Assembly: GCA_017399005.1 (NCBI GenBank)
Contig: JAFQEO010000009.1
Coordinates: 62,001 to 126,000, forward strand
Direction of reading: 5' to 3'
Length of the DNA stretch: 64,000 nt
Origin: Peptococcaceae bacterium
GTDB taxonomy: Bacteria; Bacillota; Peptococcia; Peptococcales; Peptococcaceae
The stretch's first letter is position 1. Every line of letters starts with the position of its first letter. The notes below the pieces were generated by a model. It saw only the letters and a list, made by a program, of their open reading frames with translations. It was not told the DNA's origin and made no database searches. The translations under genes were made by a program, and so were the position numbers. Positions 1-64,000 of this stretch are shown here, in pieces.

Positions 1-837
1 AATTACTTTTTCCCCATTCAGTGTTACGATTGACTCTTCATCCGATAAGCCAACCTGAATATCCACCACATCACCAAGGCGTACAGTGCCGCCGGTCGGC
101 AGACTCACCTGAGTGTCTGCCAGCTGTTCTATCGTTTCATACTGCCCCAGTGTACGCACCAGAATTTCCTGTGTACCCTGTGTTATATATCCGCCCGGAT
201 GGTTTGCATTCTCGCCCATGACAATCTGAGTAATGGTACCGCTGTTTAACCCATAAGCACTCAATTTATACGGGTCAGCTGTAATGCTTACCTGCTGATC
301 ACGCCCACCGGACACATCGACAGAGGCAACCCCTTCAATACGTTCCAGACGCGGAGCAACTTTGTCTTCTACAATTTTTTTGATGTCTTCCAGACTTCGT
401 TCCCCGCTGACACCCAGCGTGATAATCGGCATACTGTTAATATCCAGTTTCAGAATTGTAATATCCTGCGCCTCTTCCGGAAGTATCATCTTGGCAAATT
501 CCAGTGCATCACGCACATCATTGGTTGCCGAATCCAGATTAGTTCCATAGTCAAACATAATCATAACAACAGAACTGCCGGCAGAGCTGATAGATGTAAT
601 ACCACTCATCCCGGAAATACTGGCCATAGAACTTTCTAACGGTTTGGTAACACGCTCTTCTACTTCTTCCGGCCCCGCACCATCATAGTTGGTCATAACG
701 GCCATAATCGGCAGATCCATTTTCGGCATTAGGTCGATAGACATTCGGGTGAAAGAAACCACCCCGAATAAAATCAGCACCAGTGCCGCCATGGCAATGG
801 TAACCGGCCGTTTTACGGAAAATTTACCAATATTCAC
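1..837 (-). CDS. RND-family efflux permease, N-terminal part (cut by window edge)
   Basis: The first 279 residues of an AcrB/HAE1-type inner-membrane pump can be read; the 3' end lies outside the window. It starts at a GTG (837) 11 nt after the adaptor stop codon, behind a GAGGTG ribosome site. An opening NIGKFSVKRPV segment leads into one hydrophobic helix (about residues 12-30). A typical periplasmic porter domain follows, with MPKMDLP and GAGPEEVEERVTKPLE motifs. RND pumps use the proton gradient to export drugs, detergents or metabolites together with an adaptor and, in diderms, an outer-membrane channel. No TolC-like gene is visible here. The family is clear; the substrate is unknown. 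Confidence 0.93.
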   Translation of the reverse strand, partial: MNIGKFSVKRPVTIAMAALVLILFGVVSFTRMSIDLMPKMDLPIMAVMTNYDGAGPEEVEERVTKPLESSMASISGMSGITSISSAGSSVVMIMFDYGTNLDSATNDVRDALEFAKMILPEEAQDITILKLDINSMPIITLGVSGERSLEDIKKIVEDKVAPRLERIEGVASVDVSGGRDQQVSITADPYKLSAYGLNSGTITQIVMGENANHPGGYITQGTQEILVRTLGQYETIEQLADTQVSLPTGGTVRLGDVVDIQVGLSDEESIVTLNGEKVI

Positions 838-848
838 GACCAATCACC

Positions 849-2024
849 TCACTCTGTTTTTTCTGCCGCTGCATCTTCTCCGTCAGCAGACTGTTCTTCT
901 GCATCTTCTGTATCAGCTGCATCTGTTTTACCATCCAGATTCAGCTCCTGTTCTACACCGTCCAGTGTGATAACGGTTACCGGTTCCCCTTCTACAAGGT
1001 TGCCGTTCCCTTTCACTACAATTTTGTCACCGGCTTTCAGGCCTTCGGTAACGACATAATTATCACCATCGTTGATACCCAGCGTCAGCTGCACTTCTTT
1101 TACAGTGCCGTCTTCCTGTGTAATAAACGCAATTGGTTTTGCTTCTTTATAAACAATGGCATCTACCGGAATAACCAGCACATCCTCCGCACGGTCAACT
1201 ACAACCTGCACTTCGGCATACATCCCGGCTACCAGAGCATCATCTTTATTGTTCATAGCAATGGTAATTGGATATGCTTTGGTCTGCGTATTCATCACTT
1301 TGCTGATTTCTGTAATGGTGCCGCTCATCCACTGGTCCGAAACAGAATTGATTTTCAGCAGAACTTCCTGTCCGATTTTAATTTTGCTTACATTCTGCTC
1401 GTTAATCCCTGCAGAGATTTCCAGTGTATCCACATTGGCAATCTCAAACATTGGCGAGCTGGCAGTTGCATAGGAACCCACATTGGCATTTACCATGGTT
1501 ACTGTCCCGCTGATTGGTGCCGTTACTGTGGCATAATCCATAGCCATCTGTGCCTGGCGCAGTGTATTATTCGCATTTTCGTAAGCCATTTTCAGCTGAT
1601 TTAAGTCGCTCTGGCTCACAGCACCCAGCTCAAACAGCTGTTTTGCGTTTTCGTAATTGGTATAGGCATTGTCATAAGCCATCTGTGCATTGCTCAGATT
1701 GATTGCAGTTGCTTCATTATCCAGCTGTGCCAGCACCTGCCCCGCCTGTACTTTATCGCCCACTTTTACGTTGACTGCTTTAATCTGCTCCATACCGCTT
1801 ACTTTGGCAATAACATGCACGGTATTTTCCGCAGCAGTCAGACCGCCCAGTGTAATCAGCTTGTCAAAATCCTGCACTTCTACGGTTTCTACATCAACCG
1901 GAACACGAGATACTACCTCCTCCTGTTTCGCTGCATCCTGCGAACCGCAGCCGCATACTGTTGACATCAGAAGAAAACCGCCCAGCGTTAACGCCGCAAT
2001 TTTTCTTGTTGTCTGTTTTTCCAT
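849..2024 (-). CDS. RND efflux periplasmic adaptor (HlyD/AcrA-type lipoprotein)
   Basis: This 391-residue membrane-fusion protein bridges the RND pump encoded directly downstream to the outer layers of the envelope. The N-terminus has a lipoprotein signal ending STVCGC. It is followed by a beta-barrel/lipoyl half-motif (KVGDKVQAGQVLAQLD), a coiled-coil region at about residues 105-160 (NAQMAYDNAYTNYENAKQL), and the second lipoyl half (TAPISGTVTMVNANVGSYA). The acidic tail (about 365-391, rich in D/E/A) is probably a disordered extension. The start has a GGAGG site 8 nt upstream. The adaptor and pump form an operon behind a promoter carrying a TetR-type palindrome. Family assignment is secure; the cargo is not known. 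Confidence 0.95.
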   Translation of the reverse strand: MEKQTTRKIAALTLGGFLLMSTVCGCGSQDAAKQEEVVSRVPVDVETVEVQDFDKLITLGGLTAAENTVHVIAKVSGMEQIKAVNVKVGDKVQAGQVLAQLDNEATAINLSNAQMAYDNAYTNYENAKQLFELGAVSQSDLNQLKMAYENANNTLRQAQMAMDYATVTAPISGTVTMVNANVGSYATASSPMFEIANVDTLEISAGINEQNVSKIKIGQEVLLKINSVSDQWMSGTITEISKVMNTQTKAYPITIAMNNKDDALVAGMYAEVQVVVDRAEDVLVIPVDAIVYKEAKPIAFITQEDGTVKEVQLTLGINDGDNYVVTEGLKAGDKIVVKGNGNLVEGEPVTVITLDGVEQELNLDGKTDAADTEDAEEQSADGEDAAAEKTE

Positions 2025-2046
2025 GGTCTTTCCTCCATATCCGTTT

Positions 2047-2070
2047 ATTATAGACTGACTGGTCAGTCAA
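2047..2070 (-). promoter_or_regulatory. Promoter of the RND efflux operon with TetR-type operator
   Basis: A perfect -10 TATAAT (2047-2052, minus strand) abuts a palindrome at 2053-2068 with 7-bp arms GACTGAC/GTCAGTC separated by 2 bp. The palindrome fills the space between -10 and -35, the usual place for a repressor site. Its sequence resembles operators of TetR/AcrR-family repressors of efflux pumps. No tetR gene is in the window, so the repressor must be elsewhere; this part is inference. Confidence 0.75.
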
Positions 2071-2164
2071 TTTTTCTGATTATTATAATAATACAATCCG
2101 GTTCAAAAAACAATGCCTATGAAAAAAATGTAAGAATCTCTTATAAGTTTTTTAACAGAAAAGA

Positions 2165-2205
2165 AACCGTGCAGAAAACACTGATTTCAGTTCTTCTGCA
2201 CGGTT
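2165..2205 (-). terminator. Rho-independent terminator after dapL
   Basis: An 11-bp stem (AACCGTGCAGA paired with TCTGCACGGTT) is followed on the minus strand by a T-rich run (TTCTTTT). It lies 50 nt past the dapL stop codon and insulates dapL from the efflux operon. Confidence 0.85.
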
Positions 2206-2255
2206 CGTTTAAGATGTTATTAATACTATTTTCTCAAATAATTATTCTTGCATAC

Positions 2256-3440
2256 TTATTTTTTCAGAGCCGCTTTAATACGTTCCACAGCTTCTTTGGT
2301 ATTATCGCGGTCGCCAAATGCAGTTAAGCGGAAGAACCCTTCCCCGTTTTCACCAAAACCGGCACCTGGAGTCCCAACCACATTCGCATTTTCCAGCAGG
2401 AAGTCAAAGAATTCCCAGGAGCCCATGCCGTTTGGACACTGCAGCCAGATATATGGAGAGTTTACACCGCCGGTGTACCAGATGCCCAGTTCATCCAGTG
2501 CATCCGCAATAATTTTTGCGTTTTCCTTGTAATAAGCCAGTGCTTCGTGAATCTGTTTCTGACCTTCTTCGGTAAAGACAGCCTCTGCCCCGCGCTGTAC
2601 AATATATGGCACGCCGTTGAATTTGGTGGTCTGACGGCGCAGCCACAGTTTATTCAGGCTCTGGCCGCCCCGTTCCAGTTCCATTGGTACAACGGTATAG
2701 CCGCAGCGGGTACCGGTAAAACCGGCTGTTTTAGAGAAAGAGCAGAACTCAATCGCACATTTGCGAGCGCCTTCAATCTCAAAAATGCTTCTTGGCAGAG
2801 CCTCATCTGCCACAAACACTTCATATGCAGCGTCAAACAGAATCACTGCATCGTTGGCGATGGCATAATCCACCCAGGCTTTCAGCTGTTCTTTGTTGTA
2901 CACAGCACCGGTCGGATTGTTTGGAGAACACATATAAATAATGTCTGCATGTACATCGGCATCCGGCATAGCCAGGAAGCCGTTTTCTGCATTGGCATTC
3001 ATAAATTTCACTTCACGGCCTGCCATCACGTTGGTATCCACATAAACCGGATATACAGGGTCTGGAATCAGCACAATATTATCCTGTGCGAAAATATCCA
3101 GAATATTCCCTACGTCACTTTTTGCACCGTCGCTGATGAAAATCTCATCCAGTTCCAGTTTTGTATCACGTTTAGCATAGTAGGCCTGAATGGCTGCTTT
3201 CAGGAAATCATAACCCTGTTCCGGGCCGTAACCGCGGAAGGTTTCTTTTACACCCATTTCATCCACTGCTTTATGCATCGCATCAGTAACCGCCGGGCAT
3301 AACGGTTTGGTTACATCACCAATCCCCAGTTTAATTACTTTTTTATCCGGATTTGCCGCCTGATATTCTCTTGTTTTTCTGTTTACTGTTGCAAATAAAT
3401 AACTGTCTTTCAGGTTCAGGTAGTTTTCATTGATTTTCAT
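2256..3440 (-). CDS. dapL: LL-diaminopimelate aminotransferase
   Basis: This enzyme converts tetrahydrodipicolinate directly to LL-diaminopimelate using glutamate as amino donor (EC 2.6.1.83), the short branch of lysine and peptidoglycan-precursor synthesis. The 394 residues match the family length. Typical segments are visible: [13 protein letters not shown] near the start, [24 protein letters not shown], the PLP-binding [10 protein letters not shown], and the lysine region [13 protein letters not shown]. The start has an ATGGAGGG site. It sits downstream of an ANTAR protein gene on the same strand and ends in a strong terminator. No other dap genes are nearby, which fits the DapL route needing fewer enzymes. 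Confidence 0.96.
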
Positions 3441-3498
3441 AGAAACCCTCCATCTATCTTTTCATATTTCTGCAGAAAACTTCTGCGTGTTTCACCAG

Positions 3499-4065
3499 TT
3501 ACGTTTCGTAGGTGTTAATAATCCCCTCTGCGACTTCCCGTTTGGAAATACGCAGATCCATAGCCTGTTTTTCAATATAATGATGCGCCTGCGGTTCTGA
3601 TAATTTCAGCACCTGCATCAAAAGCAGTTTGGCACGGTTTAGCAGCTTGGCATCCTGAATCTGACGGTTCAGATTGCCTTTTTCCTCCTGCAGTTTATTC
3701 AGTCGCTGCTGCTGTATGCGGATACATTGCAGTGTCTGAAGGAAAACCGCCCGCTTCAGCGGTTTTGGTATCATATAGATACCGGTACTGCCAATTCTCT
3801 CATATACTGCGTCCACATGCTCCGGTTTCACCAGAAGGATTACATCGGCCTCTTTGCTGTGTGCCATCCGGGCAATCGCCTCACCATGTTCATCGGTCAG
3901 CGGTGCATTCACAATCACCAGATTAAACCGCTGTTCTTCCAGAAGTCGGCGAGCTTCCGCTCCGCAATCTGCACTGGCAGTAATGGTCAACCCTTTTTCC
4001 TGAAGTAATTGCTGCAGTAAATGCAGCCCCTGTTCTGTTCCAGCGACTGTTAAAATCTGTTCCAT
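3499..4065 (-). CDS. ANTAR-domain RNA-binding antiterminator with degenerate receiver domain
   Basis: This 188-residue protein has an N-terminal CheY-like fold (about 1-120) and a C-terminal ANTAR domain (about 130-188: AKLLNRAKLLLMQVL, SEPQAHHYIEKQAMD, SKREVAEGII). ANTAR proteins bind paired hexaloop hairpins in mRNA leaders to prevent termination. The expected phospho-acceptor aspartate is replaced: the strand reads NLVIVNAPL where active receivers have a D. It is therefore probably a pseudo-receiver sensing something other than phosphate. I chose the ATG at 4065 because AGGAGGG lies just upstream; a longer reading frame upstream lacks such a site. It is transcribed toward dapL. Its RNA target was not found. 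Confidence 0.85.
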   Translation of the reverse strand: MEQILTVAGTEQGLHLLQQLLQEKGLTITASADCGAEARRLLEEQRFNLVIVNAPLTDEHGEAIARMAHSKEADVILLVKPEHVDAVYERIGSTGIYMIPKPLKRAVFLQTLQCIRIQQQRLNKLQEEKGNLNRQIQDAKLLNRAKLLLMQVLKLSEPQAHHYIEKQAMDLRISKREVAEGIINTYET

Positions 4066-4101
4066 ACAGCAATCCCTCCTCCGGTAGTTTTTCTGTATTT
4101 T

Positions 4102-4130
4102 ATTATACCGGAAAAACGACGGACTGTCAT
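4102..4130 (-). promoter_or_regulatory. Promoter for the ANTAR gene
   Basis: On the minus strand ATGACA (4125-4130), a 17-bp spacer and a perfect TATAAT (4102-4107) lie 37 nt before the ATG. A further TTGACA-17-TAAACT pair lies upstream near 4195. Confidence 0.65.
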
Positions 4131-4244
4131 CTTGAAAACAGAAAAACTGCTTTCCTGACACCCATCAAAAAGTTTATCTGTCTTATCAGGCAATGTCAAT
4201 TTGTTTTCAAAATGTATATTGTATTTAAATTGTATCTGCAAAAA

Positions 4245-4268
4245 ACGGGCCTCTTTATAGAAGCCCGT
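4245..4268 (-). terminator. Terminator after isocitrate dehydrogenase
   Basis: ACGGGC/GCCCGT stem with a short loop, followed on the minus strand by six T residues. It ends the Re-citrate synthase-aconitase-isocitrate dehydrogenase transcript. Confidence 0.85.
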
Positions 4269-4303
4269 CTTAAAAACATAAACAATACTCATTTCACCAG
4301 AAT

Positions 4304-5299
4304 TTATTTCATATTTGCAATAACCGCTTCCGTAAACGCTTTGCAACCCAGAGTGCCGCCCAGTTCACCGGTCATTTTTCCAGCTGCAAAACATGCTGCC
4401 ACTGCATCTTCAATGCGCTGTCCTTCCTCTTTCATTCCCAGGTGTTTTAGCATCATCGCAGAAGACAGAATCGCCGATGTCGGGTTTGCCAGGTCTTTGC
4501 CTGCAATATCAGGAGCCGAACCGTGTACCGCTTCAAATACAGCAACACCCTCCCCGATGTTGGCACCAGGTGCTACACCTAAGCCGCCAACCAGAGCGCT
4601 GCCCAAATCAGAAATAATATCCCCGTACAGGTTTGGTGCCACCAGTACATCATAAGCATATGGATTCAAAGCCAGATCCATACATGCCGCATCGATAATT
4701 TTATCGTTGAACGCGATATCCGGATATCCCTGGGCCACTTCTTTTGCACAATTCAGGAACAGCCCGTCGGTCAGCTTCATAATGTTAGCTTTATGGATAG
4801 CAGTCACTTTTTTCTTGCCCATATCTTTTGCATAGTCAAATGCATATTTTACGATACGGTCGCTGGCTTTTTTTGTGATAACTTTGGTTGCCTCTGCACG
4901 GCCTTCATCCACCTGTTTTTCAATACCGATATATAAACCTTCTGTATTTTCACGCACGATGGTTAAATCAATATTCTGATACAGCGACTTCACACCCTCA
5001 AAAGAGCGCAGCGGACGCAGATTCACATATAAATCCAGCCGTTTGCGGATTTCCACATTTACACTGCGGAACCCTTTGCCGATTGGTGTGGCAGTCGGGC
5101 CTTTCAGGGCAACACCATTACGAGAAATGCTTTCCAGCACTGCATCGTCAATCGGTTTCCCGTACTTCTCTGCAGCCTCTGCACCAGCCTCCTGCACCTC
5201 CCAGTCTACCTGAGCGCCTGACGCTTCAACAATCGCTTTCGCAGAAGCAATAACCTCTTTCCCGATACCATCACCGTAAATCAATGTAATTGTCTGCAT
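4304..5299 (-). CDS. NAD-type isocitrate dehydrogenase (isocitrate/isopropylmalate dehydrogenase family)
   Basis: This 331-residue beta-decarboxylating dehydrogenase oxidises isocitrate to 2-oxoglutarate. GDGIGKEV at the N-terminus, the substrate loop GKGFRSVNVEIRKRLDLYVNLRP, RENTEGLYIGIE, the K-x-NI motif HKANIMKL and the metal aspartates in LVAPNLYGDIISDL are all visible. The serine in FRSVNVEIRK is the residue that contacts isocitrate's carboxylate in ICDHs, which argues against isopropylmalate dehydrogenase, as does the neighbouring aconitase. The short length fits NAD-dependent forms. It is third in the operon with Re-citrate synthase and aconitase, separated from aconitase by a 121-bp hairpin repeat. 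The product feeds glutamate synthesis in anaerobes with an incomplete TCA cycle. Confidence 0.88.
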   Translation of the reverse strand: MQTITLIYGDGIGKEVIASAKAIVEASGAQVDWEVQEAGAEAAEKYGKPIDDAVLESISRNGVALKGPTATPIGKGFRSVNVEIRKRLDLYVNLRPLRSFEGVKSLYQNIDLTIVRENTEGLYIGIEKQVDEGRAEATKVITKKASDRIVKYAFDYAKDMGKKKVTAIHKANIMKLTDGLFLNCAKEVAQGYPDIAFNDKIIDAACMDLALNPYAYDVLVAPNLYGDIISDLGSALVGGLGVAPGANIGEGVAVFEAVHGSAPDIAGKDLANPTSAILSSAMMLKHLGMKEEGQRIEDAVAACFAAGKMTGELGGTLGCKAFTEAVIANMK

Positions 5300-5354
5300 A
5301 ATATAACCTCTCTTCTATTCCAGTTATAACAATTTTATGTGTATGCTCATGCAA

Positions 5355-5475
5355 GTAACGTCGAAAAATTTTTACATCGCAAGGCGGCTTTTGCTTTTTC
5401 AGCGACGCGTACTAAAGGTACGCAAGGCGAGAAAAAGCAAAAACAACACAGCGATGTAGAAATTTAACACGTTAC
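5355..5475. repeat. Dispersed intercistronic long-hairpin element, copy A
   Basis: An imperfect inverted repeat fills the acn-icd gap and touches the acn stop codon. Nested pairs are GTAACG/CGTTAC at the ends, TACATCGC/GCGATGTA, a 12-bp pair TTTTGCTTTTTC/GAAAAAGCAAAA, and GCGTAC/GTACGC at the tip. Conserved unpaired blocks (AAGGCGGC, AGCGAC, CAAGGCG, AACAACRCAG) recur in copy B at 31971-32072. Both copies have the same orientation relative to the flanking genes. I do not recognise a named family. Confidence 0.85.
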
Positions 5476-7407
5476 CTATTTTTCATTTTTTATAGACGTC
5501 AGCAGACCTCCACCCAACAGCAGCGCTTCCTGTCTGTCACCTAATTCGATATTCAGTTCTACGACTGCGCCTGTAGATTTGTTTGTCATGGTCACTTTAC
5601 CGGCTTTAATCTGTTCAATCAGGCCGTCAAATGCCAGTTCATCTCCTTCGTGGATGTTATCATAATCAGCAGGGTTGGCAAATGTCAGCGGAATGATACC
5701 GTTATTCACCAGATTCTGTTTATGAATGCGGGCAAAGGATTTTGCCACAACGGCTTTCACACCCAGATATAATGGAGCCAGTGCCGCATGTTCACGGCTG
5801 GAACCCTGTCCGTAGTTGTCGCCTGCCACAATGATACCGCCGCCGTTGGCTTTTGCTTTTGCAGGGAAATCTGCATCACTTGGAGTCAGGCAGAATTCTG
5901 CCAGATGCGGAATGTTGGAGCGATATGGCAGTAAGGACGCATTGGAAGGCATAATATGGTCAGTGGTGATATTATCTTCCAGCACGGTCAACACTTTTGC
6001 GCTGAATGCATCCTGTGGAGGAACTGCTGCAGGAACACCTTTGATGTTTGGCCCTTTTACCAGTTCGGTTTTCCCGATATAATCCTCGTTTGGCGCAATC
6101 AGCAGATTATCATCAATTTCAAATTTTTCCGGTACTTTTGCTTCTGCAAATGCTTCGATGCCGCTTGGGTCTGTAATCACACCGGCAACAGCGGAAGCGA
6201 TTGCGGTTTCCGGACTTACCAGATATACATCGGCAGATTTTGTACCGCTGCGACCATAGAAGTTACGGTTAAAGGTGCGCAGCGATTTCCCGTTGTTGCA
6301 AGGTGCCTGACCCATGCCGATGCAAGGACCGCAGCCGCATTCCAGCACGCGGGCACCTGCTTCCAGGAAAATAGACAGCAGCCCGTCATCTGCCAGACGT
6401 TTTAAAATCTGACGGGAACCCGGGGAGATTACCAGAGAAATATTTTCATTTACTTTTTTGCCTTTCAGCAGCATCGCACATTTTGCCAGATCCAGATAAG
6501 AAGAGTTGGTGCAGCTGCCGATAGCTACCTGCTGAATCACTTCACCGGCCAGTTCGCTGACAGCCACTACTTTATCCGGGCTGTGCGGACATGCCACCAT
6601 TGGAACCAGTTCATCCAGATTTACTTCAATTGTTTTAAAATATGCTGCATCTTCATCGGCAGCCAGAGGCTGATATGCATCTTCTCTGCCCATGGATTTC
6701 AGGAATTCTCTTGTGATTTCATCACTCGGGAAAACAGATGTGGTAGCACCCAGTTCCGCCCCCATATTAGTGATGGTTGCACGTTCCGGTACACTCAGTG
6801 TTTTTACACCGTCACCGGTATATTCATAAACTTTATTTACACCGCCTTTTACGGTTTCCTGCTGCAGTACATACAGAATAATATCTTTAGCAGATACCCC
6901 TGCACGCAGTTTGCCTGTGAGACGAACTTCAATCACTTCCGGCATCTGAATATAATAGCTGCGCCCTGCCATTGCAGCAGCAACGTCCACGCCGCCGGCA
7001 CCGATTGCCAGCATCCCTAAACCGCCGGCTGTCGGGGTATGACTGTCCGAACCGATTAAGGTATCACCCGGTACCCCGAAGCGTTCCAGATGCACCTGAT
7101 GGCAAATACCGTTCCCCGGTTTGGAGAACCAGATACCGTAGTTTTTCGCCGCACTCTGAATAAACAGATGGTCGTCAAAGTTTTCCGGCCCTGCCTGCAG
7201 CATATTATGGTCGATATAAGCAACGGACAGTTTTGTTTTTACACGGTCAATCTCCATGGCTTCCAGTTCCAGATATGCCATAGTACCGGTAGAATCCTGT
7301 GTTAATGTCTGATCAATTCTTAAACCGATTTCAGTTCCCGGTTTCATTTCCCCGTCTGTGATATGACGGCTGATAATTTTTTCTGTTAAGTTAGCCACGA
7401 TCTCCAC
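5476..7407 (-). CDS. Aconitate hydratase
   Basis: This 643-residue 4Fe-4S enzyme isomerises citrate to isocitrate through cis-aconitate. Cluster ligands are visible as C299 (GSCTNSS) and C359/C362 (CGCGPCIG). The N-terminal half carries DSHTPTAGGLGMLAIGAGG. The C-terminal swivel domain carries NYGQGSSREHAAL. The length is that of the compact single-chain anaerobe/mitochondrial-like forms, not the ~890-residue AcnA/AcnB. The GTG at 7407 overlaps the end of the Re-citrate synthase gene by 17 nt; a second in-frame GTG at 7398 is an alternative start. Overlap implies translational coupling. Confidence 0.94.
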   Translation of the reverse strand: MEIVANLTEKIISRHITDGEMKPGTEIGLRIDQTLTQDSTGTMAYLELEAMEIDRVKTKLSVAYIDHNMLQAGPENFDDHLFIQSAAKNYGIWFSKPGNGICHQVHLERFGVPGDTLIGSDSHTPTAGGLGMLAIGAGGVDVAAAMAGRSYYIQMPEVIEVRLTGKLRAGVSAKDIILYVLQQETVKGGVNKVYEYTGDGVKTLSVPERATITNMGAELGATTSVFPSDEITREFLKSMGREDAYQPLAADEDAAYFKTIEVNLDELVPMVACPHSPDKVVAVSELAGEVIQQVAIGSCTNSSYLDLAKCAMLLKGKKVNENISLVISPGSRQILKRLADDGLLSIFLEAGARVLECGCGPCIGMGQAPCNNGKSLRTFNRNFYGRSGTKSADVYLVSPETAIASAVAGVITDPSGIEAFAEAKVPEKFEIDDNLLIAPNEDYIGKTELVKGPNIKGVPAAVPPQDAFSAKVLTVLEDNITTDHIMPSNASLLPYRSNIPHLAEFCLTPSDADFPAKAKANGGGIIVAGDNYGQGSSREHAALAPLYLGVKAVVAKSFARIHKQNLVNNGIIPLTFANPADYDNIHEGDELAFDGLIEQIKAGKVTMTNKSTGAVVELNIELGDRQEALLLGGGLLTSIKNEK

Positions 7408-8785
7408 AACCCCCTGGGATAATAATATTTTTTAAATCTTCGTCTTTGCCGGTACGCACACTTACGATAAACTTACCAACCAGGAAATGCATTTCACAGT
7501 CGGTAATCGCAGTATTTCGACCGCTTTCGTACTGATGGTCAATCCATGCTTTGATTTTATGAACCAATGGATCTTTCTTGGTGATTTTTTCATCGCCCAG
7601 GAAGCCGTATTCGGCATTAATCCATGCCGCAATCCCTGCATTCCCGGAGAACTGGTTGATTGCGATTCGAATTGGACGATTCAGAACTTTCAGAGTATCT
7701 ACCGAGTTGTAGATATCTTCATGTTTCAGCAGACCATCAGCATGAATCCCTGCTTTAGTCGCATTGAAATCTTCCCCTACAAATGGTGTTTTCGGAGGCA
7801 CCGAATAACGGAACTCACGCTCAAAATAGCGGGCAATCTCGGTCAGGGCGTGAAAGTTCAGCGGATTTTTCGGCTGTTTCAGCTGGGTATATTCTACCAG
7901 CATTGCTTCCAGCGGTGTATTTCCGGTACGTTCCCCGATACCCAGCAGTGTTGTGCTGATGCTGGAGAGACCGTGCAGCCACGCTGCGGAAGAGTTTGCC
8001 ACTGCATAGTAGTAGTCATTATGACCGTGCCATTCCAGCTGAGTGGCATGCACACCGGTTTCTTCTTTTACATGATGCACCAGCCCTGGAACACCGCGAG
8101 GAATCGCCATGCGGCTGAATGGTTTGCCCACACCCAGTGTATCGCACAGACGGAATTTGATTGGCATTCCGGCATCTTTGCCCATTTCATCCAGTGCTTT
8201 AATCAGCGGAATTACAAAATCAAACACATCGGCACGAGTAATATCTTCCAGATGGCAGCGAGGGCGAATCCCTTTTTCCATAATGTTGGCTGCCGCCTCT
8301 AAATACATATTGAAAACTTCTTTACGGGTTTTATTTAATTTCCCGAAAATGTGATAGTCTGAACAGCTCATCAGAACACCGGTTTCTTTGATGCCCATGC
8401 TGGCAGCCAGCGCAATATCATTTGGCAGCGGGCGAATCCAGGTGGTAACTTCCGGAAACCGGTAGTTCAGCGCCTGGCAGCGTTCAATAGCTTCTCTGTC
8501 GCGTTCGCTGTAGATAAAAAACTCACTCTGACGAATAATCCCGTTTTCATTATCCATCAGGTGCATATAAGTGAAAATATCTTCTATCTGTTTTGGAGTA
8601 AACGATTCCATAGACTGCTGCCCGTCACGGAATGTGGTATCGGTTACCCAGATTTCCTCTGGAACATCATAAGGATAGGTTCCTTCAATGAATGCATTCT
8701 TGGGGAAATCATCATATGGGAATGTTCCTTTATATAATCGTGGTTCTGTGACAGACACAGCTCCTTTTGCTTCAAATAAATCCAT
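7391..8785 (-). CDS. Re-face-specific citrate synthase (HMGL/homocitrate-synthase fold)
   Basis: The 464 residues belong to the DRE-TIM metallolyase superfamily: TDTTFRDGQQS near residue 47, the metal histidines in EWHGHNDYYYAV, and GIGERTGNTPLEAML. Overall character matches the Re-citrate synthase known from Clostridium kluyveri and other strict anaerobes, which condenses acetyl-CoA and oxaloacetate with opposite stereochemistry to the common enzyme. Homocitrate synthase or 2-isopropylmalate synthase are the alternatives. The immediate aconitase and isocitrate dehydrogenase genes favour citrate. No classical GltA gene is in the window. The start has a perfect AAGGAGG, and the leader contains a terminator-like hairpin (8812-8854), so expression is probably attenuated. 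Confidence 0.88.
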   Translation of the reverse strand: MDLFEAKGAVSVTEPRLYKGTFPYDDFPKNAFIEGTYPYDVPEEIWVTDTTFRDGQQSMESFTPKQIEDIFTYMHLMDNENGIIRQSEFFIYSERDREAIERCQALNYRFPEVTTWIRPLPNDIALAASMGIKETGVLMSCSDYHIFGKLNKTRKEVFNMYLEAAANIMEKGIRPRCHLEDITRADVFDFVIPLIKALDEMGKDAGMPIKFRLCDTLGVGKPFSRMAIPRGVPGLVHHVKEETGVHATQLEWHGHNDYYYAVANSSAAWLHGLSSISTTLLGIGERTGNTPLEAMLVEYTQLKQPKNPLNFHALTEIARYFEREFRYSVPPKTPFVGEDFNATKAGIHADGLLKHEDIYNSVDTLKVLNRPIRIAINQFSGNAGIAAWINAEYGFLGDEKITKKDPLVHKIKAWIDHQYESGRNTAITDCEMHFLVGKFIVSVRTGKDEDLKNIIIPGGCGDRG

Positions 8786-8811
8786 ACGAGTTCCTCCTTC
8801 AAAATAAAAAA

Positions 8812-8854
8812 CGCCGGAAAAGCAGCATTTGTATATCGTGCCACATTTCCGACG
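8812..8854 (-). promoter_or_regulatory. Attenuator-type terminator hairpin in the Re-citrate synthase leader
   Basis: Between the promoter and the start codon the minus strand forms a 9-bp stem (CGTCGGAAA with TTTCCGGCG, one G-U pair) followed directly by TTTTTTATTTT. A terminator placed inside a leader implies conditional read-through. No T-box consensus is present. A 19-codon ORF (8799-8858) overlaps the hairpin but has no ribosome site. Confidence 0.7.
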
Positions 8855-8891
8855 CCATTGTCAGTTCAATCAGGTTCTGCTGTTGTTCTTT

Positions 8892-8919
8892 ATTATACTT
8901 GCAAAAAATATTTTTACAA
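8892..8919 (-). promoter_or_regulatory. Promoter of the Re-citrate synthase-aconitase-ICDH operon
   Basis: TTGTAA (8914-8919), a 16-bp spacer and a perfect TATAAT (8892-8897) on the minus strand. Transcription would begin near 8885 and enter the attenuator hairpin after about 30 nt. Confidence 0.75.
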
Positions 8920-9075
8920 TAGATTTGCAAAGGAATATTGTATACAGAACCGGTCAACTGCTAGGTTTTCCGCTATTTTCACTTTTTTCTTCTTCGTCCA
9001 TTTCTGAACATTTTCCGCAAATGCGATGATTTCGGCATCATTAGGCTGCAACCGCACAGTTGTGTGCCATCGCAC
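8914..9075 (-). CDS. Possible small hypothetical protein (53 residues)
   Basis: An open frame beginning at GTG 9075 encodes a basic small protein with a plausible helical centre (PNDAEIIAFAENVQKWTKK). It lies between the TraB-like gene and the Re-citrate synthase promoter and overlaps that promoter's -35. No good ribosome site precedes the GTG. It could be chance; I keep it only because its codon choice looks protein-like and the gap would otherwise be empty. Confidence 0.2.
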   Translation of the reverse strand: MRWHTTVRLQPNDAEIIAFAENVQKWTKKKKVKIAENLAVDRFCIQYSFANLL

Positions 9076-9113
9076 AAATTTGAATTCATTTGTCCGTCAC
9101 AGTCGTACATTTC

Positions 9114-10280
9114 TTAAAATACGCTCTTGATAATATCCAGTCCGGCAATAATCGTTCCGAGAGAGCTCCCCAGATTTGCCATAATGACTATCAGCAATGT
9201 CCGTAAAAACCGGTTGTGAAAAAATCCTTTAATGCTGAAAATATCATTGGAGATATTGCTGACATCTTCCACTTTCGGCTTGCGGATATGCGCTTCCATC
9301 AGTCCGGCGAACCAGCCGCAGGCCAGCATTGGATTCAATGATGAAATAGGAGCTACAACAAATGCTGTAATTACGCTTAACGGATGCCCCATCATCAACG
9401 CTGTAAACAGCGCGGCCAGGCCGCCGTTCCATAAAATCCAGGTACCCAGCTGCTGCATCCCGGTTTCCACACCCTGCACAAATCCATAAGCAATTAATGC
9501 AATAATCAGTGCCGGAATCCCCCAGCTGATAATTTTACCGCTTTTGCCGGCAGGCGGTACATTGCCGATTTCATTCATATCCTGCTCTTTGAAAATTTCT
9601 TCGGTTACCCCTGCCACATGGGCGCCGCCCAGAACAGCCACAACTTTTTTCCCCGGTGCATTTTTGATTTTATTGGCCAGATACTGGTCCCTCTCATGCA
9701 GTAAAATATCGGCAATTTTCGGGAATTCATCCTTCATATTTGCCATAGCGCCTTCCAGCATATCTTTCTGCAGCAGATTATTGATTTCCTCATCGGTGAT
9801 TTCATTTTCTTCTTCATCATCCAGCGCAAAGAACAGATTTAACAATAAATCGAACTTTTCTTTCAGATTCATCTTACGCCAGATTCGCATAAATGTAGTC
9901 TGCACACTGCGGTCTGCCAGTACCAGCTCGGCCCCCAGTTCCTCCGCAGACTGAATCCCCTGCACCATCTCCTGGCCTACATTGGTATCCAGCTGTTTTG
10001 CCAGACGCTTCTGATAAGAACCCAGCACCAGATTAGCCAGCATAAAGCCAACCTTTCCGTCTTTGATTACTTTGGTCAGATCTGTGTCAGACCAGCCTTT
10101 TGGATTTTTAATATTATTATAACGGTCTTCATCCAGTTCCACGCAAATGCTGTCTGGCTGTTCCCGGTCAATCACTTCTTTTACCAGTTCGGCACTTGCC
10201 TTGGATACATGCGCTGTCGCAATCAGAATCAGTTCTTTTTCCTGATACTGCACCCTGGTAATATGTTCTTCCTCCATCAT
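9114..10280 (-). CDS. TraB/PrgY-family membrane protein
   Basis: The 388-residue protein has the TraB domain (about 1-230): the LIATAHVSKASAELV opening, ICVELDEDRY, and the AVLGGAHVAGV motif near residue 205. Four or so membrane helices follow at the C-terminus (about 245-389). Enterococcal TraB/PrgY lower pheromone activity, and the fold is related to the Tiki/GumN-type metalloprotease clan. The chromosomal role in anaerobes is not established. The ATG at 10280 was chosen over upstream 10301 because AAGGAG lies 7 nt before it. The gene stands alone with its own promoter (10321-10349). Confidence 0.85.
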   Translation of the reverse strand: MMEEEHITRVQYQEKELILIATAHVSKASAELVKEVIDREQPDSICVELDEDRYNNIKNPKGWSDTDLTKVIKDGKVGFMLANLVLGSYQKRLAKQLDTNVGQEMVQGIQSAEELGAELVLADRSVQTTFMRIWRKMNLKEKFDLLLNLFFALDDEEENEITDEEINNLLQKDMLEGAMANMKDEFPKIADILLHERDQYLANKIKNAPGKKVVAVLGGAHVAGVTEEIFKEQDMNEIGNVPPAGKSGKIISWGIPALIIALIAYGFVQGVETGMQQLGTWILWNGGLAALFTALMMGHPLSVITAFVVAPISSLNPMLACGWFAGLMEAHIRKPKVEDVSNISNDIFSIKGFFHNRFLRTLLIVIMANLGSSLGTIIAGLDIIKSVF

Positions 10281-10320
10281 CCCGTTGCTCCTTTTCCACA
10301 TGATTGTTCATTTGCAGTTT

Positions 10321-10349
10321 ATTATAATCTTTTTTTGCAAGTCATGCAA
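10321..10349 (-). promoter_or_regulatory. Promoter of the TraB-like gene
   Basis: TTGCAT (10344-10349), 17-bp spacer, TATAAT (10321-10326), minus strand. Start codon 41 nt downstream. Confidence 0.75.
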
Positions 10350-10420
10350 CTCGTTATTAATTCCCTGTTTTATGTTGAAAAATCCTATCTACTTTTAATT
10401 ATATTATTCTTTCCAAATAT

Positions 10421-10460
10421 AAAAAGCCATTATCAACCTAATTGCCAATAACAGCTTTTT
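10421..10460 (-). terminator. Terminator at the end of the catabolic island operon
   Basis: AAAAAGC/GCTTTTT-type stem extended by TTAT/ATAA pairs, with the T-rich 3' arm serving as the release tract on the minus strand. It lies just past the threonine aldolase stop. Confidence 0.7.
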
Positions 10461-10470
10461 TAACTAATTG

Positions 10471-11496
10471 TTATCTTAAAATTTCTTTTATCGTTTTCTC
10501 AACGATATTGATATCATCCCACGAAATATCTTTATGGCAAACCATTCGATACTGTTTTTTTCCTAAAACTTTTATTTTAATATTTTTCTCTAACAATTTC
10601 TGTATAAAACTTTCTTCCAAAATCGAACAATGATTCAAATCCAAACAAATAATATTCGTCATATTATTTCCCCAGTGTACTAATTCCATATCAAAATTTT
10701 GCAAGTTGGTGGCTAATATGCTTGCTTTTTCATTGTCTTCTGCAATTTGTTGCTGCATCAATCGTATTGCTATACTTCCTGCCGCTGCCATATAACCAGC
10801 TTGTCGGAAACCACCACCAAGTCGCTGTTTCATCCATCTTGCTTTTTCTATAAATTCTGCTGTTCCGCATAACATTGCTCCAAATGGGGCTGCTAAACCT
10901 TTTGTTAGGCAAAACTGTACCGCATCAACTGATTTACATAATTGTGCTACAGGCACTTGTAATTTGGCAGCTGCATTGAAAATACGCGCTCCATCTAAAT
11001 ACAGAGGAATAGTATATTGATGTGCAAGATTCGCTAATTTATTTGTATCTTCAACCGAAATTGCATATCCACGATTTAAATTATACGTATTTTCCAGACA
11101 AATCAGTCCTGTTTTTGGGCTTTGCACACCGTAGGGACGAATTGCTGATGTTATTTCCTCAAACGGAATATTGCCCCGAGAAATTGAAATAGGCTTCACC
11201 TGCACCTGACTTAAAGCTGCAAGACCACCGGCTTCCAGATTATATATATGACTTTCCGCACCAGCAATTATTTCCTCTCCACGCTGTGTGAATGCCATTG
11301 CAGCAATCTGGTTAGACATTGTTCCAGAGACCGTAAACAAAGCTGCCTCTTTACCTGTAATTTGAGCCGCTAAACTTTCCAGTTCCTGCACACTGATATC
11401 TTCACGCAAAATATCATCCCCAACATTTGCAGATATCATTGCATCTAACATCTGTCTTATCGGTGTTGTTACAGTGTCGCTTCTTAAATCAATCAT
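10471..11496 (-). CDS. Low-specificity threonine aldolase family (PLP) enzyme
   Basis: A 341-residue fold-type I PLP enzyme of the beta-eliminating lyase family. Diagnostic segments: MIDLRSDTVTTP at the N-terminus, FTVSGTMSNQIA, LENTYNLNRG, LYLDGARIFNAA, and the lysine loop FCLTKGLAAPFGA. Such enzymes cleave beta-hydroxy-alpha-amino acids (threonine, phenylserine, beta-hydroxyaspartate) to glycine plus an aldehyde. It is the last gene of the AT-rich catabolic island. A strong terminator hairpin sits immediately before its ribosome site, so it is probably expressed below the upstream genes or conditionally. Substrate is open; threonine itself need not be the physiological one. Confidence 0.88.
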   Translation of the reverse strand: MIDLRSDTVTTPIRQMLDAMISANVGDDILREDISVQELESLAAQITGKEAALFTVSGTMSNQIAAMAFTQRGEEIIAGAESHIYNLEAGGLAALSQVQVKPISISRGNIPFEEITSAIRPYGVQSPKTGLICLENTYNLNRGYAISVEDTNKLANLAHQYTIPLYLDGARIFNAAAKLQVPVAQLCKSVDAVQFCLTKGLAAPFGAMLCGTAEFIEKARWMKQRLGGGFRQAGYMAAAGSIAIRLMQQQIAEDNEKASILATNLQNFDMELVHWGNNMTNIICLDLNHCSILEESFIQKLLEKNIKIKVLGKKQYRMVCHKDISWDDINIVEKTIKEILR

Positions 11497-11515
11497 TTTT
11501 TACACCTCCAAAAAA

Positions 11516-11567
11516 GTGTCATGGCCACTTTTCTGTAATAATTTATTCACAGAAAAAGCCATGACAC
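11516..11567 (-). terminator. Internal terminator/attenuator before the threonine aldolase gene
   Basis: A 10-bp perfect stem GTGTCATGGC/GCCATGACAC with a paired TTTTTCTGT/ACAGAAAA inner arm is followed by TTTTTT that runs straight into the GGAGG of the next gene. Confidence 0.8.
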
Positions 11568-11576
11568 CTTCCATTT

Positions 11577-12656
11577 CTAAATCCCTATATGCATTTGAGC
11601 TCGGCTATAATGCTGTAATACCTCTTCATCTAATTCTGGATAATAATTTGGTGGGATTATCAATTTTCCATTTTCAAATCCTAAGGAATTTGCGAACAAA
11701 GATACTGTTGGCTTTAAATAACCATTTTGCTCGCCAGCTGTCCAACAATTTGTATTATAGCCTATTAACGTTTCATGATAACAGCCTATATCAGCAGCTA
11801 CTCCATTACCTAGCAAAACATCAATTCCATACTTAGATGCTATTGCCATTTCCTCCGCCATTGCCACAGCACTTGCAGATTTCATTAATTTAAATTTTAT
11901 ATATTTTGCGCAATTTAATTCGCCGGTTTTAATGACATCATCTTTATCAAAAATTGATTCATCAAGCATCAAGGGTAATGGAGAATCCTCTGCTAAACGC
12001 TGCATTGGTTCCCAAATACCTGCTGTAAACGGTTGTTCCAACAATTGGATATTGTATGGATCAATACTATGAGTAAATTTATATGCTTCATCAAAAGTAT
12101 ATCCCTGATTGGCATCTAATCGTAACATCGCACGTTCTTTAACAATATCCTGAATCAATTTAACTTTCTTAATGTCTTTTTCCAGCTCAAATCCTACTTT
12201 TACCTTTAACGTGCCATACCCTTCCTGCAGACGTTTTTCCAGATGCTCCTCCAAAGTCTCGTTTGCAGGAGGATTTACAATCCCAACTAACGGAAACTGA
12301 ATTCCTTCAGAAGGAACTTGCAATACTGGTACATCTTGTAATTCTTCTAGTGCTGTTAAAAATATTGTAGCACCAAAAGGATATTCTTTTTTCTGTTGCA
12401 AAATTTGATTATGTGCTGCTTCAAAAGATTGTCCTAAGAGTTTTTTTGCTTCTGTACAAACAAATTCCCAAATTCCTTCTGGAGTTTCATGTTGATAACC
12501 AGGCTGTGCAGGTGTTCCTTCCCCCATACCTCTTCTCCCTTTTTCATCTGTCATTACTACAATGATTGAGGTAAATTCTTTCAAAATACCAAGGGAATTC
12601 CCATATGGTACTTTTAACGGTAACCTTAAATCATAACAATCTATTTTGCAAATCAT
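11577..12656 (-). CDS. Enolase-superfamily enzyme (muconate lactonizing/racemase-epimerase subgroup)
   Basis: This 359-residue protein has the capping domain (1-120) and TIM barrel of the mandelate racemase/MLE branch. The acid-base pair is visible as K-x-K in TLKVKVG on strand 2 and as the lysine in YIKFKLMK on strand 6. Metal ligands are LRLDANQ, LLEQPF and LMLDES (D, E, D). That lysine pair is shared by dipeptide epimerases, N-acyl amino acid racemases, o-succinylbenzoate synthase and muconate cycloisomerase. No menaquinone genes are near. The adjacent M20 deacylase suggests epimerisation of an N-acyl or peptide-linked amino acid, which is inference. I chose the ATG at 12656 (GGGGTG upstream) over a TTG at 12683. 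Confidence 0.82.
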   Translation of the reverse strand: MICKIDCYDLRLPLKVPYGNSLGILKEFTSIIVVMTDEKGRRGMGEGTPAQPGYQHETPEGIWEFVCTEAKKLLGQSFEAAHNQILQQKKEYPFGATIFLTALEELQDVPVLQVPSEGIQFPLVGIVNPPANETLEEHLEKRLQEGYGTLKVKVGFELEKDIKKVKLIQDIVKERAMLRLDANQGYTFDEAYKFTHSIDPYNIQLLEQPFTAGIWEPMQRLAEDSPLPLMLDESIFDKDDVIKTGELNCAKYIKFKLMKSASAVAMAEEMAIASKYGIDVLLGNGVAADIGCYHETLIGYNTNCWTAGEQNGYLKPTVSLFANSLGFENGKLIIPPNYYPELDEEVLQHYSRAQMHIGI

Positions 12657-12692
12657 ATCTGTCACCCCATTCGCCCGAACCAATCTCGTTAT

Positions 12693-13724
12693 TTATTTGC
12701 GACCTAATGTTGTCATCAATTCATCTAATAATTCTTCACCAATATTTTCAACAAAATAAGGATCTGTGTACAGTTCTTCTGTCACAGCTTTAAATGCTTC
12801 AATTTCAGCCTCATTAACTTCAACTTTTCCTTCAATTTCAGCATATACTTCTGCTTCTAACTCTTCTGTCATAGCCCAGCTTTCATCCTGTACCAGCAGA
12901 GCTGCTTCTCTTAATGCTTGCTGTACGTCTTCTGGATAGCTATCCCATTTATCTTTAGCAAATACAACTTCGTAAACTAATACTAAGTGGTTAGTAATAG
13001 ACGCATATTTCTGAACATCCTGATATGCACTTGTTACTAAAACATAAATTGGATTTTCCTGACCATCAACAACACCCTGCTGCAATGCACTAAATGTTTC
13101 ACTAGCTGCTAATGCCGCTGGAGCAGCACCTAACTGTTCAAACAATGCCTGTCTAGAAGGACTTGTGGAAATTCTAATTTTCAAACCTTCTAAATCTTCT
13201 GGTGTATAAATCGGTCTTACATTATTTGTAATCTGTCTCCAGCCTGTAAACCAGTAACCCAAGTTTACATATCCTTTTTCTTCCAAGGATGCATTTAACA
13301 TTTCCCCCACTTTACCTTTTGTCACTTTTTCAACATCTTCTCTTGTATTAAAGAGATATGGCAAGTCAAACAGGAAGAATTTTGTATCCACATTTGTTAA
13401 TGGAGAACCAACGATTAATGCATCATGTGTTCCAAGTTTCATACCCTCTAAAATATTTACATCGCTGCCAAGTTGTGCATCTGGAAAAACTTGAATTTCT
13501 ACGCGATCACTACCTAACTTGTTTTCTACATATTCTTTCATTTTGTAGGCACCTTGTACCGCTACACTACCTTCACCCTGCGACGAGTTTAATTGAATAA
13601 CAATTTTCTCCGTTGGCTGACTATCAGGCCCTGACTGCTGAGTATCATTGCCTCCACAGCCTGCTAAACTGCCAATCACTAAACTACAAATCAATAACAT
13701 ACAAACCATTTTACGAAATTTCAT
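12693..13724 (-). CDS. TRAP transporter solute-binding protein (DctP type)
   Basis: A 343-residue extracytoplasmic lipoprotein. The signal peptide ends in the lipobox LAGC (cysteine near residue 22). Then come the DctP fold landmarks QVFPDAQLGSDVNILEGM, LPYLFNTREDVEKV and the conserved arginine segment LKIRISTSPSRQALFEQLGA, followed by VDGQENPIYVL. That arginine normally grips a carboxylate, so the ligand is probably an organic acid or acylated amino acid. It is encoded with the DctM and DctQ membrane subunits and catabolic enzymes. The start at 13724 follows TAGGAGG; an upstream start at 13742 would extend the signal peptide by six residues. Confidence 0.93.
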   Translation of the reverse strand: MKFRKMVCMLLICSLVIGSLAGCGGNDTQQSGPDSQPTEKIVIQLNSSQGEGSVAVQGAYKMKEYVENKLGSDRVEIQVFPDAQLGSDVNILEGMKLGTHDALIVGSPLTNVDTKFFLFDLPYLFNTREDVEKVTKGKVGEMLNASLEEKGYVNLGYWFTGWRQITNNVRPIYTPEDLEGLKIRISTSPSRQALFEQLGAAPAALAASETFSALQQGVVDGQENPIYVLVTSAYQDVQKYASITNHLVLVYEVVFAKDKWDSYPEDVQQALREAALLVQDESWAMTEELEAEVYAEIEGKVEVNEAEIEAFKAVTEELYTDPYFVENIGEELLDELMTTLGRK

Positions 13725-13755
13725 AACAATACCTCCTACCATAATATTATATAAT

Positions 13756-15033
13756 TTAAATTGCCATTATATTTGGCAACCACAGTGACAAGCTTGGGAA
13801 TAAAACAACTACTGCTAACACTATTATCATCATCCCAATTACTGGTAAAATGTACGGAAGAACTTTATCCACACCAATTTGCGCAATACCCATCGTCGTC
13901 ATTAAAACACTGGCAACCGGAGGAGATACCTGTCCAACACATAACGCAATACATGCAATAACACCAAACTGCGTCAAATCCCAGCCAACACTTGCTACTA
14001 CTGGTGTTAAGATTGGTAATATCATTACAATCAATGGCGATGCCTGCAGGAACATGCCCGCGATTAAAATTATTACAATTGCCATAATCATAATAATATA
14101 TGGATTATTTGAAAGACTTAACATGGCCTCTGCTAAGTTTTGTGGAATTCTTTGTTGAGAAATAAACCAGCCTAAAATAGAAGAGGTACTTACCATAATC
14201 ATCACAACAGAAGTTTGTCTAGCAGCACCTTTCAATGCAGGGACGATATCTCTGATATGAAATTCTTTATAAATGAAAATTCCAACTAATAGAGAATACG
14301 CAACTCCAGCTGCACCTGCTTCTGTTGGCGTAAAAAAACCAAATAAAATTCCGCCAACAACAATAATTGGTAATAGAAGGCCAAAAATTGCACGTTTTAA
14401 TGTTCTCAGTACTTCCGATAAATTCAACCGGCCTTCTGACTGCAGTCCTTCTTTTTTAGCAAAAATGTATACTAAAAGCATAAAGGAAAGAGACATCATT
14501 AAACCAGGAATAATCCCTGCAATAAATAAACCACTAATAGAAACACCCGCGATTACAGCATATAAAATCATGTTGATACTAGGAGGAATCATCGAAGCTA
14601 ATGTTGCCGCTGCAGAAGCTGTTGCAGTCGCAAACGGCTTACTATATCCTCTTCTTTCCATCTGTGGTATCAAAATAGACCCAATTGCTGCCGCATCTGC
14701 TGTTGCAGAACCCGAAATTGCCGCCATCACGGTTCCTGTTAATATTGTTGCCATGCCGAGACCGCCTCGTACAAAACCTACAATGGAACTAGCAAAATCA
14801 ATTAATCGAGTAGAAATACTGGAACGATTCATAATTTCGCCCATCAACATAAACAATGGAATCGCAACTAATGTGTAAGTATTAGCACCACTAAAGAACA
14901 TTAATGGCACTACTTCTAATTTAATCCCACCAACCAGAAGCATTGCAGCAACACCGGTTAAACCTAATGTGTAGGCAATTGGAACACCGATTGCAAATAA
15001 AGCAAACAAGATTAATACTACAATTCCAATCAT
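13756..15033 (-). CDS. TRAP transporter large permease (DctM type)
   Basis: A 425-residue, very hydrophobic protein of about 12 helices that forms the ion-driven channel. Signature segments: FMLMGEIMNRSSIS, GGLGMATILTGTVMAAISGSATADAAAIGSI, MERRGYSKPFATA and FFTPTEAGAAGVAYSLL. Its ATG overlaps the DctQ stop region by 4 nt, the usual coupling of these subunits. TRAP systems use a Na+ or H+ gradient, so uptake here does not consume ATP. Confidence 0.95.
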   Translation of the reverse strand: MIGIVVLILFALFAIGVPIAYTLGLTGVAAMLLVGGIKLEVVPLMFFSGANTYTLVAIPLFMLMGEIMNRSSISTRLIDFASSIVGFVRGGLGMATILTGTVMAAISGSATADAAAIGSILIPQMERRGYSKPFATATASAAATLASMIPPSINMILYAVIAGVSISGLFIAGIIPGLMMSLSFMLLVYIFAKKEGLQSEGRLNLSEVLRTLKRAIFGLLLPIIVVGGILFGFFTPTEAGAAGVAYSLLVGIFIYKEFHIRDIVPALKGAARQTSVVMIMVSTSSILGWFISQQRIPQNLAEAMLSLSNNPYIIMIMAIVIILIAGMFLQASPLIVMILPILTPVVASVGWDLTQFGVIACIALCVGQVSPPVASVLMTTMGIAQIGVDKVLPYILPVIGMMIIVLAVVVLFPSLSLWLPNIMAI

Positions 15034-15518
15034 GGCTGTACACCTCCCACACCTTTTATTGCTTTGATATCCATTAAAATGTCGCGAATTAGAATAATAA
15101 TGCTAAGAACTGAAGTAATTGGTAACGGAGAATAGATAAAGGATCGTGAAATCGGTAATGATACTGCTGTCATCCCTCCCAATTTTGTCATTAACGGCAG
15201 GCTATAATAGAAAATAATTGCCAGGAATACAACAATCAAGCAATCTACTGTTAATCGCATAATCTGCTGTCCTTTTTGTGGCAATCTGTCTACTAAAGCA
15301 TCAATCGCTAAATGTTTTTTATCATACAGCGCTGCCACTGCCCCGTACAATGTGAGCCATACTAAAAGGTATCCGCCCATTTCATCGGACCAGGAAAGAG
15401 AATCATTTAATACTTTTCTGCAGAAAATCTGCAAAATCATAACAACTGCTAAAATGCCGGCGCAGCCAGCTGAAATAAACATTGATATCTGCGCAATTAA
15501 CTTACACAAACGCTCCAT
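15030..15518 (-). CDS. TRAP transporter small permease (DctQ type)
   Basis: A 162-residue four-helix membrane subunit. The family signature is seen in LQIFCRKVLNDSLSWSDEMGGYLLVWLTLYGA. It joins the DctM subunit into the functional transporter. AAGGAGG precedes the ATG. A 9-bp hairpin (15551-15585) lies between this gene and the upstream FMN enzyme gene. Confidence 0.92.
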   Translation of the reverse strand: MERLCKLIAQISMFISAGCAGILAVVMILQIFCRKVLNDSLSWSDEMGGYLLVWLTLYGAVAALYDKKHLAIDALVDRLPQKGQQIMRLTVDCLIVVFLAIIFYYSLPLMTKLGGMTAVSLPISRSFIYSPLPITSVLSIIILIRDILMDIKAIKGVGGVQP

Positions 15519-15550
15519 GAATACTTCAACCTCCTTTCAACAACTGTCTC

Positions 15551-15585
15551 GTGAACCGGCCTGCCTTCTTTTTCGACCGGTTCAC
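15551..15585 (-). other. Intercistronic hairpin without T-tract
   Basis: Perfect GTGAACCGG/CCGGTTCAC stem, 17-nt loop, no run of T after it. It probably acts in mRNA processing or stability between the FMN enzyme and transporter cistrons rather than in termination. Confidence 0.5.
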
Positions 15586-15623
15586 ACTTCTTATATTGCT
15601 ATTATTTTTATCGGGGGCATCTA

Positions 15624-17252
15624 TCAGCCATTCAGAATCTGTTTTGCTAAATCATCCTGGGCATCTGTAATAAACGGAATGCCGGTTTCCCGTTCGGTTT
15701 CTCTATTGCCAGATGCCAAGTCTGCACGCTCAATGCTTGCAACATTGAAACTTCTAGCACCAGCCATCAACTGCTGCATACCGACCATCAGTTTATCAAT
15801 GTAAGTCCAGATTGCCACTGCACCTAATGGGATATCTTTCATTGCATCAGCACCAACCATATTTTTGAAATCATCATAGCCTTCAAAAATTTCTTCTGGT
15901 GTATTGCCACATTCCTGTACCACTGCCGGCAGTTTATCCCATGCACCGTTTACCAGTGCTTTTCGTTCCGGATAAAGTGCTCCTTCAATATTGGAACCAA
16001 CGAAACCTGGAATCATAATTGCACGACCTAATGTGATTGCTTTACAGAATGGTGCGCCTAATGCCATTGCCTTATAAACATGATCTGCTCTCGCCAGACC
16101 GCCTGCAAACGATAAGTCTGCTGCAAATTCGCCTTTATCTGCAAGTATTTTATTATATTCATAGGCTTTTGCATGAGCCAGTATAGAAGGAACGCCGCCA
16201 TGTTCCATCATCGGCCATGGGCTATGAGCAGTGCCACCGCCAGAGCCATCTACTACAACCAGATCAATTCTTGCTTTAGATGCCACTTTCAATGCCATTG
16301 CCAGACTTGCCATTTCCAGCCCGCCAATTTTTAAAATAATACGTTCAATCCCTTTTGCACGAATTTTGTCAACTAATGTAACAAATTCTTTTTCAACCTG
16401 TTCATAGGTATCTAATGCGGTATGTGGAACACGACTCTGCCGTGTGAATCGAATGCTCCCGCCTTCTGCATATATTTTTTCGATTGCAGGATCATTTGGA
16501 TTCGGGAAAATTGGATAATGTTTACTCATAAATTTAGCATGTGCCAAATCTTTTGTAATAACTTCACCATTGATAACCTTACCACCTTGACTCCATTTAA
16601 TCTCCAGAATTACTTTGTTACCATATTTTTCACAGATATAATCAATTGTCGGACCCTGATATACATCATCATAGTTCATCTGTACAACAATGCCGCCGTA
16701 GCCCTGGTCATATCTTAAAAATGCGTCAACCATTTTTTCCACACGAGGCGCTTTTAATACTTTCCCATTCTGTACAACCATTTCTTTATCCATATTCATG
16801 GCATTTTCACCAATTACCAATGGATAACCAACTACAGCCGCTGCAGTTGCATAGGATGACCAGTATTTGCTTACTGCATTCAATGCCGGTCCCTGTATGA
16901 TTGGTACACGGCATTTAGTTTTCATACTAGCGCCAAATTCTGTGCTAACATCTACATTAGCAGATACACAGTACTCACTACTTCTGTCTTTTGCGCCTTT
17001 CACACCGTAAATCTTAGACTGAACACGCAGAGAATTATATGAAATACCAACCGGGTTGATATTGTCACTTCCGTAAATAACACTTCCTGTTGGTTCTGGT
17101 GAATAAATTGTCTGTCTTCCTCTAAAAGATGAGACAAAAGTCTCACATTTTCCCTGACAGTCTGTACGGCACTGTTCACAGAGTCCTGATTCACAAGGTG
17201 TCCCTCGGTTAACACTTCCCACAATTTCATTCATTTTTGGCCAATTTCCCAT
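15624..17252 (-). CDS. Stand-alone FMN-binding glutamate-synthase-like oxidoreductase
   Basis: The 542 residues correspond to the central FMN domain of glutamate synthase: VPIIQGPALNAVSKYW, IILKIGGLEMASLAMALKVASKARIDLVVVDGSGGGTAHSPW, SFAGGLARADHVYKAMALGAPFCKAITLGRA. The N-terminal glutaminase domain and the C-terminal beta-helix domain are absent. A cysteine cluster at residues 19-35 (CESGLCEQCRTDCQGKC) could bind an Fe-S centre. The C-x5-C-x4-C triad that normally holds the 3Fe-4S cluster after the FMN site is not present. It lies between an M20 peptidase and a TRAP transporter, so a role in catabolising an imported amino-acid derivative is more likely than ammonia assimilation. The true reaction is unknown. 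Confidence 0.82.
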   Translation of the reverse strand: MGNWPKMNEIVGSVNRGTPCESGLCEQCRTDCQGKCETFVSSFRGRQTIYSPEPTGSVIYGSDNINPVGISYNSLRVQSKIYGVKGAKDRSSEYCVSANVDVSTEFGASMKTKCRVPIIQGPALNAVSKYWSSYATAAAVVGYPLVIGENAMNMDKEMVVQNGKVLKAPRVEKMVDAFLRYDQGYGGIVVQMNYDDVYQGPTIDYICEKYGNKVILEIKWSQGGKVINGEVITKDLAHAKFMSKHYPIFPNPNDPAIEKIYAEGGSIRFTRQSRVPHTALDTYEQVEKEFVTLVDKIRAKGIERIILKIGGLEMASLAMALKVASKARIDLVVVDGSGGGTAHSPWPMMEHGGVPSILAHAKAYEYNKILADKGEFAADLSFAGGLARADHVYKAMALGAPFCKAITLGRAIMIPGFVGSNIEGALYPERKALVNGAWDKLPAVVQECGNTPEEIFEGYDDFKNMVGADAMKDIPLGAVAIWTYIDKLMVGMQQLMAGARSFNVASIERADLASGNRETERETGIPFITDAQDDLAKQILNG

Positions 17253-17288
17253 TATAATCTCCTCCTCACATAAAGGTTTATTTTTGTT

Positions 17289-18482
17289 TTAATTTTTTTG
17301 AGATAAATAACGTACAGCAAATTCTGCGTAAATTTTTGCAGCGTCTAAAACTTCCTGAAATACAATATATTCATTTGGACAATGGGCCAGTGCCATATCT
17401 CCAGGTCCAAAAATAACTGTCGGGATTCCTGCATCCTGTAGCAAATACATATCCGTTGTTGCGCGCATGCCCTGTAATGTATCATCAAGCTCATAATCAC
17501 GAAGAACATCCTGCATAATAGTTACTAAACAATCTTTTTCACTTACTAGTGCTGCCCCTTTATTATTTAGATACCTTGCTAATTCCCAATTTCCGATCTC
17601 ACCTTTTGCCTGCATATCCTGCAGTACATTTAATAATTCTTTTTCCGCATCGGCAAATGTTTCACCCGGACTTAATCTTCTGTCAATGGATACCTCTGCG
17701 TAATCTGGAATCACATTATTTTTCACGCCACCATGGAATACTGTTGCTGCAATCGTTGGAGATCCAGTCAATGGATGAGCACTTTGTTTATATGCCTCAT
17801 TCAATTCTGAAACCCGAATACAGAATTTCGAAGCTGCATAAATCGCATTTTCCCCGAAGTCAGGTTCGCTCGAATGTGCAGTGCGCCCTCTAAAACCAAA
17901 GATTGGTCTATAAGCGCCTCTATGGGCAATTACAAGCTCCATTTTGCTTGGTTCCCCTACTATAGCCGCATCTGCCTTGCCGCCCTGCTCTACCCAGTAT
18001 GTTGTTCCCATGCCTCCAGTTTCTTCACCCATTACACCGCACAATTCGATTATTCCGTTCATTTCTGGCTGCAAATCTTTTAATGCCAGACAGGCAATCA
18101 ACATCGACATCAAACCGCCTTTGTCATCAGAAGAACCTCTTGCATAAATTTTCCCTTCTATATCAACCGGTTCAAAAGGTTTTGTATTCCAGTTTTTTTC
18201 TTCCCCTGGTGGAACTACATCCATATGCGCATTCAATAATATCTTTTTCCCGCCAGTTCCAAAATAAAGTCGCGCAATTGCATTTGGTCTGCCTGGCTGC
18301 ATATATTGCAATTCTGTTTCGGCCCCTTGCGCCTCCAGATATGATAGTAACAATTTAGCCATTTCTTCTTCATCACCTGGAGGATTAATAGTTTGACAGG
18401 ATAGTAATTTATAAAACATTTTCTTGTATTCTTCTCTATGTTCTTCAATGTACTCACTAATTTTTATAGAAAAATCGTTCAT
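17289..18482 (-). CDS. M20-family metallopeptidase/deacylase (ArgE/DapE type)
   Basis: A 397-residue dinuclear-zinc amidohydrolase. Metal and catalytic residues are visible: H in LNAHMDVVP, D in ARGSSDDKGG, the EE pair in MGEETGG, the acidic residue in IVGEPS, and the C-terminal histidine in LAHCPNEY. The dimerisation lid contains the HRGAYRPIFGFRGRTAHSS segment. Relatives remove acetyl, succinyl or peptidyl groups from amino acids. As first gene of the island operon, beside an enolase-superfamily enzyme, it may deacylate the transported compound. AAGGAGG precedes the ATG. Exact substrate cannot be deduced. Confidence 0.88.
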   Translation of the reverse strand: MNDFSIKISEYIEEHREEYKKMFYKLLSCQTINPPGDEEEMAKLLLSYLEAQGAETELQYMQPGRPNAIARLYFGTGGKKILLNAHMDVVPPGEEKNWNTKPFEPVDIEGKIYARGSSDDKGGLMSMLIACLALKDLQPEMNGIIELCGVMGEETGGMGTTYWVEQGGKADAAIVGEPSKMELVIAHRGAYRPIFGFRGRTAHSSEPDFGENAIYAASKFCIRVSELNEAYKQSAHPLTGSPTIAATVFHGGVKNNVIPDYAEVSIDRRLSPGETFADAEKELLNVLQDMQAKGEIGNWELARYLNNKGAALVSEKDCLVTIMQDVLRDYELDDTLQGMRATTDMYLLQDAGIPTVIFGPGDMALAHCPNEYIVFQEVLDAAKIYAEFAVRYLSQKN

Positions 18483-18537
18483 TCGTCTTGCCTCCTTTTT
18501 ATTTACAAAAAAATTTTAATACTTATTAATTTATTTT

Positions 18538-18566
18538 AATATAACATATAATCTGAATATTTGCAA
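18538..18566 (-). promoter_or_regulatory. Promoter of the catabolic island operon
   Basis: TTGCAA (18561-18566), 17-bp spacer, TATATT (18538-18543) on the minus strand, 56 nt before the M20 start codon. Confidence 0.72.
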
Positions 18567-18617
18567 TAATAAATTTTATATATTCTATATCACCAAGCTC
18601 TATGCGGTATATTTTCT

Positions 18618-18683
18618 GCTATAATAGCAAAACAAGCGCAAACCAATTTGTCCCTGATTGAACAAAAAAGTTTACGCTTGTTT
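18618..18683. promoter_or_regulatory. Candidate operator: 14-bp inverted repeat plus short palindrome
   Basis: Arms AAACAAGCGCAAAC (18630-18643) and GTTTACGCTTGTTT (18670-18683) pair with one mismatch across 26 bp. A 13-bp palindrome TGCTAT-A-ATAGCA (18618-18630) abuts the left arm. The pair lies 64-117 bp upstream of the operon's -35 and just past the regulator gene, so it is either the regulator's binding site or that gene's weak terminator. Confidence 0.5.
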
Positions 18684-18722
18684 GAAATAATATTACAAAA
18701 AATTTTTAATATTCAATTAATT

Positions 18723-19403
18723 TTATATGCTAGAATGTCTAATCTCATCTAAATAATTATAAATTGTATATCTGGATACATTAAACACTTCTGCAACATA
18801 TTCCACTGCACCTTTTACTAAAAAAACGCCTTTTTCTTCAAAAATACGCATCAATTCTATTTTATCTTCTTTTGCCATTAATTCGACCGGAATTGTGGAC
18901 TTTTGTACTACGCTTAATACAATATCTTCGAGATTCTCTTTCACATGGTTTGCAAAAAACTCTTTTTTCTGTTGTGTTTTTCTTTCTTTTTCCGGGAAAG
19001 CAGTAAAATCTTCAATGATTCGATTACAATGCAGAAAATCTGTAATGTCATAATTGATGCATAAGCATCCGATTATTTCGTCCTGCTCGTTTCTAATAAA
19101 TGTCGAGGATGAACGAAGTATTCTTCCATCTTTAGTAACTGTTTTATAGCAGCAGATATTCTGTATAAGTTCTTCGCCTTCTTTAGGTTCTTTATCCTTC
19201 TGTAATGTTTCAAGTATTAAATTGGTTGCCGGAGCACCAATTTCTCTTCGTGTAACATTGCCGATTATATAGACCAGCGAACTCTCCGGATATCTCAAAT
19301 CATGGATTACAACCTCTGTGTTTTTTCCGAAATTTTCATAAATACTTTCTGCTATTGGTATATATTTTTTTAACTCTGGATGCATTTCGTAAGACCTTTC
19401 CAT
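18723..19403 (-). CDS. YheO-type PAS/HTH transcriptional regulator
   Basis: This 226-residue protein has an N-terminal YheO-like PAS domain (about 10-115: VVIHDLRYPESSLVYIIGN, YKTVTKDGRILRSSSTFIRNEQDEIIGCLCINYD). A C-terminal HTH (about 180-226: GAVEYVAEVFNVSRYTIYNYLDEIR) follows. Relatives include regulators of D-amino-acid and cysteine catabolism such as DauR, known from the literature; the effector here is unknown. It is encoded on the same strand just before the TRAP/M20/FMN operon and is its likely regulator. I chose the ATG at 19403, preceded by AGGGGG; an ATG six codons on (MHPELKK) is an alternative. Confidence 0.85.
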   Translation of the reverse strand: MERSYEMHPELKKYIPIAESIYENFGKNTEVVIHDLRYPESSLVYIIGNVTRREIGAPATNLILETLQKDKEPKEGEELIQNICCYKTVTKDGRILRSSSTFIRNEQDEIIGCLCINYDITDFLHCNRIIEDFTAFPEKERKTQQKKEFFANHVKENLEDIVLSVVQKSTIPVELMAKEDKIELMRIFEEKGVFLVKGAVEYVAEVFNVSRYTIYNYLDEIRHSSI

Positions 19404-19546
19404 ACTACAACCGCCCCCTACCAAATATTTTCTAATGTCTATTATAATATAGCTTTGAAAAATCTAACTAGTATATTTGCAAAATATTCTTCTTAATCCT
19501 TTTCAATATTTTTTTACTAAAGCCAAGGTTCCGCGTCATGATAAAA

Positions 19547-19572
19547 AAGGCGCCAACCGAAGTCAGCGCCTT
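19547..19572 (-). terminator. Terminator of the glycolytic operon after secG
   Basis: AAGGCGC/GCGCCTT stem, 12-nt loop, then TTTTTAT on the minus strand. Confidence 0.9.
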
Positions 19573-19582
19573 ACATGTTATC

Positions 19583-19807
19583 TTATTTTGTCAGCATGGA
19601 GAGTACGAATACAGATACCATGAAGGTAACTGCAAAAACTTTAGACCACATTGCAAATGTATCATCCATACCTTTTTTACCTAAAAAGGTTTCTGCACCA
19701 CCAGTGATGGAACCAGATAAACCAGCAGTTTTACCAGACTGCAGTAAAACTGTTGCGATTAAACCAATAGCGGAGATAACCACGATAATCGTTACCAGAA
19801 TATTCAC
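19583..19807 (-). CDS. secG: Preprotein translocase subunit SecG
   Basis: A 74-residue protein with two membrane helices (about 2-20 and 52-72) joined by the glycine/serine-rich loop LLQSGKTAGLSGSITGGAETFLGKKG, typical of SecG. It stabilises SecYEG during SecA-driven export. It starts at GTG behind AAGGAGG. It closes the glycolytic operon behind eno, an arrangement common in Firmicutes. A 9-bp hairpin (19837-19862) separates it from eno. Confidence 0.95.
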   Translation of the reverse strand: MNILVTIIVVISAIGLIATVLLQSGKTAGLSGSITGGAETFLGKKGMDDTFAMWSKVFAVTFMVSVFVLSMLTK

Positions 19808-19836
19808 TGTAAATCCTCCTTCATCAACTTCTACTC

Positions 19837-19862
19837 AATGTATCTATTTTAGCAGATACATT
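19837..19862 (-). other. Hairpin between eno and secG
   Basis: AATGTATCT/AGATACATT stem with 8-nt loop; no T-run on the minus strand, so probably a processing or stabilising structure. Confidence 0.4.
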
Positions 19863-19916
19863 TTGAAATTGCAATGAAAACTTTCTGTTTTTTACAGATT
19901 CTTTCCTGTTTAACGA

Positions 19917-21215
<1,299 letters not shown>

Positions 21216-21288
21216 CTAAATGTTTTTATTTATATTCCGGGACAGAACCGGCGCAAAAATGCGTCAGAACGTCCTCAACACTGGCTGA

Positions 21289-22812
21289 TTAAACTAAACT
21301 TTCGCCTGTCATATCTGCCGGTTTCTCAATGCCCAGCAGTTTCAGCACAGTTGGTGCCACATCCTGCAGAGAGCCGTCTTTCACGGCACATGGCTCTGCA
21401 CTCATCACGATAAATGGAACCGGATTTGCGGTATGCGCAGTATGCGGTGTTCCTTTCACAGGGTCCACCATCTGCTCTGCATTGCCGTGGTCGGCGGTAA
21501 TTAACAGTACACCGCCAGCTTTCTGCACAGCGTCTGCCACTTCTCCCACACATTTATCAACGGTTTCTACCGCTTTCTGAGCAGCTTCCGGAATGCCGGT
21601 ATGACCAACCATGTCGGTATTGGCAAAGTTCACTAAAATAAACGGATATTCTCCGCCATTAATGGCTTCAATTAAACGGTCTTTTACTTCGATTGCACTC
21701 ATTTCAGGCTGCAAATCATAGGTGGCAACTTTTGGAGAAGGAACCAGCAGTCTGTCTTCCAGCGGATTTGGTTCTTCCACACCACCATTAAAGAAGAATG
21801 TTACATGAGCATATTTTTCTGTTTCTGCTACACGGAACTGTTTCACCTGATTTGCCGCCAGCACCTGCCCCAGTGTATTCTGTAAATCCTGCGGCGGGAA
21901 TGCCACAGTCACATCCAGGCCTTCCTCGTACTGGGTCATGGCAACATAGCTGACACCCAGATATTCACGGGTAAAGCCGTCGAATTCTTTATTTACAAAT
22001 GCTTTGGTGATTTCACGAGCACGGTCGCCGCGGAAATTGAAGAAAATCACGCCGTCACCGCTGCCGATTGATGCAACCGGCTGGCCGTTTTCCTGCACCA
22101 CAGTCGGCAGTACAAACTCATCGGTTTCCCCTTTGTCATAAGACTGCTGCACAGCTTCCGCTGCACTGGAGGCTTTCTCACCGATGGCTGCAGTCATAGC
22201 ACGATATGCTTTTTCCACACGGTCCCAGCGGTTGTCACGGTCCATAGCGTAATAACGCCCGGATACTGTGGCAATTCTGCCGACACCGATTTCCTGCAGT
22301 TTTTCTTCTAATTCCTGCACAAAGCCCAGCCCGGTAGACGGCCCAACGTCACGCCCATCCAGGAAGCAGTGTACATAAACATCTTTTAAACCTTTCGCAG
22401 CTGCCAGTTCCAGCAGACCATATAAATGACTGCTGTGGCTGTGTACACCGCCCGGCGATACCAGCCCCATCAGATGCAGCGGTTTATTCTGCTGCAGGCA
22501 GTGATTCATCACCTGCTGAAACGCTTCGTTATCCTGCAGGGTGTGCTCACGCACTGCTTTATTGATTCTGGTCAGTTCCTGATACACAACACGACCGGCA
22601 CCCAGATTCAGATGCCCCACTTCCGAGTTGCCCTGCTGCCCTTCCGGCAGCCCGACATATTCGCCGGAACAGAACAGCTGGCTGTGCCCGTACTGCGCCA
22701 GTAATCTGTCCATATTTTCTGTATTGCTCAGGGCAATCGCATTGCCCTCTGTATGTTCGCTGATGCCCCATCCATCCAGAATCATCAGCACAACAGGCAG
22801 TTGTTTGTTCAC
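21289..22812 (-). CDS. gpmI: 2,3-bisphosphoglycerate-independent phosphoglycerate mutase
   Basis: A 507-residue Mn-dependent alkaline-phosphatase-superfamily enzyme that interconverts 3- and 2-phosphoglycerate. The catalytic serine is in QQGNSEVGHLNLGAGR. HCFLDGRDVGP, FFNFRGDRARE, and the metal segments VNFANTDMVGHTG and LLITADHGNAEQM are all present. It starts at GTG with a GGGGGG ribosome site. Length is usual. It stands between tpiA and eno. Confidence 0.97.
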   Translation of the reverse strand: MNKQLPVVLMILDGWGISEHTEGNAIALSNTENMDRLLAQYGHSQLFCSGEYVGLPEGQQGNSEVGHLNLGAGRVVYQELTRINKAVREHTLQDNEAFQQVMNHCLQQNKPLHLMGLVSPGGVHSHSSHLYGLLELAAAKGLKDVYVHCFLDGRDVGPSTGLGFVQELEEKLQEIGVGRIATVSGRYYAMDRDNRWDRVEKAYRAMTAAIGEKASSAAEAVQQSYDKGETDEFVLPTVVQENGQPVASIGSGDGVIFFNFRGDRAREITKAFVNKEFDGFTREYLGVSYVAMTQYEEGLDVTVAFPPQDLQNTLGQVLAANQVKQFRVAETEKYAHVTFFFNGGVEEPNPLEDRLLVPSPKVATYDLQPEMSAIEVKDRLIEAINGGEYPFILVNFANTDMVGHTGIPEAAQKAVETVDKCVGEVADAVQKAGGVLLITADHGNAEQMVDPVKGTPHTAHTANPVPFIVMSAEPCAVKDGSLQDVAPTVLKLLGIEKPADMTGESLV

Positions 22813-22831
22813 AACAGTACCCCCCGTTTTC

Positions 22832-23584
22832 TTACTTGTACAGAATCAGCTGACTGAAGCTTTCCGGTTTCAGACTTGCACCGCCAACCAGAGCACCGTC
22901 AATATCCGGCTGCGCCATCAGTTCAGAAATATTTTCCGGTTTCACACTGCCGCCGTACTGAAACCGTACGCAGTCAGCAACTTCCCGGCCGTATTTTTCT
23001 GCAATCGCCTGGCGCAGTGCACCGATTACTTCTTCCGCATCAGCAGCCGTTGCCGTTTTACCGGTGCCGATAGCCCAGATTGGTTCATATGCTACAATCA
23101 GTGTTTTCATCTGTTCTTCTGTGAGGCCTTCCACAGCCGACAGCATCTGCCCGCTGCATACACTCACAGTCTGGCCGTTATCGCGCTGTTCCAGATGCTC
23201 GCCAACACAAAGAATCGGCTGCATACCGGCAGCATAAGCGGCCTGTACTTTCTGCTGAATTAACGAATCATCCTCATGGAAAATCTCTCTCCGTTCCGAA
23301 TGACCGATAATCACATACTGCACACCGATTTCCTGCAGCATCGGCAGACTGACTTCCCCGGTGAATGCCCCTTCGGCCACCGGATAGAAATTCTGAGCAC
23401 CAAAACCAACCCCGCTGCCTTTCAATTCAGAAGCCAGCACATCCAGCTGTGTAAAAGGCGCACAGATAACAGCCTCTACCTTTTCCTGCCCTTCAATCAG
23501 TGGCAGAAACGCCTGGCAGAAGGCCGAAGCCTCTGCCCGCGTTTTATACATTTTCCAGTTTGCTATGATAATGGGTTTCCGCAA
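22832..23584 (-). CDS. tpiA: Triosephosphate isomerase
   Basis: A 250-residue TIM barrel interconverting dihydroxyacetone phosphate and glyceraldehyde 3-phosphate. Catalytic landmarks: NWKMYKT (Lys), VIIGHSERREIF (His), VAYEPIWAIGTGKTA (Glu and flexible loop) and GALVGGASLKPESF. It starts at TTG behind AGGGGAG. Upstream neighbour is pgk, downstream gpmI. Confidence 0.97.
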   Translation of the reverse strand: MRKPIIIANWKMYKTRAEASAFCQAFLPLIEGQEKVEAVICAPFTQLDVLASELKGSGVGFGAQNFYPVAEGAFTGEVSLPMLQEIGVQYVIIGHSERREIFHEDDSLIQQKVQAAYAAGMQPILCVGEHLEQRDNGQTVSVCSGQMLSAVEGLTEEQMKTLIVAYEPIWAIGTGKTATAADAEEVIGALRQAIAEKYGREVADCVRFQYGGSVKPENISELMAQPDIDGALVGGASLKPESFSQLILYK

Positions 23585-23608
23585 AGCAACTACTCCCCTA
23601 TCCTGTTT

Positions 23609-24796
23609 TTATTTATCCTGTAAAATTTCGATACCTGGCAGTTTTTTGCCTTCCAGGAATTCCAGAGAAGCGCCGCCGCCTGTAGAGATATGGTCAATTT
23701 TATCGTTTAAGCCGGCTTTTTCGATAGAAGCAACGGAGTCACCGCCGCCTACGATGGAGTATGCGCCGGAATTTGCTACAGCCTGAGCCACAGCACCGGT
23801 ACCTACTGCAAATGCGTCTACTTCAAATACGCCCATTGGCCCGTTCCAGATTACAGTTTTTGCATCAGCAACTGCCTGCTGATACAGTTTTACAGTTTCA
23901 GGCCCGATATCCAGTGCCATTTTGTCTGCAGGTACTGCATCTACGCCAACAGTCTGAGCAGTTTCCGGCTGTTCAATGGCAGCTGCAACGGTTAAATCTA
24001 CTGGAATTAACAGTTTTTTGCCCATCTGTTCTGCGTGCTGCATGATTTCCAGTGCCAGAGCGGTTTTGTCGTCTTCTACCAGAGAAGTACCCATTTCGTA
24101 ACCTTTTGCTTTTAAGAAGGTGTTTGCCATGCCGCCGCCAATCATCAGGCAGTCAACTTTTTCTAACAGATTCTGTACAACACCGATTTTATCGGAAATT
24201 TTGGAGCCGCCAACGATAGCCACAAATGGATGTTCCGCTTCGCTCAGCGCTTTGCCCAGTACAGAAATTTCTTTATCCATCAGGAAGCCCATTACGCCAG
24301 GCAGAATACGGCCAACGCCTTCTGTGGAGCAGTGTGCGCGATGTGCTGTACCGAATGCATCGTTTACATATACATCGCCCAGAGCTGCCAGCTGTTTTGC
24401 CAGTTCTGGGTCGTTGTCGGTTTCACCAGGCAGGAAACGCACATTTTCCAGCATGATAACATCGCCGTTCTGCATTGCTGCTACAGCGGCTTCTACTTCA
24501 GGACCTACTACTTCATTCAGTTTTTTCACAGGCTGACCAATCAGTTCTGCTAAGCGTTCTGCAACGCGGTCCAGACGCAGTTCTTCTTTCACTTCGCCTT
24601 TTGGACGGCCCATATGGGTCATGATGATTACTTTTGCGCCCTGTTCTACCAGATATTTAATGGTTGGAACACCAGCCTGAATTCTAACATCATTGGTGAT
24701 TTCACCAGTTGTTTTGCTTCTTGGCACGTTGAAATCCACGCGGATTAATACGCGTTTCCCTGTTAATTCAACGTCCTGCATTGTTTTTTTTGCCAT
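23609..24796 (-). CDS. pgk: Phosphoglycerate kinase
   Basis: The 395-residue kinase makes ATP from 1,3-bisphosphoglycerate. It shows GKRVLIRVDFNVPRSKTTGEITND, THMGRPKGEV, LENVRFLPGETDND, FVAIVGGSKISDKIGV, WNGPMGVFEVDAFA and the C-terminal STGGGASLEFLEGKKLPGI. First gene of the operon; gap is not in the window. The ATG at 24796 was preferred over 24808 because the latter has its ribosome site directly abutting the codon. Confidence 0.97.
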   Translation of the reverse strand: MAKKTMQDVELTGKRVLIRVDFNVPRSKTTGEITNDVRIQAGVPTIKYLVEQGAKVIIMTHMGRPKGEVKEELRLDRVAERLAELIGQPVKKLNEVVGPEVEAAVAAMQNGDVIMLENVRFLPGETDNDPELAKQLAALGDVYVNDAFGTAHRAHCSTEGVGRILPGVMGFLMDKEISVLGKALSEAEHPFVAIVGGSKISDKIGVVQNLLEKVDCLMIGGGMANTFLKAKGYEMGTSLVEDDKTALALEIMQHAEQMGKKLLIPVDLTVAAAIEQPETAQTVGVDAVPADKMALDIGPETVKLYQQAVADAKTVIWNGPMGVFEVDAFAVGTGAVAQAVANSGAYSIVGGGDSVASIEKAGLNDKIDHISTGGGASLEFLEGKKLPGIEILQDK

Positions 24797-24833
24797 GTTG
24801 TATCGCATCCTTCCAAGATTTCATACTGCTTTT

Positions 24834-24862
24834 ATTATAAACTTTTTTTCGTTCCGGTGCAA
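24834..24862 (-). promoter_or_regulatory. Promoter of the pgk-tpiA-gpmI-eno-secG operon
   Basis: TTGCAC (24857-24862), 17-bp spacer, TATAAT (24834-24839), minus strand, 38 nt before the pgk ATG. Confidence 0.78.
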
Positions 24863-24931
24863 TACAGAAGAGCCTTCTGTCGCGGATTTAATTGGAATTT
24901 TTCCGTATCTTCACAATATGCTAAAACAGAA

Positions 24932-24970
24932 AAAATCCCCTCCGGTTTCTCTCACCGAAAGGGATTTGCG
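24932..24970 (-). terminator. Terminator after the first small HTH gene
   Basis: AAATCCC...GGGGATTTTTT stem-loop with an inner CGGT/ACCG pair on the minus strand, ending in a T6 run. Confidence 0.85.
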
Positions 24971-24990
24971 TTCTCTATTCGTAACCGGTC

Positions 24991-25284
24991 TCAGCCGATT
25001 TCCAGCGCATCGTCATAACCGGCATCTTCCGCCTCCGCCTGCTGTTCTACCAGCCTGCGCATATCCTGCAGAAATGCCATCACTTCCTCCTCGCTCAGCA
25101 TCAGCAGCAGAAAAATCAGCGTGGATGCCGATAATGACTGCCTGTCCCGCTTTACATTATTATAAGCTCTCGCTGAAATATGCAGCGATTCCGCCATCCG
25201 TTCCTGTGTATAGTGCATTCGTTCTCTGCAATCCTCCGACAGCTTAATCAGATGCGGACGGAAAATTAAAGTAAAATTGTGCAT
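24991..25284 (-). CDS. Small helix-turn-helix protein, paralogue 1
   Basis: A 97-residue protein with an XRE-like fold: an N-terminal basic stretch (FRPHLIKLSEDCRERMHYTQ) and an HTH at about residues 26-50 (ERMAESLHISARAYNNVKRD). A leucine-rich helix and a glutamate/alanine-rich tail follow. It aligns over most of its length with the gene at 25505-25789, which shares M-H-x-x, x-PHL, the HTH spacing and a 'LxxEEExxxxL' helix. Each gene has its own terminator, so they are separate units. Target genes are unknown. Confidence 0.72.
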   Translation of the reverse strand: MHNFTLIFRPHLIKLSEDCRERMHYTQERMAESLHISARAYNNVKRDRQSLSASTLIFLLLMLSEEEVMAFLQDMRRLVEQQAEAEDAGYDDALEIG

Positions 25285-25343
25285 AATCGTATGCCTCTCT
25301 TTCTGTAATAATTTGTTTAGCAGGTAAATTCTACCGCATTCTG

Positions 25344-25375
25344 AAACCGGCTTCGACGAGGTATACTTCCGGTTT
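25344..25375. promoter_or_regulatory. Inverted repeat upstream of HTH paralogue 1
   Basis: AAACCGG/CCGGTTT arms separated by 18 bp that contain GTATAC. It lies 60-90 bp before the start codon, possibly an autoregulatory operator. Confidence 0.3.
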
Positions 25376-25436
25376 TAAAAATTTTTCTAAAATTTTCTTC
25401 GTATCATTCTGTTTTGTCTGTTTTTGAACAGAAAGA

Positions 25437-25487
25437 GAAAAACCCCTCCGCAGTTGAAGAGTTTCTTCCCATGCAGACGGGTTTTTC
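25437..25487 (-). terminator. Terminator after the second small HTH gene
   Basis: GAAAAACCC/GGGTTTTTC ends with a partly paired interior; the T5 tract lies on the minus-strand 3' arm. Confidence 0.75.
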
Positions 25488-25504
25488 CAAATCGAATGGC
25501 TTAC

Positions 25505-25789
25505 TTAAATAAAATCGATTTTGACTAAATTAGCCTGATATTCTTCCGAATCAATCAATACTCGAAAGTTCTTGATGATATCCAGTATTTCTTTTTCTGT
25601 CAGTAAGCCGAAAAACAGAAGCAGTTCTACTGTTGATAGCATTGAAATGCCGTACTTTAAATCATGATAATATCTCTCAGAAATGCCCAGTTTTTCGGCA
25701 AATTCTTTCTGTGACATATTTAATTCTTTTCTGTGTTTTTCTATAATTCCCGCTAAATGCGGTTTATAGAAATATGCTAATTTATGCAT
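25505..25789 (-). CDS. Small helix-turn-helix protein, paralogue 2
   Basis: A 94-residue XRE-like protein (HTH about residues 23-47: NMSQKEFAEKLGISERYYHDLKYG) ending in a hydrophobic/acidic helix (LLFFGLLTEKEILDIIKNF). It is paralogous to the 97-residue protein 220 bp downstream. The start was set at the ATG at 25789, directly behind AAGGAGG, rather than 19 codons upstream. Its unusually long leader (to about 26000) contains a large stem-loop. Function beyond DNA binding cannot be told. Confidence 0.72.
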   Translation of the reverse strand: MHKLAYFYKPHLAGIIEKHRKELNMSQKEFAEKLGISERYYHDLKYGISMLSTVELLLFFGLLTEKEILDIIKNFRVLIDSEEYQANLVKIDFI

Positions 25790-25884
25790 TATAAATTCCT
25801 CCTTCTTGCGTAAAACAGGAACTCGTTCTGCACATAAAGCAAACATTTTTCACGCTATTCTTTTATATTTCGTTTTTCTCTTTA

Positions 25885-25974
25885 CGAAAAGCCAGGCAGC
25901 CATACAAATTTGATTCTGCACGGGTTCAATGTATGCTTCATGTTGCAGATAAATATCCCGCTCCATGCTTTTCG
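25885..25974 (-). other. Structured leader upstream of HTH paralogue 2
   Basis: CGAAAAGC and GCTTTTCG (25967-25974 and 25885-25892) close a 90-nt domain with an inner CATACA/TGTATG pair (25901-25906 with 25930-25935). The 25790-26035 gap otherwise holds only AT-rich promoter-like sequence. Confidence 0.35.
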
Positions 25975-26035
25975 CCCTAATAAATAATAATTTTTTTGTA
26001 AAGTTTCATTTTTCTTTTCTTTTTGTTGTAAGATA

Positions 26036-26076
26036 AGAAACCCCGGCCATCCGGACCGACAGCCGGGATTCTTATT
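26036..26076 (-). terminator. Terminator after the small secreted protein gene
   Basis: AAGAATCCCGGC...GCCGGGGTTTCTT stem on the minus strand with a T-rich end. Confidence 0.8.
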
Positions 26077-26096
26077 TGCTAGTAATAGATTTTTGA

Positions 26097-26537
26097 TTAT
26101 GCAGTTACTTCATCAGTATACGATACAACAGATTCTGACTGTGTACCTTCCCATACGGTGTAAGTCGCTTTTATGCGATATGTGTGACCTTCTGTTACAG
26201 CTTTTGTTTTATATACATATGCTTCATAATCATTCTGTGTACTTGTCCATGTACCATAAGCTATCCAGCTATTTCCGCTCTTCAACTGCAACTCTGCAAT
26301 TACTTTAGCTTTTGTTGCATTTAAAACATCGCCTTTGACCCAACAATCCACGGTTGCTATTCCATTAGAAATCCCTAAGCCATTTTTCCATTCTTCAATA
26401 TATGTCATACATGGCATGATATTATTATCTTGGTTATCAGCAACAATTGTATCATCGGCAAAAGCTCCCATTGGCAGAACCATTGCTACCATTAAAGCCA
26501 TAATAAAAACCATTTTTTTTAAATGCTGTTTAGTCAT
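26097..26537 (-). CDS. Small secreted protein of unknown function
   Basis: A 146-residue protein with a clear signal peptide (KK-x-hydrophobic core ending GAFA, cleavage near residue 27). The mature part looks like a single beta-sandwich: alternating hydrophobics, several W/Y residues (SGNSWIAYGTWTST) and two TY-x-V repeats. It resembles short exported proteins of clostridia (DUF6147-like, not verified). It lies directly downstream of the ECF sigma/DUF4367 pair and could be a target of that system. Confidence 0.7.
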   Translation of the reverse strand: MTKQHLKKMVFIMALMVAMVLPMGAFADDTIVADNQDNNIMPCMTYIEEWKNGLGISNGIATVDCWVKGDVLNATKAKVIAELQLKSGNSWIAYGTWTSTQNDYEAYVYKTKAVTEGHTYRIKATYTVWEGTQSESVVSYTDEVTA

Positions 26538-26627
26538 AAAATATCCCTCCTTTCTATATAATTCTATAAGGAATTTATCTCCTCATAGAAAATAACGAAA
26601 AGAAGGACATTTTTTGGACATATTTTT

Positions 26628-27341
26628 TTATATTTTTACATTTTCTAATAATTCAATTAATTCTTTTTCTGCTAAATTTGTCTGCCCAGTAATATAATAA
26701 TGTTCATGATTCCATACAAATTTAATTTTATCTTTTTCAATATTTAACCTAACTATTTCATCTTGCATATAATAAATTTGTTTTTCCACTTCTTCCGTAT
26801 CAGCTCCAAAAACCAAACTTCTTTCTTCTACAACAAAGCATTGATATAAAGTAATATATTTTTCCTCTTTATCCCTATACAATAAATCAAGGCTATTCTC
26901 ACGTTCTCTTCTTTTTACCTCTTCCATTCCTTCCGGCAGATATCCCAGCTTCAGCGGACGGAATTCTTCTTCAATGGCACCGACATCGTTTACCCGGTAG
27001 CGGTATTCGGTGTATTCATCAAATACGGTCTCGATTACTTCAATCAGTTTCTGGTAACCGGCGAGGACGGTTTCGGGCATGGTAAGACAGGCCATTGTAA
27101 ACACCAGTAAGATTGCGGCGATGCTGCGTTTGATATAAAAGGTGACACCCATGCGATATTCGGCTTCTTTGATGGCACCTCGTTTTACATCGTGGCGTAA
27201 CGCTGCCATCTGTAATTTATAACTTCCGTGAAATTCCGGCTCGGGATAATCGGCATAAGCATCAAACTTCTGCAATTCCCATAGCAGATATTCTCTGGCT
27301 GCCTCCTGCAGTTTTTCTTCAGAAACCAGATTATCTCTCAT
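26628..27341 (-). CDS. DUF4367-type membrane protein, probable anti-sigma factor
   Basis: A 237-residue protein: cytoplasmic N-terminus (about 1-68), one membrane helix (about 70-92), then an extracellular domain containing LGYLPEGMEEVKRRE, which is the DUF4367 hallmark. It overlaps the sigma gene by 11 nt, the usual arrangement of a sigma/anti-sigma pair. Base composition changes sharply inside the gene near 26925: the 5' part resembles its neighbours, the 3' part is strongly AT-rich with AT-ending codons. Confidence 0.78.
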   Translation of the reverse strand: MRDNLVSEEKLQEAAREYLLWELQKFDAYADYPEPEFHGSYKLQMAALRHDVKRGAIKEAEYRMGVTFYIKRSIAAILLVFTMACLTMPETVLAGYQKLIEVIETVFDEYTEYRYRVNDVGAIEEEFRPLKLGYLPEGMEEVKRRERENSLDLLYRDKEEKYITLYQCFVVEERSLVFGADTEEVEKQIYYMQDEIVRLNIEKDKIKFVWNHEHYYITGQTNLAEKELIELLENVKI

Positions 27342-27933
27342 CAGCCGCTTCCTCTTTCATGGCATCCAGAAGTTCTTTCAGCGTATGTTTGCTGCGAGTC
27401 AGAAGTTTGCGAACCTTTGCCACAGTAAAGTCGGTAATCTCTGCGATTTCCGGTACTTCATAACCCATTCCATGATACAGCAACACCACCTGCCGGGCAT
27501 CATCCGACAGTTTTCCAATGGCTTTGCCAAGGTCGCTGCCCTGAAAATCACTGTCCGGTATTTCCAAAGCGGGAATACATTCATCAATGATGCTGGTGGT
27601 TTCTCCATCTTCGTTGATTTTCTCGTAAATCTCTTTTTCAAAATACTGCTTCCGTTTGCGATATACATCTTTCGCAGCATTTTCCGTCACAATCATCACA
27701 AAAGCTCTTGTACGGTCGGAAGTTTCGTCATCAATTTTGTTCATGTTGCGGGCTATCTTCACAAATGCTTCGTGCACGGCATCTTCTGCAATAAAGGCAT
27801 CGTTCAGAATTCTTTTGGCGGTGTAATACATCTGTTTCTGATAATGATTGTACAGATACTCAAACTTGTTCTGGTCCTCAGCGTTGTCGATTAGGGCCAG
27901 ATAGTAGGATAAGGTATAACGGATTGGCTGCAT
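27331..27933 (-). CDS. ECF-type RNA polymerase sigma factor
   Basis: A 200-residue sigma-70 family protein with region 2 (about 20-85: EYLYNHYQKQMYYTAKRILNDAFIAEDAVHEAFVKI) and region 4 (about 140-190: LSDDARQVVLLYHGMGYEVPEIAEITDFTVAKVRKLLTRSKHTL). It guides RNA polymerase to a regulon controlled by the overlapping DUF4367 protein. The ATG at 27933 follows AAAGGTG and was preferred over 27966. Stimulus unknown. Confidence 0.88.
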   Translation of the reverse strand: MQPIRYTLSYYLALIDNAEDQNKFEYLYNHYQKQMYYTAKRILNDAFIAEDAVHEAFVKIARNMNKIDDETSDRTRAFVMIVTENAAKDVYRKRKQYFEKEIYEKINEDGETTSIIDECIPALEIPDSDFQGSDLGKAIGKLSDDARQVVLLYHGMGYEVPEIAEITDFTVAKVRKLLTRSKHTLKELLDAMKEEAADER

Positions 27934-28047
27934 AATATCACCTTTGCTTTCTGTCAGTATTGCCAATGATTATAGCATAATCCCGCTTTTATGTTGTACT
28001 GATTTCTGATATCTGGTTGTATTTTTTACGCGTTTCTATGTAAAAAA

Positions 28048-28069
28048 GCCTCTACGATACCGCAGAGGC
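28048..28069 (-). terminator. Terminator after the amidase gene
   Basis: GCCTCTGC/GTAGAGGC stem with 6-nt loop and TTTTTT on the minus strand. Confidence 0.9.
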
Positions 28070-28101
28070 CTGTTTTTCCATTATTCTGTTATATTTTTGA
28101 A

Positions 28102-30405
28102 TCAGTCAAAATAGTCTGCTACGCCTTCAAAAATCCCTTCGGCCAGTTTCTGGCGGTAGGAATCCTGTGCCAGAAGTGCTTCTTCCTCGGCATTGCTCAA
28201 AAATCCGGTTTCCACTAAAATGGATGGACGGTCGTTTTCACGCAGCACGGCATAGTTGGCGGTGCGTACATCAGATACGGTTCCGGTAACTTCCTGCATA
28301 TTCTCGCTCACATTTTCCGCCAGTGTTTTGCGCACATAGCTCTGTGCATACAGATTTGCATTGCCCGATGGCGCATAATAATATATCTGAATCCCTTGCG
28401 GTACGGTATTGGTGGACGAGTTGGCATGAATACTGATAAATAAATCCGCCTCTGCCTCATTGGCCAGGTCAGAACGCTCTGGAAGGCCAAGCCGCACATC
28501 GGTTTCACGGGTCATCAGAACGGTTGCCCCGGCATCTTCCAGTAAATCACGCAGCTTCAGCCCAACGCTAAGGCCAACCTCCGCATCGGTTACACCCAGT
28601 ACACGGCCGATTGCCCCCGGGTCGCTGCCGCCATGGCCAGGGTCAAGTACAATTACTTTGCCATGCAGCCCGGTTCCGCGGCTATACGCAGTAATCACCA
28701 GATTATCGCCGTCTTCTTTTACCGTGCAGTAAGCGTTTTTCTCTAAATCCATGGTCACTTTTAACGCATTTTCACCGGCATCCTGCACCTGCAGATGCTG
28801 CAGAGGGCCATTGTAACTCTGGTTAATGCTGTCGGCAGTATTCAGATATACGTTATTTAACTGCAGCACCAGCTGGTTGGCTGTTGCTTTTGTGGTACTG
28901 TAACTGTTGCCTGCACCTTTCAGCAGTGTCACGATGGTTTTATCGCCCTGCTGTTTTACCGACTGCAGCTGCAGCCGTGTTCTTTCGGCTGTAACGCTGC
29001 CTGTGCTGCTGTTAGATGATTCGGTATATGGTTCTGTCAGCCAGCTGGCAATCCATACATTTTTATTGCCGTATTTCACCTGATACCATACTTTTCCGTC
29101 CACGGTTTTCTGCGCCAGCACGGTAAAAATAACACCTTTGTTTACTGTGCCTGCAATAGTATGGTTAGTACCGGCATCGGTACGCAGGTTTACACCCGTA
29201 GCATGCACCATGATTTTTTTGCCCGCCATACTGGACGATGTGCCGGAAGTGGAACTGGTATTTGTACTGGTGCCTGTATTGCTGCTGCCGGTTGTGCCTT
29301 TGGATTCCGCGGTCAGCCATCCGGCAATCCACACTTTTACGCCGGATTTCATTTTTACCTGATACCAGGTATCGCCATCCACTGTTTTTTCACTAAGCAC
29401 AGTAAAGGTATCCCCTTTTACAGCCTGTCCCAGTACGGCCGATGTTGTATTGGTATTCGCACGCAAGTTTACCACACTGCCGGTAACCGCAATGGTTTTG
29501 CCAATCATGCTGTTAGAGGATGTGGTATTCGATGTACTGTTGCCAGTGCTGGTACTGACCGAATTTCCAGAAGAACTACTATTAGAAGAAGTGCTATTAT
29601 TAGAAGCATTGGCACTTTCCTCAATTTTTTTCGTATACCAGGATGCAATCCATAAATTGCTGTCACCCGATGGCCGCATTACCTGGTACCATGTTTTTCC
29701 GTCCACGGTTTTCGTGCCGGTTACAATCAGTGTTTCGCCTTTCTGCGCTGTGCCTACGGCAGAGCTGCCGGTTCCGGCATCGCTTCGCAGATTCACACCA
29801 CTGCCGGTTACGGTTACTTTCTGCCCGATAATTTCCCCTTTGGTGCTGACGTTACTGCTGCCAACGCTGACAGTTGGTTTTGGAGCAATCACCAGCCCGT
29901 TTTTGGCATCAAAATTATAGTTCCAGTCAAATTCGGTTACCGCAAACCGCCAGGTTAACGGAAAATAGGTCACATCGCGGAACAGCAGCAAAGGGTATTC
30001 CTCTTTGCTGTTATTGATGGATTTGCCGTTTACGGTAATTTTTCCACTGGCGATTGTGGCCGTGTATTTTTTGGCATTGGCTGCACCGGCTTTATACGGT
30101 TTGTAGGAGCTCTGTGCCGTTTTCTGGTCAGGCACTTCTGCCGCTTTGTCAATTACCAGCCCTGTCTGCTGCGTCCAGCTGGAATCCAGCCCCAGCAGGC
30201 GGGTATCTGCCCAGGTCATCGGTACATAGGTGATGTCTTTATACACCAGCATTGGATACTGATTCTGGCTCTGTTCTATTGTCACACCGTTCAGCGTTAC
30301 CGGAAACGACGGCAGTGTCACCGTCACATCCGCAGCCAGAGCCGGTGCTGTATGTAATCCCATAGCAAGCAGTGCCGTGCACACTACCCCTGCTATTTTT
30401 TTCAT
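28102..30405 (-). CDS. N-acetylmuramoyl-L-alanine amidase with copper-amine-oxidase-like, triple SH3 and AMIN domains
   Basis: A 767-residue secreted cell-wall hydrolase with a signal peptide to about residue 24. Two copper-amine-oxidase-N-like repeats follow (VTLNGVTIEQ...YPMLVYKDITYVPM and the parallel KEEYPLLLFRDVTYFPL, about 28-170). Three SH3 domains each carry VNLR and WYQV (about 195-265, 300-370, 395-460), joined by Ser/Thr/Asn linkers. An AMIN-like beta domain (about 475-580) comes next. The C-terminal Amidase_3 domain has zinc ligands in LDPGHGGSDPG, the glutamate of DAEVGL, ISIHANSS, and the catalytic ILVETGFLSN. It cleaves between MurNAc and L-Ala. Its own promoter is at 30492-30519. 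Confidence 0.93.
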   Translation of the reverse strand: MKKIAGVVCTALLAMGLHTAPALAADVTVTLPSFPVTLNGVTIEQSQNQYPMLVYKDITYVPMTWADTRLLGLDSSWTQQTGLVIDKAAEVPDQKTAQSSYKPYKAGAANAKKYTATIASGKITVNGKSINNSKEEYPLLLFRDVTYFPLTWRFAVTEFDWNYNFDAKNGLVIAPKPTVSVGSSNVSTKGEIIGQKVTVTGSGVNLRSDAGTGSSAVGTAQKGETLIVTGTKTVDGKTWYQVMRPSGDSNLWIASWYTKKIEESANASNNSTSSNSSSSGNSVSTSTGNSTSNTTSSNSMIGKTIAVTGSVVNLRANTNTTSAVLGQAVKGDTFTVLSEKTVDGDTWYQVKMKSGVKVWIAGWLTAESKGTTGSSNTGTSTNTSSTSGTSSSMAGKKIMVHATGVNLRTDAGTNHTIAGTVNKGVIFTVLAQKTVDGKVWYQVKYGNKNVWIASWLTEPYTESSNSSTGSVTAERTRLQLQSVKQQGDKTIVTLLKGAGNSYSTTKATANQLVLQLNNVYLNTADSINQSYNGPLQHLQVQDAGENALKVTMDLEKNAYCTVKEDGDNLVITAYSRGTGLHGKVIVLDPGHGGSDPGAIGRVLGVTDAEVGLSVGLKLRDLLEDAGATVLMTRETDVRLGLPERSDLANEAEADLFISIHANSSTNTVPQGIQIYYYAPSGNANLYAQSYVRKTLAENVSENMQEVTGTVSDVRTANYAVLRENDRPSILVETGFLSNAEEEALLAQDSYRQKLAEGIFEGVADYFD

Positions 30406-30491
30406 AATCGGTTCCTCCCTTTCCTGTTAATCCTTTATTGTTACAAAAGAATGATTCCAGTTCACAATTTTCTAAAAAAACTCACCGTTTT

Positions 30492-30519
30492 ATTATAACG
30501 GATTCTCCTGTGATTGCAA
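30492..30519 (-). promoter_or_regulatory. Promoter of the amidase gene
   Basis: TTGCAA (30514-30519), 16-bp spacer, TATAAT (30492-30497), minus strand. Confidence 0.7.
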
Positions 30520-30642
30520 GTCGGTAAAATATGCCGACAATGCTTTAGACGGTAAAAATCCACAAATAGTTCCATCAGCATGTTTTATAGGATATCCCAC
30601 GCAGCTGGTTACTTCTGGATTTCTGCCGGAATCATAAAAAAA

Positions 30643-30666
30643 CACCGCCTCTTTTCAGAGACGGTG
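30643..30666 (-). terminator. Terminator after argG
   Basis: CACCGTCTC/GAGGCGGTG stem followed by a T7 run on the minus strand. Confidence 0.9.
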
Positions 30667-30686
30667 CGTAACAACTCAAAAATCAA

Positions 30687-31907
30687 TTATTTTTCTGCGT
30701 TTTCTTTTACCATTGCACGAACTTTTAAGGACAGGCCAAACAGGTTGATGAAACCTTCTGCATCGTGGTGGTCATACAGGTCGCCAGTGGTAAAGGATGC
30801 CAGGCTTTCGCTGTACATGCTGTATGGAGAAGTGGTACCCTGTTTGATGATGTTACCTTTGTACAGTTTCATTTTTACTTCACCGGTCATGTTCTGTTCG
30901 GTGGATTCAATAAATGCCTGTAATGCTTCTCTTAATGGAGTGAACCATTTGCCTTCGTATACAACGTCGGAATATCTGGTTGCCACCATTTTTTTGAATG
31001 CGAATGTGTCACGGTCGGTAATCAGTTCTTCCAGCTGTTTATGTGCTTCTACCAGAATGGTGCCGCCTGGTGTTTCATATACACCGCGGGATTTCATACC
31101 AACAACACGGTTTTCTACGATATCCACAATACCGATACCATGTTTGCCGCCCAGTTCATTCAGAGCGGTAATAATTTCAGATACTTTCATTTTCTGGCCG
31201 TTCAGAGCAACCGGAATCCCTTTTTCAAAGCTCAGAGTCAGTTCTTCTGCTTCATCCGGAGCTTTTTCAGGAGATACGCTCAGCACCAGCAGGTGGTCGT
31301 AGTTTGGAGCAGTTGCCGGGTTTTCCAGTTCCAGACCTTCATGGCTGATGTGCCACAGGTTGCGGTCACGGCTGTAGCTTGTAGTTGTAGAGAATGGCAG
31401 AGTAATGCCGTGTGCTTCGCAGTATGCAATTTCATCTTCACGAGACTGCATATTCCACAGTTCATTCATACGCCATGGCGCAATAATTTTTAAATCTGGA
31501 GCCAGCGCTTTGATACCCAGTTCGAAACGAACCTGGTCGTTCCCTTTACCGGTTGCACCGTGACAGATTGCAACAGCGCCTTCTTTACGAGCTACTTCTA
31601 CTAATTTTTTTGCAATCAGAGGACGAGCCATAGAGGTACCCAGCAGGTATTTGTTTTCATAAACAGCACCAGCCTGTACACATGGCATTACGAAATCTTC
31701 ACAGAATTCATCCACCACATCTTCGATATACAGTTTGCTTGCGCCGGAGTACAGAGCGCGTTCTTCCAGACCATCCAGTTCTTCGCCCTGACCTACGTTG
31801 ACACAGCAGCAGATTACATCGTAATCAAAATGTTCTTTTAACCATGGGATAATGGTTGTGGTATCTAAACCACCGGAATATGCTAATACTACTTTTTCTT
31901 TAGACAT
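30687..31907 (-). CDS. argG: Argininosuccinate synthase
   Basis: The 406-residue ATP-dependent ligase joins citrulline and aspartate in arginine synthesis. Diagnostic features: VLAYSGGLDTTTIIPWL (PP-loop) at the N-terminus, LGTSMARPLIAK, CHGATGKGNDQVRFE, IAPWR and SRDRNLWHISHEG. The usual length applies. It follows argF on the same strand, separated by copy B of the hairpin element; argH is not in the window. Confidence 0.98.
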   Translation of the reverse strand: MSKEKVVLAYSGGLDTTTIIPWLKEHFDYDVICCCVNVGQGEELDGLEERALYSGASKLYIEDVVDEFCEDFVMPCVQAGAVYENKYLLGTSMARPLIAKKLVEVARKEGAVAICHGATGKGNDQVRFELGIKALAPDLKIIAPWRMNELWNMQSREDEIAYCEAHGITLPFSTTTSYSRDRNLWHISHEGLELENPATAPNYDHLLVLSVSPEKAPDEAEELTLSFEKGIPVALNGQKMKVSEIITALNELGGKHGIGIVDIVENRVVGMKSRGVYETPGGTILVEAHKQLEELITDRDTFAFKKMVATRYSDVVYEGKWFTPLREALQAFIESTEQNMTGEVKMKLYKGNIIKQGTTSPYSMYSESLASFTTGDLYDHHDAEGFINLFGLSLKVRAMVKENAEK

Positions 31908-31970
31908 TGAATATTTCGCTCCTTAAAGTTGTAGAATTATACTAATCTTTTCTTTATTTCAGGCGCAGAG

Positions 31971-32072
31971 AAAATTTCGTAGAACAAGGCGGCTTTTCAA
32001 TTTTTGAGCGACGCGTACTTTGAGGTACGCAAGGCGAAAAAATTGAAAAACAACGCAGTTATACGGAATTTT
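31971..32072. repeat. Dispersed intercistronic long-hairpin element, copy B
   Basis: Same layout as copy A at 5355-5475. AAAATTTCGTA pairs with TACGGAATTTT; TTTTCAATTTTT pairs with AAAAATTGAAAA; the tip GCGTAC/GTACGC is identical. The 12-bp middle stem has a different sequence from copy A but is still fully paired, while unpaired AAGGCGGC, GAGCGAC and GCAAGGCG blocks are conserved. It lies in the argF-argG gap in the same orientation relative to transcription as copy A. Confidence 0.85.
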
Positions 32073-32096
32073 AACCAGCCTTAACAAGTCATTATA

Positions 32097-33023
32097 TTAC
32101 ATTACAGTTGCCATAATAGCCTTATGCGCATGCAATCTGTTTTCCGCTTCATCAAATACTACAGACTGTGCACTTTCCATTACTTCGTCGGTTACTTCGT
32201 AGCCGCGATATGCAGGCAGGCAGTGCATAAAGATTGCATCCGGTTTTGCCAGAGCCATCATAGCGCTGTCAACGGTATAACCTGCAAATGCTTTCTGACG
32301 TACTTCTTTTTCTGCTTCCTGACCCATACTTGCCCAGGTATCAGTGTATACAACATCTACCCCTGCGATAGCTTCTTTTGGATCATGCATAACGGTTACG
32401 CTGCCGCCGGATTCTGCTGCATACTGCTGTGCCAGCGCAACAATTTCCGGATTTGGCATATAACCTTCCGGACAGGCAACGGTTACATCCATCCCTACTT
32501 TGGCACCGCCAATCATCAGAGAATGGGTCATGTTGTTGCCGTCACCAACGTAGGCAAATTTGATGCCTTTCAGCTGGCCTTTGTGTTCCTGAATGGTAAT
32601 CAGGTCGGCAATTACCTGTGTTGGATGATAGTCGTCGGTTAAGCCGTTAATAACCGGAACATCTGCATATTCTGCCAGTTCTTCCACTTCTGCATGGCTG
32701 TAGGTACGAATCATGATACCATCCACATAGCGGGATAATACACGGGCTGTATCTTTAATCGGTTCGCCGCGGCCAATCTGCAGGTCGTTGGTGCTTAAAA
32801 ACAGAGCCTGGCCACCTAACTGGTACATCCCTACTTCGAAGGATACACGGGTTCTGGTGGAGGATTTCTGGAAAATCATGCCCAGACTTTTGCCTTCCAG
32901 CACTGGTGTTGGAATCCCGGCTTTCAGTTTTGCTTTTAAATCAATCCCCAGATTTACCATATCCACGATTTCCTGGCCGGTAAAATCTTTCAGGGTTAAG
33001 AAATCTCTGCCTTTTAAACTCAT
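32097..33023 (-). CDS. argF: Ornithine carbamoyltransferase
   Basis: The 308-residue enzyme makes citrulline from ornithine and carbamoyl phosphate. The carbamoyl-phosphate loop SSTRTRVSFE, the HPTQVIADL-type segment (YHPTQVIADLITIQ), and the ornithine-binding HCLPAYRG are visible. The ATG at 33023 was chosen because AAGGAG lies 10 nt upstream; a GTG three codons earlier is too close to it. First gene of argF-argG behind a promoter covered by likely ArgR boxes. CarB (46976-50143) in this window would supply carbamoyl phosphate. Confidence 0.97.
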   Translation of the reverse strand: MSLKGRDFLTLKDFTGQEIVDMVNLGIDLKAKLKAGIPTPVLEGKSLGMIFQKSSTRTRVSFEVGMYQLGGQALFLSTNDLQIGRGEPIKDTARVLSRYVDGIMIRTYSHAEVEELAEYADVPVINGLTDDYHPTQVIADLITIQEHKGQLKGIKFAYVGDGNNMTHSLMIGGAKVGMDVTVACPEGYMPNPEIVALAQQYAAESGGSVTVMHDPKEAIAGVDVVYTDTWASMGQEAEKEVRQKAFAGYTVDSAMMALAKPDAIFMHCLPAYRGYEVTDEVMESAQSVVFDEAENRLHAHKAIMATVM

Positions 33024-33046
33024 ACGATTCACGCTCCTTATATCAT

Positions 33047-33081
33047 TGTATAATCATACATCAGTATTAATAATAATTCAA
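33047..33081 (-). promoter_or_regulatory. argF promoter with ArgR-like operator boxes
   Basis: TTGAAT (33076-33081), 17-bp spacer, TATGAT (33053-33058). Two ARG-box-like sequences overlap it: TGTAT-GATT-ATACA across the -10 (33047-33060) and TGAATTATTATTAATA across the -35 (33065-33080). Repression by an ArgR/AhrC-type protein with arginine is the expected mode. Confidence 0.65.
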
Positions 33082-33215
33082 TAGAAAAATCCAGAACTTT
33101 CTAAAAAATTTCTAAAATTTATAATACCAGATATTGCGCCTTTTTTCCATGAAATTCTTCAAATCCCGAAGAATTTTCTTTGCGATTTTTTCTTCAGATA
33201 ATTTCCGGATACATA

Positions 33216-33252
33216 ACAACCCGATACACAGTATCACTGCATATCGGGTTAT
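33216..33252 (-). terminator. Terminator after the GHL10 glycosidase gene
   Basis: AACCCGATA/TATCGGGTT stem, 15-nt loop, then a modest T-rich stretch on the minus strand. Confidence 0.65.
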
Positions 33253-33264
33253 TCTGAAACTTTG

Positions 33265-34497
33265 TTATTCAAACATTTCGCCTACGCTGTCGTAAATCCC
33301 CAGCGTGTTATTTTTTAATGCACTATAGCCGTAAAAAATGCTGCCGTCCACGGTTCCCTTCTCACGGTTATATGCAATTTGACGGTTCAGTTCCTGGCCG
33401 TCCATCCACTGTGTGCCCTGTGCACTGTCACCGGTTTTGTATGCCGCATGACCGATATACAGTTTCACACCGGTACCGCGTGTTACATTACTCCACCAGT
33501 CTACGAGTATTGCGTAATCGCATTTGCTGTGACCAATCTGCCAGTAAATCTGCGGAGCAATGTAATCCAGCCATCCGTTTTTTACCCATTTACGGGTATC
33601 GGCATAGTGGTCGTAATAAGTTTCCACCCCGGCTGCCGTGTCTGAACCGAGAGAATTTGTTGTTTTATTAGCCCATACACCTGCAGGGCTTACACCAAAT
33701 ACAGCGCCCGGTTTCTGCGCTACCAGCTGGTTTGTCTCCTGAATTAATAAATCCACATTGTGACGGCGCCAGTCTTCAATACTACTGAAACCGGCTCCAT
33801 ATTTTCTGTAGGTTTCCGCATCATCAAAGCTGCCGGTCGGATAAAAATAATCATCGTAGTGAATTCCGGCAATATCGTAATGGTTCAGCAGTTCTTTCAC
33901 GCCCTGCAGCACCAGATAGCGGGACATCGGTTCCCCCGGATTCAGATACAGTTCACCGCTGGAATGCGGCACAACTAAATCCGGATACAAACGGGCCGGA
34001 TTATCTTCACTCAGGGCCGTAATATCCAGATTCGGGCTGGATGCTGTTCCCCGGGTGATTTTATACGGGTTAATCCACGCATGTATCTCGATTCCCCGTT
34101 TCTGCCCCTGGCTAATCAGATATTCCAGCGGGTCAAAATTCTGCCCCGGTGCTTTGCCCTGCTGCCCGGTTAGATATCTGGACCACGGAAACAGTGCAGA
34201 ATCATATAAGGCATCGGCTGTTGGCCGAACCTGAAAGAAGATAGCATTGAAATTCATTGCTTCGGCATCCTCCAGAATCTGATTCAGTTCCTGTTTCATC
34301 TGGTTCACAGATAAATTCTGTTTGCTTGGAAAATCAATATTGTAAACGCTGGCAATCCACATGCCGCGCATTTCTTCTATCGAAGCTGCTTCTGCCCGCT
34401 GCCCGGCTCCGGCAAACGGCCATGCACTAAACAGAATCCCAACCGCAAAAGTCAGCAGACAGATTTTTGCAATCCATTGTGTTATCGAGTTCCTCAT
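33265..34497 (-). CDS. Secreted GHL10-family (DUF187/YngK-like) glycoside hydrolase
   Basis: A 410-residue protein with a signal peptide/anchor (about 1-35) and the GHL10 TIM-barrel: EEMRGMWIASVYNIDFPS, NFNAIFFQVRPTADALY, GIEIHAWINPYK, YDIAGIHYDDYFYP and DYIAPQIYWQ. The family cleaves glycosidic bonds in cell-wall or exopolysaccharide; the exact substrate is unknown. Its ATG overlaps by 4 nt the stop codon of the preceding broken peptidase gene, so translation was probably coupled to it. Confidence 0.88.
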   Translation of the reverse strand: MRNSITQWIAKICLLTFAVGILFSAWPFAGAGQRAEAASIEEMRGMWIASVYNIDFPSKQNLSVNQMKQELNQILEDAEAMNFNAIFFQVRPTADALYDSALFPWSRYLTGQQGKAPGQNFDPLEYLISQGQKRGIEIHAWINPYKITRGTASSPNLDITALSEDNPARLYPDLVVPHSSGELYLNPGEPMSRYLVLQGVKELLNHYDIAGIHYDDYFYPTGSFDDAETYRKYGAGFSSIEDWRRHNVDLLIQETNQLVAQKPGAVFGVSPAGVWANKTTNSLGSDTAAGVETYYDHYADTRKWVKNGWLDYIAPQIYWQIGHSKCDYAILVDWWSNVTRGTGVKLYIGHAAYKTGDSAQGTQWMDGQELNRQIAYNREKGTVDGSIFYGYSALKNNTLGIYDSVGEMFE

Positions 34498-35214
34498 AAG
34501 GTTCCTCCCTTTATATTCACCATTACTGACAGTCTATGCTTTAACTGACGATATTGTGGCTCCACTTGTTCCAGAAGCGCATAAAATTCCGGCGAGTGAT
34601 TGTTCTGTAAAAAATGAATATACTCATGCACCAGCACCTGCCGGATACATTCTATCGGCGCCATGACAAGCCACAGATTCAGCACGATTTTTTTCTTTCC
34701 GCTGTAACAAACACCCCCAGCTGGAACGCATTTTCCGCACAGCAAACTCTGGTTCCGGCAGATTACATAGAACAGGACTTTGCCGCACGGTTCTGTTCAG
34801 TGACGGAATGATTTCATCCAGCAGTTTTTCCCGGTAAAAAAGCTCCACCGTCTGACGAATCTGTGCTTCTGATGTGCAGCCAGAAAACTGCAGTTTCGTT
34901 CCATCCCACTGCCATGCCCGCCGCCCTTCGGCACTTACCGAAAGCGGATACATCTGCCCCAGATAAGCCACCTCGCCGCCATCCTGATAACCATTCATCA
35001 GCCCGGATTACTGCCGTTCCTGATTCAGCTCTGCCGCTTTCTGCTGATGCGCGACAATCCAGTTTCTTTTTTTCATAACAACATTCTCTATCTCGGCTTT
35101 GCCTGCACGATGTGGCGCTGTTATCTCCAGTTCTCCGTCGGGCTGAATTCGCAGTGTAATGTTTTTTACGTTTTTATATACTACGGTATAGTTTATCATA
35201 TCCATCCCCGTCAT
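34494..35214 (-). pseudogene. YgjP/SprT-like metallopeptidase gene with nonsense codon and frameshift
   Basis: Three reading pieces join into one YgjP-type protein of about 240 residues. The N-terminal piece (35214-35011) reads NYTVVYKNVKNITLRI...KKRNWIVAHQ and ends at an in-frame TAA (35008-35010). The middle piece continues in the same frame from 35007 (YQDGGEVAYLGQMYPL...VRKMRSSWG). After the tryptophan the frame shifts at a run of five G (C-run 34714-34718 on the plus strand). Removing one G restores WGVCYSGKKKIVLNLWL and the zinc motif VHEYIHFLQNNHSPEF. Either a real pseudogene or a sequencing error at the homopolymer plus a true stop. Confidence 0.82.
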
Positions 35215-35267
35215 TCCACAAAAATATTATGTACAATTCTGCCATCGGTTTTGTTTTCCGTAAAAAC

Positions 35268-35298
35268 AAGGGCCGCCGCATCCTGTGCAACAGCCCTT
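35268..35298 (-). terminator. Terminator after the Na/Pi cotransporter gene
   Basis: AAGGGC/GCCCTT stem with an 19-nt loop followed by TGTTTTT on the minus strand. Confidence 0.7.
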
Positions 35299-35319
35299 TG
35301 ATTTTCAGAAAATTATGAA

Positions 35320-36975
35320 TTAATTGTCGCGTTTTTTGCCCTGTTCCAGAACTTCCTGCGCCAGATTTACAGCATGGTCGCCAATACGTTCCAGGTTGGA
35401 CAGAATATCCAGATATACCGCACCGGCACCTGCGCTGCATGCACCCGCATTCAGACGGGCAATATGGCCTTTGCGCAGTTCCACTTCCATAACGTCAACA
35501 CGGTCATCCTGTTCAATAACTTTAATTGCCAGGTCACGATTATTGTTGCGTAATGCATCCAGGCTATCACGCAGAGCACCTTCTACCAGATGCATCATTT
35601 CACGCAGACCTTCGTTGGCCTCTTTGGACATCTCAATTTTATTTTCCCGGCAGTAGTCGGTTAACTCAATCAGATTTTCCGCATGGTCACCGATACGTTC
35701 CAGGTCGCCAACTGCCTGTAACAGCATGTAGCTTCGTTTGGATAATACCTGGTCTAAATCATGATTATGGGTAACTTCCACAACATAATTGGTGATGGCC
35801 TGTTCCAGCATATCCACAGTTTCTTCTCGTTTCAGCGATTCGTTTTTATCATCTTCGCCGTGAAGGAAATAATAATCCACCGCATATTCCAGAGATTCGG
35901 CTGCGATACGACCCATGTGCAGCATTTCACGGCTCGCACAGGATAATGCCATTGGAGCACTGTTTAACAGACGCTGTTCCAGATATTTTGGCTGTAATGC
36001 CCAGTCCATGTGTTCTTCTTTGTCTGGAATCAGTCTGCATACCAGCTTGTCCAGAACAGAAACAAACGGAATAAACAGCAGTGTATTGGTAATGTTAAAC
36101 AGACCATGGGTAAATGCAATCTGCATTTTGATATTCATCATTTCCCAGCCGCCCGGTGTAAAGTTCGCAACGGTTTCTACAATAACCGGGAAGATTCCCA
36201 GCATAAACAGCGGCAGGAAAATCAGTGTCCCGATGGTATTAAACATCAGGTTGATAAAAGATGTACGTTTTGCATTTAATGTGGTGCCTAGACCAGCCAG
36301 CAGTGCGGTTACAGTAGTACCGATGTTACTACCGAACAGCATTGGTACTACCTGATTATAGGTCATAACGCCCTGATATGCCAGTTCCTGCATAATCCCG
36401 ATAAACGCACTACTGCTCTGAATCGCAGCAGTCAGCAGAGCACCTACCCCTACACCAAGCAGAGTGTTATCTTCTACAAACAGCATCAGCGCTGTAAACT
36501 GCGGGAATCCTGCCAGCGGTTTTAACCCCTGACCCATAACATCCATACCGTAGAACAGCAGACCAAACCCTAAAATAACGGTACCCAGATGTACCAGTTT
36601 TTCTTTTTTACAGAAGAACAGCAGCGCCGCACCAACGAATACAATTGGCAGCGCATAATCAGACAGTTTAAAACCAATCAGAAATGCAGTTACTGTGGTA
36701 CCGATATTGGCCCCCATAATAACCCCGATTGCCTGACGCAGCGACATCAGCCTTGCATTTACCAGACCGATAGCCAGAACGGTTGTAGCCGCACTACTCT
36801 GAATCAGACCGGTAACCAGAGTACCGGTTAAAACACCGCGAATTGGAGTTTTTGTGCCTGCCTCCAGAATGTCACGCAGTTTGTCACCGGCTAATGCCTG
36901 CAACCCGTCGGACATACATTTCATGGAGAACAGGAACATCCCCAGACCGCCAAGACAATAAAATAGCAGTTCCAT
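35320..36975 (-). CDS. Na+/phosphate cotransporter (NptA/PNaS family) fused to PhoU-like domain
   Basis: A 551-residue protein: membrane part (about 1-310) with the repeated family motifs TGLIQSSAATTVLAIGL and LLTAAIQSSSAFIG plus paired GANIGTTVTA/GSNIGTTVTA. A cytoplasmic helical PhoU-like domain (about 340-545) carries two ERIGDHAENL/ERIGDHAVNL repeats. It would move inorganic phosphate using sodium, with the PhoU part sensing or controlling. It begins 15 nt after the obgE stop, so the two are probably co-transcribed, an unusual pairing. Confidence 0.92.
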   Translation of the reverse strand: MELLFYCLGGLGMFLFSMKCMSDGLQALAGDKLRDILEAGTKTPIRGVLTGTLVTGLIQSSAATTVLAIGLVNARLMSLRQAIGVIMGANIGTTVTAFLIGFKLSDYALPIVFVGAALLFFCKKEKLVHLGTVILGFGLLFYGMDVMGQGLKPLAGFPQFTALMLFVEDNTLLGVGVGALLTAAIQSSSAFIGIMQELAYQGVMTYNQVVPMLFGSNIGTTVTALLAGLGTTLNAKRTSFINLMFNTIGTLIFLPLFMLGIFPVIVETVANFTPGGWEMMNIKMQIAFTHGLFNITNTLLFIPFVSVLDKLVCRLIPDKEEHMDWALQPKYLEQRLLNSAPMALSCASREMLHMGRIAAESLEYAVDYYFLHGEDDKNESLKREETVDMLEQAITNYVVEVTHNHDLDQVLSKRSYMLLQAVGDLERIGDHAENLIELTDYCRENKIEMSKEANEGLREMMHLVEGALRDSLDALRNNNRDLAIKVIEQDDRVDVMEVELRKGHIARLNAGACSAGAGAVYLDILSNLERIGDHAVNLAQEVLEQGKKRDN

Positions 36976-36990
36976 TTGTTTTCCCCCACA

Positions 36991-38268
36991 CTAATCCATA
37001 AAATCGAATTCTACGTCTTTGATTCGTACGGTGTCGCCGTCTTTACAGCCTTCTTCTCGCAGTGCTTTTACAACACCCATTGCTTCAACAATCTGTAAAA
37101 ATCTTGATACGGCATCGTCATTGACAAAGTTGGTTCTTTTCCAGTGCCGTTCAATTTCCGGCCCGGATACCACATAAACACCAGCTTCATCTTTTTCAAT
37201 TACAAATTTCACTTCGTCTTCTACAACTTTTGTCACTTTCACTTCTTCTGTCGGGGTCACTTCTTCCGGTTCCAGCTCTACCTGTTCTACCAGTTCTGCC
37301 AGCCGATACACCAGTGGTTTCAGCCCTTCGCCGGTAGCTGCAGATACAGGGAACACTTCATATTCCGGCAGTTGTTCTTTTAAACGCTCCAGATAATCCA
37401 CATCACCCATGATGTCGGTTTTGTTTGCAGCGATTACCATTGGCCGTTTCATCAGAGATTCGTTATACCGGGCCAGCTCCTGATTTACAACGGCAAAGTC
37501 TTCTAACGGATCTCTGCCTTCCGAGCCGCTGATATCCAGTACATGCACCAGTACTTTTGTACGTTCGGTATGACGCAGGAAACGATGCCCTAAACCGGCA
37601 CCATCTGCTGCCCCTTCAATTAACCCCGGGATATCGGCCATAACAAAACTGCGACCTTCATCTACTTTTACCATACCCAGGTTCGGTACAATGGTGGTAA
37701 AGTGATAATCGGCAATTTTCGGTTTTGCAGCCGATACGTGCGAAATAATGGTGGATTTCCCTACATTCGGGAACCCTACCAGCCCTACATCCGCCAGCAG
37801 TTTTAATTCCAGCGTAATCCAGCGTTCTTCCCCGGCATCGCCGTTTTCCGCCAGTGTAGGCGCACGGTGGGTAGAACTTACAAAATGCGTGTTGCCTCTG
37901 CCGCCTCTGCCGCCTTTGGCAACTACCACTTTCTGCCCTGCCGCTGTTAAATCGGCCAGAATCTGCTGTGTTTCCGCATCACGCACAACTGTGCCGACCG
38001 GTACTTTCAGCTGTAAATCATCGGCATCGGCCCCGTGCATACTGCTTCCCTGGCCGTGTTTGCCGCGATCTGCTTTATAATGCGTTTTATAGCGGAAGTC
38101 AATCAGTGTACGCAGATTATTATCCGCTTCCAGAATAATGGAGCCGCCGTCACCGCCGTCACCGCCGGCCGGACCACCCATTGGCACATATTTCTCGCGG
38201 CGCCACGCCACAATACCGTTCCCGCCGTCGCCTGCTTTTACATGTACCTTTGCATAATCGTAAAACAT
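36991..38268 (-). CDS. obgE: Obg-family GTPase
   Basis: A 425-residue ribosome-associated GTPase. The glycine-rich Obg fold fills residues 1-158 (AGDGGNGIVAWRREKYVPMGGPAGG, KGGRGGRGNTHF). The G domain follows with VGFPNVGKSTI (G1), ADIPGLIEGAADGAGLGHRFLRH (G3) and NKTD (G4). The C-terminal OCT domain (about 345-425) is typical of Firmicutes. It acts in 50S assembly and growth control. The usual rplU-rpmA neighbours are missing; instead a small unknown gene precedes it. Confidence 0.96.
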   Translation of the reverse strand: MFYDYAKVHVKAGDGGNGIVAWRREKYVPMGGPAGGDGGDGGSIILEADNNLRTLIDFRYKTHYKADRGKHGQGSSMHGADADDLQLKVPVGTVVRDAETQQILADLTAAGQKVVVAKGGRGGRGNTHFVSSTHRAPTLAENGDAGEERWITLELKLLADVGLVGFPNVGKSTIISHVSAAKPKIADYHFTTIVPNLGMVKVDEGRSFVMADIPGLIEGAADGAGLGHRFLRHTERTKVLVHVLDISGSEGRDPLEDFAVVNQELARYNESLMKRPMVIAANKTDIMGDVDYLERLKEQLPEYEVFPVSAATGEGLKPLVYRLAELVEQVELEPEEVTPTEEVKVTKVVEDEVKFVIEKDEAGVYVVSGPEIERHWKRTNFVNDDAVSRFLQIVEAMGVVKALREEGCKDGDTVRIKDVEFDFMD

Positions 38269-38298
38269 TGGAACACCTGCCTCATTGTTTCAAATTTT

Positions 38299-38562
38299 TT
38301 AGAATCCGTAGCGCAGCAGACAGAATCTGGTGTTATATCCAAAGGCATGACCGTTCAGAAACGCATCCAGATCTTTGGTAATTAACGATGTCTCATCTTC
38401 TGCTTTCGCTTTTTCATAAAATACTCTTAAAAATTTCCGGTCAAACGCTGCCAGATACTCTTCGATTTCTTCTTCGCTGTATCCCAGTTCAGGCGCATAC
38501 CGGAAAATATACTCAACTGTTTCAATTCGCAATGTAAATTCATTGGCTCTGATGTAACTCAA
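38299..38562 (-). CDS. Small conserved-looking protein upstream of obgE, function unknown
   Basis: An 87-residue, soluble, mostly helical protein (EEEIEEYLAAFDRKFLRVFYEKAKAEDE) ending in an aromatic-rich tail (AFGYNTRFCLLRYGF). It starts at TTG 38562 with GGGAGG 8 nt upstream, a convincing ribosome site. I recognise no family. It lies 30 nt before obgE and is probably in the same transcript; an extended -10 (TGTTATAAT near 38600) lies upstream. Confidence 0.65.
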   Translation of the reverse strand: MSYIRANEFTLRIETVEYIFRYAPELGYSEEEIEEYLAAFDRKFLRVFYEKAKAEDETSLITKDLDAFLNGHAFGYNTRFCLLRYGF

Positions 38563-38686
38563 GCAAAACGCCTCCCTGTCACATTTACTCTCAGCATATA
38601 TTATAACACAACTCTATTTCAATTCAGTATTAAATTACTTTATATTTCCTGTTGATTGCACAGGATTGTTTATCCGTAACCCGAAC

Positions 38687-38836
38687 ATGTACACCCTGTA
38701 CAGTCTGCATAGTTTCTCAACTCTTTTCTGTATTCTATTTTTTATTTTTTCAGACTTTGCCGGCAAAGTGTACAAGTATACAGAACCCTACTGGCTGAGC
38801 GAAAAAAGTATACAACAAGTTTACAGTAAGTGTACA
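38687..38836. repeat. Cluster of seven GTNTACA-like heptamers
   Basis: Motifs begin at 38687 (ATGTACA), 38696 (CTGTACA), 38768, 38776, 38808, 38819 and 38830 (GTGTACA, GTATACA, GTATACA, GTTTACA, GTGTACA). The last three are exactly 11 bp apart, about one helical turn. The array occupies the 361-bp gap upstream of the small gene/obgE promoter. It looks like a multi-site operator; no known protein is assigned. Confidence 0.5.
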
Positions 38837-38838
38837 GC

Positions 38839-38881
38839 AAACGCCCGGAGCAGCAGAAAAGTTCTGCCATCCCGGGCGTTT
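38839..38881 (-). terminator. Terminator-like hairpin after the ABC permease gene
   Basis: AAACGCCCGG/CCGGGCGTTT 10-bp stem with paired interior; only TTT follows on the minus strand, so termination strength is uncertain. Confidence 0.6.
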
Positions 38882-38923
38882 ATCGTGTTCGTTATTCTAT
38901 TATTTATTATCTATACTGGTTAC

Positions 38924-41224
38924 TTACTGATACTGTGCCGGAACAGTGCCTTTATAGAACAGCTGATTCTGCCAGTCATTACTGCCAGTATGATTATAAC
39001 GCAGCAGCACAAAGTGCGTATTATCAAATTCTGCAAAAATCCCGCCGCCACTCAGAAGGTCACACTCCTGAATGAACTGATTTACCTGTTCCACACCACT
39101 GATATGGCCTGTCAGTTCCGCCTGGCTGCTTAATAATTCCATACAGCGTTCCACATTCATGTCATCAATATCTTTCTGAGATTTTGCATCTTCCTCAAGC
39201 AGATTATATGCTACATTCAGCATATCGCGCAGTTCAGCTTCTGTTTTCTCCTCACAACGGAAGATTAACGCATCGCTGAAATTACGCTCGTTTTTATCAA
39301 TATCCATCTGATTCAAAATGGCCAGAGTTTGTGTATCAGCTTCATACACCGGCATCTGGAAATAGTAATAGCTGCTGTAAGGACCAGAAGAAGGTTTTTG
39401 CGGAAGCTGAATTTCGATTGTATACTTCTGTGCAGTTTTCAACGCGTCAAACTGACGGTCATGGACATCCTGTTTATAGGCTTCCAGAATGGCCGCCATG
39501 GTATCATAGTTCTGCATCTCTTTTTCCGGATATGTTTTTGATACAGCCTCTGTGGTAACCACAATTTCACCATCTATCCGTGCAGTAGTGGTCTCCATTA
39601 CACGACGTTCCGCATCCGTTTCCTGATTATAAATAAGCGTGTTATTCACGGTCATATGATAAACCGTTTCTGGTGCTGCATTTAATACCTCTGCATACAC
39701 TGTTTCCCGATAACCCTGCTGATTATACAGAGATTTAAAGTTTTCTTCAATGCTTTCTGCTGTTACCGCACGATAAATTCTGGATTTGACATCCCCGTTT
39801 TTCAGCCGGTACTGTACGGTAATAGATGTGGTTTTCTGATTTTCATAATAATCATACGGTGACCGGTTCCCGTCAAAATCACTGGAGCGATAGAGCTTTT
39901 CATTCACAACCGGCTGCAGTAAGTCATATACACCCTGCTTCACATCGGTATCCTGCGTAAAGGTTCCGTCATCACCGTAATTATTAATGCGTTCGGCGCC
40001 CTGCACCACCAGCGATACCTGCTGTACTTCATCCGGTTCCGGCAGGTAGGAATCGTAGCCCAGCAAATCAAACCGGAATGCGCCAACCACCGCCAGAATC
40101 AGCACCAGAATTACGGCACAGTGAGACAATCGTTTGCCCATAGCCTTGAAATCATGCTGGATGATAACCTCACAGGTCATGTGGGTCAGAATCGCAAAGG
40201 TAATCACCGCGAAGTAGAAAAACATCCGGCTGCCCACCGCCTGGAACACCAGCCCGGCTGCTATGCCCACAATAAACATCAGATAGGCTTTCAGAATCGG
40301 TTCGCTTATTGGATACACCATCGCTTTACCGGCAGCTTCACTCGGTCGTTTCTGATACAGGAACCAGGAGGCTGCAGAGAGCAGAACCGTCATCCCGATT
40401 TGAGCTGCCAGAACACTTCCGGCCATTGCCTCAGTTGTCATTACATAGCTGTTGCTGCGATAAGATATGTCGCTCAAATACTGAAACGCTGCACAGAACG
40501 GCGAAAATTTCAGAGAACTTTCAATAATCTGCGAACCATTATAGGTTGCAAAGAACAGACTGTACATCAGATTCAGAATCCATGCTGCAAGCGGCACTCC
40601 AAAATGCAGTACCGCATTTATAGCCATATGGGTTGCCATAGTACCTGCCAGCTGTCCTGCAAATACCGCAATGCTGTAACTTGCCAGCAGAAACAGCAGC
40701 ATATACAAGGTGTGCTGCAGAATGGCACCGATATTAATAATACTGCCCATGCCATATGCAGCAACCACAACAAAGGACACCGCAATCATCACCAGCAGCG
40801 GAACGATATTTAAAATCAGACCGGCTGCATACTGATTCAGAAACAGACGGGTACGAGTAATCGGCTGGCTGTGATAGAAATTCACCTGTTTTTTCTGCTG
40901 AAGATAAAAGAACATCACACAGCCGATAACCGCCGCCAGCACAATAGCAGAGAAATACAACGGTACAAAGCCTTCCTGCCGGAACCATCTTACCATCTGG
41001 TTCATCTGTGTTTGCATCAGCAGTTCTCCAGCAGAAATTTCTCTGACATAACTGCCGGATGTAATACTATCCAGCTTTAACATCGTAAATACCGGCCCTG
41101 CAAAGCCGTAAACCACCGAACAGATTACTGCAATCCACCAGTAGCTGCGCAGGCTGTGCATCAGAAAAACGCCTCGTTTTCCCGCTTTTGTTTCTGTTTT
41201 AGTAGATAAGCTGCTGGATGTCAT
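38924..41224 (-). CDS. ABC-2-type permease with large extracellular domain
   Basis: A 766-residue membrane protein: about ten helices in residues 20-400, with the FYHSQPITRTRLFLNQYAAG segment common to bacitracin/YtrC-like permeases, then a long non-membrane C-terminal region (about 405-766). It is encoded 3' of its ATPase with a 26-nt overlap and of a GntR regulator, the ytr-type layout. The ATG at 41224 has GGAGG 9 nt upstream. Probable role: export or sensing of cell-envelope-active compounds; substrate unproven. Confidence 0.8.
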   Translation of the reverse strand: MTSSSLSTKTETKAGKRGVFLMHSLRSYWWIAVICSVVYGFAGPVFTMLKLDSITSGSYVREISAGELLMQTQMNQMVRWFRQEGFVPLYFSAIVLAAVIGCVMFFYLQQKKQVNFYHSQPITRTRLFLNQYAAGLILNIVPLLVMIAVSFVVVAAYGMGSIINIGAILQHTLYMLLFLLASYSIAVFAGQLAGTMATHMAINAVLHFGVPLAAWILNLMYSLFFATYNGSQIIESSLKFSPFCAAFQYLSDISYRSNSYVMTTEAMAGSVLAAQIGMTVLLSAASWFLYQKRPSEAAGKAMVYPISEPILKAYLMFIVGIAAGLVFQAVGSRMFFYFAVITFAILTHMTCEVIIQHDFKAMGKRLSHCAVILVLILAVVGAFRFDLLGYDSYLPEPDEVQQVSLVVQGAERINNYGDDGTFTQDTDVKQGVYDLLQPVVNEKLYRSSDFDGNRSPYDYYENQKTTSITVQYRLKNGDVKSRIYRAVTAESIEENFKSLYNQQGYRETVYAEVLNAAPETVYHMTVNNTLIYNQETDAERRVMETTTARIDGEIVVTTEAVSKTYPEKEMQNYDTMAAILEAYKQDVHDRQFDALKTAQKYTIEIQLPQKPSSGPYSSYYYFQMPVYEADTQTLAILNQMDIDKNERNFSDALIFRCEEKTEAELRDMLNVAYNLLEEDAKSQKDIDDMNVERCMELLSSQAELTGHISGVEQVNQFIQECDLLSGGGIFAEFDNTHFVLLRYNHTGSNDWQNQLFYKGTVPAQYQ

Positions 41225-42122
41225 AGCCAAGCACCTCCATTTCGGTGATAAAGATTTCTTCCAGAGTCAGCGGCAGCAGTTCACAATACAGCGGCTGCAT
41301 AGCTTTTATACGTGCCTCGGTTTCATCGGCACTGCCGCGCACTACCAGAATCGATAAACTGCCTCGCTGTTCCATTGTAACAATATCCAGCCCGGTGAAA
41401 TCCTCCCGGCTTTTTGGCTCTGTAAACGCACACTGCACTTTATGAATGTTGCTCTGCAGATGATCCAGCTCCCGTTCAAAAATCACACCGCCCTGATGCA
41501 GTAACCCGATGTGGTCACAGATATCCTCCAGTTCCCGCAGGTTATGGGATGCGATAATCGGTGTCATCTGGTGTTCTACCACGGCATCCGCCATCAGCCG
41601 TTTTACCGCCTGCCGCATAACCGGGTCAAGGCCGTCAAAGGTTTCGTCACAGAACAGATAATCCGGCTGGCAGGATAAGGCCAGAATAATATGCGCCTGT
41701 TTCTGCATCCCTTTGGAAAAAGTATTCAGCTTGCGTTTGCTGTCCAGACGGAACAAGCCTGTCAATTCGCGGAATTTTTCATAGGAGAACCGCTGATACA
41801 TTGCCGCAAAATAATTGGCCATCTCTTCCATGTTGCTGTTGGAAAAATAAAACTGGTCATCAGAAATATAAAAGATTTTCTGTTTCAGTGCTTCGTTTTC
41901 ATAAACCGGCTGTCCGTCTATCAGAATCTGCCCGGCATCCGGACGGTAAATTCCTGCCAGCAGCCGCAGAAATGTGGATTTGCCTGCGCCGTTGCTGCCG
42001 ATTAAACCAAAAATCGAACCTTTCTGAATGGTTGTAGATACCTGATTCAGCGCCTGAATTTTATCAAACTGTTTGCTAAGGTCTGTTACAGAAATTCCTG
42101 TTGTGTTCATTATTTCAGTCAT
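41199..42122 (-). CDS. ABC transporter ATPase (YtrB-like)
   Basis: A 307-residue nucleotide-binding subunit: Walker A GSNGAGKST near residue 43, Q-loop YISDDQFYF, a degenerate signature NTFSKGMQKQ, Walker B LFCDETFDGLDP and the switch histidine in IASHNLREL. The C-terminal extension is a small regulatory domain. It powers the permease encoded downstream. The ATG at 42122 (AAGGAGG upstream) overlaps the gntR stop by 8 nt. Confidence 0.92.
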   Translation of the reverse strand: MTEIMNTTGISVTDLSKQFDKIQALNQVSTTIQKGSIFGLIGSNGAGKSTFLRLLAGIYRPDAGQILIDGQPVYENEALKQKIFYISDDQFYFSNSNMEEMANYFAAMYQRFSYEKFRELTGLFRLDSKRKLNTFSKGMQKQAHIILALSCQPDYLFCDETFDGLDPVMRQAVKRLMADAVVEHQMTPIIASHNLRELEDICDHIGLLHQGGVIFERELDHLQSNIHKVQCAFTEPKSREDFTGLDIVTMEQRGSLSILVVRGSADETEARIKAMQPLYCELLPLTLEEIFITEMEVLGYDIQQLIY

Positions 42123-42504
42123 GGATTTCATCCTCCTTCTGCTGCTCATAAACCTGCTGCACTACCGCATAAACCTCATCCTGCGGAACCTGCAGCCGAT
42201 ATAAATCTGTACTCAATGCCGCCAGCTGTTCCAGAAGCTCCTTCTGCTGCACGGTTCGCAGTTCCTGTAAACTGCTGCCTACAAAACTGCCCCGGCCTTT
42301 CAGCGAATAAATCACACCCTGTCGCTCCAGCTCCGCATACGCTTTCTGAATGGTATTTGGATTAATGGCCAGTTCCTGCGCCAGCTGCCGCACAGAAGGA
42401 AGCTGGTCATCCCGCTGCAGAACACCGGATACCACCAGATGTTTGATATTATCTATAATCTGTTCGTAAATCGGTTTACGGCTCTTGTAGTCGATTAATA
42501 TCAT
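42115..42504 (-). CDS. GntR-family regulator, YtrA subfamily
   Basis: A 129-residue regulator: winged helix (about 8-75: KPIYEQIIDNIKHLVVSGVLQRDDQLPSVRQLAQELAINPNTIQKAYAELERQGVIYSLKGRGSFV) and a short C-terminal helical dimerisation domain, which defines the YtrA group. It probably represses its own operon with the ABC exporter, binding the tandem 18-bp repeats at the promoter. The ATG at 42504 is preceded by AAGGAG; the frame extends 28 codons upstream without a ribosome site. Confidence 0.92.
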   Translation of the reverse strand: MILIDYKSRKPIYEQIIDNIKHLVVSGVLQRDDQLPSVRQLAQELAINPNTIQKAYAELERQGVIYSLKGRGSFVGSSLQELRTVQQKELLEQLAALSTDLYRLQVPQDEVYAVVQQVYEQQKEDEIHD

Positions 42505-42528
42505 AGGCTCACTCCTTTCCGTCATTAT

Positions 42529-42564
42529 GTGTATTATCTGTTCTAGCTGTATTATCTTATCTAG
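42529..42564. promoter_or_regulatory. Tandem 18-bp direct repeat, probable GntR/YtrA operator
   Basis: On the minus strand CTAGATAAGATAATACAG is followed at once by CTAGAACAGATAATACAC (42547-42564 and 42529-42546), 15 of 18 positions identical. It covers the transcription start region of the gntR operon. Confidence 0.65.
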
Positions 42565-42573
42565 TACACTTAT

Positions 42574-42601
42574 ATCATACCATGTCATTGCAGATTGTCA
42601 A
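42574..42601 (-). promoter_or_regulatory. Promoter of the gntR-ABC operon
   Basis: TTGACA (42596-42601), 16-bp spacer, TATGAT (42574-42579), minus strand. Confidence 0.75.
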
Positions 42602-42653
42602 TATATTTTTGTAGAATCCTGAAAATCTTTCTACTGTTGCAAGATGCACAAAA

Positions 42654-42678
42654 ACCGAAGGCTTTTTACACCTTCGGC
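42654..42678 (-). terminator. Terminator after rsiV
   Basis: GCCGAAGG/CCTTCGGT stem with 9-nt loop, then TTTTTG on the minus strand. Confidence 0.85.
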
Positions 42679-42722
42679 TTTTACAATTAATTTTCTATAT
42701 GTTTTATACGAAACTATCTTTT

Positions 42723-43646
42723 TTACTCTGCCAGCAGAGGTTTCAGCACCGCATCCCCGATTACAAATTCCGGGCATCCCATAAATCCAGGAGCTACTTC
42801 ATATTCATTAAATACGATTACCAGCTGCCCGTCCTGATTGCGGTAAAAGGTCTGATTTTCTGCAATCTGCTGAAAATTATCTTCCGGCAGCTCACAATTG
42901 ATATCATACACGACATTTTCATCAACCTCCATACGATGTGTCATCTGCTCTTTAATATTCTCGCTGATGGCCGTTACATAATCCGCATCTTCCCGGAACA
43001 GATCTGCCAGCAGTACATATCGTCCGCTGAGTTTATCCAGATTGTAATAATGCACGGTTTCCGCACCGCCGGCCACGGTTTCTACCGTGTTAATCTGCAG
43101 CGCAAACCATTCCTCGCTGTCAGTCACCACATTGTATGTGATATCCAGCCCGTAAACACCGCCCTGCTGTTCCATTTCCTGCTGGAACTGTTCAATCATA
43201 CGGTCGGCATATGCTACTACCTCTGCATTGATTTCTCCCACACTGCTCTGAAGCTGTGCATCGCCCTTTGCTGTCAGTTCCGGAGTTTTCACGCTGGCTG
43301 CATATTTTTCGTCTGCAGCCTCTTCCTGATAATGATGAATTGTCACCAGGTCAATCACTTTATTCAGTACCGGCACATCGGCTACTGCTTCTGCAATTTT
43401 AGGATTTACATTCGGCACAATCAGCAAAGCCAGAACCGATGCTGCAGCCACTACACGCACCGCAGATTTCCACTGCCATCCAGCTTTTCTGAAGTTGTCT
43501 TTCTGCTGCATCCGAGCAGACAGTCCCGCCTGTTTTTCCTGTTTTGCCTTCTGAATTCCTCTTTGCAGAGCCTCCAGTGCTTCCTCCGGTACTTCCATCT
43601 CGTTATATTCTTTTTTCAGCATATCCAGTTGCTCCTGTCTGTTCAT
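42723..43646 (-). CDS. rsiV: RsiV-like anti-sigma factor (DUF3298 domain)
   Basis: A 307-residue type-II membrane protein: cytoplasmic sigma-binding N-terminus (about 1-60), one helix (VRVVAAASVLALLIVPNV, about 62-80), then an extracellular region with DUF3298 (about 225-305: YRNQDGQLVIVFNEYEVAPGFMGCPEFVIG). In Bacillus and Clostridioides the RsiV extracellular domain binds lysozyme, triggering its proteolysis and SigV release. It overlaps the sigma gene by 4 nt. Family is firm; lysozyme sensing here is inferred from relatives. Confidence 0.88.
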   Translation of the reverse strand: MNRQEQLDMLKKEYNEMEVPEEALEALQRGIQKAKQEKQAGLSARMQQKDNFRKAGWQWKSAVRVVAAASVLALLIVPNVNPKIAEAVADVPVLNKVIDLVTIHHYQEEAADEKYAASVKTPELTAKGDAQLQSSVGEINAEVVAYADRMIEQFQQEMEQQGGVYGLDITYNVVTDSEEWFALQINTVETVAGGAETVHYYNLDKLSGRYVLLADLFREDADYVTAISENIKEQMTHRMEVDENVVYDINCELPEDNFQQIAENQTFYRNQDGQLVIVFNEYEVAPGFMGCPEFVIGDAVLKPLLAE

Positions 43647-44131
43647 AATAATACCGCTCCTTCTTCTTCCATAGACAGTCTTAATTTTTTTAACGACCGG
43701 TACAGCCGGCTTTTTACCGTACTCAAATTTTCATCCAGCGTCTGCGCAATCTGATTTAACTGCATCCCTTCAAAATAACGCAGAACTATCACCGTTTTAT
43801 CCATCGGTTCCAGCTGTTCCAGCGCCTGATGCAAATCGACATCGCTATAGATATCTTCCGTTTCTCCATCCATATCATAAAGTACGGTTTCCTGCTGTTT
43901 TCGTTTTCGCAGAAAACTGATAGATTCATTAATCACGATTCTATAGAGCCATGTTCCTGCATATTGCGGATTTTTTAAGGTATGACTGTGTTTTATGGCT
44001 TTGTAGGCGCTTTCCTGCACCAGATCCAGTGCATCATTCTCATTGTGTACATAACTGTAGGCCAGTCTGTATAGTTTTTTATAATCGGCTATCAATTGCT
44101 GTTCAATTAACGCCTCGTTATCCTGCTTCAT
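43643..44131 (-). CDS. sigV: ECF sigma factor, SigV-like
   Basis: A 162-residue sigma factor with region 2 (about 17-80: KKLYRLAYSYVHNENDALDLVQESAYKAI, ITESISFLRKR-type helix) and region 4 (about 105-155: LEPMDKTVIVLRYFEGMQLNQIAQTLDENLSTVKSRLYRSLKKL). It is released from the RsiV protein encoded next to it. AAAGGAGG precedes the ATG. A TGAAAC sequence about 75 nt upstream may be part of an autoregulated ECF promoter, with the second half not convincing. Confidence 0.9.
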   Translation of the reverse strand: MKQDNEALIEQQLIADYKKLYRLAYSYVHNENDALDLVQESAYKAIKHSHTLKNPQYAGTWLYRIVINESISFLRKRKQQETVLYDMDGETEDIYSDVDLHQALEQLEPMDKTVIVLRYFEGMQLNQIAQTLDENLSTVKSRLYRSLKKLRLSMEEEGAVLL

Positions 44132-44345
44132 TTTGACAACCTCCTTTGCAGCTGCACTTTGTTAGAGTTTATTGGCAGCAGAAAAGTTTCAGATGTTTTT
44201 AAATTATACATCGTTTCTGCATGAATCTGCAGTGACACTTCCACTTATATTGTACCGGAAATCGTTTTATCGCACTATATCCTACCCAGAAGATATGATT
44301 ATGCTTATAAAAAATTCCATTTATATTATTTCAAGCTTTTTATTG

Positions 44346-44374
44346 TTGACTTACGCTAACTTTTCTAGTATGAT
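44346..44374 (+). promoter_or_regulatory. Promoter of a candidate noncoding RNA
   Basis: TTGACT (44346-44351), 17-bp spacer, TATGAT (44369-44374) on the plus strand. No recognisable gene follows before a strong terminator at 44610-44670. Confidence 0.75.
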
Positions 44375-44380
44375 ATAAAC

Positions 44381-44672
44381 ATCAAGAAGATGTCAGTGAC
44401 ATAAATGAAGTCAGACTTTTCCAGATGACTTTTTTGCAGGTAGGAGCGCAAAAAAATTCATTAGAAACGGCTGCCATACACCGCACAGACATCACACCTT
44501 TTCGAAATGAAACATACATAGGCTTCACATTCGTATCTGGATTTATTTCAGCGTGAATCCACAATACGCGCCACATGCCACAAACCCTATGAGTTTCACC
44601 CGACTTTGCAAAGAAAATCCCCTGTTTTCACAGAACCGGAACCTCTGTTGAAACGGGGGATTTTCTTTTTGA
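44381..44672 (+). ncRNA. Candidate structured noncoding RNA, about 290 nt
   Basis: A plus-strand unit with its own promoter and terminator sits in the 650-bp gap between sigV and the symporter gene. Predicted local hairpins: ACATC/GATGT at the 5' end, AAGTCA/TGACTT, TTTTTTGC/GCAAAAAA with a purine-rich loop (AGGTAGGAGC) resembling a ribosome-binding site, and CGTAT-C-TGGATT/AATCCA-CA-ATACG. The only plus ORF (43 codons from ATG 44425) has no ribosome site. A 64-codon minus-strand ORF (44382-44576) also lacks support. It does not match 6S, SRP, tmRNA, RNase P or any riboswitch consensus I know. Confidence 0.55.
44610..44668 (+). terminator. Terminator of the candidate noncoding RNA
   Basis: A 13-bp outer stem AAAGAAAATCCCC/GGGGATTTTCTTT with a further partly paired GTTTTCACAGA/TCTGTTGAAAC inner stem; TTTTCTTTTT ends the plus-strand transcript. 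Confidence 0.85.
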
Positions 44673-44727
44673 GTTTGTTTCAGTTTCATTCTGATTTTTC
44701 GTCTCTGGATTTTCAAGACATAAAAAA

Positions 44728-44756
44728 CGAGATATCCTGTTTTTCAGAATATCCCG
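44728..44756 (-). terminator. Terminator after the symporter gene
   Basis: CGGGATATTCTG/CAGGATATCTCG stem (with G-U pairs) followed by TTTTTTA on the minus strand. Confidence 0.85.
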
Positions 44757-44783
44757 CAAATGTTTATTTTGAATGACTTCCTG

Positions 44784-46004
44784 TTAGTTGTTCAGTTTTC
44801 CGTTTTCCCATCTGGTTACACACAAAGAACCAACAATGTCACCGGTGATATTCATTGTGGTACGACCCATGTCAAACAGACGATCCACCGCAATAATTAA
44901 ACCGATATAATCTACTGGAATACCCAGAGTGGTTAATACCATAGTCAGCATGATAACACCGGCACCCGGAGTCCCTGCTGTACCGATTGCCGATAATGTA
45001 GCAATGGCAACAACCATAATCATCTGAGTCAGTGTCAGGTCAACACCAGCACAGGTAGCCAGGAATACGGTTGCCACACACTGGTAAATTGCTGTACCAT
45101 CCATGTGAATGGTAGCGCCCAGAGGCAGTACAAAAGCGGCGATGTTCTTGTCGGCACCCATTTTTTCCGCACATTCTTTAGACACTGGCAGAGTTGCTGC
45201 AGAAGATGCGGAGGTAAATGCGAAAATCATAGCAGGCACCGCTTCTTTAAAGAATTTTACCGGATTCAGACCAGCACCGAATTTAGCTGCGATAGAATAT
45301 ACCACAATCGCATGCAGGAAATAACCGATATAAGCACACAGCAGAACCAGTGCCAGAGAGCCCAGAATTGCAGCCCCCTGAGTAGCTACTACCCACGCCA
45401 TGTAGGTGAATACCCCGATTGGAGACAGGCTGATGATAAAGGTCATCAGTTTTTCGATAACAGCATACATAGAATCCACCAGCTGTCTTACCGGTTCACT
45501 CTGTTCTCCGGCTGCCAGAATGGAACCGCCAAAAAACAGTGCAATCACGATAACCTGCAGCATATTAGCATCCCCAAAGGCTTTCCACATATTAGACGGG
45601 AAAATACCAACCAGAACGCTCATAAAGCCGTCAAACTGTTTTGCTTCATAAGTAGTATCACCCAGAGCCAGTGTAGGGAATAAACCGGCACCGTCAAACA
45701 GATTTGCCATTAAAAGCCCTACTGCACAGGCAACGGCAGTTGTTGCCATAAAGAAAGCAACGGTTTTACCGCCTACCGAACCTACTTTTTTCATATCCCC
45801 CATGGAGATAATCCCCTGAATCATAGATAACAATACAACTGGCACTACAATAAATTTCAGCAGATTGACAAAAATATCACCGAATGGTTTCAGATACTGT
45901 TCGGTAAGTGCTGCACTGTCGGTAAAGAAAAAAATTAAACCGACAACAACCCCCAGCAGCAGCGCAATCAGAATCTGCTGTGGAAGACTGAGTTTTTTCT
46001 TCAT
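44784..46004 (-). CDS. Dicarboxylate/amino acid:cation symporter (DAACS family)
   Basis: A 406-residue, eight-helix transporter related to GltP/SstT. Hallmarks: FIVVPVVLLSMIQGI, the serine-rich hairpin FAFTSASSAATLPVS, PLGATIHMDGTAIYQ (NMDG-like motif, here HMDG), GTAGTPGAG and VDRLFDMGRTTMNITGD. It imports glutamate, aspartate, serine/threonine or C4-dicarboxylates with Na+ or H+; the exact solute is not evident. The ATG at 46004 follows GGAGG; the upstream ATG at 46016 does not. Confidence 0.92.
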   Translation of the reverse strand: MKKKLSLPQQILIALLLGVVVGLIFFFTDSAALTEQYLKPFGDIFVNLLKFIVVPVVLLSMIQGIISMGDMKKVGSVGGKTVAFFMATTAVACAVGLLMANLFDGAGLFPTLALGDTTYEAKQFDGFMSVLVGIFPSNMWKAFGDANMLQVIVIALFFGGSILAAGEQSEPVRQLVDSMYAVIEKLMTFIISLSPIGVFTYMAWVVATQGAAILGSLALVLLCAYIGYFLHAIVVYSIAAKFGAGLNPVKFFKEAVPAMIFAFTSASSAATLPVSKECAEKMGADKNIAAFVLPLGATIHMDGTAIYQCVATVFLATCAGVDLTLTQMIMVVAIATLSAIGTAGTPGAGVIMLTMVLTTLGIPVDYIGLIIAVDRLFDMGRTTMNITGDIVGSLCVTRWENGKLNN

Positions 46005-46045
46005 AAAGACCTCCATGTATTAACAAAAATTTTACACAACTATTT

Positions 46046-46074
46046 ATTTTATATAAAATCCAGTCATTTGACAA
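46046..46074 (-). promoter_or_regulatory. Promoter of the symporter gene
   Basis: TTGTCA (46069-46074), 17-bp spacer, TAAAAT (46046-46051), minus strand. Confidence 0.65.
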
Positions 46075-46165
46075 GCACTTCCGTTCATTTTGTTGCAAAC
46101 TGACAGAAAATAGAGATAATTCTGCGAATCGTTTACACTTCTCCGTCCTGTTTTTTCGTTTCTTC

Positions 46166-46194
46166 TGTTCAATTATTCAGAAATGTGCTATAAT
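46166..46194 (+). promoter_or_regulatory. Promoter of hpt
   Basis: TATAAT (46189-46194) with a weak TGTTCA (46166-46171) 17 bp upstream on the plus strand, divergent from the symporter promoter. Confidence 0.55.
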
Positions 46195-46272
46195 TCGTCT
46201 TAATGTAAAAACCATACAGAATACAGTTGCAGATAATCCAATTTTTGCAGCTGTTCTTTAGGAGGAACTTCG

Positions 46273-46809
46273 ATGCATCCAGATGTACAGGAAATTTTAT
46301 TAACCGAAGAACAGATTGCCAGCCGGGTAGCCGAACTCGGCGTTCAAATCAGCCAGGACTACGCCGGCGAAGAAGTTATTCTTGTAAGCGTATTAAACGG
46401 AGCTATGCCGTTCACCTGTGATTTAATGCGAAAACTGGACGGTGATATCGTACTGGATTCTATTGTTGCCTCCAGTTACGGAAGCGGCACAGTAAGCAGC
46501 GGTGAGGTAAAAATTAAAAAAGATATGAAGCAGGATGTTGCCGGTCGTCATGTGCTGCTGGTGGATGATGTGTTTGATACCGGCCTGACCATGAGCCTTC
46601 TGGTGAATCTGATAAAAGAACGCAATGCAAAATCGGTAAAAAGCTGCGTATTTCTGAACAAACCTGCTCGCCGCACCGTGGATTATCATCCAGATTATAT
46701 TGGCTACGATATTCCTGATGCATTTGTTATCGGTTACGGTCTGGATTATAATGAACGCTACCGTAATCTGCCTTATGTTGGTGTAATTCGCCCGGAAGCA
46801 GTAAAATAA
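46273..46809 (+). CDS. hpt: Hypoxanthine phosphoribosyltransferase
   Basis: A 178-residue type I PRTase that salvages hypoxanthine (and probably guanine) to IMP/GMP using PRPP. The PRPP motif VLLVDDVFDTGLTM (about 94-107), VILVSVLNGAMPF, SYGSGTVSSGEV and the C-terminal YGLDYNERYRNLPYVGV are typical. It starts behind TAGGAGG. One of few plus-strand genes; usual partners tilS and ftsH are absent. Confidence 0.95.
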   Translation: MHPDVQEILLTEEQIASRVAELGVQISQDYAGEEVILVSVLNGAMPFTCDLMRKLDGDIVLDSIVASSYGSGTVSSGEVKIKKDMKQDVAGRHVLLVDDVFDTGLTMSLLVNLIKERNAKSVKSCVFLNKPARRTVDYHPDYIGYDIPDAFVIGYGLDYNERYRNLPYVGVIRPEAVK

Positions 46810-46843
46810 TGATTCTTTTCAATTATTTCTTTGTAATGCACAA

Positions 46844-46873
46844 AACGCCGCTCCGGATTTTCCGGGCGGCGTT
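46844..46873 (+). terminator. Terminator after hpt
   Basis: AACGCCGC/GCGGCGTT stem with inner CCGG pairs and TTTTTTA on the plus strand. Confidence 0.92.
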
Positions 46874-46902
46874 TTTTATATTTAACATATCTTAACGAAA
46901 AG

Positions 46903-46938
46903 AAAAAGCTCAAATCCTGTTATGGATTTGAGCTTTTT
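46903..46938 (-). terminator. Bidirectional terminator after carB
   Basis: Perfect 15-bp stem AAAAAGCTCAAATCC/GGATTTGAGCTTTTT with 6-nt loop; can stop transcripts from both converging genes. Confidence 0.92.
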
Positions 46939-46975
46939 GCAGTTATACTTTGCTTCAATTGTTTTGCGCTTCTAT

Positions 46976-49900
46976 TTACGCGTCAATTGTGGAGATTGTC
47001 AGAGTGGTTTCTTCTAATACATCTAACAGAGCCGCAGCAGTATCCAGAGAGGTAAACATGGTTACATTGTATTCGGTTGCAATCTGACGCAGCTGAACAC
47101 CGTCGCCTTCACTGCTTGCATCTGGCGCTTTTGTATTGATGAAGTAAGCAATATGCCCCTGGCGTAATGCATTTGGAATATCATCGCTGCCATCGCTGAT
47201 TTTTGCAAATGCCTGTGTACGAATGCCATGTTCTTTCAGGAAGTTTGCAGTACCAGCAGTTGCCTCAATGTTGAAGCCCAGCTGATAGAAACGACGAATC
47301 AGCGGCAGTGCTTCTTCTTTATCATTATCTGCGATGGTGCAGAATACGGTACCGTAGTTCTGCAGATTCATACCGGAAGCCTGCAGCGCTTTGTAAACGG
47401 CACGGGTCATGGTACGGTCGTAACCGATTGCTTCACCGGTAGATTTCATTTCCGGAGACAGATAAGCATCTAAACCGCGGATTTTATTGAAGGAGAACAC
47501 TGGAGCTTTTACATACCAGCGTTCTTTTTCATCTGGATAGATATCAAAGAAGCCCTGTTCTTTCAGGCTCTTACCTAAAATCACTTCGGTTGCGATATCT
47601 GCCAGGGAATAACCGGTCGCTTTGGACAGGAACGGTACAGTACGGGAAGAACGAGGGTTTACCTCAATGATATATACGTTGTCTTCCTCATCTACGATAA
47701 ACTGGATGTTGAACAGACCCACAATGCCGATACCCAGACCTAATTTTTTAGCATACTGTAAGATGATGCCTTTTACTTTATTGGAAATGGAGAACGGCGG
47801 ATAAACGGAGATGGAGTCCCCAGAGTGTACACCGGTACGTTCAATCAGTTCCATGATCCCAGGAACAAATACATCACGACCATCGCAGATAGCATCGATT
47901 TCCACTTCACGACCCTGAATATATTTGTCAACCAGAACCGGTTTATCTTCGTCGATTTCTACCGCAGTTCTTAAATACTGGCGTAACTGTTCTTCATTCG
48001 CAACAATCTGCATTGCACGACCACCCAGAACGAAGGATGGACGAACCAGAACCGGATAGCCAATTTCGGCTGCTGCAGCAATACCGTCTTCCAGATTGGT
48101 AACCGCTTTCCCTTTTGCACGAGGAATATTTAATTCATTTAACAGATTTTCAAATGCGTTACGGTCTTCTGCGCGATCAATAGCTGCACAGTCAGTACCG
48201 ATAATTTTCACACCGCGGTCATGCAGAGGCTGTGCCAGGTTGATAGCAGTCTGACCACCTAAAGAGGCGATAACACCTTCCGGTTTTTCAAACTCAACGA
48301 TATTCATAACATCTTCTGGAGTCAGCGGTTCGAAGTACAGTTTGTCTGCAGTTGTATAGTCGGTAGAAACAGTTTCCGGGTTGTTGTTAATGATAATCGC
48401 TTCATAACCGGCATTTTTGATGGTCATAACCGCATGAACTGTAGAGTAGTCAAATTCTACACCCTGGCCGATACGGATAGGACCTGCACCTAAAACGATA
48501 ATTTTCTTTCTGTCGGTTAAGCGAGATGTATTCTCACCTGTATAGGAAGAATAGAAGTATGGAATATATGCACCGGTATGGCAGGTATCAACCATTTTGA
48601 ACACAGGGAACATATTCAGTTCTTTGCGCATGTTGTATACATCCAGTTCTGTGCATTTCCATAAATAAGCAATATATTTATCACTAAAGCCCATTTTCTT
48701 AGCTGCTGCCAGAATTTCCGCGTCTTTCTGAACACGCAGTTTTTCTTCCATGTCGATAATGTTTTTGATTGCTTCCAGGAAGAACGGAGTAATCATGGTG
48801 ATTTCATGAATTTTTTCAACAGAAACACCGTGGTAGATTAACTCTGCAATCGCAAACAGGTTATCGGAGCGGAATTCACTGATATATTCTAACAGTTCTT
48901 CGACGCTCATATCGTTAAATTTGGACAGATACAGATGATTTGCACCAATTTCCAGGGAACGAATGCCTTTTAAAATGGCTTCTTCCAGATTGGAACCGAT
49001 ACCCATAACTTCACCGGTTGCTTTCATCTGAGTGCCCAGTTTATTGGTTGCAGATGCAAATTTATCAAACGGGAAGCGAGGTAATTTTGCAATTACATAG
49101 TCTAATTTTGGTTCATACGCTGCATTGGTATTCGCAATCTGAATATCTTCTAATGCCATGCCAACAGCAATTTTTGCTGTAACACGAGCGATAGGATAAC
49201 CGGAAGCCTTGGATGCCAGTGCAGAAGAACGGGAAACTCGAGGGTTCACTTCGATTAAGTAATATTCGGATGTATGAGGATGCAGTGCGAACTGAACATT
49301 GCAGCCGCCGGCAATTTTTAATTCTTTGATGAGCTTGATTGCAGAATCGTTCAGCATCTTCTCATCTTCTTTGCTCAGAGTCATGATTGGAGCAACAACG
49401 CAGGAGTCACCGGTATGAACACCAACCGGGTCAATGTTTTCCATACCGCAGATTGTGATGGCATGGTCGTTGGAGTCACGCATAACTTCGAACTCAATTT
49501 CTTTGTAACCTTTTACGGATTTTTCAATTAAAACCTGATGTACAGGAGATAATTTAAATGCATTGAGGCCGATTTCCTCCAGTTCTGCATCGTTGTAAGC
49601 AAAACCGCCGCCAGTGCCGCCTAATGTGAAAGCAGGACGCAGTACAACCGGATAACCAATGCGGTTAGCCGCTTCTTTTGCTTCTTCCAGAGAGTAAGTG
49701 ATTTCAGAAGGAATAACCGGTTCCCCGATGGATTCGCACAGTTCTTTGAACAGTTCACGGTCTTCTGCGCGTTCAATAGAAGCACTGGATGTCCCCAGCA
49801 GTTCTACATTACATTCTTTCAGAACACCTTTCTTTTCTAACTGCATTGCCAGATTCAGACCTGTCTGACCGCCGATACCAGGAATAATCGCATCCGGACG

Positions 49901-50143
49901 TTCATGACGAATAATTTTTGCCACATATTCCAGAGTTAACGGCTCCATGTATACTTTGTCAGCAATAATGGTGTCAGTCATAATCGTTGCAGGGTTGGAG
50001 TTGCATAAAACAACTTCGTAGCCCTCTTCTTTCAGTGCAAGACACGCCTGTGTACCTGCATAGTCAAACTCTGCAGCCTGTCCGATAACAATAGGACCAG
50101 AGCCGATAATCAGAATTTTCTTAATGTCTGTTCTTTTAGCCAT
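46976..50143 (-). CDS. carB: Carbamoyl-phosphate synthase large subunit
   Basis: The 1055-residue enzyme makes carbamoyl phosphate from ammonia, bicarbonate and two ATP for pyrimidines and arginine. Two homologous halves are visible, each with a PreATP-grasp opening (KILIIGSGPIVIGQAAEFDYAGTQ and KIIVLGAGPIRIGQGVEFDYSTVH) and an ATP-grasp domain (RPAFTLGGTGGG and RPSFVLGGRAMQ). A C-terminal allosteric MGS-like domain (about 920-1055) follows. It lies directly after pyrE. The glutaminase subunit gene carA is not adjacent, nor are other pyr genes. Confidence 0.98.
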   Translation of the reverse strand: MAKRTDIKKILIIGSGPIVIGQAAEFDYAGTQACLALKEEGYEVVLCNSNPATIMTDTIIADKVYMEPLTLEYVAKIIRHERPDAIIPGIGGQTGLNLAMQLEKKGVLKECNVELLGTSSASIERAEDRELFKELCESIGEPVIPSEITYSLEEAKEAANRIGYPVVLRPAFTLGGTGGGFAYNDAELEEIGLNAFKLSPVHQVLIEKSVKGYKEIEFEVMRDSNDHAITICGMENIDPVGVHTGDSCVVAPIMTLSKEDEKMLNDSAIKLIKELKIAGGCNVQFALHPHTSEYYLIEVNPRVSRSSALASKASGYPIARVTAKIAVGMALEDIQIANTNAAYEPKLDYVIAKLPRFPFDKFASATNKLGTQMKATGEVMGIGSNLEEAILKGIRSLEIGANHLYLSKFNDMSVEELLEYISEFRSDNLFAIAELIYHGVSVEKIHEITMITPFFLEAIKNIIDMEEKLRVQKDAEILAAAKKMGFSDKYIAYLWKCTELDVYNMRKELNMFPVFKMVDTCHTGAYIPYFYSSYTGENTSRLTDRKKIIVLGAGPIRIGQGVEFDYSTVHAVMTIKNAGYEAIIINNNPETVSTDYTTADKLYFEPLTPEDVMNIVEFEKPEGVIASLGGQTAINLAQPLHDRGVKIIGTDCAAIDRAEDRNAFENLLNELNIPRAKGKAVTNLEDGIAAAAEIGYPVLVRPSFVLGGRAMQIVANEEQLRQYLRTAVEIDEDKPVLVDKYIQGREVEIDAICDGRDVFVPGIMELIERTGVHSGDSISVYPPFSISNKVKGIILQYAKKLGLGIGIVGLFNIQFIVDEEDNVYIIEVNPRSSRTVPFLSKATGYSLADIATEVILGKSLKEQGFFDIYPDEKERWYVKAPVFSFNKIRGLDAYLSPEMKSTGEAIGYDRTMTRAVYKALQASGMNLQNYGTVFCTIADNDKEEALPLIRRFYQLGFNIEATAGTANFLKEHGIRTQAFAKISDGSDDIPNALRQGHIAYFINTKAPDASSEGDGVQLRQIATEYNVTMFTSLDTAAALLDVLEETTLTISTIDA

Positions 50144-50194
50144 TTTTTTATCCTCCCGGTTTTTATAATCTTCTATAGGAACGATGCTTTTTGC

Positions 50195-50875
50195 TTATTT
50201 TGCACCGTACTGTTCATAGTATGCGTCAATTGCCGCTTTTAAGGTATCGTCAATGATTACTTCGCCGTTTACTTCTTTATTGTACAGGCATTCTACAACT
50301 TCATTCATATCAACAATGGCAGCTGTTTCAAACCCGTATAATTCTTTTACTTCATCCAGCGCACATTTTACGCCGCCCTTGCCGACTTCCATACGGTTTA
50401 AGGATACCATCAGACCTACGATAGTAACATCCGCAGCACCTTTTACCTTTGGAACGGTTTCTTCCATGGATTTGCCGGATGTTGTAACATCTTCAATCAT
50501 GATAACTCTGTCGCCGTCCTGTAATTCAGCACCGAGGAAGTTGCCTTTGTCCGCACCGTGGTCTTTTGCTTCTTTACGGTCCGAGCAGTAACGAACTTCT
50601 TTGCCGTACAATTCGCTGTATGCCATAGCAGTTACAACTGCAAGAGGGATGCCTTTATAAGCCGGTCCAAATAATACGTCAAAATCATCGCCGTATTTTT
50701 CATGAATCGCTTTTGCATAATATTCGCCTAATTTTTTTAACTGTGTACCAGTTACATAGCCGCCGGCATTCATAAAGAATGGAGATTTACGCCCGCTCTT
50801 TAATGTAAATTCGCCGAATTTCAGTACTTTGCTGTCTACCATGAACTGGATAAACTCTTTTTTATACTGTTCCAT
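50195..50875 (-). CDS. pyrE: Orotate phosphoribosyltransferase
   Basis: A 226-residue PRTase converting orotate to OMP. FTLKSGRKSPFFMNAGGY, FGPAYKGIPLAV, the conserved lysine/aspartate stretch RKEAKDHGADKGNFLGAELQDGDRVIMIEDVTTSGKSMEE (PRPP motif) are visible. It starts at ATG 50875 behind GGGGGA. It is followed by carB 51 nt downstream, so both form a small pyrimidine operon. The leader is short and has no PyrR-type attenuator that I can see. Confidence 0.95.
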   Translation of the reverse strand: MEQYKKEFIQFMVDSKVLKFGEFTLKSGRKSPFFMNAGGYVTGTQLKKLGEYYAKAIHEKYGDDFDVLFGPAYKGIPLAVVTAMAYSELYGKEVRYCSDRKEAKDHGADKGNFLGAELQDGDRVIMIEDVTTSGKSMEETVPKVKGAADVTIVGLMVSLNRMEVGKGGVKCALDEVKELYGFETAAIVDMNEVVECLYNKEVNGEVIIDDTLKAAIDAYYEQYGAK

Positions 50876-50911
50876 CAAACAAATCCCCCTTTATTTATGT
50901 TCAAACCGATT

Positions 50912-50941
50912 AATTATATCATACAATCCGGCAATCTGACA
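50912..50941 (-). promoter_or_regulatory. Promoter of pyrE-carB
   Basis: TTGTCA (50936-50941), 18-bp spacer, TATAAT (50912-50917), minus strand. Confidence 0.65.
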
Positions 50942-51065
50942 ATATCAATATGTTAAAAACAAATATAAAATTATGTATTTTCTGTAACCTTGTTCACACA
51001 CGGACTCTTATTATATTTTAGTCCAAAATGAACAGAAAGTCCATGTATCATACTCGAATATTCCA

Positions 51066-51113
51066 CCTGTTTTTGTATCTTATTTTCATTTTCAAATAAG
51101 ATACAAAAACAGG
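51066..51113. repeat. 20-bp perfect hairpin between the glnQ-type terminator and the pyrE promoter
   Basis: CCTGTTTTTGTATCTTATTT (51066-51085) and its exact reverse complement (51094-51113) flank an 8-nt loop. No T-run follows on either strand, so it is not a standard terminator. Confidence 0.7.
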
Positions 51114-51120
51114 GCACAAA

Positions 51121-51153
51121 AAATCCGGCACCTCTTTCGAGATACCGGATTTT
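51121..51153 (-). terminator. Terminator after the amino-acid ABC ATPase gene
   Basis: AATCCGGTATCTC/GAGGTGCCGGATT stem with GAAA-type loop, then TTTTG on the minus strand. Confidence 0.88.
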
Positions 51154-51177
51154 CTTTTCGTGTTATATTCTGTTTTC

Positions 51178-51900
51178 TTACAGCACTTTCGCCAGGAAAT
51201 TTTTTGTGCGTTCCTGCTGCGGGTTGCCGAACAATTCCTGCGGAGTTCCCTGTTCCAGGACTTTCCCGCCGTCGATAAACAGCACACGGTCTGCAACTTC
51301 ACGGGCAAAACCCATTTCGTGTGTTACAATTACCATGGTCATCCCTTCTTTGGCCAGGTCACGGATAACATTTAATACCTCGCCTACCATTTCAGGGTCC
51401 AGTGCCGATGTCGGTTCATCAAACAGCATAATAGCCGGATGCATCGCCAGTGCACGGGCAATTGCCACACGCTGCTGCTGACCACCGGATAAATTATCCG
51501 GATATACTTTTGCTTTTTCCACCAGACCGACTTTTCTCAGCAGTTCCATAGCCTCTGCTTCCGCTTTTGCCTTGTCCATGCCTTTTACTTTCATCGGAGC
51601 CAGTGTAATATTATCCAGTACATTCATATGAGGGAACAGATTAAACCGCTGGAATACCATTCCCATATTTTCACGGATTTTGTTTACATCATTTTTTTCG
51701 TCCGTGATTTCCACACCATCGACCAGAATAGAACCGGATGTTGGTTCCTCCAGCAGATTCAGGCAGCGCAGAAAGGTACTTTTCCCGGAACCGGACGGCC
51801 CGATAACGCAGACAACCTCCTGATCCCGAATGGTTTCGGTAATCCCGTTCAGTACATTCAGTTTGCCAAAACTTTTATGCAAATCTTTTACTTCAATCAT
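51178..51900 (-). CDS. Polar amino-acid ABC transporter ATPase (GlnQ type)
   Basis: A 240-residue ATPase: Walker [10 protein letters not shown] (about 34-42), Q-loop [12 protein letters not shown], signature [15 protein letters not shown], Walker [14 protein letters not shown], switch VTHEMGFA. It energises uptake by the permease and binding protein encoded upstream on the same strand. The usual PAAT-family length applies. Substrate is a polar amino acid; glutamine, cystine and arginine are all possible. Confidence 0.95.
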
Positions 51901-51912
51901 GGCTGTCCCTCC

Positions 51913-52596
51913 TTACTTGCTGCTCATATTCCATTTCACTTCAATGTAGTTAACCACACGGGAAATGGTGAAGGTTAAGATCAGATATACACAGGCAACG
52001 CCGATGTACGCCGGGAATGGCGCATAGGTTGTGGTGATGTAAATCTGACCTGTTTTCAGAATTTCAGTTACACCGATAACTGCCAGCAGCGAGGTATCTT
52101 TTAATAATACGATAAACTCGTTACATAACGGTGGAATTACCCGTTTTACTGCCTGCGGCAGAATAATATAACGCATTGCTTTTGTGTGGCTCATCCCCAG
52201 AGAACGTGCCGCCTCCATCTGCCCACGGTCAATAGACTGAATCCCGGAGCGGAAAATTTCTGCAATGTAGGCACCACTGTTTAAACTGCAGACCACAATT
52301 GCCGTTGTCATAACATCAAAATAAAACCCGCTGACACCGTCTAACGAGTTCATCAGCCCCGGCACCCCGAAATGGAACAGCAGAATCTGTACATACAGAG
52401 GTGTCCCGCGCAGACATTCAATATATACATTGGCGATAATACGCAGAGGCCAGATTTTACTCAGTTTGCTCAGCGCCATCACCATACCGATAATCATACC
52501 AATACATACTGCGATTGCTGTAATTTTAATCGTAATTGTTGCGCCGACCCATAAACGCGGCATCAGCGTCCAGAAATGAAATCCAAAATCATTCAT
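51913..52596 (-). CDS. Polar amino-acid ABC transporter permease
   Basis: A 227-residue permease with five helices and the HisM/GlnP signature: VGATITIKITAIAVCIGM, LRGTPLYVQILLFHFG, GAYIAEIFRSGIQSIDRGQMEAARSLGMSHTKAMRYIILPQAVKRVIPPL (EAA loop). The ATG at 52596 fits the family start better than 52626, although its GGGAG site is 12-13 nt away. It lies between the binding-protein gene, from which it is separated by a strong terminator hairpin, and the ATPase gene. Confidence 0.94.
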   Translation of the reverse strand: MNDFGFHFWTLMPRLWVGATITIKITAIAVCIGMIIGMVMALSKLSKIWPLRIIANVYIECLRGTPLYVQILLFHFGVPGLMNSLDGVSGFYFDVMTTAIVVCSLNSGAYIAEIFRSGIQSIDRGQMEAARSLGMSHTKAMRYIILPQAVKRVIPPLCNEFIVLLKDTSLLAVIGVTEILKTGQIYITTTYAPFPAYIGVACVYLILTFTISRVVNYIEVKWNMSSK

Positions 52597-52694
52597 CTGC
52601 TTTTCAGCACTCCCTTTTTCATGCAAAATACTTTATTATTATACCTCATGATACCGCCTTCTGGCAAGAAATTCCGTGTGTTAAATGAAAAAAA

Positions 52695-52741
52695 ATCGAG
52701 GTTATTGCATAAAGATAACTTCTTTATACAACAACCTCGAT
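52695..52741 (-). terminator. Internal terminator after the binding-protein gene
   Basis: ATCGAGGTT...AACCTCGAT long stem with paired ATAAAGA/TCTTTAT interior followed by T8 on the minus strand. It should make the binding protein more abundant than the permease and ATPase. Confidence 0.85.
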
Positions 52742-52776
52742 GATATTCCGTAATTTACAGCTATCCCCGATGAAAA

Positions 52777-53589
52777 TTATTCAGCAGCGCCGAAGTATTT
52801 GTCAATCAGAGCATCGTATGTGCCGTTAGCTTTTACGTTTTCCAGACCTGCGTTCAGTTTATCCAGCAGTTCTGTGTTGTCCAGAGAAACTGCGATACCG
52901 AACTGTTCTGGTTCTTCTACTACGAATTCAGCAGCAATTTTTGCTACTTCAGGATGAGCTGCTACATAAGCGCCGTTTACAGGGATGTCCATGATAACAG
53001 CGTCAACTTCGCCGTTGCCCAGAGCCAGCATGCAAACATTGATGTTTTCCAGCAGTTTTACTTCAGCAACAACGCCAGCTTCCTGCAGTTCCAGAGATTT
53101 TGCAGCACCGGTGGTACCCATCTGGGAAGCAACTACTTTGCCTGCCAGATCTGCTTCGGAAGTGATATCTTCGTTATCAGCAGCTACAGCAATGTTTAAA
53201 CCTGCATCATAGTAAGGAGCAGTAAATGCTACCTGTTCCTGACGTGCAGGAGTGATGCTCATACCAGCAATGGCAGCGTCTAACTGACCGTTCTGTACAG
53301 CCATTACCAGACCGTCAAATTCCATGTTAACCATTTCTACTTCCATACCCTGGTCAGCAGCGATTGCGTTGATTAAGTCAACGTCAAAGCCGATGATGGT
53401 TTCGCCGTCTTCAGCCATCATTTCGAATGGTTCGAATGCAGCGTTGGTACCAACAGTCAGTACTACTGCTTCCTGGTTTTCTGCATCAGCATTTGCATCC
53501 TGTGCAGCGTCATTGCCGCCGCAGCCTGCGAACAGCATCATGCTGGTAGCCAGTACACCGGCAACCAGTGCTTTACTAAATTTTTTCAT
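52777..53589 (-). CDS. Polar amino-acid ABC transporter substrate-binding lipoprotein
   Basis: A 270-residue family-3 binding protein: lipoprotein signal ending LFAGCGG (cysteine near residue 23), an Ala/Asp/Glu linker, then GTNAAFEPFEM, GFDVDLINAIAADQG, MEFDGLVMAVQNGQLDAAIAGMSITPARQEQVAFTAPYY and VDAVIMDIPV. The conserved arginine (TPARQE) and aspartate of the pocket indicate an alpha-amino acid ligand. First gene of the transporter operon. Confidence 0.95.
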   Translation of the reverse strand: MKKFSKALVAGVLATSMMLFAGCGGNDAAQDANADAENQEAVVLTVGTNAAFEPFEMMAEDGETIIGFDVDLINAIAADQGMEVEMVNMEFDGLVMAVQNGQLDAAIAGMSITPARQEQVAFTAPYYDAGLNIAVAADNEDITSEADLAGKVVASQMGTTGAAKSLELQEAGVVAEVKLLENINVCMLALGNGEVDAVIMDIPVNGAYVAAHPEVAKIAAEFVVEEPEQFGIAVSLDNTELLDKLNAGLENVKANGTYDALIDKYFGAAE

Positions 53590-53609
53590 TTTGGAAAATC
53601 CCCTCTCGC

Positions 53610-53625
53610 TTTACCTTACGGTAAA
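53610..53625. promoter_or_regulatory. 16-bp palindrome in the binding-protein gene leader
   Basis: TTTACC-TTAC-GGTAAA lies between the promoter and the ATG, where it could be an operator or a small RNA hairpin. It starts 20 nt before the start codon. Confidence 0.45.
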
Positions 53626-53650
53626 TGATAATAATATTTACACAGCATTT

Positions 53651-53679
53651 ATCATAGCCTTTTCCCGACTATTTTGCAA
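53651..53679 (-). promoter_or_regulatory. Promoter of the amino-acid ABC transporter
   Basis: TTGCAA (53674-53679), 17-bp spacer, TATGAT (53651-53656), minus strand. Confidence 0.7.
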
Positions 53680-53727
53680 TAGATTTCTCTTCTTTTTTCA
53701 GAATTTTACGGACAATTTTATCCCCGT

Positions 53728-53811
53728 TTATCCACAGAACATACCATCCCACTTGTGGATAATGTGGATAACCTGCTTTATTCTGCGCTATAAAGCCATT
53801 CCTTGTCCACA
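53728..53811. promoter_or_regulatory. Cluster of DnaA boxes
   Basis: Three perfect TTATCCACA boxes: 53728-53736 on the plus strand, and 53754-53762 and 53763-53771 on the minus strand, the last two head to tail without a gap. A near-box TTGTCCACA lies at 53803-53811. The cluster fills the gap between comF and the amino-acid transporter promoter. No dnaA, dnaN or rpmH is near, so a DnaA-titration or DnaA-regulated site is more likely than oriC. Confidence 0.75.
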
Positions 53812-53828
53812 TCTTCTGTTAACAATTA

Positions 53829-54584
53829 TTAAAACCTCCCCTGACCACTGGCTAAAGTGGCTCCCATAATTTCTACCGCTCCATGCTGATAAAGCACACG
53901 GGCGCATTGCTGTATCGTTGTACCGGTGGTAAACACATCGTCTACCAGAATCACCCGTTTTCCGGTCACAGTAGCTTTCGGATGCATCGCAAAAGCACCA
54001 TCCAGATTTTTCAGCCGCTCCTCCCGGTTCATTCCAGTCTGATGGGGTGTATGCCGGATACGGCTTAAACTGTTCTGCCACGGAATTCCCATCTGTTCCG
54101 ACAGCGCTTTCGCAAGAAGTTCGCTCTGGTTATATCCCCGTTCCTGAAAGCGTTTCGGGTGCAGCGGTACCGGAACCAGCAAATCATACTCCTTCGGCAG
54201 CACGGGCGCCAGCTCTGCCGCCAGCGCTTCCGACAGCCACGGCATATTGCGAAACTTAAAATCCAGAATTGCCTGCTGCCACCCGTCCTGATGCGGCCAG
54301 ACTGCTACATTGCCGGCCAGATAATCAGGCCAGTCCCGGCAGCTTCGGCACTGTTCGCTGAAAACACCAAAACTGTGACAGCGATGACACTGCCCCATCA
54401 GACTTCGTTTACGCAAAGCCTCTGCCCGGCAGCTATCACACACCTGTAGCCGAGGCTGCCGTTTCATACAGACCGGACAAACCGTCGGCAATGGAAAACA
54501 GATATCATAGAGTTTCTGCAGAATATTCAGACAATCACCCCCTGTACAGAATTTCTGCAATGGATTCCGAAAAAGCCCTTGCAA
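53829..54584 (-). CDS. comF: ComF-family phosphoribosyltransferase-like protein
   Basis: A ComF protein (up to 251 residues): an N-terminal zinc ribbon with CPVC...CDSC and a second CHRC...CRSC pair, followed by a PRTase domain with DLLVPVPLHPKRFQERGYNQSELLA and the PRPP motif VILVDDVFTTGTT. ComF is needed for handling imported single-stranded DNA during transformation. The start is uncertain. The listed ATG (54584) and a TTG (54560) lack a good ribosome site, whereas GGGGGT stands 7 nt before a CTG at 54530, which would give the usual short N-terminus (NILQKLYDICFP). Confidence 0.88.
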   Translation of the reverse strand: MQGLFRNPLQKFCTGGDCLNILQKLYDICFPLPTVCPVCMKRQPRLQVCDSCRAEALRKRSLMGQCHRCHSFGVFSEQCRSCRDWPDYLAGNVAVWPHQDGWQQAILDFKFRNMPWLSEALAAELAPVLPKEYDLLVPVPLHPKRFQERGYNQSELLAKALSEQMGIPWQNSLSRIRHTPHQTGMNREERLKNLDGAFAMHPKATVTGKRVILVDDVFTTGTTIQQCARVLYQHGAVEIMGATLASGQGRF

Positions 54585-54652
54585 TGCACGAACAGATGTT
54601 TTATTATTATATCGAACATATTTTCGTTTTCAGCATATTCAGGAGAATTCTT

Positions 54653-56002
54653 ATGAACCTTATCGATAAACTAACCATCCTTGCCGATGCTGCCAAATAC
54701 GATGTATCCTGTTCCTCTTCAGGTTCAACCCGTCAAGGGGGCAAAGGTACTATCGGTTCCGCCGCAAAATCGGGCATTTGCCACTCATTCACCGCAGATG
54801 GCCGCTGCATTTCCCTTTTAAAAATTCTGATGACCAACAACTGTATCTATGACTGCGCCTACTGTTTAAACCGGCGCAGCAACGACAAACCGCGTGCCAT
54901 GTTTACTGTTGATGAAATTGTTTCCCTGACGATGGATTTCTACCGGCGCAATTATATTGAAGGTTTGTTTCTCAGTTCAGCTGTCATCGGTTCCCCGGAT
55001 TACACCATGGAGCTGCTGGTGAAAGTAGTAGAGAAGCTGCGATACGAAGAAAAATTTCACGGTTATATCCACTTAAAAGGTATTCCCGGTGCCAGCCCTG
55101 CTCTGATTCAGCGGGCAGGGTTTCTTGCCGACCGGCTCAGTGTCAATCTGGAACTGCCGTCTGAACAGTCATTGAAACTTCTTGCACCGGATAAAACCCG
55201 ACAGAACCTCCTGCTGCCCATGCACCAGATTCACCAGGGCATTGTGCAGCGCAGTGAAGAACGGGCATTATCCCGAAAAGCACCGGCCTTTGTACCCGCC
55301 GGGCAAACCACACAGATGATTGTAGGAGCCTCTGGTGAAAGTGATTTGCAGATTCTGCGTCTTTCCTCAGCACTCTATCAGAAATTTTCCATGAAGCGGG
55401 TTTATTTTTCCGCTTATGTGCCTGTCAATGAGGATTCACGCCTGCCGCAGATTGCAAAACCGCCTGTACTGCGGGAAAACCGGCTGTACCAGGCCGACTG
55501 GCTCATGCGCTTTTACGGGTTCGATGCCGCTGAACTTCTGGATGAATCCATGCCCAATTTCGACCCGGATTACGACCCGAAAATTATCTGGGCAGTTCGT
55601 CATCCCGAACAGTTTCCGGTAGAAATCAACACAGCCTCTTACCAGCAATTGATTCGTGTGCCGGGGCTTGGCATCCGCTGTGCAAAACGCATTGTCAGCG
55701 CCCGCCGCACAGCTCGGCTGGATTTTGAAGATTTGCTGCGCATGAAAGTCTCGCTAAAACGGGCACAGTACTTTATCACCTGTAAGGGAAAATATTATCG
55801 CATCCAGAATCCGCAGCCCGATATGATTCTACGGGCACTAAAACCACAAGCCCGTTCACCTTATGAGCAACTCAGTCTCTTTCACGACTGGCAGACAACT
55901 ACACCGCAAGGTATGGTGGAAGTGCTGAATGACAATGCCTATTTCCCTAAAAAAGCAGAATCGCAAAGCAGCAGCCAGAATAATCTGCTTCCAGTTTTCT
56001 AA
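54653..56002 (+). CDS. Putative DNA modification/repair radical SAM protein
   Basis: A 449-residue radical SAM enzyme with the cluster motif CIYDCAYC (about residue 61-68) preceded by GGKGTIGSAAKSGICHSF. The barrel continues to about 330, and a C-terminal helix-hairpin-helix unit (INTASYQQLIRVPGLGIRCAKRIVSARR, about 345-375) probably contacts DNA. This matches the TIGR03916 group known to be paired with a DUF4130/uracil-DNA-glycosylase-like partner, encoded here 50 bp downstream. The reaction is, as far as I know, not established. The ATG at 54653 follows CAGGAG. Confidence 0.88.
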   Translation: MNLIDKLTILADAAKYDVSCSSSGSTRQGGKGTIGSAAKSGICHSFTADGRCISLLKILMTNNCIYDCAYCLNRRSNDKPRAMFTVDEIVSLTMDFYRRNYIEGLFLSSAVIGSPDYTMELLVKVVEKLRYEEKFHGYIHLKGIPGASPALIQRAGFLADRLSVNLELPSEQSLKLLAPDKTRQNLLLPMHQIHQGIVQRSEERALSRKAPAFVPAGQTTQMIVGASGESDLQILRLSSALYQKFSMKRVYFSAYVPVNEDSRLPQIAKPPVLRENRLYQADWLMRFYGFDAAELLDESMPNFDPDYDPKIIWAVRHPEQFPVEINTASYQQLIRVPGLGIRCAKRIVSARRTARLDFEDLLRMKVSLKRAQYFITCKGKYYRIQNPQPDMILRALKPQARSPYEQLSLFHDWQTTTPQGMVEVLNDNAYFPKKAESQSSSQNNLLPVF

Positions 56003-56051
56003 CACTCTGTGTCAGATGCATTCAACACAGTTCCAGAAAGGAGTCTCTTTT

Positions 56052-56789
56052 ATGAACAGCTATCTGTATGACGGCAGCTTTGACGGCCTTCTGACCGCTT
56101 ATTTCTATGCCTATAAAGATACCGACGTGCATGGCATCTATCGCCAGAGCGGTTATCAGCCCGATTTGCTGAGCCAGCCGCTAACCGTTCCCGCACAGAA
56201 CGACAAAGCACAGCGCATAATGCACTCCGTACAGCAGAACCTATCAGCCTATACCATGCAGAATTTGTATCTGCTTTACCTCAGTGAGCTGCCGGACTGC
56301 GACCTGCTGGGGCTCCAGTATTTACGGCTATGCTTTTCACAAGGGGCCGGTATCAACCATGCTAAACATCATCCTGTAATTCGCCGCGTAGAAGATGCAC
56401 GATACAAAGTTCTGCACGAACTGGACCATGTAAAAGGATTTCTGCGATTTCAACAGCTAGGCCGACATGTATTTTATGCCTGTTTTGCCCCGGACCACAA
56501 TCAGCTTCCCCTGCTGATTTCTCATCTGGAACGACGATTTTCCGACCAGAAACTGATTGTACATGACGAAAAACGTAACTGTGCCCTGCTGTATAATCTG
56601 CACAGCAGTATTATCGTTCCGTTTACCGCTGACAATGCTGCCGAATTACTTGAACACAGCAATGATAACACCATTGATTTATTTCGCCGCTATTTTCAGG
56701 CAATCAACATTCCTGAGCGGGCCAATCCGCGCCAGCAGGCAAGATATATGCCGCATCGCTACCGGAAATATATGCCGGAAACTCAATAG
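56052..56789 (+). CDS. DUF4130-type DNA metabolism protein, partner of the radical SAM enzyme
   Basis: A 245-residue protein of the TIGR03915/DUF4130 group: YLYDGSFDGLLTAYFYAY at the N-terminus, VRRVEDARYKVLHELDHVKGFLRFQQLG-like core (about 110-140, here IRRVEDARYKVLHE), and a C-terminal NPRQQARYMPHRYRKYMPE motif. In many species the same domain is fused to a uracil-DNA glycosylase; here it is stand-alone. AAGGAG lies upstream. The pair is co-transcribed and converges on codY with a shared terminator. Confidence 0.85.
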   Translation: MNSYLYDGSFDGLLTAYFYAYKDTDVHGIYRQSGYQPDLLSQPLTVPAQNDKAQRIMHSVQQNLSAYTMQNLYLLYLSELPDCDLLGLQYLRLCFSQGAGINHAKHHPVIRRVEDARYKVLHELDHVKGFLRFQQLGRHVFYACFAPDHNQLPLLISHLERRFSDQKLIVHDEKRNCALLYNLHSSIIVPFTADNAAELLEHSNDNTIDLFRRYFQAINIPERANPRQQARYMPHRYRKYMPETQ

Positions 56790-56870
56790 AAACAGCACAA
56801 TCGCTTTATGAGTTCTGCATATTAGAATATTCTGGAAATCATTATCCAATTCCTCTATCGAAAAAACGCA

Positions 56871-56911
56871 AAAAACGTCGAAGAACTTTGTTCCGGTTCC
56901 TCGACGTTTTT
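56871..56911. terminator. Bidirectional terminator between DUF4130 gene and codY
   Basis: AAAAACGTCGA/TCGACGTTTTT with inner GAAC/GTTC pair; T-runs in both directions serve the converging genes. Confidence 0.9.
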
Positions 56912-56932
56912 TCTATATTATTTTACATTCTG

Positions 56933-57664
56933 TTAAATAGCAGCCAGTTCCTCATACAGATAATCGTTCAGAATTTTAATGTACGTACCTTTCATCCCCA
57001 GCGACCGGGCATCGATAACACCGGCACTTTCCAGTTTGCGAAGCGCATTGACAATCACCGACCGGGTGAGTTTATACTCTTCCGCCAGTTTGCTTGCCAC
57101 CAGAAATCCCTCATTGCCATCGATTTCACTGAAAATATATTTCACAGCCTCCAGTTCCGAGTAAGACAGCACTTCCAGCGCCAGCTGCACCACGTTTTTC
57201 TTACGGGCTTCCGTTTCCGCCTTGCGACTGGCTGCACGAATCATCAGCACTGAAGCCAGCGCTGCCGCATACTCAGCCAAAAGCTGAATATCCTCAGAAA
57301 ACATCTCCTTCTCCCGGCCACAGATTAAGAGCCCCATCTGCTCTGCAGGACTGCCAACCGGCACAAGTGCAATACAGTTGCCGTTATGCCGCTGGTTATA
57401 AACCGGCTGCCGCAATGTCAGCATCCATTCCAGATTATCCTTGCTGCACTGTTTTTCATCCAGCTCTTTGCGGCTGAAAATCTGCATGGCCTCTGTGTCA
57501 CAAAAGCCCAGCAGCTCCCCGCTCTGATTCATAATATAAATACTGCACTGCAGCAGCTGATGCAGCTGTTCCGCAGCCGCCTGCACATCCAGTGCATCCA
57601 CCGTCGCTTTCTGCATCATCTGATGCATTGTTCTGTTTTTTTCCAATACATGTTCCAGTTCCAT
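56933..57664 (-). CDS. codY: GTP/branched-chain amino acid-sensing regulator CodY
   Basis: A 243-residue global regulator: GAF domain binding branched-chain amino acids (about 1-155), helical linker, and a winged helix (about 180-238) with the near-invariant KLTRSVIVNALRKLESAGVIDARSLGMKGTYIKILN. With GTP and isoleucine/leucine/valine it represses amino-acid biosynthesis and transport genes. Several genes in this window (the amino-acid ABC transporter, Re-citrate synthase operon) are plausible targets, not shown. It is not in the usual hslUV/xerC context. Confidence 0.96.
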   Translation of the reverse strand: MELEHVLEKNRTMHQMMQKATVDALDVQAAAEQLHQLLQCSIYIMNQSGELLGFCDTEAMQIFSRKELDEKQCSKDNLEWMLTLRQPVYNQRHNGNCIALVPVGSPAEQMGLLICGREKEMFSEDIQLLAEYAAALASVLMIRAASRKAETEARKKNVVQLALEVLSYSELEAVKYIFSEIDGNEGFLVASKLAEEYKLTRSVIVNALRKLESAGVIDARSLGMKGTYIKILNDYLYEELAAI

Positions 57665-57814
57665 TATATTTGCCTCCCAATTATCATGTTAACCTCAAGA
57701 TAGTAGTATTATTGCCAGAGATTTACATAATATTCACAGAAGGCAAAATTTTATTGAGGAAAAAAACACCAGAACATAGTATCCGCAAACTATACAGCAA
57801 CCTTATAATAAACA

Positions 57815-57974
57815 AAACCGGAACAATAAATTTGCATACAGCGCATTCGAAAACAAGATGGATATTTCCGTAGTCTGTTCGCTTTAGCTGGATTTTCAAT
57901 CCAGCTAAAGCGAACAGGCAAGGAAATGTCCAGATATTTGAGGAAAGCTGTAAGCAAATTATTCGTTCCGGTTT
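57815..57974. repeat. 160-bp near-symmetric inverted-repeat element (MITE- or giant-hairpin-like)
   Basis: The ends AAACCGGAAC-AATAAATTTGCATACAGC (57815-) and their imperfect reverse complement (-57974) enclose GGATATTTCC/GGAAATGTCC. A central 20-bp perfect stem CTGTTCGCTTTAGCTGGATT (57875-57894) with its complement (57898-57917) has a 3-nt loop. No ORF is inside. It fills the gap between codY and the dusB stop codon. Confidence 0.75.
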
Positions 57975-57993
57975 CCAGGTTTCTAATTCATTT

Positions 57994-58950
57994 TTAAAAC
58001 TTCATCTGCAGCAGATTCTGCAGCTCTTCCATGGTAGATACCGTATTGATTAAATCCCGCATCCGTGCTGCATTTGGCAGGCCTTTATAATACCAGGCAA
58101 TATGTTTGCGCAGTTCCTTCATCGCCACATATTCCCCTTTTTCCGCACAGATTAACCGTGCATGATGCAGAATTACCTCCTTGCGCTGTTCCAGTGCCGG
58201 TTCCGGCTCATACCGGCCGCTGCGCAGATAATCCAGCGTCTGCTGATACATCCATGGACGGCCCAGCGCCCCGCGGCCCAGCATAATGCCATCACAGCCG
58301 GTCTGTTCCATCATCGCCTTTCCATCTTCCGGCTCAAATAAATCCCCGTTGCCGATTACCGGCACATTCACAGCTTCTTTCACCTGACGGATAATCTCCC
58401 AGTCGGCTTTGCCGCTGTAATACTGCATACGGGTACGTCCATGCACCGCAATGGCACTGACCCCGGCTGCCTCCATCTGTTTGGCATATTCCACCGCATT
58501 GACCGAATTATCATCCCAGCCTTTGCGGAATTTTACCGTAACCGGCACATCTACAGCCTTCACCATAGATTCCACAATCTGCACCGCCAGCTCCGGATTA
58601 CGCATCAGTGAGGAACCTTCGCCGTTGTTAACCACCTTCGGCACCGGACACCCCATATTGATATCAATAATCTGTGCCCCGTGCGCCTGCATAATACGGG
58701 CACCCTCCGCCATTACATCCGGCTCGGAGCCGAAAATCTGCATACTGACCGGCTGAGTTTCCCCTTCCATGTTCATCAGCAGATAGGTTTTCTGATTTTT
58801 ATATGTCAGTGCCTTTGCACTAATCATTTCAGTATACACTAGCCCGCAGCCATACTCCCGGGCAATCAGCCGGCTCGGCCGGTCGCTGATGCCGGCCATC
58901 GGCGCCGCCACCACCGGATTTTCCTGTAATATCTGTTTTATGAGATTCAT
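57994..58950 (-). CDS. dusB: tRNA-dihydrouridine synthase
   Basis: A 318-residue FMN enzyme reducing uridine in tRNA D-loops. Signature segments: VVAAPMAGISDRPSRLIAREYG, QIFGSEPDVMAEGARI, IIDINMGCPVPKVV with the catalytic cysteine, SLMRNPELA, VKFRKGWDD, and AVHGRTRMQYYSG. DusB type is favoured by length and Firmicute context. The ATG at 58950 follows AGGAG; the frame begins 15 codons upstream. It starts a transcript that runs toward the 160-bp hairpin element. Confidence 0.93.
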   Translation of the reverse strand: MNLIKQILQENPVVAAPMAGISDRPSRLIAREYGCGLVYTEMISAKALTYKNQKTYLLMNMEGETQPVSMQIFGSEPDVMAEGARIMQAHGAQIIDINMGCPVPKVVNNGEGSSLMRNPELAVQIVESMVKAVDVPVTVKFRKGWDDNSVNAVEYAKQMEAAGVSAIAVHGRTRMQYYSGKADWEIIRQVKEAVNVPVIGNGDLFEPEDGKAMMEQTGCDGIMLGRGALGRPWMYQQTLDYLRSGRYEPEPALEQRKEVILHHARLICAEKGEYVAMKELRKHIAWYYKGLPNAARMRDLINTVSTMEELQNLLQMKF

Positions 58951-59050
58951 ATTGCGCTCTCCTGTATCTTCTAACATGTTCATTCCTATATTCACTTACA
59001 GAATCGTTTCGGATTTCATCATAGCAAATAAAACGCTTCTGTGCAAGAAA

Positions 59051-59078
59051 AAAGGACGCATCTACAGATACGTCCTTT
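59051..59078 (-). terminator. Terminator after the aminotransferase gene
   Basis: AAAGGACGTATC/GATGCGTCCTTT stem with 4-nt loop, then TTTCTT on the minus strand. Confidence 0.9.
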
Positions 59079-59087
59079 GTACTCTTA

Positions 59088-60335
59088 TTATTCGCCTACG
59101 ATATCCAGCGCTTCTTTGATTTTTGCTGCAATACCCACGATTTTTTCTTCCGGCAGTGCACACAGCGCTACGCGGATACCTGCATTGGCACCATCGCCCA
59201 GCGGAACCATAAAGATATCGCTTTTACGCAGTTCGGCTGCCACTTCTTCTGCCTTCACAGTTGGTACGGTTACAAAGAAACCGGAATCAAACGGACAGGT
59301 TTTCAGCCCTACTTCCTGTGCTTCTTTTACAAATACCTCTGCACGTTTCAGCAGGCTCAGACGCAGTTCTTCCTGTTCTGCGCGGAATGCCGCTTTCAGT
59401 TCAGGAGTCTGGTCGATTTTTTCCATTACATGCATCCCTAAACGGCTGCAGTTGGACCAGGTAGCACGGCTTGAGAATTTGTTGATGGCGATAAAATCAT
59501 CCACTTCCTGCTGGCTGGAGGATACGCACAGCAGACAGCCTAAGCGATAGCCGTACATTGCATAACTTTTCGACATGGTGTAAGCCACCAGCAGAATAAA
59601 GTTTTCCGGCAGATTGTTAAACAGGCTGAAGAATGCACGTGCTTCCGGTGCTGCATAGTCAATATACGCAACATCCAGCAGCAGAACCACATTATTTCTG
59701 CCATTGTTTGCAATAGCAGTCAGTTCCGCCATGATTGCTTCCCATTCATTCTGTTTTACATTGTATCCGGTTGGATTGTTTGCCGGTGTGTTCAGAATCA
59801 TAAATACGTTGGTCTGTTTTTCTGCGTATTCACGCAGTTTTTCGATACAGCCCTGCACATTAAAATTATTGTTTTCATCAAAGGATACAAATGTGTCAAA
59901 GCTGCGGCCGCATTCCCGACAGATGCTTTTGTACGCTGCCCAGTAACGGTCCATGCTGATTACAGTATCGCCTGGTTCCAGATAGTTGTAGATTGCATGG
60001 TGCAGACCGCCTGTACCGCCTGGAGTTGCAACACCGCCGATGCATGCATTCGGACGATATTCGCGGAATGCGCCATCGATAGCTGCCTGTACAAAGCCAG
60101 GAGTCCCTTCAATAGATGCATATTCTGCAGAATCACGGAACGGAATCAGTTTTACAGCTTCCTCTACCGTTTTCATGGTAATCAGCTGGCCATTGGCATC
60201 TAAAAATGCACCGGTAGTGGCATTGATGATATTTTCTTTGCCTACTTCTGCTGCACGTGCTTTTGCCATCCCGCTGATGCGGAAGATTTTGTCCGGGCCG
60301 CCCTTGCCCTGGGTGTGTTTTGCTAAAACGCTCAT
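59088..60335 (-). CDS. Class I aromatic/aspartate-type aminotransferase
   Basis: A 415-residue PLP enzyme: GGVATPGGTGGLHHAIYNYL, LNTPANNPTGYNV, LLLDVAYIDYAAPEAR, the lysine motif AYTMSKSYAMYGYRLG and the arginine segment NAGIRVALCALP. It resembles the AspC/TyrB-like aminotransferases of anaerobic Firmicutes that act on aspartate or aromatic amino acids with 2-oxoglutarate. Substrate is not fixed by sequence. It is monocistronic with its own terminator. Confidence 0.9.
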   Translation of the reverse strand: MSVLAKHTQGKGGPDKIFRISGMAKARAAEVGKENIINATTGAFLDANGQLITMKTVEEAVKLIPFRDSAEYASIEGTPGFVQAAIDGAFREYRPNACIGGVATPGGTGGLHHAIYNYLEPGDTVISMDRYWAAYKSICRECGRSFDTFVSFDENNNFNVQGCIEKLREYAEKQTNVFMILNTPANNPTGYNVKQNEWEAIMAELTAIANNGRNNVVLLLDVAYIDYAAPEARAFFSLFNNLPENFILLVAYTMSKSYAMYGYRLGCLLCVSSSQQEVDDFIAINKFSSRATWSNCSRLGMHVMEKIDQTPELKAAFRAEQEELRLSLLKRAEVFVKEAQEVGLKTCPFDSGFFVTVPTVKAEEVAAELRKSDIFMVPLGDGANAGIRVALCALPEEKIVGIAAKIKEALDIVGE

Positions 60336-60516
60336 GTTCCATTCCTACTTTCTCTTTTTAGGTATATAGTAAGTCGCCTTCTGCGACCTTTTATCAGAAT
60401 CATACTTTGATATTATATCCTGTCCATCCTGTATGTGCAATAATGTACCGCTCATGTATTTTGTATTTATTTTGTATTTTTAACCAAACTATCGTCTTTC
60501 AGCGAAAAATAAAAAA

Positions 60517-60544
60517 AGACTGACAAAACAAGGTCTGTCAGTCT
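60517..60544 (-). terminator. Terminator after the ABC-F gene
   Basis: AGACTGACA/TGTCAGTCT stem, 10-nt loop, then T6 on the minus strand. Confidence 0.9.
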
Positions 60545-60557
60545 GGATATTTTTATT

Positions 60558-62156
60558 CTAGTTTCTTGCATATTTCCATTCCAGGAATTCATCATAGGTA
60601 CCGATTTTACTCAGTACACCTTCCTCCTGAATTTCGATGATGCGGTTTGCAATGGTATCCACAAACTGATGGTCGTGGGATGCAAACAGCAGAATGCCTT
60701 TGAATTCGATTAAACCGTTGTTCACCGCTGTGATAGATTCCAGATCCAGATGGTTGGTTGGCTGGTCGATAACCAGTACGTTTGCACCGTACATCATCAT
60801 TTTACTCAGCATGCAGCGAACTTTTTCGCCCCCGGATAATACGTTTACCGGTTTCAGTACATCATCGCCGGAGAACAGCATTCTGCCCAGGAACCCGCGC
60901 AGATAGGTCTCGGTGTGGTCTTTTGGTGTGTACTGCTCCAGCCAGCGCAGGATAGACAGGTTGCAATCGTTAAAGTATGCGCTGTTATCGTGCGGGAAGT
61001 AGCTCTGGCTTGTGCTTACGCCCCATTTAAAGCTGCCTTCGTCCGGTTCCATTTCGCCCATTAAAATCTGGAACAGTGTTGTGGTTGCGATTTCATTATC
61101 GCCAACAAACGCAACTTTTTCACCTTTATCAATACGGAAAGATACATTGTTTAACACTTTTACACCGTCTACGGTTTTGCTTAACCCTTCAACGGTCAGG
61201 ATTTCCTTACCTGGTTCTCTATCCATTTCAAAACCCAGATATGGATATTTACGAGAAGATACCGGCAGTTCCTCCACGGTCAGTTTATCCAGCAGTTTAC
61301 GGCGGGCAGTTGCCTGTTTTGCTTTGGATTTATTAGCAGAGAAGCGGGAGATAAAGCTCTGCAGTTCTTTAATTTTATCTTCTTTTTTACGGTTCTGGTC
61401 ACGCATTAAGCGCTGCATCAGCTGGCTGGATTCGTACCAGAAGTCGTAGTTACCAGTATAGATTTTGATTTTTTTGAAGTCGATATCCACAATGTGGGTA
61501 CAAACCATATTTAAGAAGTGACGGTCATGGGATACCACGATAACGGTACCTTCATAATCCATCAGGAAATCTTCCAGCCAGCGGATAGACTGGATATCCA
61601 GGTCATTGGTAGGTTCGTCCAGCAGAATAATCTGCGGCTGGCCGAATAAGGCCTGTGCCAGCAGAACTTTCACTTTCTGTTTCCCGTCCAAAGAACCCAT
61701 CATGGAATATTCAATGCCGGTTTCCAGCCCCAGACCCTGTAACAGTTTCTGTACTTCGGTTTCTGCATCCCAGCCGTTTAACTCGGCAAATTCGCCTTCC
61801 AGTTCAGATGCCAGAATCCCGTCTTCCTCGCTGAAGTCCGGTTTTGCATACAGCGCATCCTTTTCCTGCATAATCTGATATAAGCGGGCGTTGCCCATAA
61901 TAACGGTATCCATTACGGTGTATTCGTCATATGCGTTGTGGTCCTGTTTTAAAACGGACATACGAACATTGGCCGGAATGATAATTTCACCGGTGGTTGG
62001 TTCTTTCACGCCGCTCAGAATTTTTAAAAACGTGGATTTCCCTGCACCGTTTGCACCAATGATGCCGTAGCAGTTGCCCGGTGTAAATTTCAGATTTACA
62101 TCGGAAAATAAAGTGGTACCGTCAAAGCTTAAGCTCACATTATTAACTGTGATCAT
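60558..62156 (-). CDS. ABC-F family ATPase (ribosome-associated type)
   Basis: A 532-residue protein with two nucleotide-binding domains joined by a charged linker (about 240-315: MRDQNRKKEDKIKELQSFISRFSANKSKAKQATARRKLL). NBD1: GANGAGKST, SLDGKQKVKVLLAQ signature, ILLDEPTNDLD. NBD2: Walker A is degenerate (GDNEIATTT), signature LSGGEKVRCMLSK, LVIDQPTNHLD. The degenerate second P-loop is, to my knowledge, usual in this YbiT-like subgroup. ABC-F proteins act on ribosomes, either as translation factors or antibiotic-protection proteins. The ATG at 62156 follows GCAGGAGG; the frame stays open upstream from another ATG at 62252. Confidence 0.93.
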   Translation of the reverse strand: MITVNNVSLSFDGTTLFSDVNLKFTPGNCYGIIGANGAGKSTFLKILSGVKEPTTGEIIIPANVRMSVLKQDHNAYDEYTVMDTVIMGNARLYQIMQEKDALYAKPDFSEEDGILASELEGEFAELNGWDAETEVQKLLQGLGLETGIEYSMMGSLDGKQKVKVLLAQALFGQPQIILLDEPTNDLDIQSIRWLEDFLMDYEGTVIVVSHDRHFLNMVCTHIVDIDFKKIKIYTGNYDFWYESSQLMQRLMRDQNRKKEDKIKELQSFISRFSANKSKAKQATARRKLLDKLTVEELPVSSRKYPYLGFEMDREPGKEILTVEGLSKTVDGVKVLNNVSFRIDKGEKVAFVGDNEIATTTLFQILMGEMEPDEGSFKWGVSTSQSYFPHDNSAYFNDCNLSILRWLEQYTPKDHTETYLRGFLGRMLFSGDDVLKPVNVLSGGEKVRCMLSKMMMYGANVLVIDQPTNHLDLESITAVNNGLIEFKGILLFASHDHQFVDTIANRIIEIQEEGVLSKIGTYDEFLEWKYARN

Positions 62157-62268
62157 GTTCTTCCTCCTGCAATAACATACATATTTCCTATACGCCTTCA
62201 GAACTGCTTTGTTGACCATTGGCTGCGGCAACACGCTATCTGGCGCTAACATAAACACTATCTTTTTA

Positions 62269-62297
62269 ATGATACTGTTTTGCAGGCTAAATGTCAA
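62269..62297 (-). promoter_or_regulatory. Promoter of the ABC-F gene
   Basis: TTGACA (62292-62297), 17-bp spacer, TATCAT (62269-62274), minus strand; the leader to the ATG is about 105 nt. Confidence 0.72.
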
Positions 62298-62319
62298 GTT
62301 TTGAAGCCGCAGGTCCCCA

Positions 62320-63606
62320 TTATGTCAGCTTCATGTTAGGCCAGCGGTTCTCCATCCACGTATCATCGTAACTGGTATCCAGAAATTCCTCAATGACATT
62401 CTGCGGTGCCGGATTTTCCTGCCGGTCGGTGTAGCGAATCATGGCCCCGGCAGTTAAGAGGCAGTCACAAAATAACACGACTACGATGGCCCAGGTGATA
62501 CATTCACCTAATAGCGCTGGAATTTTTTCAATTGCCCGGCTCATAGGCGGATACAGGCCTTTCAGCCAGATAACCGCCAGCAGCCCCCATGCCACACAGT
62601 ACGGCACATTGGTTCGTCCGCCTATATTCAGCGGCATGTTGCTGTAATCCCAGAATACGGTGCCAAACACAATCTCACTCATAACGCTGCACATATATTC
62701 ATAGCTGCCACCGATTAAAAAACCAGCTGTAAAAATCAGCAGAATGCTGCGGTCTTTCAGTCTCTGCAGTGCAACGGTAAGAATCACTGCTCCAAAACCC
62801 CATACAACACTGAATGTACCGTATAATAAACTGGAGCGATTCATCCAGAACCCGTCAATATGATGGCAATATACCATTTCAATCAGGGCGCCCAGAAACG
62901 AGGACACTAAAAACACCCACACAATTTTATCAAAGCACAGGCCTTCGGCAAATACATACCGTGGTTTGTTTAAATCCATCGGCTCCCGGATTCCCGGATA
63001 TTCTTTCTGTAAACGCTTCCAGATGGCCACCGCTGCCCGGTCAAGCAAACGGATGGTGCGTTGCTGAAATATTTCCCCGGTATGCGCTATCCGTTTTGTA
63101 CGAATGGTATAAATAACACCGGCAAAATCCATCGCAGTCAGAACCAGAAGCACCGTAACCAGAAGCTTCAACAGCGTATCTGGAATCAGCAGCACCAGTG
63201 CCATAATTACCGGATGCACCATAAGATATAACACCAGATACAAACCCGCCAGCAGAAGATGAAGCCCGATACTCTTGTTACTGTAAAAAATCAGCCGGTG
63301 TTCCCGCTCAAAGGCGTTATGCCGACTGACCACTTTTACAAAAAATTCCGACATCGTCCATACGGTTCCCAGCACCACAAAGCTCAGCACATACTGCAGC
63401 GGGATATTATGCCGCAGTGTAGGCAGCGCCTCGATTAAAAGCACCGCCGCAATGCCGTAAGGCAATGCAAAAGGCAGATTCAGAAACCCACTGTTTACAA
63501 ACCGCCTGTTTTTAATCGTGAAATATCCCATCTCTGCCGCCCAGCCGATAAATGAATACAACAGCAGATAAAATCCCAGTTCCGTCCACGAATAACTGAC
63601 TGTCAT
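62320..63606 (-). CDS. CmpB-type (ABC-transporter type IV, PF06541-like) membrane protein
   Basis: A 428-residue membrane protein with about ten helices. The CmpB-type hallmark occurs twice: FIGWAAEMGYFTIKNRRFVNSGFLNLPFALPYGIAAVLL near the start and the parallel FLGALIEMVYCHHIDGFWMNRSSLLYGTFSVVWGFGAVIL at about 232-270, so the protein is an internal duplication. Function is unknown despite the name. Its ATG overlaps the stop of the glycosyltransferase gene by 4 nt, suggesting co-expression. Confidence 0.82.
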   Translation of the reverse strand: MTVSYSWTELGFYLLLYSFIGWAAEMGYFTIKNRRFVNSGFLNLPFALPYGIAAVLLIEALPTLRHNIPLQYVLSFVVLGTVWTMSEFFVKVVSRHNAFEREHRLIFYSNKSIGLHLLLAGLYLVLYLMVHPVIMALVLLIPDTLLKLLVTVLLVLTAMDFAGVIYTIRTKRIAHTGEIFQQRTIRLLDRAAVAIWKRLQKEYPGIREPMDLNKPRYVFAEGLCFDKIVWVFLVSSFLGALIEMVYCHHIDGFWMNRSSLLYGTFSVVWGFGAVILTVALQRLKDRSILLIFTAGFLIGGSYEYMCSVMSEIVFGTVFWDYSNMPLNIGGRTNVPYCVAWGLLAVIWLKGLYPPMSRAIEKIPALLGECITWAIVVVLFCDCLLTAGAMIRYTDRQENPAPQNVIEEFLDTSYDDTWMENRWPNMKLT

Positions 63607-64000
63607 CCAGTTTTCCTCCCGTCACCACACAGATTTTCCTTTTGAAGCAGCGCAACGGTTTCGTGATAAAATACATCCAGAATTCCGGCATATACATCAT
63701 GCCACGGCTTGTTACGGCCAAAATAATGAATAATCACCGCATACTTCCGCACCCATTCCAGATCTACCCGGGTATTGCGCAAATCAGCATTGTGAGCTAT
63801 CAGAGTACGGTCGCTCAGATTATACACCATGCGTTCCAGAATCTTTACATGGTCGCCGTACAATGCCGTTAAAATGTCCTGATCCGGCAGAATCAGAATT
63901 TCTTTCTTGTCCTGCGCATAAGCCTGAATATCCTCCAGTTTCAGATGAATCCGCAGCTGCTCCAGATTCATCAGCAGAACACCGGTATTTACATAAGGCA
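63603..64000 (-). CDS. Family 8 glycosyltransferase, C-terminal part (cut by window edge)
   Basis: The last 131 residues of a GT8 enzyme; the reading frame runs to the window edge. YVNTGVLLMNL, PDQDILTALYGDHV (about 40 residues further) and the C-terminal IIHYFGRNKPWHD match the retaining galactosyl/glucosyl transferases that act on lipopolysaccharide, teichoic acid or general stress polysaccharides. The ATG at 63971 is internal, not the true start. The acceptor cannot be inferred. Confidence 0.9.
   Translation of the reverse strand, partial: PYVNTGVLLMNLEQLRIHLKLEDIQAYAQDKKEILILPDQDILTALYGDHVKILERMVYNLSDRTLIAHNADLRNTRVDLEWVRKYAVIIHYFGRNKPWHDVYAGILDVFYHETVALLQKENLCGDGRKTG

Follow-up and report, generated by a model that had tools for sequence, protein, structure and literature searches.

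Whether the dispersed hairpins found behind stop codons (REPs) are selfish DNA or regulators has been a matter of debate for decades. In the 64,000-nucleotide stretch of Peptococcaceae DNA analyzed here (the window), two gaps between genes carry alike long hairpins, copy A behind acn and copy B behind argF. Both copies are present as a sequence-only reading had described them, and that reading left two explanations, namely, an RNA element controlling operon genes or a mobile palindromic family. Our analyses place copies A and B in a previously undescribed dispersed family of about 125-nt mobile-DNA-like hairpins. The second explanation is supported; the first is not supported as the main one.

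Covarying stems in a dispersed hairpin family

The CAAGGCGGC-first strand is called the E strand, and the anatomy is read along it. The element (~125 nt) has four stems, P1 (about 6 bp), P2 (about 14 bp), P3 (12 bp, variable in sequence), and P4 (6 bp, apical, GCGTAC/GTACGC), and its internal loops are L1 (ACGCAGG / ACAAG), L2 (CAAGGCGGC / ACAACGCAG), and L3 (GAGCGAC / CAAGGCGA). The stems are variable and the internal loops fixed; the length of P1 holds family-wide, its sequence varies, and beyond it pairing is at background level. The three loops, as read from the alignment, are alike on alternating sides, (A)CAAGG(CG) being set against ACGCAG/AGCGAC. The apex tolerates insertions, because two copies from one related genome (L244 and L247 of G004) carry the same additional hairpin of ~25 nt (CGACCAGAAGGGCGTCGGGCGC core) within the apical loop. 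Short forms of 87 nt (L188:2501-2587 and L204:2501-2587) appear to be deletions between CGCCTTG direct repeats of loops L2 and L3.

The host genome (G000; 2.4 Mb, 39 contigs) holds about 30 distinct family loci. Copy A found 38 matches there by blastn, and a covariance model (R1) built from 24 of the host's copies found 49, the best with an E value of about 1e-26; the surplus reflects opposite-strand matches to these loci. The search that the sequence-only reading had proposed for this genome and its relatives thus recovered many further copies, nearly all in one orientation to transcription and with paired stems. All eight genomes of the genus carry the family, with 9 to 54 model matches each (opposite-strand matches included). 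Outside the genus, one of five other genomes of the taxonomic family was positive, a sister genus with two tandem copies, and the covariance-model search found no copies in the other four. A pattern scan of 84,980 species genomes gave matches only in uncultured Peptococcaceae/Clostridia MAGs, mostly from the ruminant gut. The viral contigs, phages, and plasmids searched gave no matches, and a phage or plasmid vehicle was rejected on this ground. Nothing in Rfam 15 scored above the gathering score, and the one match seen at a relaxed threshold, to MIR4239, was sub-threshold and not credible. All of this rests on draft genomes, most of them MAGs.

The proposal that stem changes preserve the pairing was borne out very strongly. 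Among 24 copies of a single genome, 31 of 40 base pairs showed compensatory changes (0/500 shuffles), with a covariation score of 0.495 versus 0.167 in shuffles. Standard pairs filled 95.1% of pair cells, compared to 77.4% after shuffling and 35 to 47% in slid structures, and changes on both sides occurred in 170 pair cells versus 51 in shuffles. Covariance-model alignments are biased toward the model structure; the initial test of covariation was made on a sequence alignment (MAFFT). Covariation between paralogous hairpins may nevertheless stem from a mobile family and is not proof of a riboregulator.

An intrinsic terminator is a G+C-rich hairpin followed by a T-run at the transcript end. 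Ordinary terminators, or chance similarity of AT-rich palindromes, would agree with hairpins lying downstream of genes. The covariation and copy-number tests refute this reading, through the shuffle and slide controls and the best E value. Furthermore, separate intrinsic terminators lie downstream of several copies and elements are present inside operons, so that its probability is negligible.

Copies A and B in the window

Whole-genome searches found only these two family copies in the window (Table 1). The E strand is the + strand of the window and is antisense to acn/icd and argF/argG; for copy A, this is the folding strand. The gene downstream of copy A begins 55 nt past the element. The 12-nt remnant beside copy B has exactly the sequence with which the intact orthologous copy in a related genome (L224 of G002) begins at its 5' end. 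Elsewhere in the window, at 57866-57926, a strong inverted repeat with 29-nt arms (86% complementary) around a 3-nt loop is unrelated to the hairpin family.

Table 1. Hairpin copies, neighboring genes, and an empty orthologous site, in window coordinates
Feature	Position	Strand	Basis or remark
Copy A, whole element	5355..5475	+	Covariance-model match G000:C5:67346-67475 (window 5346-5475); predicted fold
Copy A, outer stem P1, left arm GTAACG	5355..5360	+	Pairs with 5470-5475; predicted fold
Copy A, P1, right arm CGTTAC	5470..5475	+	Adjoins acn stop codon directly
Copy A, conserved loop L2, left side CAAGGCGGC	5380..5388	+	Near-invariant alignment columns
Copy A, loop L2, right side ACAACACAG	about 5443-5451	+	Near-invariant columns
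Copy A, stem P3, left arm TTTTGCTTTTTC	5389..5400	+	Pairs with right arm GAAAAAGCAAAA, 5431-5442
Copy A, loop L3 (AGCGAC / AAGGCGA) and apical stem P4 GCGTAC/GTACGC	5401..5430	+	
Aconitate hydratase gene (acn)	5476..7407	-	ORF; NCBIfam aconitate hydratase, 955.7 bits; stop codon TAG at 5476-5478 (CTA on + strand), flush with copy A
Gene downstream of copy A	4304..5299	-	ORF; named icd by the sequence-only reading
Copy B, whole element	31961..32081 (about)	+	Covariance-model match G000:C5:93951-94082 (window 31951-32082); predicted fold
Copy B, stem P3, left arm TTTTCAATTTTT	31994..32005	+	Pairs with about 32038-32049
Copy B, apical stem GCGTAC-TTTGAG-GTACGC	32013..32030	+	
End remnant of older copy, TTAACAAGTCAT (mRNA sense ATGACTTGTTAA)	32081..32092	+	Between copy B and argF stop codon
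argF (ornithine carbamoyltransferase)	32097..33032	-	ORF and family search; stop codon TAA at 32097-32099
Gene downstream of copy B	30687..31907	-	ORF; named argG by the sequence-only reading
Orthologous empty site, gap after gene 21289-22812 and before eno	21204..21288	.	Filled in two related genomes (G004, L244; G005, L175)

Position at stop codons

The shared orientation to transcription noted for copies A and B extends to nearly all other family copies. In E orientation, and with flanking genes called approximately by a simple codon-usage script, the arrangements were -E>- in 90 copies (tandem gaps), +E>- in 24, +E>+ in 4, and -E>+ in 3, the remainder being cut at contig ends. Convergent gene ends thus host 24 of 136 copies, about a fifth. 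The sense-5' end of the element lay between -13 and +10 nt from the upstream stop codon in 113 of the 124 copies with an upstream ORF. In tandem gaps (n = 90; median residual length, 150 nt), 81 copies lay within this range, compared to 19.6 (SD, 3.4) expected under uniform placement, and the far end was never flush with the next start. A convergent gap offers a stop codon to either end of the element; 22 of the 24 convergent copies adjoined the one at their sense-5' end, and 1 adjoined the other stop codon. All three stop codons are used, in the right frame, with one fixed element end and orientation. The exceptions lie at intrinsic terminators (L188, L200, L223, L169, L173, and L209) or, reversed, at ribosome-binding sites (L192, L139, L208, L144, and L245).

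Since intrinsic terminators often lie downstream of copies, the element falls within the transcript, and the hairpin is probably transcribed together with host operons. Both this and the flush placement in tandem and convergent gaps favor a host-functional 3'-UTR element, in which the hairpin would shield the upstream message from 3' exonucleases or act on terminating ribosomes, a role also proposed for Escherichia coli REPs located no more than 15 nt from a stop codon. According to PMC12306157, which cites Liang 2015, 260 of 496 E. coli REPs are situated near stop codons and are able to stall ribosomes. On the contrary, the exceptions sit behind terminators or reversed before ribosome-binding sites, and the upstream genes are functionally unrelated (acn, argF, leuA, secA, pheT, dnaX, hisF, deoC, rpsR, arcA, xth, folE, and others). 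No coherent gene set or common theme emerges, and a regulon was rejected for this reason. We find a host 3'-UTR function doubtful; a secondary effect on the message, by analogy with REPs near stop codons, is possible and is the main rival to the mobile reading.

The strand under pairing selection

The wobble pairs indicate which strand folds. Across 126 aligned copies, G-U pairs on the E strand number 236 versus 69 A-C pairs, and the commonest wobble position is T-G in 70/126 copies and C-A in none. Three positions supply most of this excess, and without them the counts are about 99 to 58. Changed pairs in ten close orthologous pairs comprised 17 compensated, 14 E-strand G-U, 4 A-C, and 14 broken. 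The diverged relatives described below (family f6) gave G-U versus A-C counts of 28 to 2, from copies that are partly near-identical, and one of their P2 positions is T-G in 11/14. Of 127 copies, 101 fold more stably on the E strand with RNA parameters and 110 with DNA parameters. Unexpectedly, selection for pairing thus acts on the strand opposite to the upstream gene and not on the fold that the mRNA would adopt; either single-stranded DNA or antisense RNA is compatible with this. Wobble kept on the nontranscribed strand, unrelated upstream genes, and the copies at convergent gene ends together argue against control of operon genes, and the first of these also counts against a 3'-UTR function.

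Antisense-strand folding and abutment on stop codons are shared with integron attC sites, whose outer boxes R' and R'' (GTTRRRY / RYYYAAC) are conserved. Elements exchanged at fixed sites would likewise suit a single-strand recombination site analogous to attC, folding on the bottom strand at stop codons and recombined by some enzyme of the host or of another source. However, the outermost stem P1 is the most variable part of the element, unlike the R' and R'' boxes; no integron integrase (TIGR02249) scored above the cut-off in 13 genomes; and the element is inserted or lost alone between conserved neighbors, not gene plus site as a cassette. We consider such an attC analogue very improbable. 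It also seems unlikely that the family is a mobile element tied to translation-termination sites and working as a folded antisense single strand, as a non-integron counterpart of attC-like sites. If true, such an element could reveal how hairpin sites reach their positions behind genes.

Turnover at orthologous sites

Orthologous sites may be filled, empty, or replaced. At filled/empty sites, such as the gap before eno in the window, the element was gained or lost alone between conserved neighbors. Orthologous copies are either near-identical (up to 0.99) or no closer than random family members. The gene pair L196/L159 encodes proteins that are 98% identical, with four-fold sites at 0.80, and is followed by elements of different subfamilies (0.68). 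Another copy, L161, is chimeric: its 3' half matches the orthologue, and its 5' arm has been swapped and no longer pairs. Within genomes, no paralogues are near-identical (maximum identity, 0.92), and thus there has been no recent burst.

Fragments of older copies lie downstream of intact copies, within about 200 nt (one at 1.2 kb), share the orientation of the intact copy in 14/15 cases, and are mostly 3' halves. They occur only downstream because the gene lies upstream; the informative part is the bias toward 3' halves. An origin of P1 by copying from the target gene was rejected, as the inner P1 positions are element-specific and filled/empty comparisons give it no support. Paralogous genes can each have an element behind them, as seen in the host genome for L187 and L178 (DUF6291/DnaB_2-like) and in G005 for an unnamed protein family (L167, L168, L176, and L207). 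This suggests that gene and element were duplicated together at these loci.

Orthologous sites without the element in related genomes count against a host 3'-UTR function. In its favor, some orthologous copies are 96 to 99% identical while four-fold sites are at about 0.5 to 0.6. This looks like host-level purifying selection and weighs against the mobile reading.

Relatives with MITE features

The covariance model also picked up diverged relatives in family f6 of the same class (6/9 genomes searched; up to 19 matches), with one match in family f7; the best E values for these relatives were 1e-9 to 1e-10. The f6 elements end in inverted terminal repeats of 19 to 20 bp, perfect or near-perfect, with three subfamilies that have different repeats (19-bp ends of the GGCATCGTTACGAAATAAA type). 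Of the 11 readable copies, 8 are flanked by TTA at each end, and copies that are almost identical occur at different places. By their terminal repeats, TTA duplication, and near-identical dispersed copies, these sequences can be classed as classic MITEs. In the f6 genome G041 (C213), a gene ends in TAA followed directly by the MITE terminal repeat GGCATCG in reverse orientation (L284), and some predicted f6 ORFs end inside the terminal repeat, although the genome is G+C-rich. The genus copies are, as MITEs are, short noncoding elements in many dispersed copies; their ends consist only of the ~6-bp outer stem, and no target duplication was recognized by eye in their flanks.

MITEs depend for mobility on an autonomous relative that shares their ends and supplies the transposase. 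No autonomous relative was found among the inspected f6 loci, where single terminal repeats were examined and no transposase was recognized. Y1 transposase, reverse transcriptase, and integron integrase were not consistently present in the genomes searched. A REPIN/RAYT system, in which a REP-associated Y1 transposase mobilizes hairpins, would account for dispersed hairpins at 3' intergenic positions near stop codons. Nevertheless, the Y1 transposase (PF01797) is absent in 7/8 element-carrying genus genomes, and a 125-nt multi-loop hairpin without near-identical copies does not fit such a system, which makes this reading hardly credible.

Proposed persistence of the family behind genes

Mobility is supported by the family's dispersal and restriction to the genus, by remnants of earlier copies, by exchange of one copy for another behind a given gene, by orthologous sites that lack the element, and by the MITE relatives. 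The best explanation, to which we give a probability of roughly two-thirds, is a MITE-derived, non-autonomous mobile hairpin family whose copies are retained and exchanged directly at stop codons; in this best reading, it is not a cis-regulatory RNA of host operons. Against mobility count the lack of a recent burst, the short outer stem and absence of a clear target duplication in the genus copies, the near-identical orthologous copies, and the searches that found no transposase partner. The data show the family, its fold, folding strand, position, and turnover, and its kinship with MITEs; the steps of movement are inferred. Copies would be spread and replaced by machinery that recognizes the antisense strand in folded, single-stranded form. 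A new copy may take the position adjacent to the stop codon and leave part of the older copy behind. Repeated replacement, together with erosion of unconstrained sequence on the gene side, would bring the element to the nearest constrained boundary, which may be a stop codon, an intrinsic terminator or, rarely, a ribosome-binding site; the evidence for such a ratchet is the fragments. The transcribed hairpin would be tolerated at this boundary. By analogy with E. coli REPs, the hairpin may also influence the stability of the message or the termination of translation, but any such influence would be secondary.

In its roughly 130 copies from nine genomes, the family combines strong covariation with a strand asymmetry that can be tested and with orthologous sites in filled, empty, and replaced states. 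The question of why hairpins lie exactly at stop codons is therefore directly testable.

Comparison with known systems

The REPs and REPINs of enterobacteria and pseudomonads are likewise dispersed extragenic hairpins, often just behind stop codons. In contrast, the elements described here are about 125 nt long, with several conserved internal loops and their own covarying stems in each copy. Their orientation is fixed, one end is flush with the stop codon, and most carriers lack the Y1 transposase of REPIN-RAYT systems. With integron attC sites, the family shares structure conserved over sequence, bottom-strand folding, and a place immediately behind the stop codon. It has neither an integrase nor conserved outer R boxes and stands behind housekeeping genes, not cassettes.

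MITEs of 100 to 170 bp (ERIC/RU-1 of 127 bp, RU-2, and RU-3) are like the family in size, imperfect palindrome, and intergenic dispersal. We know of no sequence kinship of the family to ERIC. The f6 relatives share terminal inverted repeats and the TTA target duplication with bacterial MITEs. The genus copies differ in having no long terminal repeats or clear target duplication, as well as in the compensated stem variation among them and in their flushness with stop codons.
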